Source: Phycisphaerae bacterium (GTDB lineage: Bacteria > Planctomycetota > Phycisphaerae > UBA1845 > Fen-1342). Taken from it: DNA of 64,000 bases. Below are positions 1-64,000 of this stretch, piece after piece (the first letter of the stretch is position 1; each line of letters starts with the position of its first letter). The translations under genes were made by a program, and so were the position numbers. A model generated the notes under the pieces. That model ran no database searches and was not told where the DNA came from. It saw only the letters and a program-made list of their open reading frames with translations. The stretch lies in assembly GCA_017999985.1 (NCBI GenBank), contig JAGNKU010000007.1, positions 1-64,000 of the forward strand, given 5' to 3'.

Positions 1-349
1 TGCCGATGATGAGCCCGGCCACGGCGGCGTCGGCGAGCTTCGGTTCCAGAGCGGCGAAGTCGCCTTTGTTTGGGTTCACGGGGTCGAATACGGGGATGTT
101 CATCCCCGCCAGCTCGATCAGCTCGGTCTCAACATTGGGGCTGACCTTTGCAGCCGCCTCCAGTGCCACCTGCACGGCCGCGGCCGTCGTCTTGCCCTTG
201 CGCGGGCTGCAGGCGACGCCGATGATCCGGATCTTCCGGCCGGTCGCCGGCGATTCCTGGGCCTGTGCGACCGTGCCGGTGATGGCACCCGCCGCGACGG
301 CAATCCCAGCGGTTTTCAGAAAGCCACGTCGTGATACGTCTTCCGTCAT
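1..349 (-). CDS. Tat-exported flavodoxin-fold NAD(P)H-dependent FMN reductase, partial
   Basis: The frame opens with ATG at 349 and runs off the left edge of the window, so only about 116 N-terminal residues are seen. Residues 6-14 read SRRGFLKTA, a twin-arginine signal followed by a short alanine-rich stretch, so the protein is probably exported folded with its cofactor. From about residue 39 it reads IRIIGVACSPRKGKT, the first strand and phosphate-binding loop of the NADPH-dependent FMN reductase/flavodoxin fold. It is the last visible gene of the ArsR-led operon, 65 bp after the CcdA-like gene. ArsH of other arsenic operons belongs to the same broad fold but is cytoplasmic; whether this protein acts on arsenicals is inference. 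It could instead be a general flavin or quinone reductase. Confidence 0.75.
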   Translation of the reverse strand, partial: MTEDVSRRGFLKTAGIAVAAGAITGTVAQAQESPATGRKIRIIGVACSPRKGKTTAAAVQVALEAAAKVSPNVETELIELAGMNIPVFDPVNPNKGDFAALEPKLADAAVAGLIIG

Positions 350-414
350 GCCGCGCCTCCTTGGTTCTTTCGCACGCCGGCGGCGAGCCGTGTTCGCCCC
401 AAGCACGGCGCGCA

Positions 415-1095
415 TCAAACGAAGAAGAGTACCCACACACCAACCGCAATAATCAAAACGCCCGCGATCCGCCGGAGCATGTCCGTCCCGCGCGTCCAAC
501 CCTTCGAGTCAGCCAACCTCTGCACGAAGCCGATCGACGTTCCACCCACGATCACCAATCCGCAGTGCCCGAGGCTGTATGCGACCAGGAGCATGATCCC
601 GAACGCCATGCCGTAAAGAGGCGTGACCACGATTAGCGCCCCGAGCACCGGCCCGGCGCACGGCAGCGAAATCAAGCCGAACAGCAGTCCGAGCAGCAGT
701 GCGCCAACGAAGCCCTTCTGTTTGGGCTGCAAACCTGCCGGCGTCGGGACCGTGAAATGCAGAACGCCGAGCAGGTGCAGGCCCATCAGGAAACACACCA
801 CCGCCGCGATGTACTTCCACCAGGTGGACGGCAGCAGCGAACTGGCCGACCACACGCCGAACCAGATCAGTCCGAACATGATCGTCAGGCCGATCGCGAA
901 CGTCAGCGAAAGCAGAAACGAGCGAGCCAGGCTCTTGTTTTCCTGTCCGGCGACGTACCCGACCATCAGCGGCGCGGCGGCCAGTACGCACGGGTTGGCG
1001 GCGGTCAGCAGGCCGCCGACGAGCGCCGCCAGAGGCGCCAGCCACATGTTGGTCTTCACGATTTCCGCGAGATTCTCAGCCAACGACTCGAGCAT
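415..1095 (-). CDS. CcdA/ArsG-like membrane protein of the thiol-redox family
   Basis: A 226-residue polytopic membrane protein. It has the CcdA/DsbD signatures NPCVLAAAPLMVGY near the N-terminus and LPCAGPVLGAL in the middle; in that family the two cysteines pass electrons from cytoplasmic thioredoxin to extracytoplasmic thioredoxin-fold partners. ArsG, the permease of arsEFG operons, resembles this family. Its neighbours include three thioredoxin-fold proteins with CxxC motifs, which fits either electron transfer or efflux. I chose ATG at 1095 because GGGAG lies 8 bases upstream. An in-frame ATG at 1155 overlaps the stop of the ATPase gene by ATGA and is a possible longer start. The family is fairly sure; the choice between electron carrier and permease is open. 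Confidence 0.75.
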   Translation of the reverse strand: MLESLAENLAEIVKTNMWLAPLAALVGGLLTAANPCVLAAAPLMVGYVAGQENKSLARSFLLSLTFAIGLTIMFGLIWFGVWSASSLLPSTWWKYIAAVVCFLMGLHLLGVLHFTVPTPAGLQPKQKGFVGALLLGLLFGLISLPCAGPVLGALIVVTPLYGMAFGIMLLVAYSLGHCGLVIVGGTSIGFVQRLADSKGWTRGTDMLRRIAGVLIIAVGVWVLFFV

Positions 1096-1151
1096 GCATC
1101 GAACTCCCAGCACGCCGCGGCGACGTGTACGACCGCCTGGCGCGGTTTCCT

Positions 1152-1901
1152 TCACGTCGATCCACTACCGCCATCGGATGCACCCGCCAGCGCAGCTTCC
1201 GCAGCGCGCGCGCTGCCACGCCGAATGACGCCGTCTTCCATTTCGTAGATCACGTCGAACACGTCGAGCGCACGCTGGTCGTGGGTCACCACGATGATCC
1301 CCGCGCCCTGCTCGTGCGCGACCTTTTGGAAAAGCTCCATTACTTGCCGTCCGCGGTGCCCGTCCAGTGCGGCGGTGGGTTCGTCCGCCAGCACAACGCC
1401 GGGGCGGTTGGCCAGGGCGCGGGCGATCGCGACGCGCTGCTGCTCACCGCCGGACAGTTCGGGCGGATATCCGTCGGCCCGTTCGCGCACGCCGAGATAG
1501 TCCAGTAGCTCCAGCGCGCGACGGCGCGCCGGCGACGCAGATACTCCATTCAGCCGCATCGCGAGCTCCACGTTTTCGCGCGCGGTAAGAAAGCCGACCA
1601 GGTTGGCCTTCTGCGTCACGTAACCGATGTGCTGACGCCGGAACCGCCGCGGGTCGGTCAGCGCCCGAGGGCCATCCATCACGAGCTGGCCGGCGATTCG
1701 AATCTGCCCGGCAGTCGGCGGGTTGATCAGTCCGACCGCGGTCAGGAACGTTGATTTACCGGCGCCGCTCGGGCCGATCAGGGCGGCGCACTGGCCGGGC
1801 TCAACGCAGAGCGTGGCATCGCGCATCGCGACCACCTCGGTGTGGCCGCTGCCGTACACCTTGGTCAAAACGGTTGTTTCAATGGCCGGATGCGCAAACA
1901 C
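1152..1901 (-). CDS. ABC transporter ATP-binding protein, LolD/MacB/DevA type
   Basis: A 249-residue ATPase of the exporter class that pairs with FtsX-fold permeases. It shows Walker A GPSGAGKST, signature LSGGEQQR, Walker B VVLADEPTAALD and the switch histidine in VVTHD. Translation starts at GTG (1901), 7 bases after the permease stop codon, so the two are co-translated. With the upstream FtsX-like permease and HlyD-like adaptor it forms a complete DevBCA- or MacAB-like set; these pumps move substrates from the periplasm or membrane across the outer membrane with a TolC-type channel. No channel gene is visible here. Confidence 0.9.
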   Translation of the reverse strand: MFAHPAIETTVLTKVYGSGHTEVVAMRDATLCVEPGQCAALIGPSGAGKSTFLTAVGLINPPTAGQIRIAGQLVMDGPRALTDPRRFRRQHIGYVTQKANLVGFLTARENVELAMRLNGVSASPARRRALELLDYLGVRERADGYPPELSGGEQQRVAIARALANRPGVVLADEPTAALDGHRGRQVMELFQKVAHEQGAGIIVVTHDQRALDVFDVIYEMEDGVIRRGSARAAEAALAGASDGGSGST

Positions 1902-1908
1902 GATCAGC

Positions 1909-3123
1909 TCATCCCATCAGAGCCACATTGGGCTGCACGCGCAGCGCCTTCCAGATTCCAAGCAGGCTGGCCAACACGGAGATGCCACCGACGACAACTG
2001 CGAGTTGGACCAGGTCGTCGCTGGTCAACACGACCCGCCGCGGAAAAAGCGGAAACAGCCGCAGCCCCAGGAGATACGCAATTCCGTATCCCAGCGCGCC
2101 CATGGCGAGCGCTTGCTGGAGGATCAACCCCAGAATGGTGCGGTTGGAGGCGCCGATGAGCTTGAGCAGGGCGATATCGTGGAGCTTGTCGAGGGTCAGT
2201 GTGTACAGGATCAGGGCCATGATGATCCCGGACACGATCGTCAGGAGCACTCGAAACAGCCCTAGTTGACGACGGGCCTTTTCCACGACACCGAGCAGCA
2301 GTAGATCGTTCTCAGCTTCACGCCGGTACACCGTGACGTCCGCCCAACCGCTGAGCGTGCTCACGATCGCGGAGTCATCTGCCCCCGGCGCGACCCGCGC
2401 GATTACGGCGCTGATCTCGCGCGGCGGCAGTACAGGGATGCCCGCGGCGGGTCCGCCCGCCCGTTCCAGCAGCGCCGGCTGCGTCTTGCCGATATCCACC
2501 GTCCCCGTGCGCGCCTCGCGGGCTGCCCGCTCCAGGCGGATCGCTTCGCCCGGCCGGTCGAACTGGACGGCTTGCGCGTCCTGCACGGTGAAAAAGGCGA
2601 AGCCGTTGCCACTAGTATCCGTCATGCCCTGTGTGAGCCCGACTACCGTGTATGTCTCCTTGCCCAGCCTCAACCGTTCGCCCAACGGCAGCTTCAGCAC
2701 GCGGTCCGCGATCATCTCGAAGTGGTTTTGGGCGAGCGCGCGGCCAGCGACGAGTGGTAGCCACGCGCCCTTGTCCACAGGCCAGTCCAGGCCGAGCACC
2801 GCCATACGCAGCGGCTTGCCGTCGCGTTCGCGCTGCACCGTGTGATACACGAATTGGCGGGCCAGCTCGACTCCCGGAACAGCGGCGACTCGATCAACCA
2901 TCGTCTGGGGCACGCGCGAAATTTCGGCGAACGGCCCGCGCGTGGCGCGCTGCACGATCCATAAGTCCGCGCCCACCTCGTCCACGAGCATCGTGGCCTC
3001 GAAGATCAGCCCGCGGTAGATGCCGCCCATCCCCATGACGATCATCAAGAGCGTGCCGATTCCGAGCGTGGTCAGGGCGAACCGCCCCAAGTTGTGGCGG
3101 ATGTCGCGGCTGGCCAGGTTCAT
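1909..3123 (-). CDS. FtsX/DevC-like ABC transporter permease
   Basis: A 404-residue permease with an N-terminal transmembrane segment (about residues 15-35), a long extracytoplasmic domain of about 220 residues, and three C-terminal membrane segments. This is the MacB/DevC topology. The N-terminus reads LASRDIRHNLGRFALTTLG, typical of the DevC branch. ATG at 3123 overlaps the stop codon of the adaptor gene by four bases (ATGA), and the ATPase follows 7 bases later. Substrate cannot be read from the sequence; the operon context suggests a thiol-reactive metalloid or its conjugate. Confidence 0.85.
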   Translation of the reverse strand: MNLASRDIRHNLGRFALTTLGIGTLLMIVMGMGGIYRGLIFEATMLVDEVGADLWIVQRATRGPFAEISRVPQTMVDRVAAVPGVELARQFVYHTVQRERDGKPLRMAVLGLDWPVDKGAWLPLVAGRALAQNHFEMIADRVLKLPLGERLRLGKETYTVVGLTQGMTDTSGNGFAFFTVQDAQAVQFDRPGEAIRLERAAREARTGTVDIGKTQPALLERAGGPAAGIPVLPPREISAVIARVAPGADDSAIVSTLSGWADVTVYRREAENDLLLLGVVEKARRQLGLFRVLLTIVSGIIMALILYTLTLDKLHDIALLKLIGASNRTILGLILQQALAMGALGYGIAYLLGLRLFPLFPRRVVLTSDDLVQLAVVVGGISVLASLLGIWKALRVQPNVALMG

Positions 3124-4331
3124 GGCAAGATCACCCGCTGGCCATCGCGCAGTGGCCCGGCGTCCGCCTTGGCGGGCGTGATGAGCCGTTCGCCAGGACG
3201 CAGACCGTCACGAATTTCCACGAGGTCGCGACCCCGCAAACCGGGTTGCACGGCCCGCCACGCAGCCCGTCCCGCCTGTTCGACAAACACGCCGGGGCGG
3301 CTGTCGCGCCAGAGGATGAAACGCGCGGGCACACGCACAGCCTGCTCGGCACGGCCCGTTTCGATGTAAACCTCCGCCCGCTGACCCGCCGCCCAGTTCG
3401 CGGGCAGGTCCGCTACGCGGACATCGACCAGGAACTCCCGCGTTTCCCGATCGGTCTCGCGCCCGAGTCGCGCGACCTCACCGCTGTAGCTCTTCTGCGG
3501 CTCCGAGCGGAACACAACTCGCGCGGGCTGGCTGGGGCTGAGTCGGCCCATTTCCGTCTCGTCAACCCATGCAGTGACCCACATTTCGCCGGTATCGAGC
3601 AACAGCAGCACACTGGTGCCTGGGACGACGACGTCGCCCGGGTCGCGGTCGCGCCGGGCGATCAGTCCCGCACAGGGCGCGCGGACCACCGTGTCCGCCA
3701 GCTTGGCTTGCTGGTACTCCAACGTCTTCTGCGCAGCGACCAGTTGCTTCTGCGCCTCGAGCAAGGCCGCGTCGGCCCGTGCCACCTCGGCTTCGGCAAC
3801 CCGCAGTGTCTTGGTCGCGTCCTCGAATTCGGTCTCCGCCGCCGCGTTCTGCTCGATGAGCTTCTTGATCCGGTCGTAGTCATAGCGCGCCTGATCGAGG
3901 ACTGCGAGCGCCCGCGCACGATCCGCTTTCTGGCGGTCCACCGCCGCGTGCGCCGCACCGACCGCGCTCTCGGAAACCTCGACTTGACGCTGCAGTTCGC
4001 TGTCATCCAGCCGCACCAATTCCTGGCCCGCTTCGACGCGGTCACCCTGATCAACGAGCACCGCGCTAATGCGACCAGAGATCTTCGGGCTGATCGTGGC
4101 CTTGATGCGCGCTTCCAGCGTACCCGTTCCCATCGCCTCCGCGATGACCGATCCCTGCTCGACAGCTTGCGTCGCCACGGCCACGGGCGCGAAACGGACC
4201 CAGTACACGATGATCGCAGCGACCGCCACGAGGATGACGACTTTCAGCGCCGCAACGATGACGCGGCGCCAAGGCGTGGGTGCCGCCGGCGGCGGCGCTT
4301 CAGTTGGGGAAGCTGCAGGCTGCGCGGACAC
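3120..4331 (-). CDS. HlyD/DevB-family membrane fusion protein (periplasmic adaptor)
   Basis: A 403-residue adaptor. Residues about 24-46 form one membrane anchor. They are followed by a biotinyl-lipoyl-like barrel (SPKISGRISAVLVDQGDRVE), a long alpha-helical hairpin (about residues 105-210, rich in Ala, Glu, Gln and Lys), the returning barrel half (VVRAPCAGLIARRD) and a beta domain. This is the usual order in adaptors of tripartite exporters, linking the inner-membrane pump to an outer-membrane channel. The start is GTG at 4331, overlapping the thioredoxin stop codon by one base (TAGTG). The gene is translationally coupled on both sides. Confidence 0.88.
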   Translation of the reverse strand: MSAQPAASPTEAPPPAAPTPWRRVIVAALKVVILVAVAAIIVYWVRFAPVAVATQAVEQGSVIAEAMGTGTLEARIKATISPKISGRISAVLVDQGDRVEAGQELVRLDDSELQRQVEVSESAVGAAHAAVDRQKADRARALAVLDQARYDYDRIKKLIEQNAAAETEFEDATKTLRVAEAEVARADAALLEAQKQLVAAQKTLEYQQAKLADTVVRAPCAGLIARRDRDPGDVVVPGTSVLLLLDTGEMWVTAWVDETEMGRLSPSQPARVVFRSEPQKSYSGEVARLGRETDRETREFLVDVRVADLPANWAAGQRAEVYIETGRAEQAVRVPARFILWRDSRPGVFVEQAGRAAWRAVQPGLRGRDLVEIRDGLRPGERLITPAKADAGPLRDGQRVILP

Positions 4332-4867
4332 TATTTTACTCCCAGCTCCGCGAACTTTTTCACGAAGTCCGCCTTCGGCAGAAAGCCTTCGTGCCGCCAG
4401 ACTTCCTTGCCTTCGGCATCAAAGAAGACCTGCGTGGGGATGACGCGGATCTTGTAGGGCTCGCCGGCCTTGGGGTTCTTCCATACGTCGATGAAGTCGA
4501 CGGTGACGCGGCCCGCGTATTCCTTGCGCAATTGCTCCAGGATCGGCGCGAGTTCCTTGCACGCCTTGCACTTGTCCGCGCCGAGGTCGACCACGCGCGG
4601 CAGCGTCTTCGCAACGGACGGATCGGGCGAGGATGAGCCTGGGCCGCTCGTCGCCGCCGGCCCAGCTTGTGCCGTGGGCGGAGGCTCAGGACATAGCTCA
4701 CCCTTCTGAGCGGGCGCTGTCGTCGCACCAGAGTCACCGGCCGCCACGGGCGACGGCGCCGGCACGGCGGAAGGAGTAGGCGCCGCCTCGCGCGCCGACC
4801 GGAACCACGCCACGCCGGCCACCGCCACGACTACCGCAAGCATAATCACGACATTATTCGTCTTCAT
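4331..4867 (-). CDS. Membrane-anchored thioredoxin-family protein (CKAC)
   Basis: With ATG at 4867 the product has 178 residues: a hydrophobic anchor (about residues 5-22), a Pro/Ala/Ser-rich linker of about 70 residues, and a C-terminal thioredoxin domain with the active site DKCKACKEL and the cis-proline region RVIPTQVFF. The start is supported by GAGG 7 bases upstream. The open frame continues upstream to TTG at 4963 and ATG at 4933 and encodes a second hydrophobic stretch (MFFALLAAAAALAV), so a longer form with two membrane segments is possible and would shorten the gap after the ArsF-like gene. It probably faces the periplasm as a partner of the CcdA-like protein; this is inferred from fold and context. 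Confidence 0.85.
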   Translation of the reverse strand: MKTNNVVIMLAVVVAVAGVAWFRSAREAAPTPSAVPAPSPVAAGDSGATTAPAQKGELCPEPPPTAQAGPAATSGPGSSSPDPSVAKTLPRVVDLGADKCKACKELAPILEQLRKEYAGRVTVDFIDVWKNPKAGEPYKIRVIPTQVFFDAEGKEVWRHEGFLPKADFVKKFAELGVK

Positions 4868-5004
4868 CTTCGAACCTCGATAAGACATCCAAACCGCCAG
4901 CGCGGCGGCGGCAGCCAGCAGGGCGAAGAACATGGTCGGGTCGTTCTTCGAGCACTCACACAACCACGAATCTCCAGTTGACGCACGCTCGCTCGGGCGA
5001 GTCG

Positions 5005-5631
5005 CTAGCCACCGCCGATGAACAGGGCGACCTCGCGCACGACGTACTGCTGGAAACCGTCAGGGTCCTCCACCAGTTCCCACACTTTGGGCAGCAACTT
5101 CCAGCGCGTGACGCGCTCACCGGTAGTCTCAACGAGCACGAGCGACTGTGTCTGCAGCTCAAAGTCCTGCTCGAAATGCCCGTTGCCCGGCTCTTCAATG
5201 TTGACCGCCCGCCATTCCAGCGTGCCCGCACTGAGGTCGTCGTCGTAGGCCAGCTCGATCGCCGCCTGCGCCTGGTTCTCGATCGACAGACAGGTTGCAC
5301 AGCGCAGCGTGCGGTGAAAGTAATACGCGGTGAAGTGCGTTGACGGGGCGGCCGGCGGCACGACATCCGCCGCCGCCGAGTCACCCGCCGCCCCTGCTTC
5401 GGGTACCTCAGATGGAGCCGCTGCGGTGGGCTGCGGAGCTGCCGCGGGCGCGGGTAGCGCAGCGCGCGGACTCGCTGCCGCCGGCTGGCGCGCGCCGTGC
5501 GGGTTTGCCGGCGGCGCGCAGCAAGCGCCGGGCGGTCGTTCGCAACCGGAGACGCTCAGAACGAAGAACAGTGCCACGGCGCCAGCACGCACGCGGCGGA
5601 CAAGTGCGGAATCGATGGCTATCCGATTCAT
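5005..5631 (-). CDS. ArsF-like lipoprotein with CATC redox motif
   Basis: A 208-residue probable lipoprotein: signal sequence with lipobox VSGC (Cys30), an Ala/Pro-rich linker to about residue 95, then a thioredoxin-like domain beginning HFTAYYFHRTLRCATCLS with Cys111 and Cys114. The domain resembles the family annotated as nitrophenyl compound nitroreductase subunit ArsF, described from arsEFG operons that act on nitroaromatic arsenicals. A second pair of cysteines (ACC, residues 36-38) lies near the lipid anchor. Gene order matches the ArsE-then-ArsF arrangement. That it reduces nitroarsenicals is inference from family resemblance; it could be a general disulfide reductase of the cell envelope. 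Confidence 0.75.
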   Translation of the reverse strand: MNRIAIDSALVRRVRAGAVALFFVLSVSGCERPPGACCAPPANPHGARQPAAASPRAALPAPAAAPQPTAAAPSEVPEAGAAGDSAAADVVPPAAPSTHFTAYYFHRTLRCATCLSIENQAQAAIELAYDDDLSAGTLEWRAVNIEEPGNGHFEQDFELQTQSLVLVETTGERVTRWKLLPKVWELVEDPDGFQQYVVREVALFIGGG

Positions 5632-5678
5632 ATCTTACTCGCGGTGTCCGATGACGCGGTCATCGCAATGGCCACGCG

Positions 5679-5924
5679 TCACTTGGCCAGCGCGCTGGTC
5701 AGCAGCGAAGTGAGCTCGGCCTCGCTCGGGACCTTTCCCGAGACCTTCACTTGGCCGTTGATCACCAGCGCCGGCGTCATCATCACGCCGTACGCTGCGA
5801 TCTTGCCCAGATCCTTGACGTGGAGCAGTTCGTATCGAATGCCGAGTTTGTCCGCCGCGGCCTTGGTCGCCGCCTCCAACATATTGCACTTCTTGCAGCC
5901 GGTACCGAGCACTTCGATCTTCAT
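5679..5924 (-). CDS. Small thioredoxin-fold protein (MTH895/ArsE-like, CKKC)
   Basis: An 81-residue protein starting MKIEVLGTGCKKC, the signature of the redox-active disulfide protein 2 / MTH895 family. The active cysteines are residues 10 and 13, and the cis-proline lies in MMTPALVING. It has no signal peptide and is probably cytoplasmic. GAGGA lies 7 bases before ATG 5924. Very similar small proteins occur in arsenic and organomercurial operons, and the position directly upstream of the ArsF-like gene matches arsE. Likely role: delivery of electrons or binding of a metal(loid) through its two thiols. Confidence 0.82.
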   Translation of the reverse strand: MKIEVLGTGCKKCNMLEAATKAAADKLGIRYELLHVKDLGKIAAYGVMMTPALVINGQVKVSGKVPSEAELTSLLTSALAK

Positions 5925-5955
5925 CGCCAGTTCCTCATCATTGCCAGCGCCCCTG

Positions 5956-6369
5956 CTACCCGCAGCAACCGGTCTTGGAAGCGCCGCCGAGCCCCAGCTT
6001 CTGCTTCACCAGATCCACGACCTTCTTCGCGTCTGAAATCATGTTGGGCTGCGCCGGCTTCTTCTCGACGCCCATCTCCGTCAGCACGACGTGCACGTGG
6101 GCCGACAGCCCGGCCTTCTCCAGCGTCTTGCGCACACACTGATCTTCGCATCCGTCCAGCGCGACGCGCGTGCCGGCGTGGCGGGCCCGCTCCATCTTCT
6201 GATCGATCCCGGCCGCGACGGCCGCGATGCAGAACAGGCTGCCCGCGCCCTGCTCCATGAGTTGTACGCCGGTGCGATTGGCCACCTGTCCGCTGTAGGC
6301 CGCTCCGGCGCAGGTGAAGATCAGCGTTTCCCCGTTTCCGCCACAGCAGCTGCCCGATCCAGATGACAT
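5956..6369 (-). CDS. DGC-domain putative zinc/metalloid-binding protein
   Basis: A 137-residue cytoplasmic protein of the DGC family (the motif reads ALDGCEDQCVR at about residues 70-80), annotated in databases as putative zinc-binding. Besides the DGC cysteines it has a Cys pair near the start (GSCCGG), a cysteine in IFTCAGAAYSG, and a Cys pair at the extreme C-terminus (TGCCG), so it is unusually thiol-rich for its size. ATG 6369 is preferred because AGGA sits 6 bases upstream; ATG 6375 would add two residues. It lies 20 bp after the permease gene. Likely role: chaperone or trap for a soft metal or metalloid ion; this is inferred. Confidence 0.78.
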   Translation of the reverse strand: MSSGSGSCCGGNGETLIFTCAGAAYSGQVANRTGVQLMEQGAGSLFCIAAVAAGIDQKMERARHAGTRVALDGCEDQCVRKTLEKAGLSAHVHVVLTEMGVEKKPAQPNMISDAKKVVDLVKQKLGLGGASKTGCCG

Positions 6370-6389
6370 CGGCATTCCTCGTCTCAAGT

Positions 6390-7832
6390 TCATCCAAACG
6401 CGCCGTAAATGAGTCCCGCCACCGTGGACAGGACGGCCACCAGCGCCACGTAAACCAGCATCTTCTGCGTGCCCACGACCGAGCGAATCACGAGCATGCT
6501 CGGCAGCGACAGCGCCGGCCCGGCCAACAGCAAGGCCAGCGCCGGCCCCTTGCCCATGCCCGAGCCCAGCAGGCCCTGCAGGATGGGCACCTCGGTCAGC
6601 GTCGCGAAGTACATGAGGGCCCCGGCGACGCTGGCAAATACATTCGCCCACAGGCTGTTCCCGCCGACCGACTGCTCGATCCAGCGATTCGGAATCAGGG
6701 CTTCCTGTCCGGGACGTCCCAACAGCACGCCGGACACAAGCACGCCGAAGAACAGCAGCGGCAGAATCTGCTTGGCGAAGAACCAGGTGCTGCCGACCCA
6801 CTGCTTGAGCTCATCGCGTGTGAACCACAGCCTGAGCATCGCGGCCAGGCACATCGCCAGCACACCGGTGATCCACCACTTTGCGTGCCAGATCGACGTC
6901 GAGACGCCTTTCACTGGTGTCTTCTCAACCACATCTCCCGCCAGGACCCGGGCCAACTCGCCCTTCCGCGGCCCGTCAGTGAGCTCGATTTCCAGAGTCT
7001 CGGCGGTCAAGGCGGTTGCCCCGACGGTTCTGATCACCACGCCGGTCAGCGACTCTCCCCCTCGGCAGCAAAAATGGTATTCGCTCGGGGTCCCCCAGTT
7101 TGCGAACACGAGAATCCCCACCATCGCCGCGAAATAGCAGACCGTCTTCCAGAGCGGGCGGTCCACCGCGCCTTCCGGCAGCACGAACCCGCCGTTTGCT
7201 TTCGCCTCTTCAGCTTTGGCACGCTCCTCCTTGCGATAGATAAGGTGCATTGCCAGCCCGATGATGAAGCTGAATCCGATGGCGGCCCCGGCGCGTGCGA
7301 CGCCGATCTCCGCGCCCAGCACCCGGGCCGTCAGAATGATCGCGAGCACATTGATCGCCGGTCCGGAATAGAGGAACGCCGATGCGGGCCCGAGTCCAGC
7401 CCCGCGCGTCCAGATGCCCGCGAAGAGCGGCAGCACGGTGCAGGAGCACACCGCTAGGATCGTGCCGGACACCGACGCCACGCTGTACGCCACCACCTTG
7501 TTCGCCGTCGGGCCGAGGTACTTCATGACCGCGGCCTGCGACACGAAGCACGAGATCGCTCCGGCGATGAACAGCGCCGGCACCAGGCACAGGATGACGT
7601 GATGCTGTGCATAATCCTGGAGCATCAGCAGCGCTTCACGCCCGGCCGTCACCGCCCGTGACCCGCCGGACGGCAGGGCCTGAAATGGCAGCCAATACGC
7701 CAGCAGGAAAACGGCGACCATGACGCCAAGGATGAGCAGTGCGCGCCCGGTCGCCGGCGAGAGCCAGTGCACCCATGGCTTTATGGCCAATTCGCCATTA
7801 TCAGGCGAAAGAGAAGCCGCCGCGGGGCTCAT
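6390..7832 (-). CDS. ArsP/SO_0444-type metal(loid) permease
   Basis: A 480-residue inner-membrane permease of the DUF318/PF03773 family, which includes ArsP (efflux of trivalent organoarsenicals) and SO_0444-type cation exporters. The family hallmark CSCTVLP is present at about residues 129-135, and LYSGPAINVLA follows. About 75 residues between the two membrane halves (about 246-320) form an extra soluble domain starting SEYHFCCRGGES. ATG 7832 overlaps the repressor stop codon as ATGA, which decides the start over an upstream in-frame ATG at 7895. It is the first structural gene after the repressor, the usual place for the main efflux pump. Substrate, arsenical or other soft metal, is not settled. 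Confidence 0.85.
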   Translation of the reverse strand: MSPAAASLSPDNGELAIKPWVHWLSPATGRALLILGVMVAVFLLAYWLPFQALPSGGSRAVTAGREALLMLQDYAQHHVILCLVPALFIAGAISCFVSQAAVMKYLGPTANKVVAYSVASVSGTILAVCSCTVLPLFAGIWTRGAGLGPASAFLYSGPAINVLAIILTARVLGAEIGVARAGAAIGFSFIIGLAMHLIYRKEERAKAEEAKANGGFVLPEGAVDRPLWKTVCYFAAMVGILVFANWGTPSEYHFCCRGGESLTGVVIRTVGATALTAETLEIELTDGPRKGELARVLAGDVVEKTPVKGVSTSIWHAKWWITGVLAMCLAAMLRLWFTRDELKQWVGSTWFFAKQILPLLFFGVLVSGVLLGRPGQEALIPNRWIEQSVGGNSLWANVFASVAGALMYFATLTEVPILQGLLGSGMGKGPALALLLAGPALSLPSMLVIRSVVGTQKMLVYVALVAVLSTVAGLIYGAFG

Positions 7833-8167
7833 TGCCCCATGGCCGCCTGCTGCGCCTTCAGGTTCTCGCGCAACACCGTCTCGATGCATTCCCATAGTCC
7901 TTTCAAACAGCAGATCTTGGCGCGGTAGAACGTCTTCGAGCCTTCCCGGCGGTCGTCGATGATCCCCGCCTGCTTCAAGATCGAGAGGTGCTTGGAGACC
8001 GTCGACTGGTCGGCGTCGACCAGCGCCGTGAGCTCACACACGCACTTCTCACCGCCCTCGATCGCGTCCAGGATCAGCAGCCGGCTGGGGTGGGCCAGCG
8101 CCTTGGCCACCCGCGCCCTGGCCTCGTACTGGAGCTTGGAGTACTTCATCTTTCGTTCTATCGGCAT
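7829..8167 (-). CDS. arsR: ArsR/SmtB-family metalloid-responsive repressor
   Basis: A 112-residue winged-helix regulator. The recognition segment DADQSTVSKHLSILKQAGII is typical of the family. The preceding helix carries KCVCEL (Cys42, Cys44), matching the CxC metalloid site of As(III)/Sb(III)-sensing ArsR proteins. A further cysteine pair (KICCLKG, Cys86-87) and Cys94 lie near the C-terminus and could complete a three-thiol site. It is the first gene of the operon and presumably represses it until the inducer binds. ATG 8167 gives the full-length protein; a start at Met7 is possible. The symbol follows the family and inducer motif; the true inducer is not shown. Confidence 0.88.
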   Translation of the reverse strand: MPIERKMKYSKLQYEARARVAKALAHPSRLLILDAIEGGEKCVCELTALVDADQSTVSKHLSILKQAGIIDDRREGSKTFYRAKICCLKGLWECIETVLRENLKAQQAAMGQ

Positions 8168-8192
8168 ATGGCTATTATTCCATTAATCCATA
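8167..8192. promoter_or_regulatory. Candidate ArsR operator
   Basis: Directly upstream of the repressor start is an AT-rich patch inside GC-rich DNA. It holds the 5-base inverted pair TATGG (8167-8171) and CCATA (8188-8192) around a second imperfect dyad, ATTATT-CC-ATTAAT (8174-8187, five of six positions pair). ArsR/SmtB proteins bind AT-rich imperfect dyads close to their own promoter. The dyads are imperfect and have slightly different centres, so this is a suggestion only. Confidence 0.35.
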
Positions 8193-8565
8193 CGTCGTCA
8201 AGCTGTCCGCCGATTTTTCCCTCGGGCAGCGTCGATCGCGAAACGTAACCTGCTGACAAATAGGCACATAGCGTGCGTTTGACATTCGTCGACGCGCATG
8301 CGGTTCTCTTCGTGTGCCGAGCGGCGTACGGGCTTCCTGGGCGGCTGCTCGTACCAGGGCGTGAGAATCGTGCCCCCGCGCCCAGCGCCGGGCGGCTCAC
8401 CAACCTTCCCGTCCACACGTCCCCACGCGTCCAGGCGTGCCCGCAATTCCTCGCTCCCTGCTTCCCTCGCTATCTCGATCCCCGCCGAGGCGCCGGGACG
8501 TCTCCGTCGTTCCGTGGCTCTCTCTTCTTCCGGCTGATTGCGGAGCACTAAATACTGACAGCGTC
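8193..8565. other. Intergenic region without recognisable gene
   Basis: About 370 bp separate the arsR start from the stop of the lipoyl-ligase-like gene; both flanking genes are on the minus strand. The only open frames here have no family resemblance, no good ribosome-binding site and biased composition. The part next to arsR must hold the operon promoter. I see no strong hairpin and no tRNA-like structure. Confidence 0.5.
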
Positions 8566-9309
8566 TTACCTTTTTTCCGTCCACTCGCGACCAACGTACC
8601 GCGCCCGCCGCGCGGCCACGTCCGCAAGCTGGGCCGCCGTCCACTGGGTCACGCACGCCTTCAGCTCCAGCGCCGCCGCCAGTCGCTCCAGAAAGCCGTT
8701 AATCCACCGCGCAACCACCTCCGCCGGCGGCTCGCCGAGGTCCGCACCCGGATGCGACGCGAACCGTTGACCCAGCAGCAACGACCCGTGCTGCAGCACC
8801 CGCCCCGGCAACCGCCGCTGGGCACTGCCCAACAGCTTCCGCGCGCCGATGATCAAATCCGTCTGCCCCGGCTTTTCGAAGCAGAAGAACGGCCCCGTCC
8901 GCGGCGTCGGCAGCGGGAAATGCTCCGGCGCGAGTTCCGCCGCTGGCCCGTCCGGCGACAGTGCCACCCGCCAGCACTCGTGTACCAGCCGATACAGCAC
9001 GGTCGGTGCGTGTGTCGCCGCCGGCACGCTGCTATCCAGCACCAGGCAGTACGTTACCTCGCGATCATGCAGAATCGCCCCGCCCCCCGTCAGTCGCCGC
9101 ACGACCGCCAGCGACCGCACATCCGCCGGCAGCCGCGCCACATCGGCGAATCGCTGGAAATACCCCAGGCTGATCGTCGGCGGATCCCACGCGTAGATGC
9201 GCACCGCCGCCGGCCGCACAGCCTCGTCGTACAGCAGGTGCTCGTCGCGGGCCATGTTCGTCGGCCCGTCCAGTGCGGCGTCGCGGAAGATGTACAGTGC
9301 CCGGCTCAC
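8566..9309 (-). CDS. Lipoyl/biotinyl protein ligase-family protein (LplA/LipM-like)
   Basis: A 247-residue protein of the BPL/LplA/LipB fold. Conserved elements are RRLTGGGAILHDREVTYCLV (the ligand-binding RRxxGGG loop, about residue 72), the lysine in IIGARKLLGSAQRRLPGRVL, and LQHGSLLLG. This is the pattern of lipoate-protein ligases and octanoyl transferases of LipM type, which attach lipoyl groups to 2-oxoacid dehydrogenase or GcvH subunits. The start is GTG 9309, fixed by a GTGA overlap with the permease stop codon. Which activity it has (ligase, octanoyl transferase or amidotransferase) cannot be decided from sequence. Confidence 0.82.
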   Translation of the reverse strand: MSRALYIFRDAALDGPTNMARDEHLLYDEAVRPAAVRIYAWDPPTISLGYFQRFADVARLPADVRSLAVVRRLTGGGAILHDREVTYCLVLDSSVPAATHAPTVLYRLVHECWRVALSPDGPAAELAPEHFPLPTPRTGPFFCFEKPGQTDLIIGARKLLGSAQRRLPGRVLQHGSLLLGQRFASHPGADLGEPPAEVVARWINGFLERLAAALELKACVTQWTAAQLADVAARRARYVGREWTEKR

Positions 9310-10613
9310 GCGGTCCGCGCCGCGGAGTTCAGCGCGTCGATCGGATCGAGCCGGGCGGCGGCGCGGGCCGGATACAGCCCGAACACCAGCCCGACAAAGG
9401 CCGACACGCCGAAGCTCAGCAGCACGCCCCACAGCGGAATGATGGTCTGCCAGTTGACGATCAGCGTAACGAGGTGCGCCAGGCCGATGCCCAGCGCGAT
9501 GCCGATCAGCCCGCCGAGCACGCTCAGGATCAGCGTCTGCACCAGGAACTGCGCGGTGATGTGGTAGCGTTTCGCACCCAGCGCCCGGCGAATGCCGATC
9601 TCACGCGTCCGCTCCGTCACTGACGCGAGCATGATGTTCATGATGCCGATGCCGCCGACCAGCAGCGAGATGCCGGCGATGCTGCCGAGCACGATCTGCG
9701 AGTTGCGCTTCACCTGCTCCGCCTGCTGCAGCAGCTCGAGCGGCACGGTGATCGTGAAGTCCTGGTCCTCGCGATTGTGCTGCAGCACGCGCTCGACCAG
9801 CCGCGACACGGCCAGCACCTGGTCCTCCGGCTCGACGTGCACGTAGATGTCGCTGAACTGCACGCTCTTCACTTCGCGCGACATCCCGGAGAACGACACC
9901 TTCGTGTCGCCGTAGCGGAGATCCGCGGTGGCCAGCGGCACGTACACGTCGCGGTTCAGGTCGCGGGCGGCAAGGCCCTTCGTCGGGTTGCCGGCAGTGA
10001 GCACCTCGCCGAGGATGCCGACGACGGTGTAGGGGACGGGGCCGGTGGAGCGGGCCTGCACGGTCAGCGTACGGCCGAGCGGGTCGTCATTGGGGAACAG
10101 GTTGCGTGCGACCGCCCAGCCGATGACGCAGACCTTCGCCCGGTTCTCGCTGTCCAGCCCAGTCAGCGGCCGCCCGCGCCGCACCTGCACGTTGACGACC
10201 TTGAAGAAGTTCTCCGTAGCCCCAAGCACGTGCCCGTCGTACTGGCGCGCCTCGTAGACGACCGTGTCCGCGACGTCGCGCAGCAGTACGAGATCAGCCA
10301 CGTTCGGCAGCGTGCGCAACCGCTCCACGTCGTCGCGCGTCAGCCCGTATTTCTTGATCATGTCCTGCTGCTTGCCGACCTGCTGCGACTTCGGGGGCTC
10401 CACGCTGCGCAGGATGATGTTCTGGCTGCCCAGCAGGCGGATCTGCGCCAATTGCTCGGCGGACGCGGCCTCGCCGATGCTCAACATGCAGATCACCGCT
10501 GCGACCCCGAAGATCACCCCCAGGGCCGTCAGCAGCGAGCGCAGCTTGTGGGCCCGCAGATCCCGCAGACCTAGCGCGAACAGCTCGACCGACAGCAGCG
10601 TGCGCAGCAGCAT
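9306..10613 (-). CDS. MacB/FtsX-like ABC permease without adjacent ATPase
   Basis: A 435-residue permease: N-terminal membrane segment with LRAHKLRSLLTALGVIFGVAAVI, a large extracytoplasmic MacB_PCD-type domain (about residues 55-290), and C-terminal segments including GGIGIMNIMLASVTERTREIGIRRALGA, the hallmark of the MacB/LolC family. No ATPase or adaptor gene is next to it: upstream is a DUF3467 gene and downstream a lipoyl ligase overlapping by four bases. It must use an ATPase encoded elsewhere. This is a different protein from the DevC-like permease at 1909-3123. Confidence 0.88.
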   Translation of the reverse strand: MLLRTLLSVELFALGLRDLRAHKLRSLLTALGVIFGVAAVICMLSIGEAASAEQLAQIRLLGSQNIILRSVEPPKSQQVGKQQDMIKKYGLTRDDVERLRTLPNVADLVLLRDVADTVVYEARQYDGHVLGATENFFKVVNVQVRRGRPLTGLDSENRAKVCVIGWAVARNLFPNDDPLGRTLTVQARSTGPVPYTVVGILGEVLTAGNPTKGLAARDLNRDVYVPLATADLRYGDTKVSFSGMSREVKSVQFSDIYVHVEPEDQVLAVSRLVERVLQHNREDQDFTITVPLELLQQAEQVKRNSQIVLGSIAGISLLVGGIGIMNIMLASVTERTREIGIRRALGAKRYHITAQFLVQTLILSVLGGLIGIALGIGLAHLVTLIVNWQTIIPLWGVLLSFGVSAFVGLVFGLYPARAAARLDPIDALNSAARTA

Positions 10614-10632
10614 CGCCCACCCACCTGCGGCA

Positions 10633-10968
10633 TCAGACCGGCGGATTCTCCGGCCGGCGCTGCGGCGGCAACTCGATCGGGCCGAAGCGGTCTTCGTGCG
10701 CTTTCACCGCCTGCTGCAACGCCAACAACAGCCGCTTCGCGTTCGCCGGCAGCAACATCAGCCGGTGCGACACCCTGATCGTCGGCTGAGGGACGTTGGG
10801 CAGCGGCGAGTTCGCGCCCAGGTAGATCACCATCTCGTCGGGCGAACCGGCCAGCGCGAAGAAGTTCGCGTAGACCGTCTCCATCGTGCCCGTGTCCAGC
10901 CGAATCTGTTGCTGTTGCGGCTGGGGGCGCGGCGGCGTGGGTTGCTCGTTCTCCTCACCGAAGATCAT
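10633..10968 (-). CDS. DUF3467 family protein
   Basis: A 111-residue soluble protein matching the DUF3467 family: ETVYANFFALAGSPDEMVIYLG in the first half and ISHRLMLLPANAKRLLLAL-type sequence (here VSHRLMLLPANAKRLL) in the second. The N-terminus is a Gln/Pro-rich lead. The function of the family is unknown. ATG 10968 has GGAG 8 bases upstream. That Shine-Dalgarno lies in the 3' arm of a small hairpin, CACTC-TG-GAGTG on the minus strand (10974-10985), which could mask it. It sits 19 bp upstream of the MacB-like permease gene. Confidence 0.8.
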   Translation of the reverse strand: MIFGEENEQPTPPRPQPQQQQIRLDTGTMETVYANFFALAGSPDEMVIYLGANSPLPNVPQPTIRVSHRLMLLPANAKRLLLALQQAVKAHEDRFGPIELPPQRRPENPPV

Positions 10969-11038
10969 AGTGGCACTCCAGAGTGTATGGGTTGCAGACC
11001 ATAGTGTAGCCCCCTGCGGACCGGCGTGCGAGTCGCGG

Positions 11039-11926
11039 TCAGGTCCGTAGCGCGTACACGCCGACCACGTCCAGCAAGGTCGCTGGCACAAGCAGCCGCG
11101 CACGCAGCGCCCGGGGCGCGACGCGCAGCAGCGCCGCGACCAGCCGCCCGAACCTGCCGCGCGACTTGCCTAGCCGCTCCACAATGTACGCCAGCGGCAC
11201 CCAGTTCGTCTCGCGCACCACCGCCCCCACGCGGCAGCCCGCGCGCGCCAGCAGACCGCGCAAGCACGACGGCGTGAAGAAGAACAAATGCTCGGGCAGG
11301 TTGAACAGGTGCCATCCGGCTCCGCTCACCCGCGCACACAGCGACGCCAGATCGCCGGTCGAGAGCGCCAGCACGCCGCCCGGCCGCAGCGCCGCCCCCG
11401 CGCGGCCGAGCACGCCCGCCGGATCACGCACGTGCTCGATCACATCCCAGAGGCAAACGCAGTCGAACATCGCCGCCGGCAGGTCCAGGTCCTCGATCGC
11501 CTGGCTGGTGACCGGCAGGCCGCGCTGCCGGGCCCGCTCGGTCGCGTAGGCGCTGACCTCGACGCCGGACACATCCCACCCAGCCCGCCGGGCCTCGGCC
11601 AGGAACACGCCCGTACCACAGCCGATCTCCAGCAGTCGCCCTGGCGTGGACGCAGCGCGCAATCGACGGATGCGACGCAGCCGGGCGCGGGCCGTGCGGG
11701 CCACGCCGGCCTCGAGCGCCGCGTAGTCGTCGTACCCCTTTACGTCCGCGGAAGACTGGAAGTAGCTTTCGTCGTAGAAGGCGTGCGGGTCGAAGGCCGG
11801 CCACGCCCACCACCCGAGCCCGCACTCCGGACAACGCAGCAACGCGGCGCCGTTGCGCAGCTCGCAGGCACGCCGCGGCGGCTGCCCGCACAGGACACAC
11901 GTGGTCGGCGGGCCGGCGGCGTTCAC
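11039..11926 (-). CDS. SAM-dependent methyltransferase with N-terminal zinc ribbon
   Basis: A 295-residue class I methyltransferase (Methyltransf_23 type). The N-terminus holds two CxxC pairs, CVLCG and CPECG, spaced as in a zinc ribbon. The SAM-binding motif I reads LLEIGCGTGVFLAEA (about residue 100), followed by FDCVCLWDVIEHVRDP. This architecture is common in O-antigen and secondary-metabolite methyltransferases with unknown acceptors. The GTG start at 11926 overlaps the panB stop as GTGA. Substrate unknown. Confidence 0.82.
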   Translation of the reverse strand: MNAAGPPTTCVLCGQPPRRACELRNGAALLRCPECGLGWWAWPAFDPHAFYDESYFQSSADVKGYDDYAALEAGVARTARARLRRIRRLRAASTPGRLLEIGCGTGVFLAEARRAGWDVSGVEVSAYATERARQRGLPVTSQAIEDLDLPAAMFDCVCLWDVIEHVRDPAGVLGRAGAALRPGGVLALSTGDLASLCARVSGAGWHLFNLPEHLFFFTPSCLRGLLARAGCRVGAVVRETNWVPLAYIVERLGKSRGRFGRLVAALLRVAPRALRARLLVPATLLDVVGVYALRT

Positions 11927-12774
11927 GGCGTCCGCTCGCCGCCACCACCACGCAACCCGTAAACATGTTCCGGCCCGGGGTAGGTACCGCGATCGATGTC
12001 CTCGACGAAGCGGCGCATCGCGGCCAGCATCGTCGGCCCGAGCTGCGCGAGCACCGGGACGAACCGCGGCGGCCGGATCGTGCTCAGGCCCACCAGGTCC
12101 TGCGTCACCACCACATGTCCGTGACATGCCGGCCCGGCGCCGCAGCCGATCACCGGCACATCCACGGCCGCCACGACCGCCTGCGCCGCGTCGGCCGACA
12201 CGGCTTCGAGCAGCACCATGATCGCCCCCGCGGCCACCATCCGGCGTGCATCCGCAACGAGCGCCGTGATGGAATCCGCATCGCGCGCCTGGGCCCGATA
12301 GCCATCGGGCGAGAGCACGTCCTGGGGACGCAAGCCGAGATGGGCAATCGCCGGGATTCCCGCGGCGCTGATCGCGGTGACCAGCCGCTCGTCGCCGGAA
12401 CGGGTCTCCAGCTTCACGGCATCACACCCGGCCACTTCACAGTACCGGCGTGCGGCCGTGACCGCGACGTCGACTCCGCCCGAGAGCGATTCGTAGGGCA
12501 TGTCCCCGACGAGATAGACATTCGGCGCCCCGCGGCGGACGGCTTCACCCAGGACCAGCATCAGCTCCAGGGGCGCCGAGCGCGTATTCGGACGGCCCAG
12601 GATGACGGTAGCGAGCGAGTCGCCGATCAGGAGCATGTGGACACCGGCGGCCTGCGCAAGCGCGGCGGTCGGATAATCATAAGCCGTCAGCATGGCGATC
12701 TTGCGGCCGGCGGCCTTCATGTTCCGCAGGCGAGCGAGGTCGATGCGTTCCTGAGCCGACGCGGGCGTGGTCAT
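11923..12774 (-). CDS. panB: 3-methyl-2-oxobutanoate hydroxymethyltransferase (PanB)
   Basis: A 283-residue TIM-barrel enzyme of the ketopantoate hydroxymethyltransferase family, which transfers a hydroxymethyl group from 5,10-methylene-THF to 2-oxoisovalerate in pantothenate synthesis. Counterparts of the metal ligands are present in GDSLA, DMPYES and AVKLET, the catalytic glutamate in VLLEAVS, and the family block GCGAGPACHGHVVV near residue 200. The sequence is divergent: the usual GDSLGMxxQGH is GDSLATVILGRP. ATG 12774 matches the normal N-terminus; an in-frame ATG at 12834 would add 20 untypical residues. No panC or panD is in the window. Confidence 0.85.
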   Translation of the reverse strand: MTTPASAQERIDLARLRNMKAAGRKIAMLTAYDYPTAALAQAAGVHMLLIGDSLATVILGRPNTRSAPLELMLVLGEAVRRGAPNVYLVGDMPYESLSGGVDVAVTAARRYCEVAGCDAVKLETRSGDERLVTAISAAGIPAIAHLGLRPQDVLSPDGYRAQARDADSITALVADARRMVAAGAIMVLLEAVSADAAQAVVAAVDVPVIGCGAGPACHGHVVVTQDLVGLSTIRPPRFVPVLAQLGPTMLAAMRRFVEDIDRGTYPGPEHVYGLRGGGGERTP

Positions 12775-13030
12775 AGCGAGTGTTCCAGGTTCAAGATCAG
12801 GTGCATGACTATCAGACACGGGCACCCGCGCCAAGCCGGCGCGACGCTCCCGGAGGCGTGATTATCGTCCCGCCGCCGCCCCGCGGACAGCGGAGCTACG
12901 ACATTCTGTCCACCGTTGAAACATAATAGCTTTGACCGGGCAAGAACTATTTGAATGCTTCCCCTTAGCCGGCGGTGGCGGCATGGGGCCGTTCCCGGTG
13001 CGCCGGCAGTCCATGGAACCCGAGGTCTCC

Positions 13031-13234
13031 ATGAGCGTGGACAGTGTCGCAGCTTCCCAGATCGCGATCACACAGGCCCGGGTCCAGTCCGAGGTCTCTC
13101 TGAGCGTGCTCAAAATCGCCCAGGATTCCGCCCGGCAGGTAGCCGGGCTTGTTCAGCAGGCCGTGGAAGCGGCGGCCGAGACGCTCGCGCCCGCGCCGGA
13201 AGTCACACCCGGGCGGGTGGACCTTTATGGATAG
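13031..13234 (+). CDS. YjfB-family putative motility protein
   Basis: A 67-residue protein beginning MSVDSVAASQIAITQARVQSE... and ending GRVDLYG. This matches the short YjfB family (putative motility protein): about 60 residues with an SVDSxAxS start, a single amphipathic helix and a V-D-x-x-G end. The ATG at 13031 has GAGG 6 bases upstream. An in-frame ATG at 13013 and a longer frame from 12932 are less likely. The next gene, 84 bp downstream, is a c-di-GMP regulator, which is consistent with a link to motility or surface life. Confidence 0.72.
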   Translation: MSVDSVAASQIAITQARVQSEVSLSVLKIAQDSARQVAGLVQQAVEAAAETLAPAPEVTPGRVDLYG

Positions 13235-13318
13235 GCCAGGCCGGGGCTGGCGGTGGCGCGTCCCGGTGAACGCACCGGGTAGCAGCCGCGTACTTAAGTT
13301 GGTCCCGACGGATACGAC

Positions 13319-14938
13319 ATGCAAGCGAACCCGGTAGACGTCTGTATCATCGACGACGACGCGGACCAGCGCGCGCTGCTGTTCCGCCGTCTATTGGGGG
13401 CCAAGTTCAGCGTCATCGAGGCGGTGGACGCGGAGTCGGGGCTCGTGCAGCTCCGTCACCACCGCCCGCGCGTCGTCGTCTGCGACCTGGTGCTGCCTGG
13501 CATGAACGGCACGGAATTCTGCCGCCAGGTGCGCAGTGACCCGGCACTGGACGGCACGTACCTCATTCTGGTGACGGCGTGCAACGACCGCGAGACGAAG
13601 CACCAGGCCTTGAACGCCGGCGCGGACGACTACCTGGTCAAGCCCTTCGATCAGGAGGAATTGAGCGCGCGGCTCCGCAACGGCCTGCGCGTGAGTAAGC
13701 TCCAGGAGCGCCTGCGGCATGCCGCGGTCACCGACGGCCTGACGAACCTCTGGAACCATGCCCAGTTCCGCGAGCTGCTCGACCGCGAGTTCGCCCGCAC
13801 GCGCCGCTATGGCGGCGTCGTTTCGCTGCTGATGCTTGACCTGGATCACTTCAAGGTCGTCAACGACACCTACGGGCACGAGACCGGCAACCTCGTGCTC
13901 ACCGCCACCGCGCGCCACATGCTGCATATGGTCCGCGACACGGACGTGGTCTCGCGCTACGGCGGCGAGGAATTCACCGTCATTTGCCCCGCGACCAGCC
14001 TCGATGATGCCGCGCATCTGGCCGAGCGCATCCGCCAGACGATCCCGCAGCACGTGCGCGTGCCGAATTGCGCCGATGTCTCGGTCACGGCGTCGATCGG
14101 CGTGTCCGCGACGACGGACCCGCGCGTCACGTCCGTGCGTGACCTGATCGACCTGGCCGACCAGGCCCTGTACCTCGGCAAGCGGCGCGGCCGCAACCAG
14201 GTCGTCCGCTGCGATGCGCTCGACGACACGCCGTCCACGCCGCACGTCGAGCGCGGCGAGGTGGACCGCCTGCAGAAGCAGGTCATGTCGCTCAGCATGC
14301 AGGCGAAGCAGTTGTGCCTGCAGAGCGTGTGGGCGCTGGTGCAGGCGCTCGAGGCGCGCGACCGCTTCACCGCGTGGCATTCGCGCAACACGACGTACTT
14401 CGCAACGGCGCTCGCCGAGGCGGCCGGCCTGCCCGAGCCGTTGCGCGTGGCCATCGCGAACGCCGCCATGCTGCACGACCTGGGCAAGATCGGCGTAGCG
14501 GACGACATCCTGCAGAGTGCGACGCCGCTGTCGGAGGCGGAGTCGGCGGTGTTGCGGCAGGTGCCGCTGATCACGTGCAAGATCCTCGAGCCGCTGCGCG
14601 TGTTCGAGACGGAGACGCTGATCATCCGCCACGTCCGCGAGCGCTTCGACGGCACTGGCTACCCGTTTGGACTCGCGGGCCGGACCATCCCGGTCGGCTC
14701 GCGCCTGCTGGCCGTGGCCGAGACGTTCGAGGCGCTCACGAGCGAGCGCCCCTACCGCGCCAGCCTGACCATGGAGCACGCCCTGCACGTGATCGAGGCC
14801 GAAGCCAACAAGCAATTCGACCCGGAAATGACGACGCTGCTGGCGCGCGTGCTCGAGGCCCAGCGCGACCGCTGGCGGGCGCGCGTGCAGCGCGCCCAGG
14901 CCGAGCTGCGCCGCGCGTCCGCGCAGCCCAAACCCTGA
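13319..14938 (+). CDS. REC-GGEEF-HD-GYP response regulator for c-di-GMP
   Basis: A 539-residue three-domain protein. The receiver domain (about 5-120) has the acidic pocket IDDDAD, phospho-acceptor Asp56 in VVVCDLVLPG and Lys108. The diguanylate cyclase domain (about 135-297) has the active GGEEF at 215-219 and an RxxD inhibitory site (RDTD, 206-209). The HD-GYP phosphodiesterase domain (about 325-525) has His-Asp at 386-387 and GTGYP at 445-449. Both synthesis and breakdown of c-di-GMP therefore look possible in one phosphorylation-controlled protein. No histidine kinase is adjacent. ATG 13319 is the natural start just before the first beta strand. Confidence 0.92.
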   Translation: MQANPVDVCIIDDDADQRALLFRRLLGAKFSVIEAVDAESGLVQLRHHRPRVVVCDLVLPGMNGTEFCRQVRSDPALDGTYLILVTACNDRETKHQALNAGADDYLVKPFDQEELSARLRNGLRVSKLQERLRHAAVTDGLTNLWNHAQFRELLDREFARTRRYGGVVSLLMLDLDHFKVVNDTYGHETGNLVLTATARHMLHMVRDTDVVSRYGGEEFTVICPATSLDDAAHLAERIRQTIPQHVRVPNCADVSVTASIGVSATTDPRVTSVRDLIDLADQALYLGKRRGRNQVVRCDALDDTPSTPHVERGEVDRLQKQVMSLSMQAKQLCLQSVWALVQALEARDRFTAWHSRNTTYFATALAEAAGLPEPLRVAIANAAMLHDLGKIGVADDILQSATPLSEAESAVLRQVPLITCKILEPLRVFETETLIIRHVRERFDGTGYPFGLAGRTIPVGSRLLAVAETFEALTSERPYRASLTMEHALHVIEAEANKQFDPEMTTLLARVLEAQRDRWRARVQRAQAELRRASAQPKP

Positions 14939-15028
14939 ACCCCATCGCGAACACACGCCCCCTGACGAGGCGGGCCCCGCCCACTGCCGGGCGAGGCCCT
15001 TGGAGGGGTTACCAGGAGGAGTTGTGCA

Positions 15029-15235
15029 TCAGCGGCGCCGGAGCAGCACGCCAAGCGACACAAGGAGCAGGGAAGCCGGTTCCGGAATGGGCATGATCGC
15101 CAGGTCGCCACATTCGACCGGCGGCAGCCCATCGGGCAGCTCCGGACCAAACTCGGGGCCAAGCCAATAGCCCGAGCCGTCGGCCGCGAAGCTGTCCAAC
15201 TGACTGAAGTAGTGCGGATAACCTCCGCAGGGCGC
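15029..15235 (-). pseudogene. PEP-CTERM protein, C-terminal remnant
   Basis: The last 68 residues of a minus-strand frame look like a genuine secreted-protein tail ending with the sorting signal IPEPASLLLVSLGVLLRRR: PEP motif, hydrophobic helix and arginine end, as recognised by exosortases. Upstream of 15235 the same frame turns into low-complexity Arg/Pro sequence that is the antisense of the neighbouring pseudogene. No signal peptide or start can be found. I read it as a 5'-truncated leftover whose breakpoint lies next to the plus-strand ATG at 15238. No exosortase gene is in the window. Confidence 0.6.
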
Positions 15236-15237
15236 CG

Positions 15238-16454
15238 ATGGCAACGAAGCCGTCAACTCCTCCGTTCCTTGACCACGCCCGGGCCGTTGTGCGATCGCTC
15301 CGCGGCGCGTTCGCCTAGTCCTTGACCTCCGTGGGCGCCGACCCTCAGGACCCGCAATTGCTGAGTCGGTCCCTGGGACTGAACCGGAACCTGGCCTGGA
15401 AAATCTCGAAGATCGTCCAAGCGGACGATCCATCCGTCGCGCTGCAGCAGATGCCCGGGGCCGCCGGCATCAAGATCTTCCTCCGCTGCATCGAGCACGC
15501 CGGGGCCACCGAGCGCGTTCTCCAGACCGCCCGCGACGCGATCCGCGAGTATGAGCGGCTCATCCGCGTGCACTCCGGCGATCGCGCCACGCTCGACATC
15601 ATGGGCAGCGAGCTCAGGCCGGCCGGCAGCAGCGTGACGAGTATCACCGCAAGCCGCTCTTCCAGGGCGCAAGCTGCGTGTGGGGCGCGCAAGCACGCGT
15701 CATCCTGAAAGTCGGCGTCGTTGGGCCGAACCCGGAGCCCGGCCTCCTCGACTTCGCCTCGCTCAGCGCCCTGATCGACTTCCGCCGGTTCCGGCCCGAC
15801 GTCACATGGGTCATGGCTGCGCGGCATTCGAGCAATGACGACGGCACCGAAATGTCCCCACCGGCCTCGGAGCCCATCGATCCCCGCTACAGCGAGTCCG
15901 ACCAGGCGCCGCTGATAGCGGATTTCTGCTCGCAGCCACTGCCGGAGTTGCGGCGCTTCCGCGACCCGACCGGCACAAGCTTCGAGCTGGCGGAAGGCCC
16001 GGTCGGCAACACCGGCGCCATCACGTGCGTGGTGGGCACGATCCAGCGCCGCATCCCGTACTATCGCACCCCGGCCAACGAGTGGGGCGAACACTCCGCG
16101 ATGTGCGACACCCCCGCCGAGTTGCTGATCCTGGACCTCTTCTTCCACGAACGGTTCACGTTCGCCATCCCGCCCGAGCCCGGCCTGTACAGCGAACTGG
16201 GCGCGTCAATCCCCTATCCGGGGCGCGGCCGCGAACGCAATCGCCTGCCGCTGAACGAGCCCCTCACCGACCCGGGCAGCGGCCCGCTGCTCCTGGCCAC
16301 GCCGGGGATCCGCCGCTACAGCCAGATGGTGCAGACGATGTTCGACCGCACGGGCTGGAACCCGACCGAGTTTCACGGCTTTCGGATGAAAATCGCCTAC
16401 CCGGTGCGCCCAACCGCGCTGGTGCTGCGTTACCGGCTGCCCGAGGCGCCGTAG
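15238..16454 (+). pseudogene. Uncharacterised protein gene broken by a stop codon and a frameshift
   Basis: Reading from ATG 15238, one frame gives MATKPSTPPFLDHARAVVRS, meets TAG at 15316-15318, and continues in the same frame with a protein-like sequence (ADPQDPQLLSRSLGLNRNLA) to about 15633. The continuation to the stop at 16454 is in the frame one base back: DEYHRKPLFQGASCVWGAQA... A single-base deletion near 15634-15636 would explain this. Restored, the product would have about 405 residues, with a helical, possibly DNA-binding N-terminus and a mixed alpha/beta C-terminus. I do not recognise its family. Two lesions argue for a decayed gene, though the deletion could be a sequencing error and the stop could be real. 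Confidence 0.65.
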
Positions 16455-16493
16455 ACGGCGCGTTGTCGAAAAAGCCTGCGCCGCGGTGGCGTG

Positions 16494-17633
16494 TCAGCTC
16501 GCACCCGTGCGCTTGACGCGGTGCACCAGCGTCTGGGCCGAAGTCTTGATCCCCTGCATCATGCCTTTCAGGGCTTCGCGGTTCGGGGCATACTCCATGG
16601 CCACGTCGGCAAAGATCAGCCCCTGCTCGATCAGGTCGGCGAGTGACATCGTGAAGTTCCGCATGCCCGACTCCTTGCTGCCCAGGATAATCTCGGGCAG
16701 ATCGGTGTCTTCGCCGGCGCGGATTTTCTCTTTGACGATCCCCTCGCCGAGCAACACCTCGCAGGCCGGGACACGTGAGATTTTCGGATCGCTGGCCGGC
16801 AGCAGGCGCTGTGCGAGGATCGCCTTCAGCCCGTTTGCCAGCGAGCTGCGCACGAAGGTGTGCTGATCGGGCGGGAAGAACTCCAGGATGCGCGTCAGGG
16901 CCTGCATCGTGTCGGCCGTGTGCAGCGTGCAGAACACCAGGTGGCCCGTCTCCGCAGCCTGCAGCGCCGCGACCAGCGTCTCCCGGTCGCGCGTCTCGCC
17001 GATGAAGATCACATCGGGGTCCTGTCGCACGGCTCCGCGCAGCGCATCGGCGAAGGTGTGCACATCGAGGCCCAGTTCGCGCTGGCTGACGATCGACTTC
17101 TTCGACGCGAACGAGTATTCGATCGGATCTTCGATGCTGACGATGTTGAGCGCCTGCGTCTCGTTGATGTGGTCGATCATGGCCGCCTGCGTCGTACTCT
17201 TGCCGCAGCCCGTCACGCCGCAGACAATGATGATCCCCTCGCCGGCCTCGTCCGCCAGCTTGCGATAGATCGGCGGCAGGCGCAGCTCCTCGAAGCTCGG
17301 GATCGTGCCTTTCACCCGGCGGATGGCGGCGTGCATCTGGTCGCAGGAGCGCAGGATGTTGATCCGGAACCGGTCGCCGTTGGGCAGGTTGTAGGCGAAA
17401 TCGAGCCCGCCGGTCTCGTCGTAAACGCTCTTGCGCGCCTTCGGGATGATGGGATCCATCAGGCGCTCGATGAGACGTGAGTTGACCTGGATGGGCGGCA
17501 GATTGGTCCGGCGAAGATCACCCGCCACGCGGTACGTCGGCGGAATCCCGGTTTTCAGGTGCAGGTCACTGGCCTGCAACTCGCGCATCTTCTCCAGCAA
17601 CGGAATGATCGAATCAGGCAGCACGTTCTGCAT
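16494..17633 (-). CDS. pilT: Type IV pilus retraction ATPase PilT
   Basis: A 379-residue GspE/PilT-family ATPase. An N-terminal PAS-like domain (LLEKMRELQASDLHLKTGIPP) leads to the RecA-like core with Walker A GVTGCGKST, an Asp box with conserved acidic residues, Walker B DVIFIGETRDRETLVAAL and a His box around GHLVFCTLHTADT. Length is typical of PilT rather than the longer PilB. The start ATG 17633 has GAGGTG upstream. No other pilus assembly gene is adjacent; a prepilin-like gene lies at 35518-36438 and a secretin at 55001-58012. Confidence 0.92.
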   Translation of the reverse strand: MQNVLPDSIIPLLEKMRELQASDLHLKTGIPPTYRVAGDLRRTNLPPIQVNSRLIERLMDPIIPKARKSVYDETGGLDFAYNLPNGDRFRINILRSCDQMHAAIRRVKGTIPSFEELRLPPIYRKLADEAGEGIIIVCGVTGCGKSTTQAAMIDHINETQALNIVSIEDPIEYSFASKKSIVSQRELGLDVHTFADALRGAVRQDPDVIFIGETRDRETLVAALQAAETGHLVFCTLHTADTMQALTRILEFFPPDQHTFVRSSLANGLKAILAQRLLPASDPKISRVPACEVLLGEGIVKEKIRAGEDTDLPEIILGSKESGMRNFTMSLADLIEQGLIFADVAMEYAPNREALKGMMQGIKTSAQTLVHRVKRTGAS

Positions 17634-17758
17634 GTGTACACCTCGGCGGGCCGGAAATGCACCGGCTTCCTTGCCGGCCGGCGACGAATCCCGCCTGTCT
17701 AAGCATACGCAACACCGCCGGCCCCGAGCAAGGTCCGGGCGGCTGTCGAATCACGTCT

Positions 17759-18718
17759 TCAACGGCCCGCGCCGGTCGGCAACGCCGTGCGCAACTCCCA
17801 CAGCGTCGGCAGCCGGCCCTCGCCGACCGTCAGTAACGCGGCACCATCGGCCGAGTAGCACAGCGCCTCGCCTTGCCGCTCGGGCGGCATCGTCAGTTGG
17901 ACCGGCGACGCGGAAAAAAGCTGGTCAAAGTCGGTTTGCGCTGCGTCGGGCGCCATACGCCACTCCCAGCCCGTGCCGTAGCAGCGGATGGCCAGCCGTT
18001 GCCCGTCCGACCGAATGTCCGCGCCTGTCACGACGCGCATCGGCACCAAGGCAGGCGGCAGGTTCAACTCCCCCACCTTCCTTAGCACCGTCTCGCGCGC
18101 GGCGTCCCAGGGGGCCGGCAGCTTGTAGACCGCACTGCCCCGACCGTCATAACTCTTGGTGAAAATATAGCCGTCGCCTGTCTGGGGATGCACGGCGAAC
18201 GCCTCGGCGTTGACCGGTCCCTCCGCGTAGCGCAGCCGGTAGACCAGCGGCTCGACGACCAGCGTTTCCCCCGCGCGCTCGGGCAGGGCGACCTCGGGAA
18301 AACGATAGATGCGCACGTTGGCATGGCGGGCATTGTTGTCGCCGATGTCCGCGAGGCAGACGTCGAATGTGCCGTCGTCACGCCCCGGGGCAACCGCAAT
18401 GTCCTCGCAATCCACGGCCCGCACGCCCTTCAGCCGGATCGTGGCCCGGGTCTCGCCCTGCCGATCGATGAGGAACACCCGCGGCTCATCACCGGAATCA
18501 TTGTGCAAGTAGTAATGGCCGGGGTGCCGCCGGCTGGCGACGATCCCCGACGCCTCGTCGATGCGCACGTCCTTGAGCGTTGTCACTGCGACGGGCACGT
18601 CGGCGTATTCCTGGGGCTGGGTCGTCTGCGCCGGCAGGCCGCACGCCGCCGCTGACAGCATTCCGCCGGTCAGGGCGAGTCGGCTCACGACTGCAAAAGT
18701 CCGGGTTGGCGGCACCAT
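17759..18718 (-). CDS. Secreted protein of unknown function
   Basis: A 319-residue protein with an N-terminal signal peptide (MVPPTRTFAVVSRLALTGGML, cleavage near AACGLPAQ). The mature part has repeated motifs such as IDEASGIVASRRHPGHYYLHNDSGD, DCEDIAVAPGRDDGTFDVCLADIGDN and AFAVHPQTGDGYIFTKSYDG. This suggests a beta-propeller-like or esterase-like fold seen in uncharacterised secreted proteins. ATG 18718 has GGAGGTG upstream. It is read in the same direction as ftsW, 42 bp downstream of it, and may be the end of the cell-wall operon. No catalytic motif could be identified. Confidence 0.7.
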   Translation of the reverse strand: MVPPTRTFAVVSRLALTGGMLSAAACGLPAQTTQPQEYADVPVAVTTLKDVRIDEASGIVASRRHPGHYYLHNDSGDEPRVFLIDRQGETRATIRLKGVRAVDCEDIAVAPGRDDGTFDVCLADIGDNNARHANVRIYRFPEVALPERAGETLVVEPLVYRLRYAEGPVNAEAFAVHPQTGDGYIFTKSYDGRGSAVYKLPAPWDAARETVLRKVGELNLPPALVPMRVVTGADIRSDGQRLAIRCYGTGWEWRMAPDAAQTDFDQLFSASPVQLTMPPERQGEALCYSADGAALLTVGEGRLPTLWELRTALPTGAGR

Positions 18719-18760
18719 GTTTCACCTCCGTAACTCTGCCGGGCGCGAAGACGACCGCCG

Positions 18761-20029
18761 CTATTCGCCGAGTGCCGGTTTCGAGCGGCGCCCCACGGCG
18801 GCGAGCAGCCCCGCGGCCAGGCCGAGAAAGACGACCCCCGACCCGCCGGCCGAGACAAACGGCAGCGAGATGCCCTTGGTCGGAATGCTGTTGGTCACGA
18901 CGCCGATGTTCATGGCTGCCTGGAAACAAATGGTGAGCGTGAGGCCCAGCGCGAGCAGCCGGCCGAACATGTCGGGCGCGTGCACCGCGATGCGCCAGCC
19001 GCGCCACAGCAGCGCGAGGAACAACGCCACGACCACCATCCCGCCCACGACGCCCAGCTCCTCACAGATGATCGCCAGGATGAAGTCGTTGTTGCGCTGC
19101 GGGAGGTAGCCGTACTTCTGTACACCCGCGCCCAGCCCGCGGCCATACCAGCCGCCGGAGCCGATCGCGAGCAGCGCCTGGTTGATCTGGTAGCCGGCCC
19201 CCGCCGGATCGGGCGCTTCGGAGAAGAATGTGCGAATGCGGTCCAGGCGATACTGCTCGCCGAACAGCAGCACGCCACCCGCGACTAGTCCCAGCACGCC
19301 GATCAGCCCGAGGTGCAGCCAGCGCGCCCGCGCCGCGAACAGCAGTATCACCATCACCAGGCCCATCAACGCGGCCGTCCCGAAATCCTCGATTCCCGTA
19401 AGCCCGATCAGCAGGCCGCCGCTCAGCACAACCGGCACGAACCCGCTACGGAAATCGCGGACATCACCGCGCAGGATCTCGGGCCCCGGCCCGCGGCGCC
19501 ACGGCCGCCAGGAGCGCAGGCGGCTCGCCACCGCCGGTCCCGTCGGCCGGGTCAGCAGCGCGGCAAGCCAGATCACCAGCACGACCTTGGCGAATTCCGA
19601 GGGCTGAAACTGCACGGCGGGTGGCCCGGTGTACAGGAAGATCGACCGGCGCGCACCGCCCGCCATGCGGCCGATACCCGGGACGAATACCAGCACGAGG
19701 GCCGTCACGGCCAGCGCCGCCAGCAACCCGGCCCGCCAGCCGCGGCCCGGCCGGTCCCACGCCAGGACGCGGTAGTCTACGTGGGCGGCGATGATCATGA
19801 CGAGGAACCCGGCGAGTGCGAAGATGCCCTGCTTGAGCGGCGAATTCCACCATTCGCGCCAGTTGAACCCGGCGCCCTCGACGGTCACCGACGCGGAGTA
19901 GACCATCGCCACACCCAGCGTCATCAGCGCGCCGGCCAGGAAGACGATGGTCGGATCATAGAGCCGGTCCAAGACTTCGGCGGGTGGGTGCGGCGCCAGG
20001 GACGTTGGACGGGTTGCCGCGTGAGACAT
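18761..20029 (-). CDS. ftsW: FtsW/RodA-family SEDS glycosyltransferase
   Basis: A 422-residue polytopic SEDS protein. FQPSEFAKVVLVIWLA, the PSE-F-K signature, is at about residue 136; NDFILAIICEELGVVGG and AMNIGVVTNSIPTKGISLPFVSAGGS in the C-terminal half are typical FtsW motifs. SEDS proteins polymerise glycan strands from lipid II together with a class B PBP. The gene starts 4 bp after mraY in the dcw cluster, together with ftsI, which favours FtsW over RodA. Confidence 0.92.
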   Translation of the reverse strand: MSHAATRPTSLAPHPPAEVLDRLYDPTIVFLAGALMTLGVAMVYSASVTVEGAGFNWREWWNSPLKQGIFALAGFLVMIIAAHVDYRVLAWDRPGRGWRAGLLAALAVTALVLVFVPGIGRMAGGARRSIFLYTGPPAVQFQPSEFAKVVLVIWLAALLTRPTGPAVASRLRSWRPWRRGPGPEILRGDVRDFRSGFVPVVLSGGLLIGLTGIEDFGTAALMGLVMVILLFAARARWLHLGLIGVLGLVAGGVLLFGEQYRLDRIRTFFSEAPDPAGAGYQINQALLAIGSGGWYGRGLGAGVQKYGYLPQRNNDFILAIICEELGVVGGMVVVALFLALLWRGWRIAVHAPDMFGRLLALGLTLTICFQAAMNIGVVTNSIPTKGISLPFVSAGGSGVVFLGLAAGLLAAVGRRSKPALGE

Positions 20030-20033
20030 GCGC

Positions 20034-21182
20034 CTATCTCAGCTTGATCGTCAGCAGGGCGAAGGCCGTGAACAGTGCCGCCAGCAGCCAGAAACGCATC
20101 ACCACCTGCGTCTCGTTGAGTCCACCCAGATGATAGTGGTGGTGCAGCGGCGAGCAGCGGAAGACGCGCTTGCCGTGCGTCGCCTTGTAGTAACCCACCT
20201 GGATGATCACCGACGCGGCTTCGATCACGAACACGCCGCCGACGATGAACAGCATCAGCTCGAGCCGCGTCACGATCGCGACGTAGCCCATCAGCCCGCC
20301 CAGCGGCAGCGAGCCGGTGTCGCCCATGAACACCTGCGCCGGGTACGCGTTGTACCACAGGAAACCCAGGCACGCACCGACCATCGCCCCGCACAGCACG
20401 GCCAGCTCCGCCGCGCCCCGAACATGCGGGAACAGCAGCGCGCACGCCTGTTCGTAACTGCCCACGACCACGGTGAACACGGTGAAGGCAAACGCCGTCA
20501 GCGCCATGCAGCCGCTCGCCAGCCCGTCCATGCCATCGGTCAGGTTGACGGCGTTGGACGTGCCGGCGATCACGATGATCGTGATGGGCACGAAAGCCCA
20601 GGCGGACAGGGTGAGCGTCTGCTTGGTGAACGGCAGGATGAGCACGTTGTAGTACGCGCTGGCGTGCGCGGCCAGGTCCTCCCCCCAGCGGGCCTCGCGC
20701 AGGTTCGTCTCGCCGTACCGGTAGATGAACAACGCCAGCAGCACGCCGAGCGCGACCTGGAAAACCAGCTTCTCCCACAGCCGCAGCCCGTCGCGCGTGC
20801 CCGACCGTCGCGTGACCGTCAGCTTCAGCCAGTCGTCCACGCCGCCCAGCACGGACAGCCAGACCAGGCAGAACAGCCCCATCATGATGTAGAAGTTGGT
20901 CAGGTCGGCGAGCAGCAGGACGGTGATGGCGATCGCGACCGAAATCAGCACGCCCCCCATCGTCGGCGTGTTGGCCTTGTTGCGCATGGCCTCGTTGAGC
21001 GCCTGGTGGTCGAACTCCGGCCGATCGCCGATCTTCAGGCGCACGAGCGTGCGAATCACCCGCGGCCCCAGTGCCCACACGATCAGGAACGCCACGACCA
21101 CCGCGAGCGTGGCGCGGAACCAGGCCGGCTTGTAGGCGTACGAAGCGCCGCTCGTGAGCCAGTAGAAGAAGTGATAAAGCAT
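20034..21182 (-). CDS. mraY: Phospho-N-acetylmuramoyl-pentapeptide transferase
   Basis: A 382-residue polytopic enzyme that links UDP-MurNAc-pentapeptide to undecaprenyl phosphate to make lipid I. The catalytic signature NAVNLTDGMDGLASG is present, as are MGGVLIS in the N-terminal half and the histidine-rich PLHHHYHLGG near the C-terminus. It begins 3 bp after murF and ends 4 bp before ftsW. Length is at the upper end of the usual range. Confidence 0.95.
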   Translation of the reverse strand: MLYHFFYWLTSGASYAYKPAWFRATLAVVVAFLIVWALGPRVIRTLVRLKIGDRPEFDHQALNEAMRNKANTPTMGGVLISVAIAITVLLLADLTNFYIMMGLFCLVWLSVLGGVDDWLKLTVTRRSGTRDGLRLWEKLVFQVALGVLLALFIYRYGETNLREARWGEDLAAHASAYYNVLILPFTKQTLTLSAWAFVPITIIVIAGTSNAVNLTDGMDGLASGCMALTAFAFTVFTVVVGSYEQACALLFPHVRGAAELAVLCGAMVGACLGFLWYNAYPAQVFMGDTGSLPLGGLMGYVAIVTRLELMLFIVGGVFVIEAASVIIQVGYYKATHGKRVFRCSPLHHHYHLGGLNETQVVMRFWLLAALFTAFALLTIKLR

Positions 21183-21185
21183 GGG

Positions 21186-22610
21186 TTATGCGCCCGCCTT
21201 GCCGCGCAGCCGCTCGCGCAGGGGCTCCACGAGCCGGTCCAGCTCGACCGCCCGCGACGCCTTCAGCAGCACCACGTCGCCGGCGCTGACGCTGCCGGCC
21301 AGCCGCTCCACACAGTCCTGCACATCGCTGCAGCGCTCCACGCGCGGGCCGAACAGGCCACCGCTCGACAGCGCGTCGTACATTACGCCCGTCGCGGCGC
21401 CCACCAGCAACACACGGTTGACACTGCTCTCGCGCAGCCGCTCGGCCACCCGGCGGTGCAGGTCCGCCGAGCGCGAGCCCAGCTCGCGCATCTCGCCGAA
21501 CACCGCGACCCGCTGCCCGCGACAGGGCATCTGCTGGAGAACCTCGATCGCCGCCGCCGCACTCTGCGGATTCGCATTGTACGCATCGTTGATCAGCGTG
21601 ACCCCCGCCACCTCCAGGATCTCGGTCCGCATCGGCGGCGCGACGAACGACTCCAGCCGCACCGCCGCCTCCGCATAGTCGAAGCCCAGCCGCCGCGCGA
21701 TCGTCACCGCCCCGGCGGCGTTGGTGGCGTTGTGCACCCCGGCCAGGCGCAGGCGGAACGGGAACCGCTCATTGAGCTTGAACCGCAGCCACGGCGCCTC
21801 GTAGCTCAGCTCCGTAAGCCGCACGTCGGCCTCCGAGTGCCGGCCGAACGTGGTCAGGTGCAGGTTCTCCACGAACAGGTGCCGCCGGATTTCCGGCGTC
21901 TCGATGTTGACCGCCGCGAAGCCCTTGGCGCGCATGCGGTTCAGAATCGAGCATTCCTCCGCCGCCACGCCGTCGAGATCACCCAGCCCCTCCAGGTGCT
22001 CCTCGCCGATGCAGGTGATGACCACCATGTCGGGCACGGCGATCGCCCCGAGCGCGGCCACCTCGCCCGGCGCATTCGTCCCGATCTCCACGACCAGGTA
22101 CTCGTCGCCCTGCTCCGCCGACAGCAGCGTCAGCGGCACGCCGATCGAGTTGTTGAAGCTCTTCGGCGAGCAGCGGCCGCGCAGGCGCCCCGACAGGATG
22201 TGGTGGATCATCGCCTTGGTCGTCGTCTTCCCGTTGCTGCCGACGACCGCGATCACCTCCGCCGCCATCTGCTGGCGGTGGTACGCCGCCAGGCGCCCGA
22301 GGGCCGCCACGGTGTCGTCCACCTCGATCAGCACCGCGCCACGCGGCAGCGGAAGATCCGCCGCCCGCAGCTCCGCGGCCACCGCCTCGGCCCGCGCCGC
22401 CTCGATCACGGCCGCTACCGCCCCGCGCTTCAGCGCCGGCACGGCGTAATCATGACCGTCGAAACGCTGGCCGCGGATGGCAAAGAACAGATCACTCGCC
22501 GCCACCGTCCGTGAGTCCGTCGATACGCCGCCGACGCTGACCGTCGGGAGTTCGCCCCACGGCCGCCCACCCATCGCCTGCACAATCTCTCCGAGCGTGA
22601 GCTTGATCAC
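21186..22610 (-). CDS. murF: UDP-N-acetylmuramoyl-tripeptide--D-Ala-D-Ala ligase
   Basis: A 474-residue Mur ligase. The N-terminal domain has VSTDSRTVAASDLFFAI, the ATP-binding loop GSNGKTTTKAM is at about residue 125, and LINDAYNANPQS occurs in the C-terminal third, which is typical for MurF. It adds D-Ala-D-Ala to the UDP-MurNAc-tripeptide. It starts 34 bp after murE ends. All expected motifs are intact. Confidence 0.94.
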   Translation of the reverse strand: MIKLTLGEIVQAMGGRPWGELPTVSVGGVSTDSRTVAASDLFFAIRGQRFDGHDYAVPALKRGAVAAVIEAARAEAVAAELRAADLPLPRGAVLIEVDDTVAALGRLAAYHRQQMAAEVIAVVGSNGKTTTKAMIHHILSGRLRGRCSPKSFNNSIGVPLTLLSAEQGDEYLVVEIGTNAPGEVAALGAIAVPDMVVITCIGEEHLEGLGDLDGVAAEECSILNRMRAKGFAAVNIETPEIRRHLFVENLHLTTFGRHSEADVRLTELSYEAPWLRFKLNERFPFRLRLAGVHNATNAAGAVTIARRLGFDYAEAAVRLESFVAPPMRTEILEVAGVTLINDAYNANPQSAAAAIEVLQQMPCRGQRVAVFGEMRELGSRSADLHRRVAERLRESSVNRVLLVGAATGVMYDALSSGGLFGPRVERCSDVQDCVERLAGSVSAGDVVLLKASRAVELDRLVEPLRERLRGKAGA

Positions 22611-22644
22611 GAGGTGCGCATCTCCCGGCCGGCGTCATCCGGCC

Positions 22645-24162
22645 CTACGTCGACTCCCGCCGCAATTCCGCCGCCGCCTGGATCGCGACTTCCACGTCGT
22701 CGAAATGAATCCGGCGGTCGCCGATGATCTGGTAGTCCTCGTGGCCCTTGCCGGCGATGAGCAGCACATCGCCCGCCGCCGCGGCCGCCACGGCCGCCCG
22801 AATCGCCAGCGCCCGGTCCGGCTCGACCACGACCCGCCGCCGCGCTTCCGCCGTGAAGCCCGGCAAGACTTCGTCGATGATCGCCCGCGGATCCTCGCTA
22901 CGCGGATTGTCGCTCGTGACCAGAATCGCATCGGCGAAGGCCCCCACCGCCGCCGCCATGCGCGGCCGCTTCGTCCGGTCGCGGTCGCCGCCGCAGCCAA
23001 AGACTACGATCAGCCGGTTCTGCGTCAGCGGCCTCAGCACGCTCAGGACGTTGCGCAGCGCATCGTCGCTGTGCGCGTAGTCCACGAAGACATCCGCCGG
23101 GCCTTCACATGGCACGCGCTGCAGCCGGCCCGGGACGTTGCGGACCGCCCGGAGGCCCGCCGCGATCTGGTCCGGCGTGACGCCCAGCGCGTGCGCCAGC
23201 CCCGCGGCCGTCAGGGCGTTGTACACGTTGTGCCGCCCGACAAGTGCGTTTTCCAGCGCCAGTTCGCGTCCGGCGATCCGCAGGCGGTAATACGTCCCCT
23301 GGCTGGTGCTGCGCAAGATCTGGGCCGTCAGGTCCGCGTCATGCTCCAGGGCATAGGTGATCACGCGCGCCCGGCAGTCGCGCAGCATGACCTCGTGGTG
23401 TGGATCGTCGCGATTCACGACGGCGCTGGCCCCGGCGTCCAGCCCGGCGAACAGCCGCGCTTTCGCCGCCGCATAATTGTCGAGCGTGCCGTGGTAGTCC
23501 AGGTGGTCACCGGTCAGGTTCGTGAACGCCGCCGCCGCAAACCGCAGCCCCTCGGTCCGCTTCTGGTCGAGCGCGTGGCTCGAGACCTCCATGACGATCG
23601 CGTGCGCGCCGTTGTCGGCGCACTCGCGCAGGTGGGCCGCCAGCTCGAGCGGCCCGGGCGTGGTCATCGGCGCCGCCACGCTCCGGCCGCACAGGTCGTA
23701 GTGCACCGTGCCGAACATGCCGCACTTCAGGCCAGCCGCTTGCAGAATCGCGCGCGCCATGAAAGCCGTCGTACTTTTGCCGTTCGTCCCCGTCACGCCG
23801 GCGAGTTTCAACCCGCGGCAACCGTCCCCGCCCAGGCCATGCCAGCGCAGGGCCAGCGTGGTCAGCGCCGCGCGGGCATCGGCCACATTGACGATCAGCG
23901 CGCGATCTGAGGGCTCCAGCTCCTCACCAAGGACCACGATCGCGCCGCGCTGCACCGCATCGCTCACGAAGCGCCGGCCATCGGCGTGTGTGCCGCGCAG
24001 CGCGACGAACAACGCCCCCGGCTGCACGCGCCGGGAATCATCGAGAATGCCGGTCACGGTCCGTTGCGCCCACCCGGCCGGCAGCCCACTGGGCGCCAGT
24101 CCCTCCAGCAGCTCCCCAACCGTCCGCCCGCCGATCTCCTTCTCGGCCTGGATCATGCCCAT
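22645..24162 (-). CDS. murE: UDP-N-acetylmuramoyl-L-alanyl-D-glutamate ligase (meso-DAP type)
   Basis: A 505-residue Mur ligase with GTNGKSTTAFMARAI (ATP loop) and the substrate motif DNPR in VTSDNPRSEDP (about residue 410), which marks enzymes adding meso-diaminopimelate rather than lysine. This predicts DAP-type peptidoglycan. ATG 24162 is chosen because GGAAGGA lies directly upstream; GTG 24189, immediately after the ftsI stop codon, and ATG 24156 are alternatives. Confidence 0.93.
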   Translation of the reverse strand: MGMIQAEKEIGGRTVGELLEGLAPSGLPAGWAQRTVTGILDDSRRVQPGALFVALRGTHADGRRFVSDAVQRGAIVVLGEELEPSDRALIVNVADARAALTTLALRWHGLGGDGCRGLKLAGVTGTNGKSTTAFMARAILQAAGLKCGMFGTVHYDLCGRSVAAPMTTPGPLELAAHLRECADNGAHAIVMEVSSHALDQKRTEGLRFAAAAFTNLTGDHLDYHGTLDNYAAAKARLFAGLDAGASAVVNRDDPHHEVMLRDCRARVITYALEHDADLTAQILRSTSQGTYYRLRIAGRELALENALVGRHNVYNALTAAGLAHALGVTPDQIAAGLRAVRNVPGRLQRVPCEGPADVFVDYAHSDDALRNVLSVLRPLTQNRLIVVFGCGGDRDRTKRPRMAAAVGAFADAILVTSDNPRSEDPRAIIDEVLPGFTAEARRRVVVEPDRALAIRAAVAAAAAGDVLLIAGKGHEDYQIIGDRRIHFDDVEVAIQAAAELRREST

Positions 24163-24189
24163 CGTTCCTTCCGGGCCCTCCTGGCCCAC

Positions 24190-26037
24190 TCAGCGCTGCC
24201 GGCCCGGAGTTGTCGTGCGCCCTTTCCCAACGTCGGCCGCTAGTTCCGCCGGCACCTGCAGATACGCCAGCGCCTCGGCGAGGATATCGCGAACCGCCGG
24301 CGCGGACACCACACCGCCGTAATAACCCTCTTTGGACGGCTTGTAAATCGACACCAATACGACCAGACGCGGACGATCCGACGGCGCGCCGCCGACGAAC
24401 GACCCCACGTACTTGCCGGGCAGATAGCCGTGGCCCCCCGGTCGGGCGATCTGCGCGGTGCCGGTCTTGCCGAAGACCTGGTACTCGTCGAGCTTGGCAA
24501 CTTTCGCGGTCCCATCCGTGACCGTTTCCACCAGGGCCTGCTTCCGGAACAGCTCCGCTGTCCGCTCATCGAGCACGCGCCGCAGCGGCACCGGCCGCGA
24601 ATCATCCTCCAGCGTCTCGCCGTCCGCACCGATCACGCCACGCACGATGCGCGGCCGATACAGGATGCCACCGTTACAGAAAACGCTGAACGCCGTCACA
24701 ATCTGGATCGGCGTGACGGCAATTTCCTGCCCGATGGGGATCGACTGGGGCGAGAATGAGGGGTTCCAGCGCGCGAAATCCTGTACCAGGCCGGTGTGCT
24801 CGCCGGGCAAACCCACCCCCGTGATGTCGCCGAAACCGAACGAACGCACGTACCGGTGCAGGCGCTCCATGCCGCACCGCGCCCCGATCATGCCCATGCC
24901 AATGTTGCTCGACTTGCTGATGATCTCGTGGACCGCCAGCGAGCCGTAGGGGTGCGTGTCGCGGATGGTCCGCCGGCCGAAGCTGTGCACCGGACCGTTG
25001 ATCGCGAAGATCTCATTGATGTGGACGACGCCCTCGTCGAGCGCGCAGGAAGCGATGAACGGCTTGAACACGCTGCCCGGCTCGTACGAGTCCGTCACCG
25101 CCCGGTTGCGCCACGTCGCGCGAATCTCGTCCTGGGCCGCGGGGCGCAGGCGCGCGAAATCCGCCGGCAGCGGCGCCGCCGGGTCGTAGTCCGGGACCGT
25201 CGCCATGGCCATGACTTCGCCGGCCTGCGGGTCGAAAACGACCGCGGTGCCCCACTCCGCCCCGTAGCGCGCGACGGTGTCACCGAGCACTTTTTGCGCC
25301 ACCTGCTGGATGTACGCGTCGATGGTGAGCACCACTGTCGCACCGTCCACGGCCGGCCGGAACGTTTCCGCCGGCGCCCGCACCGCTCGCCGGCTGACGT
25401 CGACCGTCAGCGTCCGCCGACCCGGAACCCCGCTCAACGCGTGGTCATACGCCGCCTCGATCCCCTCGCGCCCGCAGAGATCCTCGAACGCCGGCGCGCC
25501 ACCCTCCGGCGTGCGCAAGTCCAGTCCCACGAAACCGAGAACATGCGGCGCCACGCGCCCCTGCGGATACACGCGCTGCGGCTCATACTGCACGTCAAAC
25601 GCGTGCAGGCGTCGCGCGTCGACCAGCGTCAGGAAGCCGGCGAGTTCGTCCTCCGTCAACCCGCGCTTGAGCCACGCGAACCGCGTCCCGTTCGCCGCCC
25701 ACTCGCGCAGCCGTCCCTCCAGTTCCGCGCTGTTCATGCCGAGCACTGGCGCGACGCTGTACGCCGCGAACCGCGCGTCCCGCACCAGGCCCGGATCCAC
25801 GAAGACCGACGGACGCCGCACCGTCCCCGCCAGCACCCGCCCGCGCGTGTCCAGGATTTCGCCGCGCCGCGCGGGGATCGAGCGCGTCGCCTGCTGCTGC
25901 CGCTCCGCCCGCGTCCGCAGCTCCGACCCCTGCGTCACCTCGATGTACGCCAGCCGCGCCCCGCCACCCGCCAGCAGCAGCGCGACGACTGCAAACAAGA
26001 ACCCACTGCCGCGCATCGACCACGTCCCGCTTGTCAA
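24190..26037 (-). CDS. ftsI: Class B penicillin-binding protein (FtsI/PBP3-like)
   Basis: A 615-residue transpeptidase that cross-links septal peptidoglycan. It has an N-terminal membrane segment (about residues 12-30), a PBP dimerisation domain, and the transpeptidase domain with SxxK (GSVFKP), SxN (SKSSNIGMG) and KTG (FGKTGTAQ) motifs in order. There is no PASTA domain. The start is either TTG 26037, which overlaps the preceding gene's stop as TTGA, or ATG 26016. It lies between the FtsL-like gene and murE, the classical position. Confidence 0.93.
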   Translation of the reverse strand: MTSGTWSMRGSGFLFAVVALLLAGGGARLAYIEVTQGSELRTRAERQQQATRSIPARRGEILDTRGRVLAGTVRRPSVFVDPGLVRDARFAAYSVAPVLGMNSAELEGRLREWAANGTRFAWLKRGLTEDELAGFLTLVDARRLHAFDVQYEPQRVYPQGRVAPHVLGFVGLDLRTPEGGAPAFEDLCGREGIEAAYDHALSGVPGRRTLTVDVSRRAVRAPAETFRPAVDGATVVLTIDAYIQQVAQKVLGDTVARYGAEWGTAVVFDPQAGEVMAMATVPDYDPAAPLPADFARLRPAAQDEIRATWRNRAVTDSYEPGSVFKPFIASCALDEGVVHINEIFAINGPVHSFGRRTIRDTHPYGSLAVHEIISKSSNIGMGMIGARCGMERLHRYVRSFGFGDITGVGLPGEHTGLVQDFARWNPSFSPQSIPIGQEIAVTPIQIVTAFSVFCNGGILYRPRIVRGVIGADGETLEDDSRPVPLRRVLDERTAELFRKQALVETVTDGTAKVAKLDEYQVFGKTGTAQIARPGGHGYLPGKYVGSFVGGAPSDRPRLVVLVSIYKPSKEGYYGGVVSAPAVRDILAEALAYLQVPAELAADVGKGRTTTPGRQR

Positions 26038-26375
26038 CGGCGCTCTCGTCGCCTCGGCCTCTCTGGCGGCTTCGGCCTCTCCGCCGGTTTCGCCTTTTCC
26101 GCCGGCTTCGGCTTGGCGACCGCTTGTGCCGCGGCCGGCTCCTCCGCCGCGGCCTGGCCGACGGCCTGCTCCATCTGCTGCCGAATGCGCGTCGGGTTTC
26201 TCAGGCGCGCCAACTCCAGCTCTGCCTCCAGCAACTCCTGACGCACCTCGTCGGCCCGCCGCTCACACTGCGCGATCGCGTAGTGCAGGCGCGTCGTCTC
26301 GGCGCGCAGAATGACCACGAACAGCAGCAGGACCAAGGCCCCCGCCAGCACCGCAATGATCCGGAACAGCGTCAT
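26034..26375 (-). CDS. ftsL: FtsL/DivIC-like division protein
   Basis: A 113-residue bitopic protein: short cytoplasmic start, one membrane helix (about residues 5-23), a coiled coil (about 25-72, rich in Glu, Arg, Leu), and a Lys/Pro/Glu/Arg-rich tail. This is the architecture of FtsL or septum-formation initiator proteins, and the gene lies directly before ftsI as expected. FtsL proteins share little sequence, so the call rests on topology and position. The basic proline-rich tail is longer than usual. Confidence 0.7.
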   Translation of the reverse strand: MTLFRIIAVLAGALVLLLFVVILRAETTRLHYAIAQCERRADEVRQELLEAELELARLRNPTRIRQQMEQAVGQAAAEEPAAAQAVAKPKPAEKAKPAERPKPPERPRRRERR

Positions 26376-26424
26376 CTCGCGCCCATGCCCGTCGCGCCGC
26401 GCCGTCCGGCGTCCCCCGCGGCGC

Positions 26425-27357
26425 TTATCTCTGCGCCAGGCGAATCACTGGCGGCAGCTTGATCCGCGTGCCGGGCACAATCTTGTGCGGATCCAGCGCA
26501 CGATTCATTGCCGCGATCTCACGCCACCGCCGACCGTCCTTCAGGTACCGCTGCGCAATGCGCTCCAGCGTGTCGTTGCGCTGAATCGTATACCATCGCT
26601 CGCCGCCTGTCTTGGCCGGCGCTTCGGCCGTGACCCCCGGCCCCGCCGCCTCAGCCGTCGCGACCCCGGTCGAGTCCACGCCCGCCAGCACGCGCTGCAC
26701 CGCCGCCGGGTCTGGCAACACCAAGTCCTCGCCGGCCATGATCCTGCCGCCGCGCGCCCGCAGCTTCGGGTTCGCGTCGACCAGCAACGCCAGTAGCCGG
26801 CGGTCATCCGACTTGCACTCCCGCCGCACAATCCGAGTCAGGGTATCGCCCTTCGCGACGCGGTACACCCGCCCCGCCGGAGGCGCCGCCGCCACGGCCT
26901 CTTCCGTCGCCGGGTCAGCCGCTGCCGTTACGATCGGCTCCGTCGGCGTCGCCCCGGCAATCAGCACCACCTCGCCGGCCGGGGGAACCGCGTCGAGCTC
27001 CGCGGCGTCGGCCACCGCCACTCCCGAATCGTACACGAGCGGAGGCAGTTCCGGCTGCGGCGGGACCCGGACCGGGATCTCCGCGTGCGGTGCCAGCGCG
27101 ACCGCCTCTCCGGGCACCCGGTTCGCCGCAAGCTCGGCGTCCACCATGTTGCGGCGTGCCAACCGGCCGACGCGCGCCGCTCGCCAGTCGGCGTCCGCCG
27201 TCTCGGGCGCAACGCCCGACGCGGCCTCCGCCAGGGCTGTGGGCGCCAGCGGCGAGGGCACGTCGATCATCGGGGCCCCCACGCGCTGCACGACCCACGA
27301 CATGCCGCCAATGAACCCCATGCAGATCAGCAGGGCTGCCTTGACGTTCAGGGCCAT
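26425..27357 (-). CDS. Membrane-anchored protein with two LysM domains
   Basis: A 310-residue protein with an N-terminal membrane segment or uncleaved signal (ALNVKAALLICMGFIGGMSW), a long Ala/Pro/Val-rich spacer, and two C-terminal LysM-like modules: YRVAKGDTLTRIVRREC and YTIQRNDTLERIAQRYL. LysM binds GlcNAc-containing peptidoglycan. ATG 27357 has a near-perfect AAGGAGG 5 bases upstream. Its place inside the dcw cluster, between rsmH and ftsL, suggests a role at the division site or as an envelope anchor. No catalytic domain is visible. Confidence 0.85.
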   Translation of the reverse strand: MALNVKAALLICMGFIGGMSWVVQRVGAPMIDVPSPLAPTALAEAASGVAPETADADWRAARVGRLARRNMVDAELAANRVPGEAVALAPHAEIPVRVPPQPELPPLVYDSGVAVADAAELDAVPPAGEVVLIAGATPTEPIVTAAADPATEEAVAAAPPAGRVYRVAKGDTLTRIVRRECKSDDRRLLALLVDANPKLRARGGRIMAGEDLVLPDPAAVQRVLAGVDSTGVATAEAAGPGVTAEAPAKTGGERWYTIQRNDTLERIAQRYLKDGRRWREIAAMNRALDPHKIVPGTRIKLPPVIRLAQR

Positions 27358-27370
27358 CGCCGCCTCCTTG

Positions 27371-28285
27371 CTAGCTCTCATCCTGCAATCGCGCACCCAC
27401 ACGCAACTTCGCGCTGCGGCTGCGCGGGTTCCGCTCCCGTTCGGCCGGGTCGGCGATGACCGGCCGCCGGGTCAACTCTTCGAACGTACCGGCCACCTTA
27501 GCGGACCGCATGAACTGCTTCACCAGCCCGTCCTCGAGGCTGTGAAAGCTGATCACCGCCAGGCGACCGCCAGGCCGCACATGGGGCGTCACGCAACCCA
27601 GGAAACGGCGCAGGTTGTCCAACTCGCCGTTCACCGCGATGCGCAAGGCCTGAAACACCCGCGTCGCCGGATGAATCCTGCCGGCGCCGCCGGCCCCGGG
27701 CTGCGCCGCGGCCACGGCGCGCGCCAACGCCAGCGTCGTCGTGATGCGACCCTCGTGGCGGACCTGACAGATCCGCTTCGCGATCCGCCGGCTGTTGCCT
27801 TCCTGCGCGTTCTCGTAGAACAGGTCGGCCAGCTCGCGTTCCGGCAGGCGATTCACCAGGTCCAGGGCCCGCAGCTCCTGTTGCCGGTCAAAGCGCATGT
27901 CGAGCGGGCCGTCGCGGTCGAAGGAGAACCCGCGGGTCGCGTCTGCGAGCTGCGCCGAGTTGACTCCCAGGTCCACGAACACGTGATCCACCGCGTTGAG
28001 TCCCGCCTGCGCCAGCACAGCCGGAAAGTCCGCGAAATTGGCTTGCACGAGCGTGACGGCGCCTGGCGGTGCCTCCGCCAGGCGCGCCCGCGCCACGCTC
28101 AAGACCTCTTCATCCAGATCCAGGCCCAGGTAGCGCCCGCCAGGCATGATGTGTGGCAACAAGGCCACCGCGTGCCCCCCCTGCCCGACGGTGCCATCCA
28201 GGATGATCTGCCCAGCACGTGGTTCCAGCAGTCGCAACACGTGCTCGACGAGAACGGGTTGATGCTCGTACTGCGCACCTGCCAC
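27371..28285 (-). CDS. rsmH: 16S rRNA (cytosine-1402-N4)-methyltransferase
   Basis: A 304-residue enzyme with the MraW/RsmH signature EHQPVLVEHVLRLL at the start, SAM motif LDGTVGQGGHAVALL, and VDLGVNSAQLADATRGFSF in the middle. It methylates N4 of C1402 in 16S rRNA. GTG 28285 places the HQPVLVEH block 9 residues from the N-terminus, as in homologues; an in-frame ATG at 28375 would add 30 cysteine-containing residues not usual in the family. It ends 13 bp before the LysM gene. Confidence 0.92.
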   Translation of the reverse strand: MAGAQYEHQPVLVEHVLRLLEPRAGQIILDGTVGQGGHAVALLPHIMPGGRYLGLDLDEEVLSVARARLAEAPPGAVTLVQANFADFPAVLAQAGLNAVDHVFVDLGVNSAQLADATRGFSFDRDGPLDMRFDRQQELRALDLVNRLPERELADLFYENAQEGNSRRIAKRICQVRHEGRITTTLALARAVAAAQPGAGGAGRIHPATRVFQALRIAVNGELDNLRRFLGCVTPHVRPGGRLAVISFHSLEDGLVKQFMRSAKVAGTFEELTRRPVIADPAERERNPRSRSAKLRVGARLQDES

Positions 28286-28622
28286 GACGCACTTCCCGGT
28301 CGACGCGCCACGGCCGGACTGCGAGGCACAGGCACACTGAACATGGCATCTCACCGCCGCCGTCACGGCTTCCACTCGCTGCGGCCCCGCAGTGAGAATG
28401 CCGGTGCCCGCTCACCGTCCCTGGCTCGCGGGCAACCTGAATCGGACAGTCCTGCACGACTGCCCCGCGGATCGCGAGCGCTTCCCTGCGTGAACCCCGC
28501 TACCCACTGCGGGGCCTCTCGCGCATCCCACGTTCGTGAGGATTGCGGCGGGGACGGCGTGAGCATCCGCCGCCGCAATCCGCCCTCGCGAAACCCAACC
28601 GCGTCTATCGTAGGCCGGCGAC
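28286..28622. other. Long spacer between mraZ and rsmH
   Basis: These 337 bp are unusual, because mraZ and rsmH normally lie a few bases apart. No protein-like open frame is present. The notable content is the 12-bp perfect inverted repeat at 28540-28581. The remaining 250 bp upstream of rsmH could act as a leader or carry a second promoter, but I could not identify one with confidence. Confidence 0.5.
28540..28581 (-). terminator. Perfect 12-bp hairpin after mraZ
   Basis: GGATTGCGGCGG (28540-28551) and CCGCCGCAATCC (28570-28581) are exact reverse complements separated by 18 bases. The hairpin begins 42 bases after the mraZ stop codon on the minus strand. No T-run follows, so it is not a classical intrinsic terminator; it may attenuate transcription into rsmH, stabilise the mraZ transcript end, or be a protein site. 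Confidence 0.45.
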
Positions 28623-29120
28623 TCAGCCTGCCGCCGGCGTCGCTACCGGGTTCAGACCCGGTGCGAGCGTCTTCATCTCTTCGATCGCCTGCGCCCGCTT
28701 CTGCGGGTACTCGGGCCACATCTCGCCTTCGAACGCGTCGAATTCATCGCGCCGCCACAACTCGAGATGGTCACGTACCGCGATGAGCACAACGTCCTTC
28801 TCCAGACCCGCGCGCCTCAGCAGCCGCTCCGGGATGAGCACACGGCCCTGAGCATCCGGGTCGAGCAGCGCGCTCTGCGAATACTCGAACTGCCGGTAGG
28901 AAAACGCCGCCTCGGAGAGGCTATCATCGGCCGGCAGGTTCGCCCGCATACGCTCGTAATACTTCTCTGGGTAAAGCGCCAAGGTGCCACGTCGCCGACC
29001 AGGAACGACATAGAGCGAATGCCCGTCGCGCTCCCCGTCGAGCTTCTTCCGAATGACAAACGGAATGGACAGGCGATTTTTGTTGTCGATCGTGAGTTCA
29101 TGCGTCCCGGTGAGAAACAT
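28623..29120 (-). CDS. mraZ: MraZ, transcriptional regulator of the division cluster
   Basis: A 165-residue AbrB-fold DNA-binding protein. The two family repeats are visible: HELTIDNKNRLSIPFVIRK and DPDAQGRVLIPERLLRRAG, each with the DxxxR core. MraZ represses its own operon by binding repeated short boxes at its promoter. ATG 29120 gives the standard MFLTGTHELT start; ATG 29144 would add 8 residues. The C-terminal tail is slightly longer than usual. It heads the cell-wall cluster. Confidence 0.93.
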   Translation of the reverse strand: MFLTGTHELTIDNKNRLSIPFVIRKKLDGERDGHSLYVVPGRRRGTLALYPEKYYERMRANLPADDSLSEAAFSYRQFEYSQSALLDPDAQGRVLIPERLLRRAGLEKDVVLIAVRDHLELWRRDEFDAFEGEMWPEYPQKRAQAIEEMKTLAPGLNPVATPAAG

Positions 29121-29175
29121 GCCACCGCCGACCTGCCATGCCACCTATCACCACTTGGGCCATCAGAACAGGGAT

Positions 29176-29204
29176 AATATACCATCTGTCCCCACACGAT
29201 GCAA
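29176..29204 (-). promoter_or_regulatory. Sigma-70-type promoter for mraZ and the dcw operon
   Basis: On the minus strand TTGCAT (29204-29199) and TATATT (29181-29176) are separated by exactly 17 bases. The -10 box matches the consensus in five of six positions, the -35 in three. Transcription would start near 29169, about 50 bases before ATG 29120. In the leader two GTGG boxes lie 10 bases apart (29154-29151 and 29144-29141), which could be part of an MraZ binding array. Confidence 0.6.
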
Positions 29205-29369
29205 CCGTGAATCACGCATTTCCCCCAGTTTCTTCGCGATTTTCCTGGATGTTGCAGACGGAAAACCGCCTGCCGCCAGCGTCGCTAACCGCGCTCACAC
29301 TACGGATGGTACGCGAACCCTATCGCGCCCCCACCATCTGGCCCGAAACGTCTGAATCCCCCGCGCGAC

Positions 29370-29903
29370 TCAGTTCGCGCCCGTCTCCCGGCTAAGTTGC
29401 TCCCAGCTCGCGCGCACCAGGTGCAACCCATGCACGCAGTACTCAAACTGATCGCTGAGTTGGTGGAGCACCTCCGCCGGCGGCTGCTCTTCCGCCGCCG
29501 TCAGCTCGCTGGCGATGCCGTAGGAGCGCTTTCCCAGACGCAGGTAGGCTGCGAGCCGGTCCACGCCGCCCTGCCGCCGTGGCCGAAGGTTCTCCGGGTA
29601 GACGCCCGCCCAGAACAGGGTGAAGTCCCCGATGTACTTGTTGATGAGCCGGCGCCGGCGCAGCTCGTTCACCTCGGGGCCGAGGGCCGCGAGGGCTTCC
29701 ATCTGCGAGACGTCGCGAATGACTTCATCATCGACGGTGCGCAGGCGGTAGATGTGATCCACATGCACGAACTCGGCCAGGATCGCACCAAGGTAGTCCG
29801 TCACGGAAGGATCACAGATTCCCAGCTCGACCAGAAAGACCTGCTCGACCAGGCCGTCGAAGAGTCGCCGCAACGCCGTGTGAGGTTCTAGCTTCGGCAC
29901 CAT
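29370..29903 (-). CDS. Conserved-looking protein of unknown function
   Basis: A 177-residue soluble, mostly helical protein without signal peptide or membrane segments. It begins MVPKLEPHTALRRLFDGLVE and contains VTDYLGAILAEFVHVDHIY and DFTLFWAGVYPENLRPRR. ATG 29903 has AGGA 7 bases upstream; an upstream in-frame ATG at 30062 would add Arg/Pro-rich sequence that looks non-coding. It follows the PIN-TRAM gene on the same strand. I do not recognise a family or catalytic motif. Confidence 0.65.
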   Translation of the reverse strand: MVPKLEPHTALRRLFDGLVEQVFLVELGICDPSVTDYLGAILAEFVHVDHIYRLRTVDDEVIRDVSQMEALAALGPEVNELRRRRLINKYIGDFTLFWAGVYPENLRPRRQGGVDRLAAYLRLGKRSYGIASELTAAEEQPPAEVLHQLSDQFEYCVHGLHLVRASWEQLSRETGAN

Positions 29904-30038
29904 CACCCAATCCTGCCCGCCGGGCCCCGCTCGCCGCGCGGTCACCGGCGCTCCATTCAATCTTAGGGGGCCCTGACAACGTGCGCCGGCACGCCGCCCG
30001 GGCACACCTGCGCGCGGAGCCGTCATCAGAGAGAATCG

Positions 30039-30053
30039 GCCGCTCCGGGCGGC
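30039..30053 (-). terminator. Short hairpin after the PIN-TRAM gene
   Basis: On the minus strand GCCGC-CCGGA-GCGGC forms a 5-bp perfect stem with a 5-base loop, about 28 bases after the stop codon of the PIN-TRAM gene, followed by CGATTCTCTCT. The stem is short and the pyrimidine run is interrupted, so termination here is only possible. Confidence 0.25.
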
Positions 30054-30080
30054 AGCGTTCACAGAAAGACTCGAGACGCG

Positions 30081-31142
30081 TCACTGGCGTGGCCGAGGCC
30101 GTCGCGGCGGTGGCGGCATGCCCTCGGGACGTCCGAATATCATGCGCCCGGCGGAGGTCTGCAGCACGCTGGTCACGGTCAGCGTGACCTCCTCGTTGAT
30201 CTTGTCGCGCGCGTTTTCCGCCACGACCATCGTGCCGTCTTCGAGGTAGCCGACGCCCTGCCCCATTTCCTCGCCCGGCTTGATGATCCGCACGGTCATC
30301 GTCTCGCCCGGCATGACGACGGGCTTGAGCGCGTTGGCGAGATCGTTGATGTTGATCACGTCCACGCCGCGGATCTGGGCGATCTTGTTGAGGTTGTAGT
30401 CGTTCGTCACCACGCGGCCATCAACCTTCTTGGCCAGCGCAACCAGCTTCTGGTCGACGTCGCCGGCCTCCTCGATGCTGGGCAGCCGCGTGTCGGAGAT
30501 CCGAATCTCGATCTTGTCGTTGGTCTGCAGCTTGTTGAGCATGTCCAGCCCGCGGCGGCCGCGATTGCGTTTCAGCTTGTCCGCGCTGTCGGCGATGGCC
30601 TGGAGTTCCTGCAGCACGAACCGAGGGATGAACAGCGGCGAGTCGATGATCCGCGTGTCGCAGATGTCCGCGATGCGGCCGTCGATGATCACCGACGTGT
30701 CGAGGATCAGCGGCCGCGTGCCGCGCGTCTGCCGCGCGAACTCCACGTACGGAATCACAAATCGCACGTCATCCTTCGTCTGCAGGATGAAGCTGATCGT
30801 CAGGTAGCAGCAGATGATCCCGAGCATGAGCTTCACGCTGCCCACCAGCGGATCGTTCTCCAGCTCGCGGAAATAGACCTCGATCGCCAGGTCCAGGATC
30901 AGTCCCAGCCCGTACGCGAACACCATGCCCACGACCAGCCCCAGGAACGCCCCCGACAGCGCCGCCAACGACTTCCGCGGCAGAAACGCGTCGACGGCGA
31001 TCAGCACGATCGCGATGGCGAGGGTCCCGATCATCCACCACGGCGTCTGCGTGCCGAGGCTGGACGTGCCCTTGCCGGCCGCCAGCAGCGCGACGGCCCA
31101 GATCAGGACGACAAATACCGCGCGCAGAACCCAAATCACCAT
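30081..31142 (-). CDS. PIN-TRAM membrane protein (YacL-like putative RNase)
   Basis: A 353-residue protein with four N-terminal membrane segments (about residues 1-125), then a PIN nuclease domain beginning [20 protein letters not shown] with conserved acidic residues (Asp in LDTS, Glu in [10 protein letters not shown], Asp in [10 protein letters not shown]), and a C-terminal TRAM RNA-binding domain ([27 protein letters not shown]). This order matches the YacL family of membrane-tethered PIN/TRAM proteins. It probably cleaves or binds RNA at the membrane; the substrate is unknown. It is divergently transcribed from the TPR/peptidase-like gene. Confidence 0.88.
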
Positions 31143-31174
31143 TGGTCATTCCCTGTTCAAAAGGGCAGCGCCCG

Positions 31175-31180
31175 TATAAT
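31175..31180 (+). promoter_or_regulatory. Consensus -10 element upstream of the TPR/HExxH gene
   Basis: A perfect TATAAT lies 54 bases before ATG 31234 in the short divergent intergenic region. No good -35 is found at 16-18 bases; TGTTCA at 31154-31159 is 15 bases away and matches poorly. Transcription would start near 31187. Confidence 0.4.
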
Positions 31181-31233
31181 CCGAGACCACGAAGGCCGAC
31201 TGCCCACGGGCACGCGCCGGCCGGGATGAACAC

Positions 31234-33018
31234 ATGATCACGCTGCCAGACCATGCTGCCCGCTATTCTACGGCCCGCCGCCGCCGGCTCAAGCACGGGC
31301 TCCTCGTGGCGCTGGCGCTCATCACCGCCGCGCCGCCGGCCGCCATCGCCCAGGTCACACGCCCAGCCACGCGCCCAACCCTGAGGGACGAGCTGGCCGA
31401 GTTGCTGCGCACCGCGCGCCCCGACGCCGCGGTCCAGCGGGCCCAGGCGGCGCTCCGCGCCCGACCGACCGATCCCGCCATCCGCGCCGAGTACGTGGCG
31501 CTGCACCTCGGCCTGGCGCGGGAATGGATCGCCGGGCGACATTTCGCCGACGCCCTGGCCGCCCTCGAGGCCGTCCTCGCGCTGGACCCCCATCATGCTG
31601 AAGCCCAGCGTCTGCAGGTCGAACTGCGTACCGCGCGCCAACGCGCGTCCGACGAGATCGCCGTCGTTGACAACCTTCTCAGGCTGGAGCTGTTCGACGC
31701 GGCCCTCGACCGAATCAGCGAGACACAGGCCCTGCGACCGGATCTGGCGGACGAGCTGCGCGACGCCGAACGCACGGCGCGGCGCGGCGTCGCCGAGGAC
31801 CACTACCTGGCACGGAATTTCCAGGAGGCATTCGCGCTGTACGAGGATGTGCTGGCCACCGAGCCGGACTCCGGCGGGCGCATCCCGGCCCGCTGGGCGC
31901 TGTCCCTCGCGCTTACGCTGGGCGCCGCCGATTTCTCGCGGCCCGGCCACCCGGACGCCGCCGCCCGACTTTCAGCCCGCGCCGCCGACGTGTTGCGCGC
32001 CACCCGCGAGCCGGTTCTCGGGCACATTGTGAACGGCCTGCTGGCTCAGCGCGCCGGCCAGCTCGTGGACGCGGGGCGCTCTTACGCCGCAGGCCTCGGT
32101 CAGCCGTGGGACTTACCGCCGGTGGAGCAGCGCGCGGCCCGCGTGCAGGAATTGCGGCGCGCCGTGCTGGCCGAGGTTGAAAAACTGTACCGCGACACGC
32201 CCGTGGAACGCCGCGCGGGTTTCTGGACGGTCGCGCTGCCGGACACGTGGAAGCGGCGACAGACGCCGCACTTCAGCGTCGAAGCCCGGAACGATCTGGT
32301 CGCCGAGCGCGTCGCCGAAGCGGCTGAATATCACTTCGCGGGTCTGTGCGCGTGGCTGGGCCTCGAAACACCGGCGGTCTGGGAGCCGCGCTGCTTGCTG
32401 CGCGTGCACGCGACCCGGGCGGACCTGCTGGCTGCGACCGGCATGAGCGGCCCGACCTGCGCGGTCAGTCACACGCGCTTGCAGGGTGAGCAGGTGCAGC
32501 GACGCAGCCTGGACGTGTTCCAGGCCGATCCATGGCTGCTCAGCAGCACACTGCCGCATGAGTTGACGCATCTGCTCATTGCCGAAGCCTGCCGGCAAGC
32601 CGGTCCGCCACTGGTCATCGACGAGGGTCTCGCGCTGCAGGCCGAGCCGCCGGCCCGCCGCCTGATGTACCGGCTGCTGTTACCGACCACGCCGACCGAC
32701 CCGACCGTGTTGCTGTCCAACACGACTGTCCCCGTGGATACGGAGCGCTTTTACGCCGAGGCCGGCGTGCTGGCTGCGTGGCTGCTCGATGCGCTAGACG
32801 CCCGGCGGAATGCGGACGACCCACCCCTGGTGTCACTGCTGTTGCGAAGCGCTGCGCAAGCGCAGAACCCCGACTGGTGGCGGTCGTTCGGCTTCGACAG
32901 TGCGGCAGCAGCGGGTGCCGCCTGGCAGGCGTGGTCAGCCGCACAGCGCGACCCGCCCCGCATGCCGCTGATGATTCGCGCGGAACCCCCGGCAGACCGC
33001 CGCCGCCAACCTGAATAG
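31234..33018 (+). CDS. Secreted TPR protein with HExxH gluzincin-like domain
   Basis: A 594-residue exported protein: signal peptide (about residues 20-40, ending PPAAIAQ), TPR-like helical repeats (about 50-290, e.g. FADALAALEAVLALDPHHAEAQ), then a C-terminal domain of the peptidase MA type. The zinc-binding motif HELTH lies in TLPHELTHLLIAEAC, followed 20-25 residues later by the acidic IDEGLALQAEP, which would supply the third ligand and fits the gluzincin pattern. Probably an envelope peptidase or an inactive relative; no substrate can be named. The next gene starts 14 bp downstream, so they may be co-transcribed. Confidence 0.75.
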   Translation: MITLPDHAARYSTARRRRLKHGLLVALALITAAPPAAIAQVTRPATRPTLRDELAELLRTARPDAAVQRAQAALRARPTDPAIRAEYVALHLGLAREWIAGRHFADALAALEAVLALDPHHAEAQRLQVELRTARQRASDEIAVVDNLLRLELFDAALDRISETQALRPDLADELRDAERTARRGVAEDHYLARNFQEAFALYEDVLATEPDSGGRIPARWALSLALTLGAADFSRPGHPDAAARLSARAADVLRATREPVLGHIVNGLLAQRAGQLVDAGRSYAAGLGQPWDLPPVEQRAARVQELRRAVLAEVEKLYRDTPVERRAGFWTVALPDTWKRRQTPHFSVEARNDLVAERVAEAAEYHFAGLCAWLGLETPAVWEPRCLLRVHATRADLLAATGMSGPTCAVSHTRLQGEQVQRRSLDVFQADPWLLSSTLPHELTHLLIAEACRQAGPPLVIDEGLALQAEPPARRLMYRLLLPTTPTDPTVLLSNTTVPVDTERFYAEAGVLAAWLLDALDARRNADDPPLVSLLLRSAAQAQNPDWWRSFGFDSAAAAGAAWQAWSAAQRDPPRMPLMIRAEPPADRRRQPE

Positions 33019-33032
33019 ACTGAAGCTTGAGC

Positions 33033-33725
33033 ATGGCGACCGGACAGCAGATGGAAACAGAAGTGAAGCCCGACGGCCTGGATCGCGCAGCGCGACGCCG
33101 CCGGGTCGCCCTCGCCGCCATCCGCCACCTGCGCCGCGCGGACCCACGACTGGGACGGCTCATCGCGCGGATCGGACCGTACACGCCGATCATCACGCCC
33201 AACCCGTTCACGGCGTTGATCGGGTCGGTCGTGCAGCAACAAGTCTCCATGAGCGCGGCGGCGGCGATCTACACGCGTCTGCGCGGTCTGTGTCCCGGCG
33301 GACGACTGACGCCGGCGGCGGTGCTGCGCCGCGACGTGCCCGCGCTGCGGTCGGTCGGCCTGTCGCGCCAGAAGGCGGAGTATGTGCGCAACGTCGCCGA
33401 GGCCTTTGCGACCCGTACGTTGACTGCTGCGGCCTTGCGCCGCATGCCGGACGAGGAAGTCATCGCGGCCACGACACGCTTGAAAGGCATCGGGCGCTGG
33501 ACCGCGGAGATGCTGCTGATCTTCTGCCTCGAACGCCCCGACGTCTGGCCGGTGGACGATCTCGGGCTGCGCAAGGCGGTGCGCAATTTCACCGGGATGC
33601 AGGACGTGCCGAAGCCGGCCGCGCTGCAGTCGCTGGCTGACCCCTGGCGTCCGTATCGCAGCTATGCGACATGGTACTTGTGGCGCAGCCTCGAGGGCCC
33701 GCTGATGCCGGGCATCGCGCTGTAG
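33033..33725 (+). CDS. DNA-3-methyladenine glycosylase II family protein (AlkA-like)
   Basis: A 230-residue HhH-GPD base-excision glycosylase. Motifs: NPFTALIGSVVQQQVSMSAA, the helix-hairpin-helix LKGIGRWTAEMLLIF, and the catalytic aspartate in VWPVDDLGLRKA. It lacks the N-terminal domain of E. coli AlkA and resembles the shorter bacterial form that removes alkylated purines. ATG 33033 is preferred; a TTG at 33027 is also in frame. It begins shortly after the TPR/HExxH gene. Confidence 0.9.
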   Translation: MATGQQMETEVKPDGLDRAARRRRVALAAIRHLRRADPRLGRLIARIGPYTPIITPNPFTALIGSVVQQQVSMSAAAAIYTRLRGLCPGGRLTPAAVLRRDVPALRSVGLSRQKAEYVRNVAEAFATRTLTAAALRRMPDEEVIAATTRLKGIGRWTAEMLLIFCLERPDVWPVDDLGLRKAVRNFTGMQDVPKPAALQSLADPWRPYRSYATWYLWRSLEGPLMPGIAL

Positions 33726-33759
33726 CTTGTCCGGAGATGCGCCGCGGTCCGGAGCCGGA

Positions 33760-35223
33760 TCACCAGGAGAGGCCACCCCGCAACGGCTTCTTGCGTTCCT
33801 TCTTCTTCGGCGGCGGTGCGGTTTCGGGCGCGGCCGCTTCGCTTTCAGCCGGCGCCTCCCCGCCCGTGCCCTTCAGCGACAGCGAGATGCGGCGCTGTGC
33901 CGGATCCACGCTGAGCACGCGCACCTTGATGACCTGCCCGACGTCCACGACATCCTTGACGCTGCGCACGCGCTGGTCGGAGAGCTGCGAGATGTGCAGC
34001 AGCCCCTCGATGCCCTCTTCGAGCTGGACGAACGCGCCGAACTCCGTCAGGCGTGTAACCGCGCCGCTGACCACGGCTTCCGGCGCGTACCGCTCCGTTA
34101 CGCCGTTCCACGGATCCGAGCTCAAGGCCTTCAGGCTCAGGCTGATCTTGCGTTTCTCCGCGCTGACGGCCAGCACGGCCACGCGCACCAGGTCCCCGAC
34201 GTTCAAGACGTCCTTGGCGTGGTGGACGCGCTGCGTCCAGCTCAGTTCGCTGATCGGAATCAGGCCCTCGACGCCGGGAGCCAGCTCGACGAACGCGCCG
34301 AAATCCATCAGCTTCGTCACGCGGCCTTCCACCGTGTCGCCGGCGCGATACTGGCCCTCGACCAGCGACCAGGGATCGGTCGCGAGCTGCTTCATCCCCA
34401 GCGAGATGCGGTCCTTGACCAGATCGACCTTCAGGATCTTGACCTCGATCTCGTCGCCTTCCTTCAGCACGTCCGACGGGTGATTGACCCGGCTGTAACT
34501 CATGTCGCTGACGTGCAGCAGCCCGTCGATGCCGCCCAGGTCGACAAACGCGCCGAAATCAGCCAGGCGCCGAACCACGCCCTTGCGAACCTGCCCCTCG
34601 GCCAGTTGGAAGCGTAACTGTCGGCGTTCCTCCTCGCGCTCGCGCTCCAGGACGCGGCGCCGGCTCAGCACGACCTTCTTGCCGCGCCGGTCGATTTCGG
34701 TGACCTCGCACTCCAGCCAGTGGCCCATGAACGACGCGAAGTCCTCGTGGCGGACCAGGTCCACCTGGCTCATCGGCATGAAGCCGCGCAGCCCGTGCAC
34801 GCGCAACTCGAGCCCGCCGATGTTGCTGCCGGTGACCCGCCCCTTCACCACGTCGCCCACGCGCAACGACGCCAGGTCGGCCTGCGTCTTGGCCTCACGC
34901 AGCGAGAGCCGCATCAGCCCCGACTCGCGATCAAAGCCCTGCGGGACCAGGCTCAACACCTGCCCGACCTGCGGCGGCTCGTCCGGCTCGAACTCGTCCA
35001 GCGGCAGGACGCCCTCCGCCTTGCTGCCAATGTCCACGAATACGTCCGGGCCGTTGATGCTGAGCACCCGGCCTGGGATGCGGCCCTTTTCGTCCGCACT
35101 GGGCGTATGCGGCTGCGCGGCCGCCATCTGCCGCTCCAGGTCGTGGGCCGAGAGCCCGGCCACCTGGTCGGCGATCTCGCGATTCAACTGAGCTTCGTCC
35201 AAGCTGAAGGGGTCCGTAGACAC
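33760..35223 (-). CDS. 30S ribosomal protein S1-like RNA-binding protein
   Basis: A 487-residue protein with five S1 repeats in a row: GRIPGRVLSINGPDVFVDIG, GDVVKGRVTGSNIGGLELRV, GQVRKGVVRRLADFGAFVDL, GDTVEGRVTKLMDFGAFVEL and VSGAVTRLTEFGAFVQLEEG. The first two are less canonical, as in ribosomal S1, where they bind the ribosome, while the later ones bind mRNA. The tail is Ala/Glu-rich then Lys-rich. The start is GTG 35223; there is no suitable ATG before residue 30 of this form. A promoter candidate lies at 35265-35292. It probably serves as S1 for translation initiation. Confidence 0.85.
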   Translation of the reverse strand: MSTDPFSLDEAQLNREIADQVAGLSAHDLERQMAAAQPHTPSADEKGRIPGRVLSINGPDVFVDIGSKAEGVLPLDEFEPDEPPQVGQVLSLVPQGFDRESGLMRLSLREAKTQADLASLRVGDVVKGRVTGSNIGGLELRVHGLRGFMPMSQVDLVRHEDFASFMGHWLECEVTEIDRRGKKVVLSRRRVLEREREEERRQLRFQLAEGQVRKGVVRRLADFGAFVDLGGIDGLLHVSDMSYSRVNHPSDVLKEGDEIEVKILKVDLVKDRISLGMKQLATDPWSLVEGQYRAGDTVEGRVTKLMDFGAFVELAPGVEGLIPISELSWTQRVHHAKDVLNVGDLVRVAVLAVSAEKRKISLSLKALSSDPWNGVTERYAPEAVVSGAVTRLTEFGAFVQLEEGIEGLLHISQLSDQRVRSVKDVVDVGQVIKVRVLSVDPAQRRISLSLKGTGGEAPAESEAAAPETAPPPKKKERKKPLRGGLSW

Positions 35224-35264
35224 TGCGTCACCGTTGTCACATCCCGCTGTTGCTAGAAACGTGC

Positions 35265-35292
35265 ATCGTACCAGCGCGCGCGCGAAACACAA
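35265..35292 (-). promoter_or_regulatory. Promoter candidate for the S1-like gene
   Basis: On the minus strand TTGTGT (35292-35287) and TACGAT (35270-35265) are 16 bases apart. Matches to sigma-70 consensus are three and four of six. The predicted start leaves a leader of about 35 bases before GTG 35223. Confidence 0.4.
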
Positions 35293-35452
35293 ACGCAATT
35301 CCGGACGCATCGCGAAGCGGGCCGGAGCGGGCAGCACCGATGCGACCAGCCCCCCGCTCCCAGGGCCGTAACTGGCACTCCACAGACGACTTATCCACGC
35401 GGCGGGCAACCCGCGCGACCACGTGCCAGGCGCCCGGCAGGGCGCAAAAGGA

Positions 35453-35489
35453 CGGGGCGAAGCGGCTCGGATCGATCCGCTTCGCCCCG
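35453..35489 (-). terminator. Strong intrinsic terminator after the prepilin-like gene
   Basis: CGGGGCGAAGCGG (35489-35477 on the minus strand) pairs perfectly over 13 bp with CCGCTTCGCCCCG (35465-35453), with an 11-base loop. It starts 29 bases after the stop codon of the prepilin-like gene and is followed by TCCTTTTGC. Stem, spacing and T-run all fit a rho-independent terminator. Confidence 0.8.
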
Positions 35490-35517
35490 CCAAGACTTCA
35501 TGCCACGCGCGCTGCGC

Positions 35518-36438
35518 TTACGGCACGATCAGCGAGTCGGTGTTGGTGTACGGTCCGAAGTTGTCGGACGGCGTGGTTCCATTCAGCGACCCGAGGAGCG
35601 TGTAGTTGCTCTGGATCGTGTAAATGTTGTCATAGTTCACACCGACGATCGGACGCTTGTTGAAGTCAACGTGCCCGTCGACGAAGAGCACGTTCTCGCC
35701 TTCCATCGCGTGGTTACGGCTGTTGTAATTCTTGAACTTCTCCATGTCGGCCTTGAGGATCAGGTCGGCAGTGGCCGCGATCGTGATCTGGTTGCCCAGA
35801 CCGAGCGGGCCGGCACCATCCTTGACGTCGCCCGGCCAGGGGAGGGACGCCCCGGCCTGGAAGTACGGGCCCTTGTCAGCGCACAGCGCCATGCGGGGGT
35901 CCAGGTTCTCATTCGGCTTGGCCTTCGGGCCGAACGGCAACTGATAGCCGTAGCTCAACGTGTTGTAGCCACGGAAATCGTACCGGTCCTGGCCGAGCTG
36001 GGCCGCGCGCCACTGGCTGCCGACGTAGTTGCGCAGGTCATCTTCCGAGTCGCCGGAGCTCGGGCAGATGAACTGCTTCGCGGTGCACGTGCCGTCGATG
36101 ACGACCATGAACAGCGACCGGCTGGGATGCGCGTTGTCGTAGTTCGCGGTCGTGAGCTGGCTCATCAGGTTGAAGCCCATGTACTCAAAGAAGGACACGC
36201 CGTTCGTGTTCGTCCCGGAGGTTGTGTCGTTGAACGGCGACGTCGGGAACCAGTCGTAGTTGTCGTTCGAGTAGACCTTCATGCCCTGGCCAATGCCGCG
36301 CAGGTTGGAGGCGCACACGGCCCGTTTCGTGATCTCGCGTGCGCGCGCCAAGCTGGGCAGCAGGATGGAGATCAGCAGTGCGATGATCGCCACCACAACC
36401 AGCAGTTCGATCAGTGTAAACCCTTTCTTGCGACTCAT
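35518..36438 (-). CDS. Prepilin-type N-terminal cleavage/methylation protein (planctomycete pseudopilin-like)
   Basis: A 306-residue protein starting MSRKKGFTLIELLVVVAIIA: the type IV prepilin signal with cleavage after Gly6, the N-methylated phenylalanine, Glu at +5 and a hydrophobic helix. The rest is a large globular domain ending with a NVLFVDGHVDF motif preceded by a histidine 11 residues upstream, the H-x-DG type found in hundreds of planctomycete pseudopilin-like proteins. ATG 36438 has AGGAG 7 bases upstream. It stands alone, with a strong terminator behind it and a 700-bp leader region in front. Confidence 0.88.
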   Translation of the reverse strand: MSRKKGFTLIELLVVVAIIALLISILLPSLARAREITKRAVCASNLRGIGQGMKVYSNDNYDWFPTSPFNDTTSGTNTNGVSFFEYMGFNLMSQLTTANYDNAHPSRSLFMVVIDGTCTAKQFICPSSGDSEDDLRNYVGSQWRAAQLGQDRYDFRGYNTLSYGYQLPFGPKAKPNENLDPRMALCADKGPYFQAGASLPWPGDVKDGAGPLGLGNQITIAATADLILKADMEKFKNYNSRNHAMEGENVLFVDGHVDFNKRPIVGVNYDNIYTIQSNYTLLGSLNGTTPSDNFGPYTNTDSLIVP

Positions 36439-36618
36439 CTGAAAGCTCCTGCAACGTCCCATGAACCACTCAGCTTGGTCAGCCCACCTCGCGGGCGCGT
36501 CGGCTCGTTCGACGAATTAGTTAATAGAGCACGATCTCCGCCTGCTACCTGTTCGCCCGCCGTGCCTGGCACACCGCGTACCAAACGCTGCACGTGGGCT
36601 GATCTCCGCGTTGAGACG

Positions 36619-36639
36619 TCCGGCTTCACGCAAGCCGGA
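36619..36639. repeat. 8-bp perfect inverted repeat
   Basis: TCCGGCTT (36619-36626) and AAGCCGGA (36632-36639) flank a 5-base loop CACGC. The hairpin lies about 180 bp upstream of the prepilin-like gene. There is no T-run on either side, so a regulatory RNA element or protein site is as likely as a terminator. Confidence 0.4.
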
Positions 36640-36838
36640 ACTCTCGTGGCCGCATGGGAAACGGTCACGCGCGGTCAATTCACGTGATTTAATGTGGTTG
36701 ATGCAAGCGCGGGGACAACCCGCAGAACCTCTCCGCGCGACCGAGAAGCCTTCGCGGCACGCTGAGGCGCTCACATTGCGGGAACGAATTGGGAGACGTC
36801 TAGGAACGAGGGCAACTATCGATGATCAACTACGCTAT

Positions 36839-36875
36839 GAATGAGTGTATAAGACCGAATAATGTACCCTCATTC
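36839..36875. repeat. Imperfect inverted repeat in AT-rich island
   Basis: GAATGAG (36839-36845) pairs with CTCATTC (36869-36875); after one mismatch the stem continues with GTA (36847-36849) against TAC (36865-36867). It lies in the most AT-rich part of the divergent region and encloses TATAAG. It could be an operator for either flanking gene. Confidence 0.4.
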
Positions 36876-37135
36876 GATCCCGTCTTTTCACAATGTAGCA
36901 TAACGTCCACCTGACGTGTGTCAACCCCGCGATTGGAATTTACCAAGACCGTGCGCGCACGACACGGCACTGGCACTTGTTCGGGAACGGTAACGATCCT
37001 GACGGCGGACCACGCCGCCCGTTTTCGCGTCCTGGCCCGCCCAACCCCGAATTGACCGGCGCGCGCCGACACCTTACCCTCCCGCTCGGTGCCCCGACGG
37101 GCGATCGCCGGTTTCCCGCTAACGGATATGTTGCC

Positions 37136-38569
37136 ATGCCGTCACTCGAAGAACGTCACGCCGCCTACGTCCGAAAACTCGCCGCCTGCGCCCAGTCCCA
37201 CTTGCTCGACTTCTGGCCGCGGCTGTCACCCGCCGAACGCACCCAACTGCTCGACGATCTGGACCGCATCGACTTCGATCGTTGCGTGCCGCTCATCGAC
37301 TCCTACGTTCGCGACCGCCCTGCCGTTCATCTTCCCGCGCAGATCGAGCCGCCGGCGAGCTATCCCGCGACGCCGGGCCCCCGGCAGGTTGAGCTATATG
37401 CCGCAGCCCGCGACGCCGGGGCCGAGGCCATCCGGGCGGGCCGGGTGGCGGTGTTCACCGTCGCCGGCGGCCAGGGCACACGGCTGGGGTTCGATGGCCC
37501 GAAGGGTGCGTACCCGATTACTCCCGTGCGCAACGCCCCCCTGTTTCAGATCTTTGCTGAGGCCCTGCTCGGCACCGAGCGGCGCTACGGACATCGCCCG
37601 CGCTGGTACATCATGACCAGCCTGACCAACCACGCGGAAACCACCACGTTCTTCGCCCAGCACGACTTCTTCGGCCTGGCGCCCGATGACGTCATGTTCT
37701 TCCAGCAGGGACAGATGCCCGCGTTTCTCCCGGACGGGCGCATCGCGCTGGCGCAGCCCCATCGCGTGGCACTTGCGCCGGACGGCCACGGCGGCAGTTT
37801 GCGCGCCCTCGCGGACAGTGGCGCGCTGGCCGACATGCGCCGGCGGGGCATCGACATCATCAGCTATCACCAGGTCGATAACCCGCTGGTGCGCACGATC
37901 GATCCGCTGTTCATCGGTCTGCACCTGACCACCGCTTCCGAGATGTCGAGCAAGGCCGTGTCGAAGGCCTACGACGAGGAGCGGGTCGGCGTGTTCTGCC
38001 GCGTCGACGGCCGCACCACCGTGATTGAATACAGCGATCTGCCCGCCGCGCTGATGTCCGCCCGACTGCCCGATGGCACGCGCCGCTTCGACGCCGGCAG
38101 CATCGCCATCCACATCCTCGACCGTGAATTCGTCGCGCGGCTGACGACGCCGGGCGCGAGCGCCCAGCTCCCCTGGCATCGCGCTGACAAGAAGGTCACG
38201 ACGGTGGATGCGGAGGGACGTTTGGTCAGCCCCGCCATTCCGAACGCGGTCAAGCTCGAGTTGTTCGTGTTCGACGCGATCCCTCTGGCGCGCAATCCAC
38301 TCGTGCTGTTCACGCAGCGCGAAGAGGAGTTCAGCCCGGTGAAGAACGCCGCTGGCGTCGACTCGCCCGCCACCACGCGCCGCGACCTGATCCGCCGGGC
38401 GGCGCGCTGGCTCGAGTCCTGCGGCGTCCAGGTGCCGCGCGGTCCGGACGGCGAACCCGCCCTTCCGCTCGAGATCAGTCCCGCGTTCGCGCTCGACGCC
38501 GAGGACTTGCGTCAACAGCTCAAAAAGGCGCCGCGGCTCGTACCCGGTGAGCCGCTGCTGCTGACGTAG
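37136..38569 (+). CDS. UDP-sugar pyrophosphorylase, eukaryotic UAP1/UDPGP-like
   Basis: A 477-residue nucleotidyltransferase of the UDPGP type I family, which contains eukaryotic UDP-N-acetylglucosamine pyrophosphorylase. The nucleotide-binding loop reads AGGQGTRLGFDGPKGAYPI (about residues 105-125), with further family motifs MTSLTNHAETTTFF, QGQMPAF, PDGHGGSL and YHQVDNPL. It probably makes UDP-GlcNAc or a related UDP-sugar from UTP and the sugar-1-phosphate, feeding envelope synthesis. ATG 37136 precedes the first alpha helix; upstream in-frame sequence to 36977 looks non-coding. The bacterial GlmU fold is unrelated. Confidence 0.88.
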   Translation: MPSLEERHAAYVRKLAACAQSHLLDFWPRLSPAERTQLLDDLDRIDFDRCVPLIDSYVRDRPAVHLPAQIEPPASYPATPGPRQVELYAAARDAGAEAIRAGRVAVFTVAGGQGTRLGFDGPKGAYPITPVRNAPLFQIFAEALLGTERRYGHRPRWYIMTSLTNHAETTTFFAQHDFFGLAPDDVMFFQQGQMPAFLPDGRIALAQPHRVALAPDGHGGSLRALADSGALADMRRRGIDIISYHQVDNPLVRTIDPLFIGLHLTTASEMSSKAVSKAYDEERVGVFCRVDGRTTVIEYSDLPAALMSARLPDGTRRFDAGSIAIHILDREFVARLTTPGASAQLPWHRADKKVTTVDAEGRLVSPAIPNAVKLELFVFDAIPLARNPLVLFTQREEEFSPVKNAAGVDSPATTRRDLIRRAARWLESCGVQVPRGPDGEPALPLEISPAFALDAEDLRQQLKKAPRLVPGEPLLLT

Positions 38570-38619
38570 TCTGCACCGGCGTATTCGGAGTGTCGAGTAT
38601 GACGGTCGTTGCGGCCCGC

Positions 38620-38639
38620 GCGTGCCGTGCGGCACGCGT
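38620..38639 (+). terminator. GC-rich hairpin after the pyrophosphorylase gene
   Basis: CGCGTGCC and GGCACGCG pair over 8 bp around the loop GTGC, 50 bases after the stop codon. No T-run follows, so termination is plausible but not certain. Confidence 0.4.
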
Positions 38640-38840
38640 CAGCGGATGCGCTCCCACGGCTGGAGTCCGTCCACGGTTCACCGCGGCGGCGGCCGGATCA
38701 TCTGACTTGCGCGCGAGATGGTCCTGCGCTCGTGCGATAGTGGTTCCCCCATAGTGGCAAAATCCGCAGTGCAGCGATAGCGCTCGGAAGCGGGCGCCGC
38801 GACGCATCGTTTGTGGCGGGGTGGTGCACACGCGGCGGGG

Positions 38841-38869
38841 TTGTGGCCCCGCGCGCCGCGCTGTAGAAT
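38841..38869 (+). promoter_or_regulatory. Promoter candidate for the ECF sigma gene
   Basis: TTGTGG (38841-38846) and TAGAAT (38864-38869) are separated by 17 bases, with three and five matches to the sigma-70 consensus. Transcription would start near 38876, about 35 bases before ATG 38911. The rest of the 340-bp gap 38570-38910 shows only the hairpin at 38620-38639. Confidence 0.45.
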
Positions 38870-38910
38870 AGCGCGCGTAGGGTCGCGAAGCGCCGGTCGA
38901 TGGGTGCAAC

Positions 38911-39558
38911 ATGGCGGGGACATACAGTCATCGCGTTCACGTGCCGTCCGCCACGCTGATCCCGCTTGCGCGCCTGCCGGCGGCGTTGCGCGCGAGCGCG
39001 ATCACGGTCACGGACCTGGACACGCGCCTGATGCTGGAGGTCTCCGCCGGCAGTCGCGACGCAGCGGCGCTGCTGATTCAGCGCAATCACGAACGGATCG
39101 CGCGGTACATCGCGCGTCTGATTCGTGATCGGCGCCCGGTGGAGGATCTCACGCAGGAAGTGTTCCTGCAGGCGCTGCGGCATGCGGACCACTACCGCCC
39201 CACCGCCAAGGCGTCCACCTGGCTGTATCGCATCGCGACGAACGCCGCCCTGAACTACCTGAAGCAGCCGGCCGTGCGACGGCGTGCCGCGGAGGCCGTG
39301 GCTGGGACGCTCGACGTCTCGGACCCCCACGCGCCGCCCCCCGATCATCGGCTCACGCTGGACGAGCTGAAGGAGCGCGTATCACAGGCGTTGGTGCATC
39401 TGCCGCCGAATCAGCGGGCCGCGCTGGCGCTCTACGAGTACGAGGGATGCCCGTACGTCGAGATTGCCGCGGTGCTCGGCATCTCGGTCGAAGCGGTGCG
39501 CTGCCTGCTGTCGCGCGCGCGCGCCACGCTGCGGCAAACGCTGCAAGGCCTGGTCTGA
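38911..39558 (+). CDS. ECF-type RNA polymerase sigma factor
   Basis: A 215-residue sigma-70 family protein with only regions 2 and 4. Region 2 includes ARLIRDRRPVEDLTQEVFLQ and TWLYRIATNAALNYLK; region 4 includes LPPNQRAALALYEYEGCPYVEIAAVLGISVEAVRCLLSRAR with the helix-turn-helix. The N-terminus carries about 35 extra residues. No anti-sigma gene is adjacent: downstream is a convergent gene. Control therefore probably depends on another locus or on transcription of the gene itself. Confidence 0.9.
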   Translation: MAGTYSHRVHVPSATLIPLARLPAALRASAITVTDLDTRLMLEVSAGSRDAAALLIQRNHERIARYIARLIRDRRPVEDLTQEVFLQALRHADHYRPTAKASTWLYRIATNAALNYLKQPAVRRRAAEAVAGTLDVSDPHAPPPDHRLTLDELKERVSQALVHLPPNQRAALALYEYEGCPYVEIAAVLGISVEAVRCLLSRARATLRQTLQGLV

Positions 39559-39626
39559 ACGACCGCGGCGGGCCCCCTCGCGAACCACCGTCCATGTCGC
39601 TTCGTCGCTTGCCCCCCGCGCCTTCT

Positions 39627-40256
39627 CTACGTCGTTCCGTCGCTGCCCCCCGCCACCTGCTCGGCCAGCGAGGCCGTCACCGACTGCCAGGTCTGCGTCA
39701 GCGGCTGCATTTCGTAGCGCAGCAGGTCGGCCAGGAGGACGGTGTCGTGGGCTTCCAGCGCGCCGCGCAGCTCATCCAGCTTCAGGATCAGATCCGCCAG
39801 CCACTCCTTGACCGTGCGGCCCTCGTACAGGTAGGTCGTCAGGTCGTCACCGAGCAGCCCGCTGCACTGCGCCAGCGCGCGGTAGCATGTCTGCCAGAGC
39901 GACACGAACGCGCCCACGTCGCGGACCGCCGCAGCACCCTGGCCGGCACTCAGCCGATTGGCGATGTCGGCGAGCTGGCCGCCGGCCTGATCGAACTCCA
40001 GCGCCAGGCCGCGGAGCGCATCGGTGACGAGCGTCCGGGCGCAGCCCGTCTCGAGATCGACCTGCGCGCCGGCGCCAAGCGGCTGCGCCAGCCGCGCGGC
40101 GAGGTCCGCGTCGTTGAGACGGTGGCCATTGATCGACACCGAAACGATCAGCCGCTCACTGGGGTAGTTCGCCCGGACGCGGTCGATCGAGGTCTGGAGC
40201 GTGTCCTCGGGAGTGAAGGACTCGTTCACGCGCTGACCATCAACAGTGAAGATCAT
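39627..40256 (-). CDS. Uncharacterised two-part soluble protein
   Basis: A 209-residue protein. Residues 1-70 (MIFTVDGQRVNESFTPEDTL...) look like a small beta-rich domain; the rest is predicted helical, with many Leu/Ala heptads (LADLILKLDELRGALEAHDTV). ATG 40256 has GGGAG 6 bases upstream. No signal peptide, membrane segment or known catalytic motif was found. It is divergent from the DUF962 gene, with a 139-bp gap. I do not recognise a family. Confidence 0.65.
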   Translation of the reverse strand: MIFTVDGQRVNESFTPEDTLQTSIDRVRANYPSERLIVSVSINGHRLNDADLAARLAQPLGAGAQVDLETGCARTLVTDALRGLALEFDQAGGQLADIANRLSAGQGAAAVRDVGAFVSLWQTCYRALAQCSGLLGDDLTTYLYEGRTVKEWLADLILKLDELRGALEAHDTVLLADLLRYEMQPLTQTWQSVTASLAEQVAGGSDGTT

Positions 40257-40395
40257 GATCGGCTCCCATGGACCTCGCGGGTCGGCCGCGGCGGCGCCGC
40301 GGGCGCGCGGCCATCCTGCCTGCTACCGTTTATCGGCACGTGCCGGCCGCCTACTGAACGGCGGGGCCGTTCTTGCCGGCCCGGCGGCGGCGGCT

Positions 40396-40740
40396 ATGAT
40401 CGGGTTCGTGAGCGAGCGCACCCCCGCCTGGCTGCGGAACTGGCTGCAACGCCATCAGCATCCCGTTTCGCGCGCGCTGCACTATGTCGGGATTCCGCTG
40501 GCCGTGGCGGGCGGCGTGCTGGCGCTGGTGCAGTTGGGCCAGTGGCGGTGGGACCTGTGGTGGCGGCCGGTCGTGCTGCTGGTCGCGGGTTACGTGCCGC
40601 AGTTCATCGGCCATCGCCTGGAGGGGAATGACGTCGGCGAGGTGATCCTGATCAAGAAGTGGCTGGGCCGGCCGTATTGTGCCGTATCACCGCGCTATGC
40701 GCAGCCGCCCGCCGACGTACGGCCCCCGGCGTCCACCTGA
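40396..40740 (+). CDS. DUF962/Mpo1-like membrane protein
   Basis: A 114-residue protein with the DUF962 pattern: histidines in RHQHPVSRALHYVGIPL, two to three membrane helices, and GYVPQFIGHRLEGND. In yeast the homologue Mpo1 is an Fe2+-dependent dioxygenase of 2-hydroxy fatty acids; conserved histidines of the family are present here. ATG 40396 is chosen since the upstream in-frame sequence is low-complexity. Bacterial function is unproven. Confidence 0.8.
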   Translation: MIGFVSERTPAWLRNWLQRHQHPVSRALHYVGIPLAVAGGVLALVQLGQWRWDLWWRPVVLLVAGYVPQFIGHRLEGNDVGEVILIKKWLGRPYCAVSPRYAQPPADVRPPAST

Positions 40741-40758
40741 CTGCGCCGCGCCGAAGTG

Positions 40759-41265
40759 CTACGAATTCGTGCTCTCCAGCACACGACGCAGCTCCGCAGC
40801 GATGCGTGCGAAGACCCGCTGGTTCTCGGGACTCAGGTCGGCCAGCCGTTGATGGGCCTCCAGCATGAACTCGACGGTAGCGCGGTCCGCACCTTCCTCC
40901 GGACAAGGCACCTGCTCCATCCCAGGCGGCAGACCGACGTCGCGAAACTCGAACAACTGGGACAGCCCCATCGTCTGCAGCGCGCCGCGGCAGGTCGGCG
41001 TGCAGCGCGACAGGACCACCCGGCCGCCGGCACGACTCAACTGCTGGCGCGTCTTGATCATCCAGCCGGCAAACGTGCTGTCCACCCAGGTGCAGGCGTC
41101 CAGGTCAAAGATCGCGATCGGCTGCGCGGGCGCGCTCGCCAGAAATGCGCCGAACAGCGCTTCGGCGGTCAGTGACGCGCGGTGCGTCGCATGGCCATCG
41201 AACGCGATGTAGAGCTGCGCTTCGCTGGCGGCGTAACGGATGTGCGGCGGGTTCGGCGTCGTCAA
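40759..41265 (-). CDS. STAS-domain protein (anti-sigma factor antagonist-like)
   Basis: A 168-residue protein with an N-terminal STAS fold (about 8-105). The central segment IAIFDLDACTWVDSTFAGWMI holds the serine position that kinases phosphorylate in SpoIIAA-like proteins. An extra C-terminal helical tail of about 60 residues follows. The start is TTG 41265, supported by GAGG 7 bases upstream. It may be part of a partner-switching pathway; no partner kinase or phosphatase is next to it. Confidence 0.75.
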   Translation of the reverse strand: MTTPNPPHIRYAASEAQLYIAFDGHATHRASLTAEALFGAFLASAPAQPIAIFDLDACTWVDSTFAGWMIKTRQQLSRAGGRVVLSRCTPTCRGALQTMGLSQLFEFRDVGLPPGMEQVPCPEEGADRATVEFMLEAHQRLADLSPENQRVFARIAAELRRVLESTNS

Positions 41266-41399
41266 TGCAGGACCTCACTTGCGGCGCGCGACAAACGTAT
41301 CATAACGATCGGCGAGGGCGTGGTGTCGATCGAGCGGCGGCACTTATTATGTCGAATGCTCGCCGCGCAATTGTTGCGCGGCACACCCAGGTGCAAGAC

Positions 41400-41774
41400 A
41401 TGCGCAGAACCGTCGCGATCGTCGGTGCGTCTGCCGATCGGCGCAAGTTTGGTAACAAGTCGGTGCGCGCCTACCTGCGATGCGGCTGGGACGTGTACGC
41501 CGTCAACCCGCGCGGCGGTGAAATCGAGGGCTTAAAGGTGCACGCGTCGCTCGCGGATATCCCCGTGCCGCTGCACCGCGTGTCCCTGTACTTGCCGCCC
41601 GAATTGGGCCTCGCGGTGCTGCCCGACGTGGCTGCGGTGTGCCCGCAGGAGTTCTTCGTCAATCCCGGCGCGGAAAGCCCGGAGTTGCTTGACGCTGCCC
41701 GGCGGTTGGGGCTGGCGCCGATCCTCGCGTGCAGCATGCTCGCGATCGGCGAGTTGCCCGAACGGTACGGTTGA
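41400..41774 (+). CDS. CoA-binding domain protein
   Basis: A 124-residue protein of the CoA_binding_2 family: Rossmann-like start MRRTVAIVGASADRRKFGN, then VYAVNPRGGEIEGLKVHASL and FFVNPGAESPELLDAARRLG. These small proteins resemble the CoA-binding domain of succinyl-CoA synthetase. ATG 41400 has AGGTG 6-7 bases upstream and is preferred over ATG 41349. Function unknown. Confidence 0.85.
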   Translation: MRRTVAIVGASADRRKFGNKSVRAYLRCGWDVYAVNPRGGEIEGLKVHASLADIPVPLHRVSLYLPPELGLAVLPDVAAVCPQEFFVNPGAESPELLDAARRLGLAPILACSMLAIGELPERYG

Positions 41775-41884
41775 GCGTAGCGCGTTGAGCGCCAGGGACG
41801 CTCGCTCGCGCCAACGCGGAAGCCGCGCGGCGCCGACTTAGGCAGCCGACGCCGGGCGGCGCGCAGGTGAAGGGAGGGGTCAGA

Positions 41885-43816
41885 TTAGAACTCGCCGGCC
41901 ACGTCGACGCTTGACGGCACCCGATGGGGCTGCGGAGCGTGCTGGGACTGGCACGAGCTGCTCGCCGATGCATGGAGCGCCCGCGCTTGACGACGCTCGA
42001 CCTTTCCGCCGACCAAAGCCATCAGTTCGCCGACCATGCTCTTGACCGTTTGCGCCTGGGCGCTGAGCTGCTCGGCGGCTGAGGCGGATTCCTCGGCGCC
42101 AGCCGCGTTTTGCTGCGTGACCTTGTCCATTTGCGAGACGGCCGTGTTGATCTGCTCGACGCCCTGGGCCTGCTCGTCCGAGGCACACGTGATGCCGTTG
42201 AGCAGGTCCGCGACCTGGGTCACGTCGCCGACGATGGCCTGCAAGACCTTGCCGGCGGTGTCGGCCACCGTGGTGCCCTCCTTGGCACGGGTGACGGAGC
42301 CCTCGATCAGGTTCGTGGTATTGCGCGCTGCTTCCGCGCAGCGTTGGGCCAGGTTGCGGACTTCTTCGGCGACAACCGCGAAGCCCTTGCCGTGCTCACC
42401 GGCGCGGGCGGCCTCGACGGCGGCGTTGAGCGCCAGGAGGTTCGTCTGGAAGGCGATCTCCTCGATCACCTTGATGATCTTGCTGATCTGGGAGGAGGAC
42501 TCGTTGATGGCGCCCATCGCGGTGTTGAGCTGGGCCATGGTCTGCTCGCCCTGGCCGGCGTTGGTGCGGGCCTGGTTGGCCAGGTCGTTGGCCTTGCGCG
42601 AGTTCTCGGCATTGGTCCGCGTCATCGCGGCCATCTGTTCCAGAGCGCTGGACGTCTCTTCGAGCGAAGAGGCCTGCTCGCTGGCGCCCTCGGCGAGCTG
42701 CTGCGCCGCGGACGAAACCTGTGCGGCGGCGTCGTTGACCTGGTCGGCGCCGTCGTTGAGCTGCGAGGAAATCCGGAGCAAGGTGCGGTTGATCCCGCGC
42801 GTCATGAGCAGGCCGAGGCCCAACGCGGCAACCACGCCGACGACCATGGCCGCCAGCGAGGCGGTCTTGATGGTCGCTGCCTGGCGCTTGGACTGGGCCG
42901 CCGCATCGTTGGCTACGGTGCGGTTGATGTCCACGATCTTGTCGAGCAGCACGTCGGCCTCGCGCTGCGTGCTGAGGCACGGCCCCAGCAACTGTGCATG
43001 GGCCTGCGCCGCCAGGGTGGCCGCCGCGTGAGCTTCCTGGTTGATCTGCTGGAAATGCTCCAGGAACTCCCCGGCGGCCGGGGCCATCTCGGCATAATAG
43101 TGCTCCGTGGCAGCGGCCGTGTTGCCTTCCTTCATGAGTTGCTTGATGTGGCGGCAGGCTTCATGTACGCGCTGGTGCGGCGCGTACGCCGCCTTGAGCG
43201 CGCTCTGTACCGCCGGATTGTCGGTCTTGTAGGCCGCGAGCCACTTGCCGAAACCGCACTCGGTGTGTTCCTCGCCGCCCTCGAACAACTCCTGCGAGTG
43301 GAGCATGCTCTGGACCCTCTCGCGCAACTTGTAGTGGTCGCTGCTGAAGCGCTGCAGGTCTTCGCAGAGCGTCGCTGGGTCGTGGATGCCGTTTTCATCC
43401 AGCGCCTTGCAGAGTTCAAAGAACTTGTCGTTCTCGGCGCGCCAGGCCTGCCAGGCGGGCACGAATTTCTGCCAGGTGGCCGCTTCCTCCGCGGTTTGGG
43501 GCAAAGGTTCGTAGATCTTCCACGCCGCTTCATAGCGTTCGCGGGCCTCGGCGACGTTGTCGTATTGCTGCTGGCGCATCGCGCGGTCCAGCCTGGTCGA
43601 GAGCAGCATGCGCTGGCTGGCCTGGATCGCGGTGGACGCCTCCTTGATGATGAGCATGCTGTCCACACTGGGCAGCCGTACGGTCCCAATCTCGTAGATC
43701 GATTCGGCACTGACCAGGGCCCCGTAGTAGCCGACGGCCCCAAGCGTGAGCGTGATCACGGCCACGATCGAGAATGCAGCCATCAACTTCTTGCCAACAG
43801 TCCACTGCGATTTCAT
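41885..43816 (-). CDS. Methyl-accepting chemotaxis protein with CZB-like sensing region
   Basis: A 643-residue chemoreceptor. It has a first membrane helix (about 10-32), an extracytoplasmic region of about 270 residues, a second helix (about 300-325), and a cytoplasmic signalling domain with the hairpin tip [21 protein letters not shown]. The outer region contains [13 protein letters not shown] followed by two histidines ([11 protein letters not shown]), matching the zinc-binding CZB pattern (His, Cys, His, His). CZB domains are mostly found in cytoplasmic tails, so an outer position is notable. ATG 43816 has GGAG upstream. No che genes are adjacent. Confidence 0.88.
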
Positions 43817-44150
43817 GGGAGTCTCCTGCCGCGAGCGCACACGAGGTGCGCGACGCACTACTGACACCGAGACGTTGGGCTCTGGGACTTGTCCGACGAC
43901 CTGCCGGGTCCTGCCGGACAGACCATCGTCCGATTGGGGAAAGGCCTTAAACAGTTCGCTCTAGTCGCGACGCGCCGAAACCGACGCACCCACCCGCTAC
44001 GGTGGAATTATCGGGTGGTTTGGGTCACGCAGTTGCTGCCGCCCCGCAACTCAAGAAAGTCGGGCACGCGACGTCGTGCGCCGCGTGCCCGAAAGGACAC
44101 ATCAACAGAGCAAGCAGGAGGTTTGTGACGGGCGGTCGCCCGCAGGTTCG
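43817..44150. other. Intergenic region between sigma factor and chemoreceptor genes
   Basis: The 334 bp contain the terminator-like hairpin at 44060-44092 and must contain the promoter of the chemoreceptor gene, since the upstream sigma gene appears to be terminated. I see no protein-like frame. Confidence 0.5.
44060..44092 (-). terminator. Terminator-like hairpin after the sigma-70 gene
   Basis: TCGGGCACGCG and CGCGTGCCCGA pair perfectly over 11 bp with an 11-base loop. On the minus strand it lies 58 bases after the sigma factor stop codon and is followed by CTTTCTTG. This is a good intrinsic terminator apart from its distance. Confidence 0.6.
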
Positions 44151-45140
44151 TCACGATGCCGCAAGCAGGCGCTCCTCCAGCACCGCGCGCAGTTTCAGCA
44201 TGGCCTGGTTCTGGATCTGCCGGACGCGTTCCTTGCTGACGCCGAGCAGGTCGCCAACCTGGTCGAGCGTCTTACGCCGCTGGCCCGCTCTGACCGCTGG
44301 CTGGTCGAGCGAGAATCGGGCGCTCAGCACGCGCCGCTCGACGGTGCTCAGATCGGCGGAGTTCTCGAAGAGAATGCGCTTCAACTCGTCCACGCAGTCA
44401 AGTTCGATGCCTTCACGCCGGGTTTCGAGATAGTCGCTCCGTTCCATGGCCGGATCGTAGGGCGCCGGGAACTGTGCGCGATGACGCGCGGCCTTGGCGC
44501 CGGCGCGCGAGAAGCTTGCCAGGATCGCCCGACAGGCGTACGTGCTGAACTTGAAGCCGCGGCTCGCGTCAAACTTGTCCACGCACCGCAGCAGCGCGAG
44601 GTTGCCCTCGCTCACCAGCTCGCCGAGCTCGACGCCGTTGTTCCGCGAGCGCCGCGCCATCGCGAGCACCAGGGACGTGTTGGCCCGCACGATATCCGTG
44701 CGCAGCTCCTGAGCCAGACTGTCCCAGTGCAACAGCTCGCGCGCGGCCCGGCCACTCAGACGCTGCCCGCGATACCGCGTGAGCACCCGCATGACGCGCG
44801 CGCGGCAGTAATTGAACCGCAGGAACAGCCGCTGCTCCGCGGCGGCGGTCAGGACTTCGGTCCCAGGCGACGCGTCGGAACTCGTCACGCGCTCGCTGGC
44901 CTGGGAGGCTGACCGCGCATCGTCGACCGGCAAATCGCCCTCCGGCATCGTCGCACGACGGAAGCTCGGGTGGTACACGCATTCCACCGGTTCGGCCAGC
45001 CGCCGCTGCAGGTGTTCGATCTCGTCAAGTGAGAATCGCCGCAGGGCGCCGGTCGGCGGCAGCTTCGCGGTGGGATTGAGCTTGCGAACGACCGTGGTCG
45101 CGCGAGTCGCGAGTTTGGCCTTACTGATCGTTGGCTTCAT
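44151..45140 (-). CDS. Sigma-70 family RNA polymerase sigma factor, planctomycete type
   Basis: A 329-residue primary-like sigma factor. Region 1.2 is replaced by an unusual N-terminus with ECVYHPSF and EQRLFLRFNYCRARV. Region 2 includes ELVSEGNLALLRCVDKFDAS and RGFKFSTYACRAI (core binding and -10 recognition); regions 3-4 include LDQVGDLLGVSKERVRQIQN (helix-turn-helix). It lacks the full region 1.1 of RpoD, so it is probably an alternative (group 2/3-like) factor. It is preceded by an AT-rich leader with a perfect dyad. Confidence 0.87.
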   Translation of the reverse strand: MKPTISKAKLATRATTVVRKLNPTAKLPPTGALRRFSLDEIEHLQRRLAEPVECVYHPSFRRATMPEGDLPVDDARSASQASERVTSSDASPGTEVLTAAAEQRLFLRFNYCRARVMRVLTRYRGQRLSGRAARELLHWDSLAQELRTDIVRANTSLVLAMARRSRNNGVELGELVSEGNLALLRCVDKFDASRGFKFSTYACRAILASFSRAGAKAARHRAQFPAPYDPAMERSDYLETRREGIELDCVDELKRILFENSADLSTVERRVLSARFSLDQPAVRAGQRRKTLDQVGDLLGVSKERVRQIQNQAMLKLRAVLEERLLAAS

Positions 45141-45333
45141 AACTCACATCCGTTTCTGAATGTTCGTCCGCGACGCGCCCCGCACAGTCCGTTCGCTGGC
45201 ACGCCGCCGCGCCCGAAGGTTTACCGGCAACCTCAGTACGATCCGAACGGCCACCGGATCGGTGCTGAATCCCGGCGACCGCCGATTACCCGGGCCTTCG
45301 GCCCATCGACCGCGGTCCCGTCCGCAGCCGATG

Positions 45334-45352
45334 TGGTATCAATTAGATACCA
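45334..45352. promoter_or_regulatory. Perfect 7-bp dyad upstream of the sigma factor gene
   Basis: TGGTATC (45334-45340) and GATACCA (45346-45352) are exact inverted repeats around AATTA. Spacing (12-base centre-to-centre) and AT-rich surroundings fit a dimeric repressor or activator site controlling the sigma gene about 195 bp downstream. Confidence 0.5.
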
Positions 45353-45594
45353 TATAAAATGTAACGCCGATTTGTTCGCGATGCAAATCAAATAGAATGG
45401 TTTTTGTACCTTTTTTTAACTTGTTTTTTTACAATGATTTACAATCGGCTTCGTATCCGAAGACCGGTCAGGATCCCCCGGATTCTGAGTCGTGAACGAT
45501 CCCGGAGAGTCCGTTTCGTAAAGAGGCCACTCCGGCTGCGGCTCGTGTTGAGCGCGAGCTCGTGGGACCGCGAACGATCTCGGCGCGCCGAGCG

Positions 45595-45621
45595 TTGACC
45601 CGGCCGGTGCCCGCTTATAAT
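45595..45621 (+). promoter_or_regulatory. Promoter giving a probably leaderless transcript
   Basis: TTGACC (45595-45600, five of six) and a perfect TATAAT (45616-45621) are 15 bases apart. The ATG of the next gene is at 45628, six bases after the -10 box, so transcription would begin at or within the start codon. Confidence 0.5.
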
Positions 45622-45627
45622 CCCGCC

Positions 45628-46074
45628 ATGCGCCGACGGGAATGCACATTACTTGTGACGGTGGCCATCGGGATCGTGGGTGCGGCGCTGGGGACGCTGG
45701 GGTGTCGCGGAGACGCACGGCGCGCACAGTTGCGATCCACCAATCCGCTGGACCGGGCCGCGGCGATCGTGCGGGTGGCCGAAAGTGGCGATCTGCGCGC
45801 CGTGCACAAGCTCGTGGATCTGCTCGAGGACGAGGACAGCGCGGTGCGCATGTATGCGATCCTGGCACTGCGGCGGCTGTGCGGCCAGGACTTCGGCTAT
45901 CGGTATTTCGACAATGTGGGCACGCGGTCGAGCGCGGTGCGGCGCTGGCGTGACGGGCTGCGCGCCGGGAGCATCCAGGTGCACCCGGCCACGCAGCCAA
46001 GTGTGATCGCCGCCGACGCGGACCCGGCGCAGGGGCCGGCCGCTGGCGCCGCGACCGCGGAGGAGCCGCGCTGA
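45628..46074 (+). CDS. Small HEAT-repeat envelope protein, probable lipoprotein
   Basis: A 148-residue protein with a signal sequence (LLVTVAIGIVGAALGTLGC) ending at a cysteine, which suggests lipid modification although the lipobox TLGC is not ideal. The mature part has a HEAT/armadillo-like repeat: DRAAAIVRVAESGDLRAVHKL and DSAVRMYAILALRRLCG. The C-terminus is Ala/Pro-rich. ATG 45628 lies six bases behind a TATAAT box, leaving no room for a ribosome-binding site. Function unknown. Confidence 0.72.
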   Translation: MRRRECTLLVTVAIGIVGAALGTLGCRGDARRAQLRSTNPLDRAAAIVRVAESGDLRAVHKLVDLLEDEDSAVRMYAILALRRLCGQDFGYRYFDNVGTRSSAVRRWRDGLRAGSIQVHPATQPSVIAADADPAQGPAAGAATAEEPR

Positions 46075-46185
46075 GGGCCGGTCCGCTGCAGCGTGCGCCG
46101 GCGAGGGTGGCGAAACCGTCGCGGGTATGAGAGAATCGAGCGGGCGCGAGGCGAGCCGCCGCGTGGGACCTGAGCAGGCCGCGAC

Positions 46186-46536
46186 GTGAGCGACGAAACA
46201 CGAAGACTGGATGTGGAGGTTACCGCGGTTGACGGGGCGCAGGTGGTCCGCGTGCGCGGGGAGGTGGACCTGCAGACGGCGCCGCGGTTGCGTGAGCTGC
46301 TGCTGGCGAGCGCGAAGGGGCTGCGCGACGTGGTGCGCATCGACCTGTCGCAGGTGCCGTACATGGACTCATCCGGGGTGGGGACGATGGTGTTCGTCAA
46401 GCGTGCCATGGAGCGGGCCGGAGCGCGGGTGGTGCTCATCGGCCTGCAGCCCCGGGTGCGCAGCCTGTTCGAGATCACGCACCTCGACAAGTTCTTCACG
46501 ATCGTGAGCACGATCGATGAGGCGGCGGCGCCATGA
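46186..46536 (+). CDS. STAS-domain protein (MlaB-like/anti-sigma antagonist)
   Basis: A 116-residue single STAS domain. VVRIDLSQVPYMDSSGVGTMV holds the conserved DSSG with the phosphorylatable serine. The gene starts with GTG 46186 and overlaps the MlaE permease gene by four bases (ATGA). In Mla transporters a STAS protein, MlaB, binds the ATPase and supports the complex, so a role there is as likely as a role in sigma-factor control. Confidence 0.85.
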   Translation: MSDETRRLDVEVTAVDGAQVVRVRGEVDLQTAPRLRELLLASAKGLRDVVRIDLSQVPYMDSSGVGTMVFVKRAMERAGARVVLIGLQPRVRSLFEITHLDKFFTIVSTIDEAAAP

Positions 46537-47390
46537 ACAGCATCGCGGGGCGTCCACGAGTGCGGGGGCGGCGGACGTGGATCGAGGTTGTGGGAGCCAC
46601 GGTGCGCGGCGGCGTTCTCGCGCTGGGCGACGCCGCGATTTACGTCGGGGGGATCGTGCGCCTGCTGCTGGCGATCGGGCAGCGCGCGGTCCGGGCGCTG
46701 CGTGGCGGCGCCGACCGCATCCGGCTGGAAGCGCTGGTGCAGCAGGCCGTGCGCGTGGGGGTCCGCAGCATCCCGATCATCGTGCTGGTGCAGGTGTTCA
46801 TCGGCATCATTCTGGCGCTGAACATGGCGCCGACGCTGGCGCTGTACGGATCACTGGAGCGGGTGGCCGACATCGTGGCCATTGCCGTCTTTCGCGAGCT
46901 GGGCGCGCTGATCAGCGCGGTGATCCTGAGCGGCTTCGCGGGCGCGTCGATCGCGGCGGAACTGGGGGCGATGGTCGAGGGCGAGGAGATCAAGGCGCTG
47001 CGGGCACACGCGCTCGATCCGATTCGCTTCCTGGTCGTGCCGCGGGTGGTGGCAACGACAGTGATGCTGGTTGGCCTGACCGCGCTGGCCGACGTGGTCG
47101 GCGTCTTCGGCGGCTTTTTGACCGCGGTCTTCGTGCTGGACATCGCGCCGCAGACGTACATTGACGGCACGCGGGCCGCGCTGACGATGGGCGACTATTT
47201 CACCGGCCTGTTCAAATCGGGCGTCTTCGGGGCGATCATCGCCATGCTGGCGTGCTACGAAGGGCTGCACGTCACCGGCGGCGCCGAAGGCGTGGGCCGC
47301 GCGACGACCACGACCGTCGTGAAGAGCATCGTCTGCCTGATTGGAGCCGACTGCATCTTCACGGCCGTCTTCTACGTGCTGGGGTGGTGA
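46533..47390 (+). CDS. MlaE-family ABC transporter permease
   Basis: A 285-residue permease with five or six membrane segments. Characteristic are QVFIGIILALNMAPTL, FRELGALISAVILSGFAGASIAAELGAM and the EExxAL-type motif EGEEIKALRAHALDP. MlaE permeases move phospholipids between the membranes with an ATPase (MlaF) and an MCE protein (MlaD), neither of which is adjacent. The gene is coupled to the STAS gene in front and followed after one base by the RNase HII-like gene. Confidence 0.9.
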   Translation: MNSIAGRPRVRGRRTWIEVVGATVRGGVLALGDAAIYVGGIVRLLLAIGQRAVRALRGGADRIRLEALVQQAVRVGVRSIPIIVLVQVFIGIILALNMAPTLALYGSLERVADIVAIAVFRELGALISAVILSGFAGASIAAELGAMVEGEEIKALRAHALDPIRFLVVPRVVATTVMLVGLTALADVVGVFGGFLTAVFVLDIAPQTYIDGTRAALTMGDYFTGLFKSGVFGAIIAMLACYEGLHVTGGAEGVGRATTTTVVKSIVCLIGADCIFTAVFYVLGW

Positions 47391-47391
47391 C

Positions 47392-48351
47392 GTGCCGCTC
47401 GTGGTCGGTATCGATGAAGCCGGCTATGGACCGTTGCTCGGACCGCTGGTGATGGCGGCCACACTGTGGCGCGTCGCGCCGCGGCGCGTGGACGGCGACT
47501 ACTGGGACTGGCTGGCCACGGCCGTCACCCGGCGGGCGACGCGCGGCGAAGCCCGGCTTCCGGTCGGCGATTCGAAGGAGGTCTTCGCGCGCAAGCGGGG
47601 GATTGCCACGCTGGAACGGACGGTGCTGGCGTTTGCCCGCGCGGCGGGACTGCGCTGGGAGACTGTGGGCGAGTTTCTGGCGGAGCTGGGGTACGCCAGC
47701 CCGCCGCAGGCCGCGTTTCCGTGGTACGAAGACCTCGGGGCGCGCCTGCCGCGCGACCCGACGCGCTCGGCCTTCGAGGGCGCGGCGCGTCGTCTGACCC
47801 AGGCCATGACGGCGGCCGGCGTCGCCTGCTGCGGTCTGCACGCGGAGATCGTGACGGAGGACGCCTTCAACCGCCGGATCGCACAGACCCGCAACAAGGC
47901 GGCGGTGGTGGTCGAGGGCGTTTTGCGGCTGATCGCGTGGGCGGGGCGGTACTGCGGTGACCAGGATCTGTACGTGCGCGTCGATCGGCTCGGTGGCCGG
48001 GCCGACTATCGCGCGGTGCTGATGCACGCGTTTCCGGAGCGGCACGCGCACGTGCTGGCGGTCAGCGACGAATGCAGCCGATACCGGCTGGCGTCTGCCG
48101 TCAACGACTGGCACATCGAGTTCGCGGTGAGCGGCGAGCAGCGGCACCTGCCGATCGCGCTCGCGAGCATGCTGGCGAAGTACGTCCGCGAGGTGCTGAT
48201 GGAGCGGTTCAACGCGTACTGGCAGCGCGTGGCGCCGCAGGTGGCCGCGACGGCGGGGTACTACACGGACGCGCAGCGCTTCCTGGCCGAGATTGGCCCG
48301 CTCGCCGGGCCGCAGAACGTGCCGCTCGAGCGCTTCGTGCGGGCACGCTGA
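47392..48351 (+). CDS. Divergent RNase HII-like protein
   Basis: A 319-residue protein with the RNase H2-type start VVGIDEAGYGPLLGPLVMAA. The catalytic Asp and Glu are kept, but the GRG motif that recognises the RNA-DNA junction is GYG. A third acidic residue may be the Asp in YVRVDRLGGRADY, and the block ASMLAKYVREVLMERF matches the family's AKxxRDxxM with Glu for Asp. It is about 100 residues longer than RNase HII. Start GTG 47392, one base after the permease stop. It may cleave RNA in hybrids, but the changes leave activity open. Confidence 0.75.
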   Translation: MPLVVGIDEAGYGPLLGPLVMAATLWRVAPRRVDGDYWDWLATAVTRRATRGEARLPVGDSKEVFARKRGIATLERTVLAFARAAGLRWETVGEFLAELGYASPPQAAFPWYEDLGARLPRDPTRSAFEGAARRLTQAMTAAGVACCGLHAEIVTEDAFNRRIAQTRNKAAVVVEGVLRLIAWAGRYCGDQDLYVRVDRLGGRADYRAVLMHAFPERHAHVLAVSDECSRYRLASAVNDWHIEFAVSGEQRHLPIALASMLAKYVREVLMERFNAYWQRVAPQVAATAGYYTDAQRFLAEIGPLAGPQNVPLERFVRAR

Positions 48352-48373
48352 GCGCGGGAGCAACGGAGACGTC

Positions 48374-51300
48374 ATGGACCTTGCGTACACGGGTTGGCGC
48401 CACTTGGTTGTGGTGATCATGGTGGGGCTGATCGGGCTGGCGGCGCGACCGACGCGCGGCCAGTCACCCGACGCAGCCGCGGGGCGCGCGTGGGCGCCCG
48501 AAGTGCAGGCGGCGCTGGCGGCCTACCGCGCGGACGATCTCGCGACGGCCGCGCAGATCAGCCGGCAGGTGCTCACGCAGGCGCGGGACCCGGCGGCGCA
48601 GCGCGATGCGGCCGTCGTGCGCGCCATGACTCTCCTACGCATGCCGGCGCGGGCAGACCGCAACGAAGGACGGGCCCGCCTGGAGCAACTGGGCGCCGAG
48701 GATCCGACCCTGCGCGACGAGCCGGAGTGCAACCTGGCCTTCGGCATCGCGCTGGGCGCGCTGACCGAGACCGCTGACGCACTGGACGCGCTCGACCGGG
48801 CAGTGACGGGGTTCGCGGCGCGCGGGGAGTTGGCGCGCCAGGCCGCGGCGCTGGTAGCGCTGGCCGAAACCTGGGCGCAGCACAACGAATGGGAGCACAC
48901 GCTGCCGCGCTTCGGCGTACCCCGGCTGCCCGATCGCGACGCTGCGGACCAGGCGCGGCGCGCGCGGATCGCGGCGGCGCGCGCGGCGGCGGCGATCCTG
49001 CCGGGGCAGGCCGAGGCCGTGGACCGGATCGACGCGATCCTGGCGCAGTACCTGCTGGACTGCGGCGACCCGGACGGGACCGGGCGGGCGCTGCTGGAGC
49101 AGTTGAGCGGCCGGGATGCGTGGAACGCGGCGGCGGCGGACGCCGCTTGGCGCCTCGCGCAACACTGCGAGACGCTGGATCAATGGGCGGAGGCATTGGC
49201 CCTGTACGAAAGGCTGCGGCGGGACTGGCACGGCGAGCCCGCTCGCCGGGCCGAAGAGCGCATCGCGGACATCACGCGGCCGCAAATCCTGCTGCACGCT
49301 CCGGCGGCCGTGCGCAACGGGGAGCCGCTGCGCCCGCGCCTGCAGGTACGCGGCGTGCCCCGCGTGCAACTCGAATTGCGGCAGGTGGACGCGGAGGCAT
49401 GGTTGAACAGCGCCCGGACACGCCGGAGCGAAGCGCTGCTGCCGGAGTCCGGCTCGGTGCGGGTGGCGCGTGACGTGGAGACGAACGCGGAGGCCACGTA
49501 TGCGTGGTGGGATTCGGCGTTGACGGGGACGGAGCTGGCATGCAGCGCGGAGTCGGGTGCCTACGTGCTGCTGGCACGCGGGCGCGATGCTGCCGGGCGC
49601 GAAATCGTGGTGAAGCGCCTGGTGACCGTCAGCGATCTGCGGGTGGCCGCCTGCGTCGGTCCGCACACGGCGGTGCTGTGGGCGCCCGCGTCTGACGAAG
49701 CCGGCGCCGACGAGCCCGTGACGGCGCAATTCTGGATGGACCAGTCGTTCACGCCGACGGATGTACGCTTCGAGGGCGACGTGGCCCGGTTTGCGCTGCC
49801 GGCGGAGGCGCACGTGATGCGCGACAAGGGCTGGGTATGCCTGGTCCGGCGCGGCACACAGCTAGCGGTTTGCCGGGGCCGCGTGCCGGTGCCGGGCGCG
49901 GAGGGCACTCCGCGCATCGCGCTCCTGGCAGCGCCGCCCACGCCGGCGGTGGGAGCGTCACTGTACGTGGCCGGTCTGCTCTTTCCCGGCAATGAAGTGG
50001 GGGTACCGCTGCCGGCGGGCACGGCAATTGATCTGGAGGTGCGCGATGCGCTCGAGGCCGTGCAGCGACAGCAGCGTATCGATGCACTGGCGGGCGCGGC
50101 GCTCGCCGCGGAATTTCCGGTGACCGCGGACCTGGCCGCGAAACACCTGCGTGTGCTGCCGCGGCTGGTCGGGCAGAGCGTGGGCAACCTCTTCGGGCGC
50201 GCGACGGTCAGCATTCCGCCGCTGGAGCTGGCGCGTTTTCGCGTCCGCGTGGACATGCCCACCTGGCTGGCGGCGGACGCGGCCGTGCTCACCGGCGCCG
50301 TCGTCGGCGAATACCCGTGGGGCACAGCGACGTCGCAGGCGCCGGTCACGTGCGAGTTCCGCGCGCGACGCCTGCCGGACGCGGGCGAGAACAGCGCGCC
50401 GATGACCGGCGCATTCGCGGTGCGCGACGGGCGGCTGGACCTGGCCGGTCGCATGCCGTTCGAGGTGTCGCGCGCGGAATTCGGACTGCCGGAGGGACCG
50501 CTGGCGATCACCGTGACCGCCACGGTCCGGAGCTGGGATGGGCGCGAGGGCGTCGGCAAGGCGGAGGTGCTCGTGGCGGCGCAACGACGCCACGCGTGGC
50601 TGACGGTGGCGCCGGGGGACTGGACCGTCGGCAGCGAGATCCGGTTCAACGTCGGCTGGTTCGAGCCCGGCGGTGTGGCGGTCGCGCGCTTCCCGGAAGT
50701 GGTCGTGCAGCACGGCGGCGCGCCGGTCGCGCGACTACCGCTGCAGGCCACCGCCGGCGGACTGGTCAGCGCGCCGTGGCGGCCGTCCGCCCCCGGGGAC
50801 TACGCGGCCATCGCAACGCTGGCGGTGGTCGGCGACGAGCCGATCCCGCTGCAGACCACGTTCCGCGTCGGTGACGCCGCGACAGCCCAACCGAACAGCG
50901 GGACCGGTGTGCGGCTCGCGGCGCATTTTAGCCGGGTGGATGAAGACGCGGTGGTGCGCTTCACGCTTACTGGTGAGGCGGACTGCCCGCTGCTGGTGCT
51001 GCTGGCCGACAGCGAGCCCCATGCCGCCTGGAGTGTCGGCAAGCCGGGCCAGGCGGAGCACGCCGGGCACTTCCTGTTGCAGCGCGAACCGGCGTTGGGC
51101 TTGCGCACCGTACTGCTCGCCGCCCGCCCGAAGGGTTTTGAGATTCTCGCGGCACCTTACGTGGCGGCTGATCCGGAGCGCATGCTCCGCCTGGACCTCG
51201 CGGTTGCGTCGCCGGATGCCTGGCCCGGCACGTCCGCGGAGGTCACGGCCCGCTGCGCGGCGACGCCCGCGCCGCCGCCCGGGACGACGCTCATGGCGCG

Positions 51301-52474
51301 GCTGATCGCCGCAGAAGATGTCGGCTACGAGAACCGGCGTGTTGCCACCCGCGACGTGGACGACACCTGGGCGGACCTGGGCCTGTCCATCGTCGGCTCG
51401 GCGGGCGACACGGCGACGGTGGCAAAGCCCGATGACTTGCGGCCGGCGTTGGAGGCCGGCCTTGGCGCGCTCTGGCCCGCACTCACCGAAGGCGTGACGC
51501 TCTGGACCACCAGCGTCGAACTCGGCGAGGACGCTGCGACCACCCTGTCCGTGCCGCTGCCGGCGACGCCCGGGCTGTACAAGTTGATCGCCATGGCGCG
51601 GACACCGGCGGGGACGGTCGCAACCGCGCAGACTCTACTGGATGCGCGCCGCGGCGTGCGGCTGGCGCTGGATGTGCCGGCGCGCTTGACGCTCGGCGAC
51701 CGCTCGCAGGTGGCGGTGCTGGTCGAGAACGGCTACGCCGAGCCCGTCCACGTGCAGGTGCGCTGCACGAGCGACGGCGGGCTACATGCGGAGACGGCGC
51801 GCGTGGCGCTCGAAGGTCACGCCGCGCAGCCGGCGCCGGTAAACACGGCGGCGAGCGTCGAGCTGCCCGCCCTGGGCCGCGCGTGGCTCCATGTGGATGT
51901 GGAAGCCGCGCGGGCCGGCGTGGGCGAGGTCCAAGCGGAAGTCACGGCGCGCGAGCAGCGGCAGACCGCGCGCACGCCGTACGAGGTGCTTCCGGCAGAC
52001 GAGCCCCCCACGGAGGCGCGGCTGCGCATCCAGCGCACCATCATGCTCTGGGTACCCCCACCGGGGGCGGAACACGTGCACACCGCCGCGCATCCGCACT
52101 GGCGCTGGGTGCCGCTGGAGTCCACGGCGCGCCTGGTGCCCGGGCAGTCCCTCAAGGTCGTGGAGGAACTGGATGTCACGGCCCCGGAGGCGGAGCTGCT
52201 GTGGACGCAGCGCGTACCGCCGACATGCCACCCGGTGACCGGCGCAATGACCAAGCCGACGCAGATTGGCAGCCCACGACCGGACGTCACCGACGCGCTG
52301 GTGTTCGATGTGCCGGGCCTGAAGCCGGGGCGCAATCGGCACGAGTACTACCTCGTCGTGGTGCGGCCCGGAGCCTGCGTGCTGCCCGCACCGCAGTTAC
52401 AGCGCGGCACCGAGGTACTGAGCAGCACCGTGACGCCACCGGAGCTGTGGCTGGTCGCACCGGCGGAGCGTTGA
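48374..52474 (+). CDS. Large secreted macroglobulin-like protein with TPR N-terminus
   Basis: A 1366-residue exported protein: signal peptide (about 1-35), TPR-like helical repeats (to about residue 320), then a long series of beta-sandwich domains. The part around VTLWTTSVELGEDAATTLSVPLPATPGLYKL and RLTLGDRSQVAVLVENGYAE resembles the A2M and MG domains of bacterial alpha-2-macroglobulins. The C-terminus (LKPGRNRHEYYLVVVRPGACVLPAPQLQ) resembles their last MG domain. No CxEQ thioester motif and no helical thioester domain were found. ATG 48374 has GGAG 5 bases upstream. Role: probably envelope defence or protein binding, not covalent trapping. Confidence 0.7.
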   Translation: MDLAYTGWRHLVVVIMVGLIGLAARPTRGQSPDAAAGRAWAPEVQAALAAYRADDLATAAQISRQVLTQARDPAAQRDAAVVRAMTLLRMPARADRNEGRARLEQLGAEDPTLRDEPECNLAFGIALGALTETADALDALDRAVTGFAARGELARQAAALVALAETWAQHNEWEHTLPRFGVPRLPDRDAADQARRARIAAARAAAAILPGQAEAVDRIDAILAQYLLDCGDPDGTGRALLEQLSGRDAWNAAAADAAWRLAQHCETLDQWAEALALYERLRRDWHGEPARRAEERIADITRPQILLHAPAAVRNGEPLRPRLQVRGVPRVQLELRQVDAEAWLNSARTRRSEALLPESGSVRVARDVETNAEATYAWWDSALTGTELACSAESGAYVLLARGRDAAGREIVVKRLVTVSDLRVAACVGPHTAVLWAPASDEAGADEPVTAQFWMDQSFTPTDVRFEGDVARFALPAEAHVMRDKGWVCLVRRGTQLAVCRGRVPVPGAEGTPRIALLAAPPTPAVGASLYVAGLLFPGNEVGVPLPAGTAIDLEVRDALEAVQRQQRIDALAGAALAAEFPVTADLAAKHLRVLPRLVGQSVGNLFGRATVSIPPLELARFRVRVDMPTWLAADAAVLTGAVVGEYPWGTATSQAPVTCEFRARRLPDAGENSAPMTGAFAVRDGRLDLAGRMPFEVSRAEFGLPEGPLAITVTATVRSWDGREGVGKAEVLVAAQRRHAWLTVAPGDWTVGSEIRFNVGWFEPGGVAVARFPEVVVQHGGAPVARLPLQATAGGLVSAPWRPSAPGDYAAIATLAVVGDEPIPLQTTFRVGDAATAQPNSGTGVRLAAHFSRVDEDAVVRFTLTGEADCPLLVLLADSEPHAAWSVGKPGQAEHAGHFLLQREPALGLRTVLLAARPKGFEILAAPYVAADPERMLRLDLAVASPDAWPGTSAEVTARCAATPAPPPGTTLMARLIAAEDVGYENRRVATRDVDDTWADLGLSIVGSAGDTATVAKPDDLRPALEAGLGALWPALTEGVTLWTTSVELGEDAATTLSVPLPATPGLYKLIAMARTPAGTVATAQTLLDARRGVRLALDVPARLTLGDRSQVAVLVENGYAEPVHVQVRCTSDGGLHAETARVALEGHAAQPAPVNTAASVELPALGRAWLHVDVEAARAGVGEVQAEVTAREQRQTARTPYEVLPADEPPTEARLRIQRTIMLWVPPPGAEHVHTAAHPHWRWVPLESTARLVPGQSLKVVEELDVTAPEAELLWTQRVPPTCHPVTGAMTKPTQIGSPRPDVTDALVFDVPGLKPGRNRHEYYLVVVRPGACVLPAPQLQRGTEVLSSTVTPPELWLVAPAER

Positions 52475-52482
52475 GCGCGGCA

Positions 52483-54672
52483 TCAGAGCGCGCGTCGCAG
52501 GCGCAGCGAATTGGCGACGACGGTCAGCGAACTGCACATCATCGCGGCCGTGGCCAGCGCTGGGGGCAGCGGCGTGAGCATGGCCACCGGCAGCATGACC
52601 AGGTTGTACGCCACGGCCCAGAAAAGATTCTGCTTCATGATCCGCGCGCTGCGGCGCGACACGCGGATCGCGTCCGCGATGCCGTGCGGCGCGTGACCGA
52701 CCAGGCAAATGTCCGCCGCCGCGCGGGCCACGTCAGCGCCTGTGCCAATGGCGATGCCCACGCTCGCGGCGGCCAGCGCGGGCGCATCGTTGATGCCGTC
52801 ACCGACCATTGCCACGTGTCCATGTTGCGCGGCCTGCGCGCGCACACGCGACAATTTCTGCTGCGGCGTCAGTTCGGCCTCGTACGCGTCCACGCCGAGT
52901 TGCTCCGCGACCCGGCGCACCACCGCCGCACGGTCGCCGGAGAGGATGCGCGTCCGGATGCCGAGACGGCGGAGCGCGTCGAGGGCGGCCGTGGCCTCGG
53001 GGTGGAGCGGATCGGAAAAGGCGAAGAGGGCGGCGGGGCGACCGTTGAGCGCGGCCCAGACCACGCTGCAGCCCGTGTCCGCCAGCGCGTCGGCCTGCGG
53101 GGCGTGGGCCGCGGTCTGGATCCTGTGTTCGTCGAGCCACGCGGCGCTGCCCACCAGCACCTGGTCACCGCCAACCTGGCCGCGCAGGCCGGCACCAGGT
53201 CGCGCGTGCAGGTCCTGCGCGGGCGGCAGGTTCAGGCCGCGCTCCCGCACCGCGCGCACCAGGGCCTGGGCCAGCGGGTGCGCGCTGAGCTGTTCCAGCC
53301 CGGCCGCCGCCTGCAACACCGTGGCTTCATCGGCGCGGTCCAGCAATTGCACGCGGGCGAGGGCCGGCTGTCCAAGCGTCAGCGTGCCAGTTTTGTCGAG
53401 CAGCACCTCGCGAACCTGGCCGGCCGCCTCCAGGGCCGAGGCGTTGCGCACCAGGATTCCGTGCTCGGCGGCCCGCGTCGTGCCCACCAGGACGGCCGTC
53501 GGGATGGCCAGCCCCAAGGCACACGGACACGCGACGACCAGGACGGCGATCATCCGTTGCACGGCCGGCAGCAGCGCGGCGTCAGCGAGCCACAGCCAGC
53601 CGGCCAGCGTCGCCAGCGCCAGACCGAGCACGACGGGCACGAACACGGCTGCCGCGCGATCGGCGAAACGCTGCCAGGGCGGTTTGGTCGCTTGTGCGTC
53701 CGCGACCAGCTGCGCGATGCGCGCCGCGGCGCTGGTGCGACCGGTGGCGGTCGCGCGCAGCTCGAACAGGCCGTCGACCACTTCGGTGCCCCCGTAGACC
53801 GTTTCCCCGGCAGCGCGCTCGACAGGCAAGGCCTCACCCGTCAGCATGGCCTCGTTGAGTGTGCCGCGACCGGACACGATTTCGCCATCGACCGGCACGA
53901 GCGTCTGGGCGCCAACGCGCAGACGATCGCCCGGCTGCACGGCGTCGATCGGCACGGTTTCGGTGCGGCCATCCACGACGCGCTGCGCGGCGCGCGGGAT
54001 GCGCGCCATGAGACGCTCCAGCGCCGACGCCGCACGCCCACGCGCCCGGGCTTCCAGGTGTTTCCCGAGCGCGACGAACCATACGATCATCACGGCGGCA
54101 TCGAACAGGATCAGCTCATGGTTGTGCGTGGCAACGCCGATCACGCCACTTAGCAGGGCCGTCAGGGCGCCGAGACTCACGAGCAGGTCCATGTTCGCCT
54201 GACGCGCGGCCAGGGCCCGCAGGGCGCCGACCAGGATCGGGCCGGCCGCCGTCACAAAGACCCCCACAGTGAACACCGCAAGCACCAGCCAACCCGCGCG
54301 GGACGGGTGCAGCGTGGGCACGACGTGGACGGCGACGACCGGCAGGCCCAGGACGGTGGCCGCCAGCAACCGCCACTGCTGCCCGCGCAGGCGGCGCTGC
54401 CGCTCGTCGGCGGACGCAGCCGCGGGTCCGCCGGGCGTCGCGATCCAGGCCTGATAACCCGCGCGCGACACGGCCGCGAGCAGGGCCTCCGCCGGCGGGG
54501 GCGCGGCGGCGGCGAGGATCACAGTTGCGTGCGCAGTGGCGAGGTTGACGCTGGCGGAGGCCACGCCGGGCACCGTGGTAAGGGCTTTCTCGACCGCGGC
54601 GATGCAACCGGCGCAGTGCAGCCCGCCGAGTTCCAGTTCGACGCGTCCAGGGGTGTTGTCCGACGATGACAT
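52483..54672 (-). CDS. copA: Copper-translocating P1B-type ATPase
   Basis: A 729-residue pump with one N-terminal heavy-metal domain (LGGLHCAGCIAAVEKAL), a transmembrane CPC motif (VACPCALGLAIPTA), TGEALPVE actuator loop, DKTGTLT phosphorylation site, SAHPLAQAL (HP motif) and GDGINDAPAL. The pattern is that of Cu(I) exporters (CopA/CtpA). The final membrane helices contain AYNLVMLPVAM, typical of P1B-1. ATG 54672 starts the protein just before the metal domain. It is divergent from the secretin gene and no copper regulator gene is adjacent. Confidence 0.9.
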   Translation of the reverse strand: MSSSDNTPGRVELELGGLHCAGCIAAVEKALTTVPGVASASVNLATAHATVILAAAAPPPAEALLAAVSRAGYQAWIATPGGPAAASADERQRRLRGQQWRLLAATVLGLPVVAVHVVPTLHPSRAGWLVLAVFTVGVFVTAAGPILVGALRALAARQANMDLLVSLGALTALLSGVIGVATHNHELILFDAAVMIVWFVALGKHLEARARGRAASALERLMARIPRAAQRVVDGRTETVPIDAVQPGDRLRVGAQTLVPVDGEIVSGRGTLNEAMLTGEALPVERAAGETVYGGTEVVDGLFELRATATGRTSAAARIAQLVADAQATKPPWQRFADRAAAVFVPVVLGLALATLAGWLWLADAALLPAVQRMIAVLVVACPCALGLAIPTAVLVGTTRAAEHGILVRNASALEAAGQVREVLLDKTGTLTLGQPALARVQLLDRADEATVLQAAAGLEQLSAHPLAQALVRAVRERGLNLPPAQDLHARPGAGLRGQVGGDQVLVGSAAWLDEHRIQTAAHAPQADALADTGCSVVWAALNGRPAALFAFSDPLHPEATAALDALRRLGIRTRILSGDRAAVVRRVAEQLGVDAYEAELTPQQKLSRVRAQAAQHGHVAMVGDGINDAPALAAASVGIAIGTGADVARAAADICLVGHAPHGIADAIRVSRRSARIMKQNLFWAVAYNLVMLPVAMLTPLPPALATAAMMCSSLTVVANSLRLRRAL

Positions 54673-55000
54673 GCATGAATCATAGTATGGCACCGTCCAG
54701 GGATTGGCATGGCGGGAATCCGTCCCGGGAGGCGGTCGAGCCGCCAAGCCCGCGGGGGCGACGGCCGGGCGTCAAGGCGACTCGAAAACGCGGTTGCGTC
54801 GGTGGGGGTCGGGGGCTAAACTGCCGCGCGTATGTTGTATGGGGCGCCCATACTCGGCTTCATAAGTTCATCCCTCTCGACCGGTGTGAGTGATGCGGTG
54901 AGTGTGGATGGCCGGACGGCGTGTGCGCGCGTACGCCGCCGCGGCAGGCCGACGAGTTCGGACTAGCGGGCTCGACGTGCCGGGTTCGAAGGAGATCCGG
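54673..55000. other. Divergent region between copA and the secretin gene
   Basis: 328 bp without a protein-like frame. It contains a perfect dyad at 54837-54853 roughly midway between the two starts, and it must include both promoters, which I could not place with confidence. Confidence 0.5.
54837..54853. promoter_or_regulatory. Perfect dyad GTATGGG-GCG-CCCATAC
   Basis: A 7-bp perfect inverted repeat with a 3-base spacer, 165 bp before copA and 148 bp before the secretin. It is a good candidate for a dimeric regulator. It has the half-sites of CsoR operators in reversed order, so it is not a standard CsoR site. Confidence 0.5.
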
Positions 55001-58000
55001 ATGGCAGTGGTGGCGAGAGTCTGGAGCGGGGTAGCGTTGCTAGTCGTCTTGGCGCTCGTGCCCCTGGCGACCGCGCAGAGCGAGCAGTTGCAGGCGGCGA
55101 TCGACCTGTATGAACAGCAGGAGTACCGGGCGGCGCAGGACGCGTTGCTGAAAATCGAGCGCTCGGGGTTGACCGACGCCGAGCGCGGCACGCTGGAAGA
55201 GCTGCTAACGCTGCTGCCGCAGGCCATTGCGGGCAGCGACCAGGCGGCCCGGGACATGGCTGAGGCGGACGCCGCCTTCGAGGCGGGCGACTGGGACAAA
55301 GCTGAGCGACTGTACACGGCGGTCGGGCAGAACAGTCACGCGCGGGCCGCGGCGCGCACCACCGCGGCGGCCCAGTTGCAGCGCATTGTCGAGAAAAAGA
55401 AACTCCCCGAAGCACCGCGGTCCAACGGGCCGGTGGTGACCAGCGGCGACCCGCAAGTCGTCATCGCGACCGACCCGACGCCGCAGTCGCCGAGCACGCC
55501 AGCACCAGCGACCCCGGCCCAGGCTGCGCCGCAGACCGCGCCGCCGCCGACACCGGCCGAGGAGCCGGTCGGGCCGCGCCCGTTGACGCCGACGGACGAG
55601 CTGCGGATGCGGGACGAGCTGCTCTGGCAGCGGGCGGTGGCGATGGCTGAGTCGCTGTCGGCCGAGGCGCGGGCCGCGATGGCGGACAGCGATTTCATCA
55701 CGGCCCGGCAGCGGGTGGCGGCGGCGCTCCAGGCGATCGAGTCGGCGGCGCACTACGCGGAGCCCGTGTCCAAGTATGAGACGTCGCGCGCCGGCGTGCT
55801 CGCGCTGCAACGCGAGATGGAGCTGGCGGCGGACGACCACGCGCGCCTGACGGCCGATCGCCAGCGGCAGGAGATCCGCGACCAGATCGAGCGCCGCAAG
55901 CTGCAGATCGAGCAGCAGAAGGCCGAGAAGATCATTCAGCTCTTCAACTCGGTCGAGCAGTTGCGCCGTGAGCGGCGTTACGGCGAGGCGGCCGAGGTGC
56001 TCCGTGAGATTCTGCGGATCGACCCGGGCAACGCGGAGGCGCGTTACCAGCTCAACTGGGCCGAGGATCTCGAGTCGTTCGATCGCCAGAGTCGCTGGCA
56101 GGCCGACGTGGATTCGCAGACCCGCCGCGCGCTGGAGAACGCCGAGGACGCCCTGATCCCGTGGGACGTGGACGTCATGTATCCGCAGAACTGGCTGGAG
56201 CTGACCGCGCAGCGCGCGAAGCAGGGCATCAGCACGGGGCGCGACATCGGCGATGTCGAGCTGAATCGCCAGCTCAGCGCGGCCCTGCCGGACGTGCGGT
56301 TCGAGGAGACGCCGCTCGAGCAGGTGATGGACTTCCTCACCGACGTTACAAAGATCAACATCTCGGTGGACTGGACGGACCTGGCGGACAACGGCATCGA
56401 ACGGGACAAGGCCGTGACGGTGCAGTTGAGCAACGTCACGTTCCGGGCGGTGCTGAACGAGGTCTTGGCGCAGGCCGGCGGCGACACGCGGCTGGCGTTT
56501 GCCATTGGGGACGGTCTGCTCCGCATCGCGACGAAGGACAAGCTGGACCGCGACAAGCTGGTCCTGATTTACGACATCCGCGATCTGCTCATCAGCCTGC
56601 CGCGCGCGCAGCGCCAGGGGCGTTTCGACGTAACGCAGGGCCTGGGACAGAATACCGGCGTGGGCGGCGGTGGCGGCGGCGGCGGGGCGGCCAGCGGCAT
56701 GTTCGGCCAGGGCCAGGGTGGCCAGTACAACCAGCAGCAAGACCAGCAAAACCAGGACAACACGGCGCTGACGCAGCAGATCATCGACATCATCCGCCAG
56801 ACCGTCGAGCCAGATTCCTGGCGCGAGACGGGGGGCGGCGACGGCTCGATCCGCGATCTGAACGGGCAACTTATCATTTACAACACGTCCGATGCCCACC
56901 GGCAGGTGGCCGACCTGCTCAGCCAGTTGCGCGAGACGCGTGCCCTCCAGATCAGCGTCGAATCGCGCCTGCTCAGCGTGACCTCGAACTTCCTCGAGGA
57001 ATTCGGCGTCGACCTGGACTTCGTCTTCAACGCCGGCAACGCCGGGTTCGACCAGGCCCAGGGAGCCACCGGCGTGCTGACCGATCCCGCCACGGGGGCC
57101 ATCGTGCTCATCCCGCGCGACTACTCCCGGATGGGTGTGCTGCCGGCGACACCGGCGTTCGGCGTGCCCCTGACGGCCGGCACCGTTCCACAGCAGCCGT
57201 ACTCGTCGGCGGGGCTCGTGCCCGCGGAGGGCGGTATGATCCCGTCGTCACACTACTTCACGCCGATTTCCGCGCAGCAGAACTCGGTCTCGCTCGCCAA
57301 GCCGAACGTGGCCACCGGCGTGCCGGGCACCTTTGCGTCGCAAGCCGGGCTGACGCCGGCCCTGAGCATCGCCGGCTCGTTCCTCGACAACCTGCAGGTG
57401 GATTTCCTGATCCGGGCCACGCAGGCCAATTCGCGTTCGAGCATCGTGCAGGCGCCGCGGATCGTGATCTTCAACGGGCAGGCCTCGCGTATCGACGTCG
57501 GTAAGGCCCGCACGTACGTGGCCAGCCTCGAGCCGCGGCTGGCCGAGGCCGCCGTCGGTTTTGCGCCGGAAACGAACGTGGCTTCGAGCGGCGTGGGCAT
57601 GTACGTGGAGGGCACGATCAGTGCGGACCGGCGCTACGTCACGCTGACGCTGAGCCTGGAGTCGCGTGAAGACCCGACGTTCGAGCGGTTCGAGACGCAG
57701 CGCGCGAGCGGCAACTCGCCCGGCGCGTTCATCGAGCTCCCGACCGAGACGTTCACCACGATTCAGACCACCGTCTCGATCCCGGACGGCGGAACCGTGC
57801 TCATGGGCGGGCTGAAGCAGGTCGGCGAGGTCGAGGTCGAGGCCGGCGTGCCGGTATTGAGCAAGATCCCCGTGCTGAAGCGCGCGTTCACGAACCAGAC
57901 GACCGTGAAGGACACGCGGACGCTGCTCATCCTGGTCAAGGCCAAGATCATCATCCAGAAGGAGGCCGAGGACGAGGCGTTCCCGACCTTCTCGCAGGGC

Positions 58001-58012
58001 GCCGGCATTTGA
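55001..58012 (+). CDS. Large secretin (GspD/PilQ superfamily)
   Basis: A 1003-residue outer-membrane channel protein: signal peptide (about 1-24), TPR-like repeats (to about 105), a Pro/Thr/Ala-rich linker, a helical coiled region (about 200-375), an N0/STN-like domain (LPDVRFEETPLEQVMDFL), a Gly/Gln-rich loop, and the C-terminal secretin domain with ETRALQISVESRLLSV and VSIPDGGTVLMGGLKQ. Such extended secretins are common in planctomycetes and probably serve type II secretion or type IV pili. ATG 55001 has AAGGAG 7 bases upstream. No other gsp gene is adjacent. A strong terminator follows. Confidence 0.9.
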   Translation: MAVVARVWSGVALLVVLALVPLATAQSEQLQAAIDLYEQQEYRAAQDALLKIERSGLTDAERGTLEELLTLLPQAIAGSDQAARDMAEADAAFEAGDWDKAERLYTAVGQNSHARAAARTTAAAQLQRIVEKKKLPEAPRSNGPVVTSGDPQVVIATDPTPQSPSTPAPATPAQAAPQTAPPPTPAEEPVGPRPLTPTDELRMRDELLWQRAVAMAESLSAEARAAMADSDFITARQRVAAALQAIESAAHYAEPVSKYETSRAGVLALQREMELAADDHARLTADRQRQEIRDQIERRKLQIEQQKAEKIIQLFNSVEQLRRERRYGEAAEVLREILRIDPGNAEARYQLNWAEDLESFDRQSRWQADVDSQTRRALENAEDALIPWDVDVMYPQNWLELTAQRAKQGISTGRDIGDVELNRQLSAALPDVRFEETPLEQVMDFLTDVTKINISVDWTDLADNGIERDKAVTVQLSNVTFRAVLNEVLAQAGGDTRLAFAIGDGLLRIATKDKLDRDKLVLIYDIRDLLISLPRAQRQGRFDVTQGLGQNTGVGGGGGGGGAASGMFGQGQGGQYNQQQDQQNQDNTALTQQIIDIIRQTVEPDSWRETGGGDGSIRDLNGQLIIYNTSDAHRQVADLLSQLRETRALQISVESRLLSVTSNFLEEFGVDLDFVFNAGNAGFDQAQGATGVLTDPATGAIVLIPRDYSRMGVLPATPAFGVPLTAGTVPQQPYSSAGLVPAEGGMIPSSHYFTPISAQQNSVSLAKPNVATGVPGTFASQAGLTPALSIAGSFLDNLQVDFLIRATQANSRSSIVQAPRIVIFNGQASRIDVGKARTYVASLEPRLAEAAVGFAPETNVASSGVGMYVEGTISADRRYVTLTLSLESREDPTFERFETQRASGNSPGAFIELPTETFTTIQTTVSIPDGGTVLMGGLKQVGEVEVEAGVPVLSKIPVLKRAFTNQTTVKDTRTLLILVKAKIIIQKEAEDEAFPTFSQGAGI

Positions 58013-58048
58013 CCGCGCTCGACCGGCGCTGAACACCACGGATTGAAC

Positions 58049-58078
58049 GACGCCCGTTGCCCACCGGCGGCGGGCGTC
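58049..58078 (+). terminator. Strong intrinsic terminator after the secretin gene
   Basis: GACGCCCG (58049-58056) pairs with CGGGCGTC (58071-58078). The stem can continue through two G-U pairs to GCC/GGC, leaving the tetraloop CACC, and is followed by TTGCTTG. It begins 37 bases after the stop codon. Confidence 0.75.
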
Positions 58079-58095
58079 TTGCTTGAGGCTGCCAA

Positions 58096-59043
58096 GTGCT
58101 CTGGCTCGGCGAGATTACCTGCCTGGTTCTGCTCGCGACGGGCGACCCGCCGGCGGCAACGCAATCGACGACCGCACCGGCGGCGTTTCAGCCGGGGGTC
58201 TGGATCGACTGGCGGGCGCCGGCGGTGCACGTGCAGACCCGCGTGGTGCTGCGGGCGGGCGCGCTCGAGTTTCTCGCCTGCAGGCCCGGCAAGGAGCACG
58301 AGAGCATCGTGCGCTGCGACGCGGCGGCCACGCATGTCTACCTGGCGCTTGGACTGATCGGCGTACAGCCTGGTCACCCGCCGCGGTGGAACCCGGAAAC
58401 CGGCACATTCGCGCCCCCGGCGGGCGGGCTCGTGGACATCGCGTTCATGTGGGAGGAGGACGGCCGCAAACGCACCGCCGACGCGTACGAGTGGCTGCGC
58501 GAGGTCGAATACGGCCGCTCCCCCCTGCCGCGGCCGTGGATCTTCGCCGGCTCACTGCGCACCGCGGCGGGCGGGCTCGCCACCGACCAGTCCGGGGTCG
58601 GCGTCGCGCTCGTGGATTTTGCGGACAGTCTGTTGTGCTTCTCGCGGCGTTATCCGAGCCGGTATGGCGCGCTGTGGGCCACCGCGCACACCGCTGCGCT
58701 GCCGCCGCTCGACACGCCGGTGCGCATGGTGCTGCGCCCGGCGCGCCCGCGTCCGCGCGTGGTCGTGCTGGACGCGCGGGGCGTGGTCTGGCTGGACGGG
58801 CGCTACGGCACGCTCGCGGACCTGGCGGACGTGATCGGTCTCGAACGTCGGTTGGACCCTGGGTACGTGCAGGTGATCGACGTGACGGCGGCCTTGCGGA
58901 GCGACGTGCGCCGCCTGCGGGAGGGGCTGCGGGCCGCGGGCGTCCCGGCGGATGCCGTGCGGTTGGAGGGCGGTGCGGCTATTCCGCAGGCGGAGGCTCG
59001 GCCCCCCGGCGTCCCGCCGCACGTTTCAACTGACGGAGCTTGA
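58096..59043 (+). CDS. Secreted YdjY-domain protein with ExbD-like C-terminus
   Basis: A 315-residue exported protein. After a signal peptide the first domain contains ALEFLACRPGKEHESIVRCDA and YLALGLIGVQPG, matching the YdjY domain found in planctomycete secreted proteins. The last 80 residues (RVVVLDARGVVWLDGRYGTL, then DPGYVQVIDVTAALRSDVRRL) resemble the periplasmic domain of ExbD/TolR. The GTG start has GAGG 7 bases upstream. It begins 17 bases after the secretin terminator. Its 3' end overlaps the convergent response-regulator gene by 65 bp. Function unknown. Confidence 0.7.
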   Translation: MLWLGEITCLVLLATGDPPAATQSTTAPAAFQPGVWIDWRAPAVHVQTRVVLRAGALEFLACRPGKEHESIVRCDAAATHVYLALGLIGVQPGHPPRWNPETGTFAPPAGGLVDIAFMWEEDGRKRTADAYEWLREVEYGRSPLPRPWIFAGSLRTAAGGLATDQSGVGVALVDFADSLLCFSRRYPSRYGALWATAHTAALPPLDTPVRMVLRPARPRPRVVVLDARGVVWLDGRYGTLADLADVIGLERRLDPGYVQVIDVTAALRSDVRRLREGLRAAGVPADAVRLEGGAAIPQAEARPPGVPPHVSTDGA

Positions 59044-59425
59044 GCAGGTTCTGGACGCGTGCGAGCAGCTCGATCTTGTTGACCGGCTTGCTAAGGAAAT
59101 CGTCGCTGCCGCACTCGCGGGCGCGTTCGAGGTCGCCCATTTCATTCAGTGCCGTGACCATGATGATCGCGATGTCGCGGTAGCGGGGGTCGTCCTTCAG
59201 CAAACGACAGACTTCGAAGCCGCTGCGTTTGGGCATCATGATGTCGAGCAGGATCAGGTCAGGCTCGTCGCGCTCGACGGCCGCGAGCGTCGCTTCGCCG
59301 TCAGCGGCCAGACGCACGTCCACCCCCAGCGGCTCCAGGTAGGCTTCGAGCAGCTCCAGGATCTGGGGATTGTCGTCGGCGATCAGGACCTTGAAACGCG
59401 GGGTGTCACTGTCAGACTGACTCAT
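58979..59425 (-). CDS. Single-domain response regulator
   Basis: A 148-residue receiver domain with a short tail. Acidic pocket IADDNPQ, phospho-acceptor in LILLDIMMPKRSGFE, Thr in VTALNE and Lys in SKPVNKIELL are all present, so it is expected to be phosphorylated. There is no output domain; the C-terminus is a short basic then Pro/Glu-rich extension. Such proteins act on partner kinases or motility proteins. The gene lies convergent to the YdjY/ExbD-like gene, overlapping its end. Confidence 0.9.
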   Translation of the reverse strand: MSQSDSDTPRFKVLIADDNPQILELLEAYLEPLGVDVRLAADGEATLAAVERDEPDLILLDIMMPKRSGFEVCRLLKDDPRYRDIAIIMVTALNEMGDLERARECGSDDFLSKPVNKIELLARVQNLLKLRQLKRAAGRRGAEPPPAE

Positions 59426-59649
59426 GGGCGCTGCGACTCCGGTTTTCGCGCAGTTTGCCGCAAGCCGCGCCGGAACGCAACGCCGATTCTTCCGGACCGC
59501 GGCGCGGGCCGCGGGTCGCCAGCTTGTCGGAAACCCGGGACGGGGATATATTGCCTCAGGGCGGGCAGGGTCGGCGCCCGGCCCGCGCGAACGGGCAGAT
59601 CCGGACGGGCGTGTGTGCCGTCCTGATGTGACTGATGGGAGTGCATCGC

Positions 59650-60696
59650 ATGCGCAGCATGGTTGGAACGCGACAGCGCTGGGCGGCGTGGTTCATGGTC
59701 GTCGGCCTGGCGGGTGGCCTGTGGGCCGCGGGCTGCGGCGGCTCCGGCAACGCCTTCGAGTACTTTCTGCCGCCCTTCCTCGCGACGGGGGCCATCACAG
59801 GGGGCAGCAACGCGCCGGCCACATCCGGACGCCAGACGGGCGGCGGCCTGGGCACCGACACGGGCGGCTTCATCGATCCGTGCACCGAATCGCAGTCGCG
59901 CAAGTTCGTCCGCATCGCCATGCGAAACCAATGCGACGATTACGTGCACTACTTCCTGATCCTGATCGCGCAGGTCAACAGCGACACCTATCCGACCGGC
60001 GCCGTGTGCCCGACCGACATCGGGCTGTACACCTCGTTCGGCTACATCTCGGTCCCCGAGGGCCAGTCCGTGCCCCTGGGCAACTACTGCGTGGTCGGAC
60101 CGGCGTTGTATTACTTCCACCGCGGCGGGCAGTTCCGCTCGGCCGGCGGCACCAGCGCCAGCAACCTGAGCTCGGCGATCGGGCCGGCGCAGGGCACGAC
60201 CCCCACATACGACGGCTTCTTCACCAGCGCCGGCGCGACGGTGCCCGTGCCCAACCTGATCCTCTTCCACAATCCCGGCACGACAGCGGGCGGCCAGGCG
60301 CTCAAGGTCAGCCGCAACAACCCCTCGCCCTGCGCCACCGGCGACGTCACGACGGCCGGCGACCCCGACTGCGCTCAGGACGCGTTCTACTACGTGGACG
60401 AGACGGACCGGATCACCGGTTCCACCGCACTGGGCGTGGGATCGGGCCGGCGCGTGCCCGGAGACATTCAGGGCACTGGTTGCGAATGCACCGGCGCCAG
60501 CGTGGCGTTCCAGGAGCTTGCACCGGGTACCGGCGGAACCAACGCACCGTGCAACGCGTTCTACCGCGGCGGGCGAATCGACTACGCGTTCGTCCGCGAG
60601 GACACCGAGCCGGCGTACCCGCAGCTCCTGTGGCGCGTGACTGACAGCAACGGTGCACGCATCCACGACTTCGATGACCGGGCAAACATCCCCTAA
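59650..60696 (+). CDS. Secreted lipoprotein of unknown function
   Basis: A 348-residue protein. The signal sequence ends at WAAGCGGSG, a probable lipobox cysteine. The mature part is rich in Gly, Thr and aromatic residues and has eight or more cysteines (e.g. DPCTESQS, NQCDDY, AVCPTD, TGCECTG, APCNAF), suggesting disulfides. Segments such as YVHYFLILIAQVNSDTYPTG indicate a beta structure. ATG 59650 has GGGAG 8 bases upstream and is preferred over ATG 59635. No family is recognised. Confidence 0.7.
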   Translation: MRSMVGTRQRWAAWFMVVGLAGGLWAAGCGGSGNAFEYFLPPFLATGAITGGSNAPATSGRQTGGGLGTDTGGFIDPCTESQSRKFVRIAMRNQCDDYVHYFLILIAQVNSDTYPTGAVCPTDIGLYTSFGYISVPEGQSVPLGNYCVVGPALYYFHRGGQFRSAGGTSASNLSSAIGPAQGTTPTYDGFFTSAGATVPVPNLILFHNPGTTAGGQALKVSRNNPSPCATGDVTTAGDPDCAQDAFYYVDETDRITGSTALGVGSGRRVPGDIQGTGCECTGASVAFQELAPGTGGTNAPCNAFYRGGRIDYAFVREDTEPAYPQLLWRVTDSNGARIHDFDDRANIP

Positions 60697-60714
60697 CCGG
60701 CTCTATGGAGCGGA

Positions 60715-60729
60715 GTTCCGTAACGGAAC
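60715..60729. terminator. Small hairpin between convergent genes
   Basis: GTTCCG-TAA-CGGAAC forms a perfect 6-bp stem 18 bases after the lipoprotein stop codon, in the gap before the convergent TPR gene. It is followed by the direct repeat CGGTACGAACGGTACG. A weak bidirectional terminator is possible. Confidence 0.3.
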
Positions 60730-60809
60730 CCCCGGTACGAACGGTACGCGCAGCAGCCCCGACGGGCGCTTGGCTTTCCAGCGGCACCGGTCGCCGCAAT
60801 CCATCCGCG

Positions 60810-61997
60810 TCACGGTTGTTCGGTCAAGTCGCCCGCCGGCTGCGTGGTTAACGGCGCGCCCACGCTCTGCAGGTATTGCCGGGCACGCTCGTTATTGGGG
60901 TCAAGCTGCAGGATCTTCTGATAGACGCTGATCGTCTCTTGTGACAGGGTCGGGTCCGCGGTGACGGCCGGGCCGACCAGGCGTATGAGCAGGTCCTGCA
61001 ACTGCGCGTAGGACGCGGCCAACTGCTCGAGATACTTCACGTTCCTCGCATCATACTTGTCGCTGACCGCGGTCTCGGTCATCAGGATTGCATCCAGCTC
61101 GGACCCGATCAGGTTCACGAGCGCCTGCTGGCGGTAAACGTCCGCAATGCGCATCAGCACGGCGGCGGCGTCGGGGCCTTTGCCTGGCAGCAGCTCGCCG
61201 GTCGGTTCTCCCCGCAGGTTGCGCCCGTAGAACGAATTATGCAGCGCCTGCAAGACGCCGACGTTCGGCGGCGTGGAAAGCAGGATCTGGTAGGAACCCG
61301 CCAGCCGCTGCAGCACCTTGCGGTCAAATGGGCTCCGCGCCAGCGCTGCCGCCGACATCTGCACGTATTTTTCCGCGTCGGCCAGCGCGGCTTCCATCTG
61401 CTGCGGGTCGCGCTGGAGCGCCGTCTGGCGAATCTGCACGAGCGTGAGTTGCGCGTCGAGGTCCGCGGTGTCTGCCTGCACGGCCTCGAGCGCCTTATTG
61501 ATGCCCTGCTGCGTCTGGCCCATCTGTGCGTACGCCGTGGCCAGCAGGCGCTTCACTTCGGCGCGCCCCTCGGGTGGGGCGACGCTTTCCGCGCGTTCGA
61601 GGAAGATCGTGGCTTGCCGGGGCGTGCGGTTCGCGACCCAGATCTTGCCCGTGCCCAGGTTGGCGCGGTAGTTGCTCGGCTCGCGATCCAGCACGTTCTT
61701 GAAGTACGTGCGGGCCAGGTCGTAGTCGTTGCTCTCCATCAGGATCTCGGCCGCCAGCAGGTTCCCCTCGATGTGACCCGGCGCGTCCACCAGCGTGCGC
61801 TTGAGCAAATCCAGAGCCGCGGCGAACTGGTTGGCGTTCTTGAGCTGTCTGGCGCGAGCCACCGCCTCATCGGGGTCCATCCTCGTTGGCTGGGCCGCGG
61901 CGGGCTGTGACGCGGGTGGCGGAGGCGACTCCTGGGCGTAAGCGAGCGGGGTGGCAAGACCCACGATGGAACAAAGCAGCGCGATTCTCAGGACCAT
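60810..61997 (-). CDS. Secreted TPR-repeat protein
   Basis: A 395-residue protein with a signal peptide (MVLRIALLCSIVGLATPLAYA) and tandem TPR motifs through about residue 200 (QFAAALDLLKRTLVDAPGHI, DYDLARTYFKNVLDREPSNY, and others). A longer helical region follows, with one more TPR at the C-terminus (SVYQKILQLDPNNERARQYL). ATG 61997 has GAGGAG 7 bases upstream; the in-frame extension to 62105 looks non-coding. It probably acts as a periplasmic scaffold. The specific function is unknown. Confidence 0.82.
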   Translation of the reverse strand: MVLRIALLCSIVGLATPLAYAQESPPPPASQPAAAQPTRMDPDEAVARARQLKNANQFAAALDLLKRTLVDAPGHIEGNLLAAEILMESNDYDLARTYFKNVLDREPSNYRANLGTGKIWVANRTPRQATIFLERAESVAPPEGRAEVKRLLATAYAQMGQTQQGINKALEAVQADTADLDAQLTLVQIRQTALQRDPQQMEAALADAEKYVQMSAAALARSPFDRKVLQRLAGSYQILLSTPPNVGVLQALHNSFYGRNLRGEPTGELLPGKGPDAAAVLMRIADVYRQQALVNLIGSELDAILMTETAVSDKYDARNVKYLEQLAASYAQLQDLLIRLVGPAVTADPTLSQETISVYQKILQLDPNNERARQYLQSVGAPLTTQPAGDLTEQP

Positions 61998-62094
61998 CCG
62001 GCAACTCCTCTGCGAGCCAGAAACATCGCGACGCCGGCCGTCCGACCGGGCACGGGAACGTTCCCTGGCGATGATAGCGTACACGCCCAGATCA

Positions 62095-63384
62095 TTATCG
62101 GCCACTCACCACCCCGCCATGAACCGCCGCCGGGGGTACGAGTTTCAACCGGAGCAGGTTCAGCGCCGTGCGCGCGGCGCGCAAACGGATCGCCTCGCGC
62201 GATGCATCGTGGCCGAAGCGGAACTCGTGCATCTCGGTCCCCGCCGGGCTGGCTAGCCCGATGTATACCAGACCGACCGGCTTGGCAGCCGTGCCGCCGT
62301 CCGGGCCGGCGATTCCCGTGGTCGACAGCGCGAAGTCGGTGCGGAAGGTGCGCCGCGCCCCTTCCGCCAGGGCCCGGGCGACCGGCTCGCTGACCGCCCC
62401 GTGCCGGTCCAGGTCGGTCCGGTCCACGCCCAGCAGGTCCGCCTTAACATCGTTCGCATAGGCAATCACCCCGCCCGCGTAGTACCGGCTGCTGCCAGGC
62501 ACGTCGGTGATGAGCGTGCCGATCAGGCCGCCGGTGCACGACTCCGCGGTGCACAGCGTCTGGCCGGCGTGGACCAGTAACTCGCCCACGACGCGCGCGA
62601 GCGTGTCATCCTCGCACCCGAAAACGACCACGCCCAGTCGCCGGCGGATCTCGGTTTCGGTCTCGTCGAGCAGCGTCGTGGCGGCGGGCAGCGACGGTGC
62701 GGTGGCGTTGATGCGGATGCCGATCTGGCCGAACTCGGCGGTCGTGCCCACCTCCGGGTTGCGGCCGCGCTGCATCAGGTCGCGGATCTGCTCGCCAACG
62801 TCGGACTCGCCCATGCCGAACGTATGCAGGCGGCGACTCAGGACGACTGTCTCGCCGGTTGCGCCGCGGAGCCGGGGCACGACTTCCGCGTCGAACATAA
62901 CGCGCATTTCAAACGGCACGCCGGGCAGCACGTAGCACGGGATGCCGCGCACGGTCGCGAGTATGCCCGGGGCGGTGCCGCAGGCGTTCGGCAGAATCGT
63001 GCTGTGGCGCGGGGCCAGTGCCTGCACGGCGTTATGCTCCGGCATCGTGCGGCCGCGCGCGGTGAAGAAGGCGCGGATGCGCTCGAGGCTGGGCGCGTGC
63101 AATTCCAACGGCGCGCCGGTCGCGCCCGCCAGCGCCGCTCGCGTCAGGTCGTCGTCGGTGGGTCCCAACCCGCCAGTGACGACGATGACATCACACGCAG
63201 CGGCGGCCTCGAGGATGGCCGCGCGCGTGGCGGCCTCGTCATCGGGGACGGTGATGTGCCGCTGGGTGCGGATGCCGACGGCCGCGAGGCGCGCCGCGAG
63301 CCAGGCGCCGTTGGTGGCCACGGTCTGCCCCAGCGTAAGTTCGGTCCCGGTGGAAATGATCCACGCGCTGCGCATCGCCGTCAT
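62095..63384 (-). CDS. cinA: CinA-family protein (nicotinamide-nucleotide amidase/ADP-ribose pyrophosphatase)
   Basis: A 429-residue two-domain protein. The N-terminal COG1058/MoCF-like domain has GTELTLGQTVATNGAWLA, VVTGGLGPTDDDLT and LPGVPFEM; the C-terminal PncC-type amidase has CTAESCTGGLIG, GGVIAYAND and TGIAGPDGGTAAKPVG. CinA proteins recycle NMN and hydrolyse ADP-ribose. ATG 63384 is chosen, ATG 63375 is possible; longer frames upstream are untypical. A promoter candidate lies at 63421-63449. Confidence 0.93.
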   Translation of the reverse strand: MTAMRSAWIISTGTELTLGQTVATNGAWLAARLAAVGIRTQRHITVPDDEAATRAAILEAAAACDVIVVTGGLGPTDDDLTRAALAGATGAPLELHAPSLERIRAFFTARGRTMPEHNAVQALAPRHSTILPNACGTAPGILATVRGIPCYVLPGVPFEMRVMFDAEVVPRLRGATGETVVLSRRLHTFGMGESDVGEQIRDLMQRGRNPEVGTTAEFGQIGIRINATAPSLPAATTLLDETETEIRRRLGVVVFGCEDDTLARVVGELLVHAGQTLCTAESCTGGLIGTLITDVPGSSRYYAGGVIAYANDVKADLLGVDRTDLDRHGAVSEPVARALAEGARRTFRTDFALSTTGIAGPDGGTAAKPVGLVYIGLASPAGTEMHEFRFGHDASREAIRLRAARTALNLLRLKLVPPAAVHGGVVSGR

Positions 63385-63420
63385 CCATAATTGCACGACT
63401 CGCGGGCTTGACGTAGGCTG

Positions 63421-63449
63421 ATTGTAGACGATCCGCCGCCGTGTGCGAA
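63421..63449 (-). promoter_or_regulatory. Promoter candidate for cinA
   Basis: On the minus strand TTCGCA (63449-63444) and TACAAT (63426-63421) are 17 bases apart, with four and five matches to the sigma-70 consensus. The leader to ATG 63384 would be about 30 bases. Confidence 0.45.
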
Positions 63450-63488
63450 TGGACGCCGCGCCGCCGCGGAGGGTCGCGGAGCGACTCG

Positions 63489-64000
63489 ATGGTCGCGTTG
63501 TCGCCATTCTCCGACGCTCGCTGCTATACGGCCCGGGAACTGCAGGATATCCGCGGCGTGCGGATGGCGGCGCGGTTCGCCTCGGCCGGTGAAGAGTATG
63601 ACAGCGCGCGCACCGCCGCGGTCGTGTTCGACCGAAGCGATCGCGGCCTGGTGATCCTCACGGGGGCCGACCGGCGGGCGTGGCTGCACAACCTCGTGAC
63701 CAACACGGTCAGCGCACTCAGCGAGCACGCCGGCGTCTACGCATTCGCGCTCAACGTCAAGGGTCGCATCCTGTTCGACCTGAACATCCTGTGCCTACCG
63801 AAGATGTTGTGGCTCGACGTGGATGCGCAGGCCGTGCCGGTGGCCGCCGCGCACTTCGACCGGCACCTGTTCAAGGAAGACGTGAAGATCGTGGACGGCG
63901 GCGGCCAATATGCCCGCCTGGGTTGCGGCGGCGCGCGGGCGGCCGAGCTGGCCGAGCGGTTGGACGTGTCGAATTTCAAGGCGCTGCCGGCGCTGGCAAC
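63489..64000 (+). CDS. YgfZ/GcvT-like folate-binding protein, partial
   Basis: The frame from ATG 63489 stays open to the right edge, giving about 170 residues of the N-terminal folate-binding domain. LVILTGADRRAWLHNLVTNTV and the following ALNVKGRILFDLNIL match the YgfZ/aminomethyltransferase fold. YgfZ supports assembly or repair of iron-sulfur enzymes; GcvT is part of glycine cleavage. The K-G-R segment and the lack of GcvT N-terminal motifs favour YgfZ, but the diagnostic C-terminal cysteine motif is outside the window. GGAG lies 7 bases before the ATG. Confidence 0.8.
   Translation, partial: MVALSPFSDARCYTARELQDIRGVRMAARFASAGEEYDSARTAAVVFDRSDRGLVILTGADRRAWLHNLVTNTVSALSEHAGVYAFALNVKGRILFDLNILCLPKMLWLDVDAQAVPVAAAHFDRHLFKEDVKIVDGGGQYARLGCGGARAAELAERLDVSNFKALPALA

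Follow-up and report, generated by a model that had tools for sequence, protein, structure and literature searches.

Alpha-2-macroglobulins are protease traps and belong with the complement proteins to a family whose hallmark is the thioester domain (TED). What, then, is a large macroglobulin-like protein from which this domain appears to be missing? We pursued this question at a locus in a 64,000-nucleotide stretch (the window, meaning all of the DNA analysed here) of a Phycisphaerae genome (31 contigs, 5.23 Mb in total). The gene (48374..52474, plus strand, as are all features within it) is an intact open reading frame that begins with ATG and translates into 1366 residues plus a stop, and its orthologues can be aligned across nearly the full length. 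A putative Sec signal peptide without a lipobox cysteine, judged by eye, occupies residues 1-29 (48374..48460), and the window protein is probably exported.

A preliminary description had recognised MG- and A2M-like segments and an MG10-like C-terminus in this protein, and both were confirmed by profile searches. Pfam A2M (PF00207) matches residues 1043-1130 (51500..51763), slightly below the cut-off of 21 in a protein scan (20.5 bits, E 4.5e-4) and above the curated cut-off, at the identical place, in a genome search (25.8 bits). The window protein matched no Pfam domain besides A2M and nothing in NCBIfam, and phmmer with this protein alone found no match among solved structures; a family profile was required, which retrieved E. 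coli YfhM (4rtd, E 3.1e-10). When 18 members of a divergent alignment (A1, whose 17 other rows are 23-44% identical to the window protein) were scanned singly, bMG10 was found in seven, A2M in five and MG2 in three (E ≤0.1), and weak TPR matches occurred in some. Profile-profile alignment by hhalign of the 24 family rows with ten TED-bearing alpha-2-macroglobulins (nine of the same order and G291 of the class) paired residues 41-1207 continuously with residues 28-1274 of G050 (probability 100, E 8.4e-58), and, for the C-terminal parts, residues 1181-1344 with about 1674-1852 of the bMG10-bearing relatives (E 1.7e-7). The chain of MG domains with A2M and bMG10 homology that marks the superfamily is thus present in the window protein. 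The same alignment bears on the helical N-terminus, a TPR-type solenoid of 14 helices in the model (residues 42-300, 48497..49273), which had been taken for an addition: since TED-bearing relatives possess a homologous region (the hhalign match starts at residue 41, and TPR matches occur in the TED-bearing relatives P0004 and P0005), it was not added in the window lineage.

In AlphaFold models, residues 24-520 (mean pLDDT 85.4) comprise the 14 helices and, after them, beta domains, while residues 300-1366, modelled from eight sequences (mean pLDDT 77.4, pTM 0.58), are nearly all beta; helices are few and short there, and none form a toroid. The best four Foldseek hits were A2Ms of E. coli and Salmonella (E 3e-37 to 7e-35, TM-scores 0.28-0.51, rmsd 14-21), and VIA-align aligned 840 residues to the Salmonella protein (4u4j; Z 17.8, rmsd 8.6), 741 to that of E. 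coli (5a42; Z 17.2, rmsd 8.3) and 237, spread across a 634-residue stretch, to 4ziu, which runs from MG7 to the C-terminus (Z 17.9, rmsd 3.1, model residues 795-1065); the MG chain also matched 4u48 in fold. Single domains of the model appear to match A2Ms well and their arrangement is unsure, since with whole-chain rmsd values this large and the TM-scores given above it is not established. The chain of macroglobulin beta-sandwiches (residues 303-982, 49280..51319), delimited by the model, the fold matches and hhalign, extends up to the equivalent of the bait-region domain. It leads into a bait-like loop (residues 983-1030, 51320..51463) of variable sequence and lowest model confidence (pLDDT below 50 mostly at residues 983-1000 and 1017-1030), which by alignment and AlphaFold lies where the bait region would be expected. 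Conservation in that part of the family alignment is among the lowest at residues 991-1035, and the stretch 982-1039 measures 50-73 residues in the 22 rows having it, the variable region at this place in the relatives measuring 82-107 residues (n = 10). Low conservation fits both a bait that has been kept and a simple linker, and the loop may be either.

The absence of a CxEQ motif and of a helical thioester domain, the most consequential claim of the preliminary description, held up. CxEQ was found by motif scan in 0 of the 24 family rows and not in the orthologue G011 either, a TED profile built from relatives scored -0.3 bits on the window protein, and the model has no helical toroid. The A2M-like part, completed by the remainder of an MG9-type domain (residues 1131-1207, 51764..51994; paired by hhalign with about 1201-1274 of G050), is indeed joined almost directly to the C-terminal MG domain (MG10/CTMG, 52016..52471; hhalign and bMG10 matches), with a short variable linker at the junction (51995..52015) in the family rows. 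Here the two hhalign halves meet, and nothing in the window protein corresponds to the 400-430 residues of the relatives (from about 1275 to 1674-1710) that include a TED with CTEQ or CVEQ; the halves overlap at 1181-1207, and the border of the junction is therefore uncertain by some tens of residues. As read from these borders and from the domain order of ECAM (PMC4498604), the CUB domain would have been lost together with the TED. In the family alignment the junction is short and TED-less in the 22 family rows or orthologues that span it, from 20 genera, and a G001 fragment also crosses it, in 300 codons, while G005 and G021 end before it. The best family row against the TED profile, among the matches listed (20 of 24), was G010 (5.5 bits, E 0.011), and its junction is short. 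Thus, of the two outcomes that would have spoken against the description, the lack of a significant MG/A2M match and the detection of a TED, neither was observed, and the proposed origin of the window protein from a bacterial alpha-2-macroglobulin that lost its TED is strongly supported by hhalign on both sides of the gap, by the TED profile and by the fold matches. The roles that the description offered, binding proteases non-covalently or serving a structural purpose, are compatible with these results.

Outside the family, CxEQ was present in 15 of the 16 loci read (the other, G099, stops at a contig end before that place) and also in G030 and G050. A phylum scan of the spacing between A2M and bMG10, covering at least 82 same-contig pairs transcribed by eye from the matches listed, gave gaps of 443-624 residues in 81 of 82 pairs among these matches. 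A gap of 288 residues in G572:C20 was considered as a second TED loss and rejected, as this protein carries a CTEQ TED; beyond the pairs covered, further TED losses may exist. In G572 (L103, 654 aa on the minus strand) the part preceding CTEQ appears to be shortened, and the TED was matched as two separate pieces.

The C-terminal MG domain is of interest in this context because, in the portion of the E. coli A2M study drawn on here (PMC4498604), its RDDR and EXMY residues bind the TED in the protein not yet activated and the cut bait once activation has occurred, the TED being part of one of two closing arms and the MY-containing motif docking the cut bait. Within the last 200 residues, an MY motif was found in 16 of 20 TED-bearing relatives, proteins selected for having CxEQ, and the remaining four frames were judged to end before or leave the C-terminal domain. 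G011 and all 24 family rows lack it; 22 of these rows extend to the C-terminus. The scan was first made over 75 residues for family rows and 200 for relatives, and rerunning it at 200 for both gave the identical result.

G011 carries about 340 additional residues at the junction, and this insert matches the relatives' TED profile (33.1 bits, E 1.8e-12 for one sequence; hhalign probability 96) without containing CxEQ. Pfam finds nothing in the G011 protein, whose TED therefore rests on the profile built in this analysis; as judged from its sequence, G011 keeps a degenerate TED. A quick tree with SH-aLRT support only, calculated from 31 rows (22 TED-less, G011 and 8 TED-bearing; G005, the second G026 piece and short pieces of G001, G019 and G021 outside the family set were left out), split the family from the TED-bearing relatives with support 100, the family forming one deep branch. 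In the best tree G011 is nested within the family beside G015, so that the TED-less state requires two changes, yet a tree that places all TED-less rows in one clade, 6.5 log units worse, is not rejected (p-AU 0.32). One TED loss or two both fit, and a regained TED is likewise possible. Decay of the thioester would have come first, leaving a TED like that of G011 before the domain was lost.

How widely is this form kept? Matches were obtained in 28 of 61 genomes by protein search and in 48 of the 114 genomes of the order by a profile search. The gene occurs in 26 of the 27 genomes of the window's own Phycisphaerae family, in some in pieces only; outside this family the profile hit only separate stretches, mostly within long frames, also among 397 genomes of the class. 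Seven named loci among the relatives come from MAGs of Phycisphaerae, Phycisphaerales or Planctomycetota. A dN/dS of 0.29 over 593 codons in a single pair (G016/G026) indicates purifying selection in one close orthologue pair. Because it is kept across one planctomycete family, the TED-less form would have to work without the covalent trap. A2M matches above 40 bits occur in 9 of the 27 family genomes and, by this count, no A2M besides the TED-less protein is detected in 17 of the 26 genomes holding the gene; matches to Pfam TED_complement (9 of 27 genomes, 8 above cut-off) fall in a partly different set. The window's genome encodes a second A2M of 2020 residues with a CTEQ-bearing TED (L033, contig C4, 2518-8577, minus strand), which can serve as an internal control.

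Genes for STAS, MlaE permease and RNase HII-like proteins lie directly upstream on the same strand as the macroglobulin gene (46186-48351; Pfam), and downstream a P-type (heavy-metal) ATPase gene on the minus strand (52483-54747; neighbour scan) separates it from a secretin gene (PF00263, 54902-58012; Pfam). Among nine neighbouring frames searched against Pfam, five encode proteins of other kinds and four gave no match. In tblastn comparisons of 17 loci with unequal flanks, loci with a short flank being scored as misses, 11 loci have the RNase HII-like gene immediately upstream and 8 have a secretin nearby; in G014 and G026 the P-type ATPase occupies the same position.

The window protein retains its helical N-terminus, MG chain, C-terminal MG domain and a variable, bait-like loop, and the components required for covalent capture are absent. 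We favour, as the probable reading, a TPR-bearing planctomycete A2M whose CUB-TED module has been excised and whose function would not involve covalent capture, an envelope scaffold being the likeliest role. Going by its domain content, the exported protein would function in the absence of such capture, its solenoid and MG ring binding partner proteins non-covalently; since the exposed loop may remain cleavable, a residual non-covalent response to proteases is possible. We would rank a putative envelope scaffold above a non-covalent trap like the Type II A2M MagD, in which cleavage of the loop would close the MG ring without a thioester. The latter is unlikely on present evidence, albeit the most serious of the alternatives: MagD, in the part of the report considered here (PMC5764988), still holds protease non-covalently without CxEQ, and loop 983-1030 is variable, modelled with low confidence and located at the bait-region place, but the TED arm and the MY bait-docking motif described for E. 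coli A2M in the portion cited (PMC4498604) are both gone here. Moreover, MagD acts with operon partners according to the same part of its report (PMC5764988), whereas the neighbours here are the five of other kinds and the four without Pfam match, and the example of MagD does not show that holding works without a TED. Rather more speculative, and in our estimation doubtful, is a third macroglobulin class in which CUB-TED was deleted after thioester decay and the bait loop would control a thioester-free ring coupled to the envelope (hence the secretin and Mla-type neighbours).

The protein could instead be an ancestral form that predates insertion of the TED and never bore one. Since the TED is a module that was inserted, one can conceive of a precursor without it, and the family is one deep branch; however, G011 has a decayed TED at the same place, CUB is missing besides the TED as the borders are read, and CxEQ is present in nearly all loci read outside the family (15 of 16, and in G030 and G050), which makes such an origin improbable. 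Even less credible is a split system in which the TED would come in trans from another protein. Some of the TED_complement matches in the nine family genomes do lie in frames of 344-1143 aa, but all but one of the strongest fall in frames of 1692-2174 aa, and 18 of the 27 genomes are without a match while the TED-less gene is present in 26; these counts come from an insensitive profile, which finds nothing in G018 and G019 despite their long A2M frames. Finally, G026 and G019 are split over two frames and G016 over two contigs, as one would expect if the short form were an assembly error or a decaying pseudogene, but the identical short junction recurs in the 22 rows from 20 genera, mostly in one open frame, and the dN/dS of 0.29 in one pair points the same way, so that this reading is already contradicted and can in practice be set aside. 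The thioester-free scaffold derived from an alpha-2-macroglobulin hence remains our preferred reading.

Type II bacterial alpha-2-macroglobulins, of which E. coli YfaS is one, keep the TED fold. The window protein resembles a Type II protein such as MagD of P. aeruginosa in being without a CxEQ thioester and differs in the deletion of the CUB-TED module, and with it of the TED fold. With the Type I proteins E. coli YfhM/ECAM and Salmonella SaA2M it shares the MG chain, the bait-region position and the C-terminal MG domain (Z 17-18), but unlike these it is without TED, CxEQ and MY, and has a helical N-terminus and, by eye, no lipobox; neither CxEQ nor a TED connected through CUB was found, the absence of CUB being a reading of the borders. 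Among the papers listed, with subscription papers and preprints outside the search, no report of a TED-less bacterial A2M was found. The bacterial kinds described in the portion of the literature cited here are Type I, with a thioester, and Type II, without CxEQ and with the bait region kept (PMC5764988). The six-gene mag operon of MagD was not found around the window gene, as judged by the Pfam matches of its neighbours. P0004 and P0005, TPR macroglobulins from the same order, have a homologous helical N-terminus and MG chain and, unlike the window protein, carry CTEQ, a TED and the MY motif. Read in this way as a thioester-independent A2M variant, the window protein belongs to a natural TED-free lineage that includes one orthologue with a decaying TED. 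Such a lineage allows the contribution of MG ring and bait alone to be addressed directly, a question that is open for the Type II A2Ms too.
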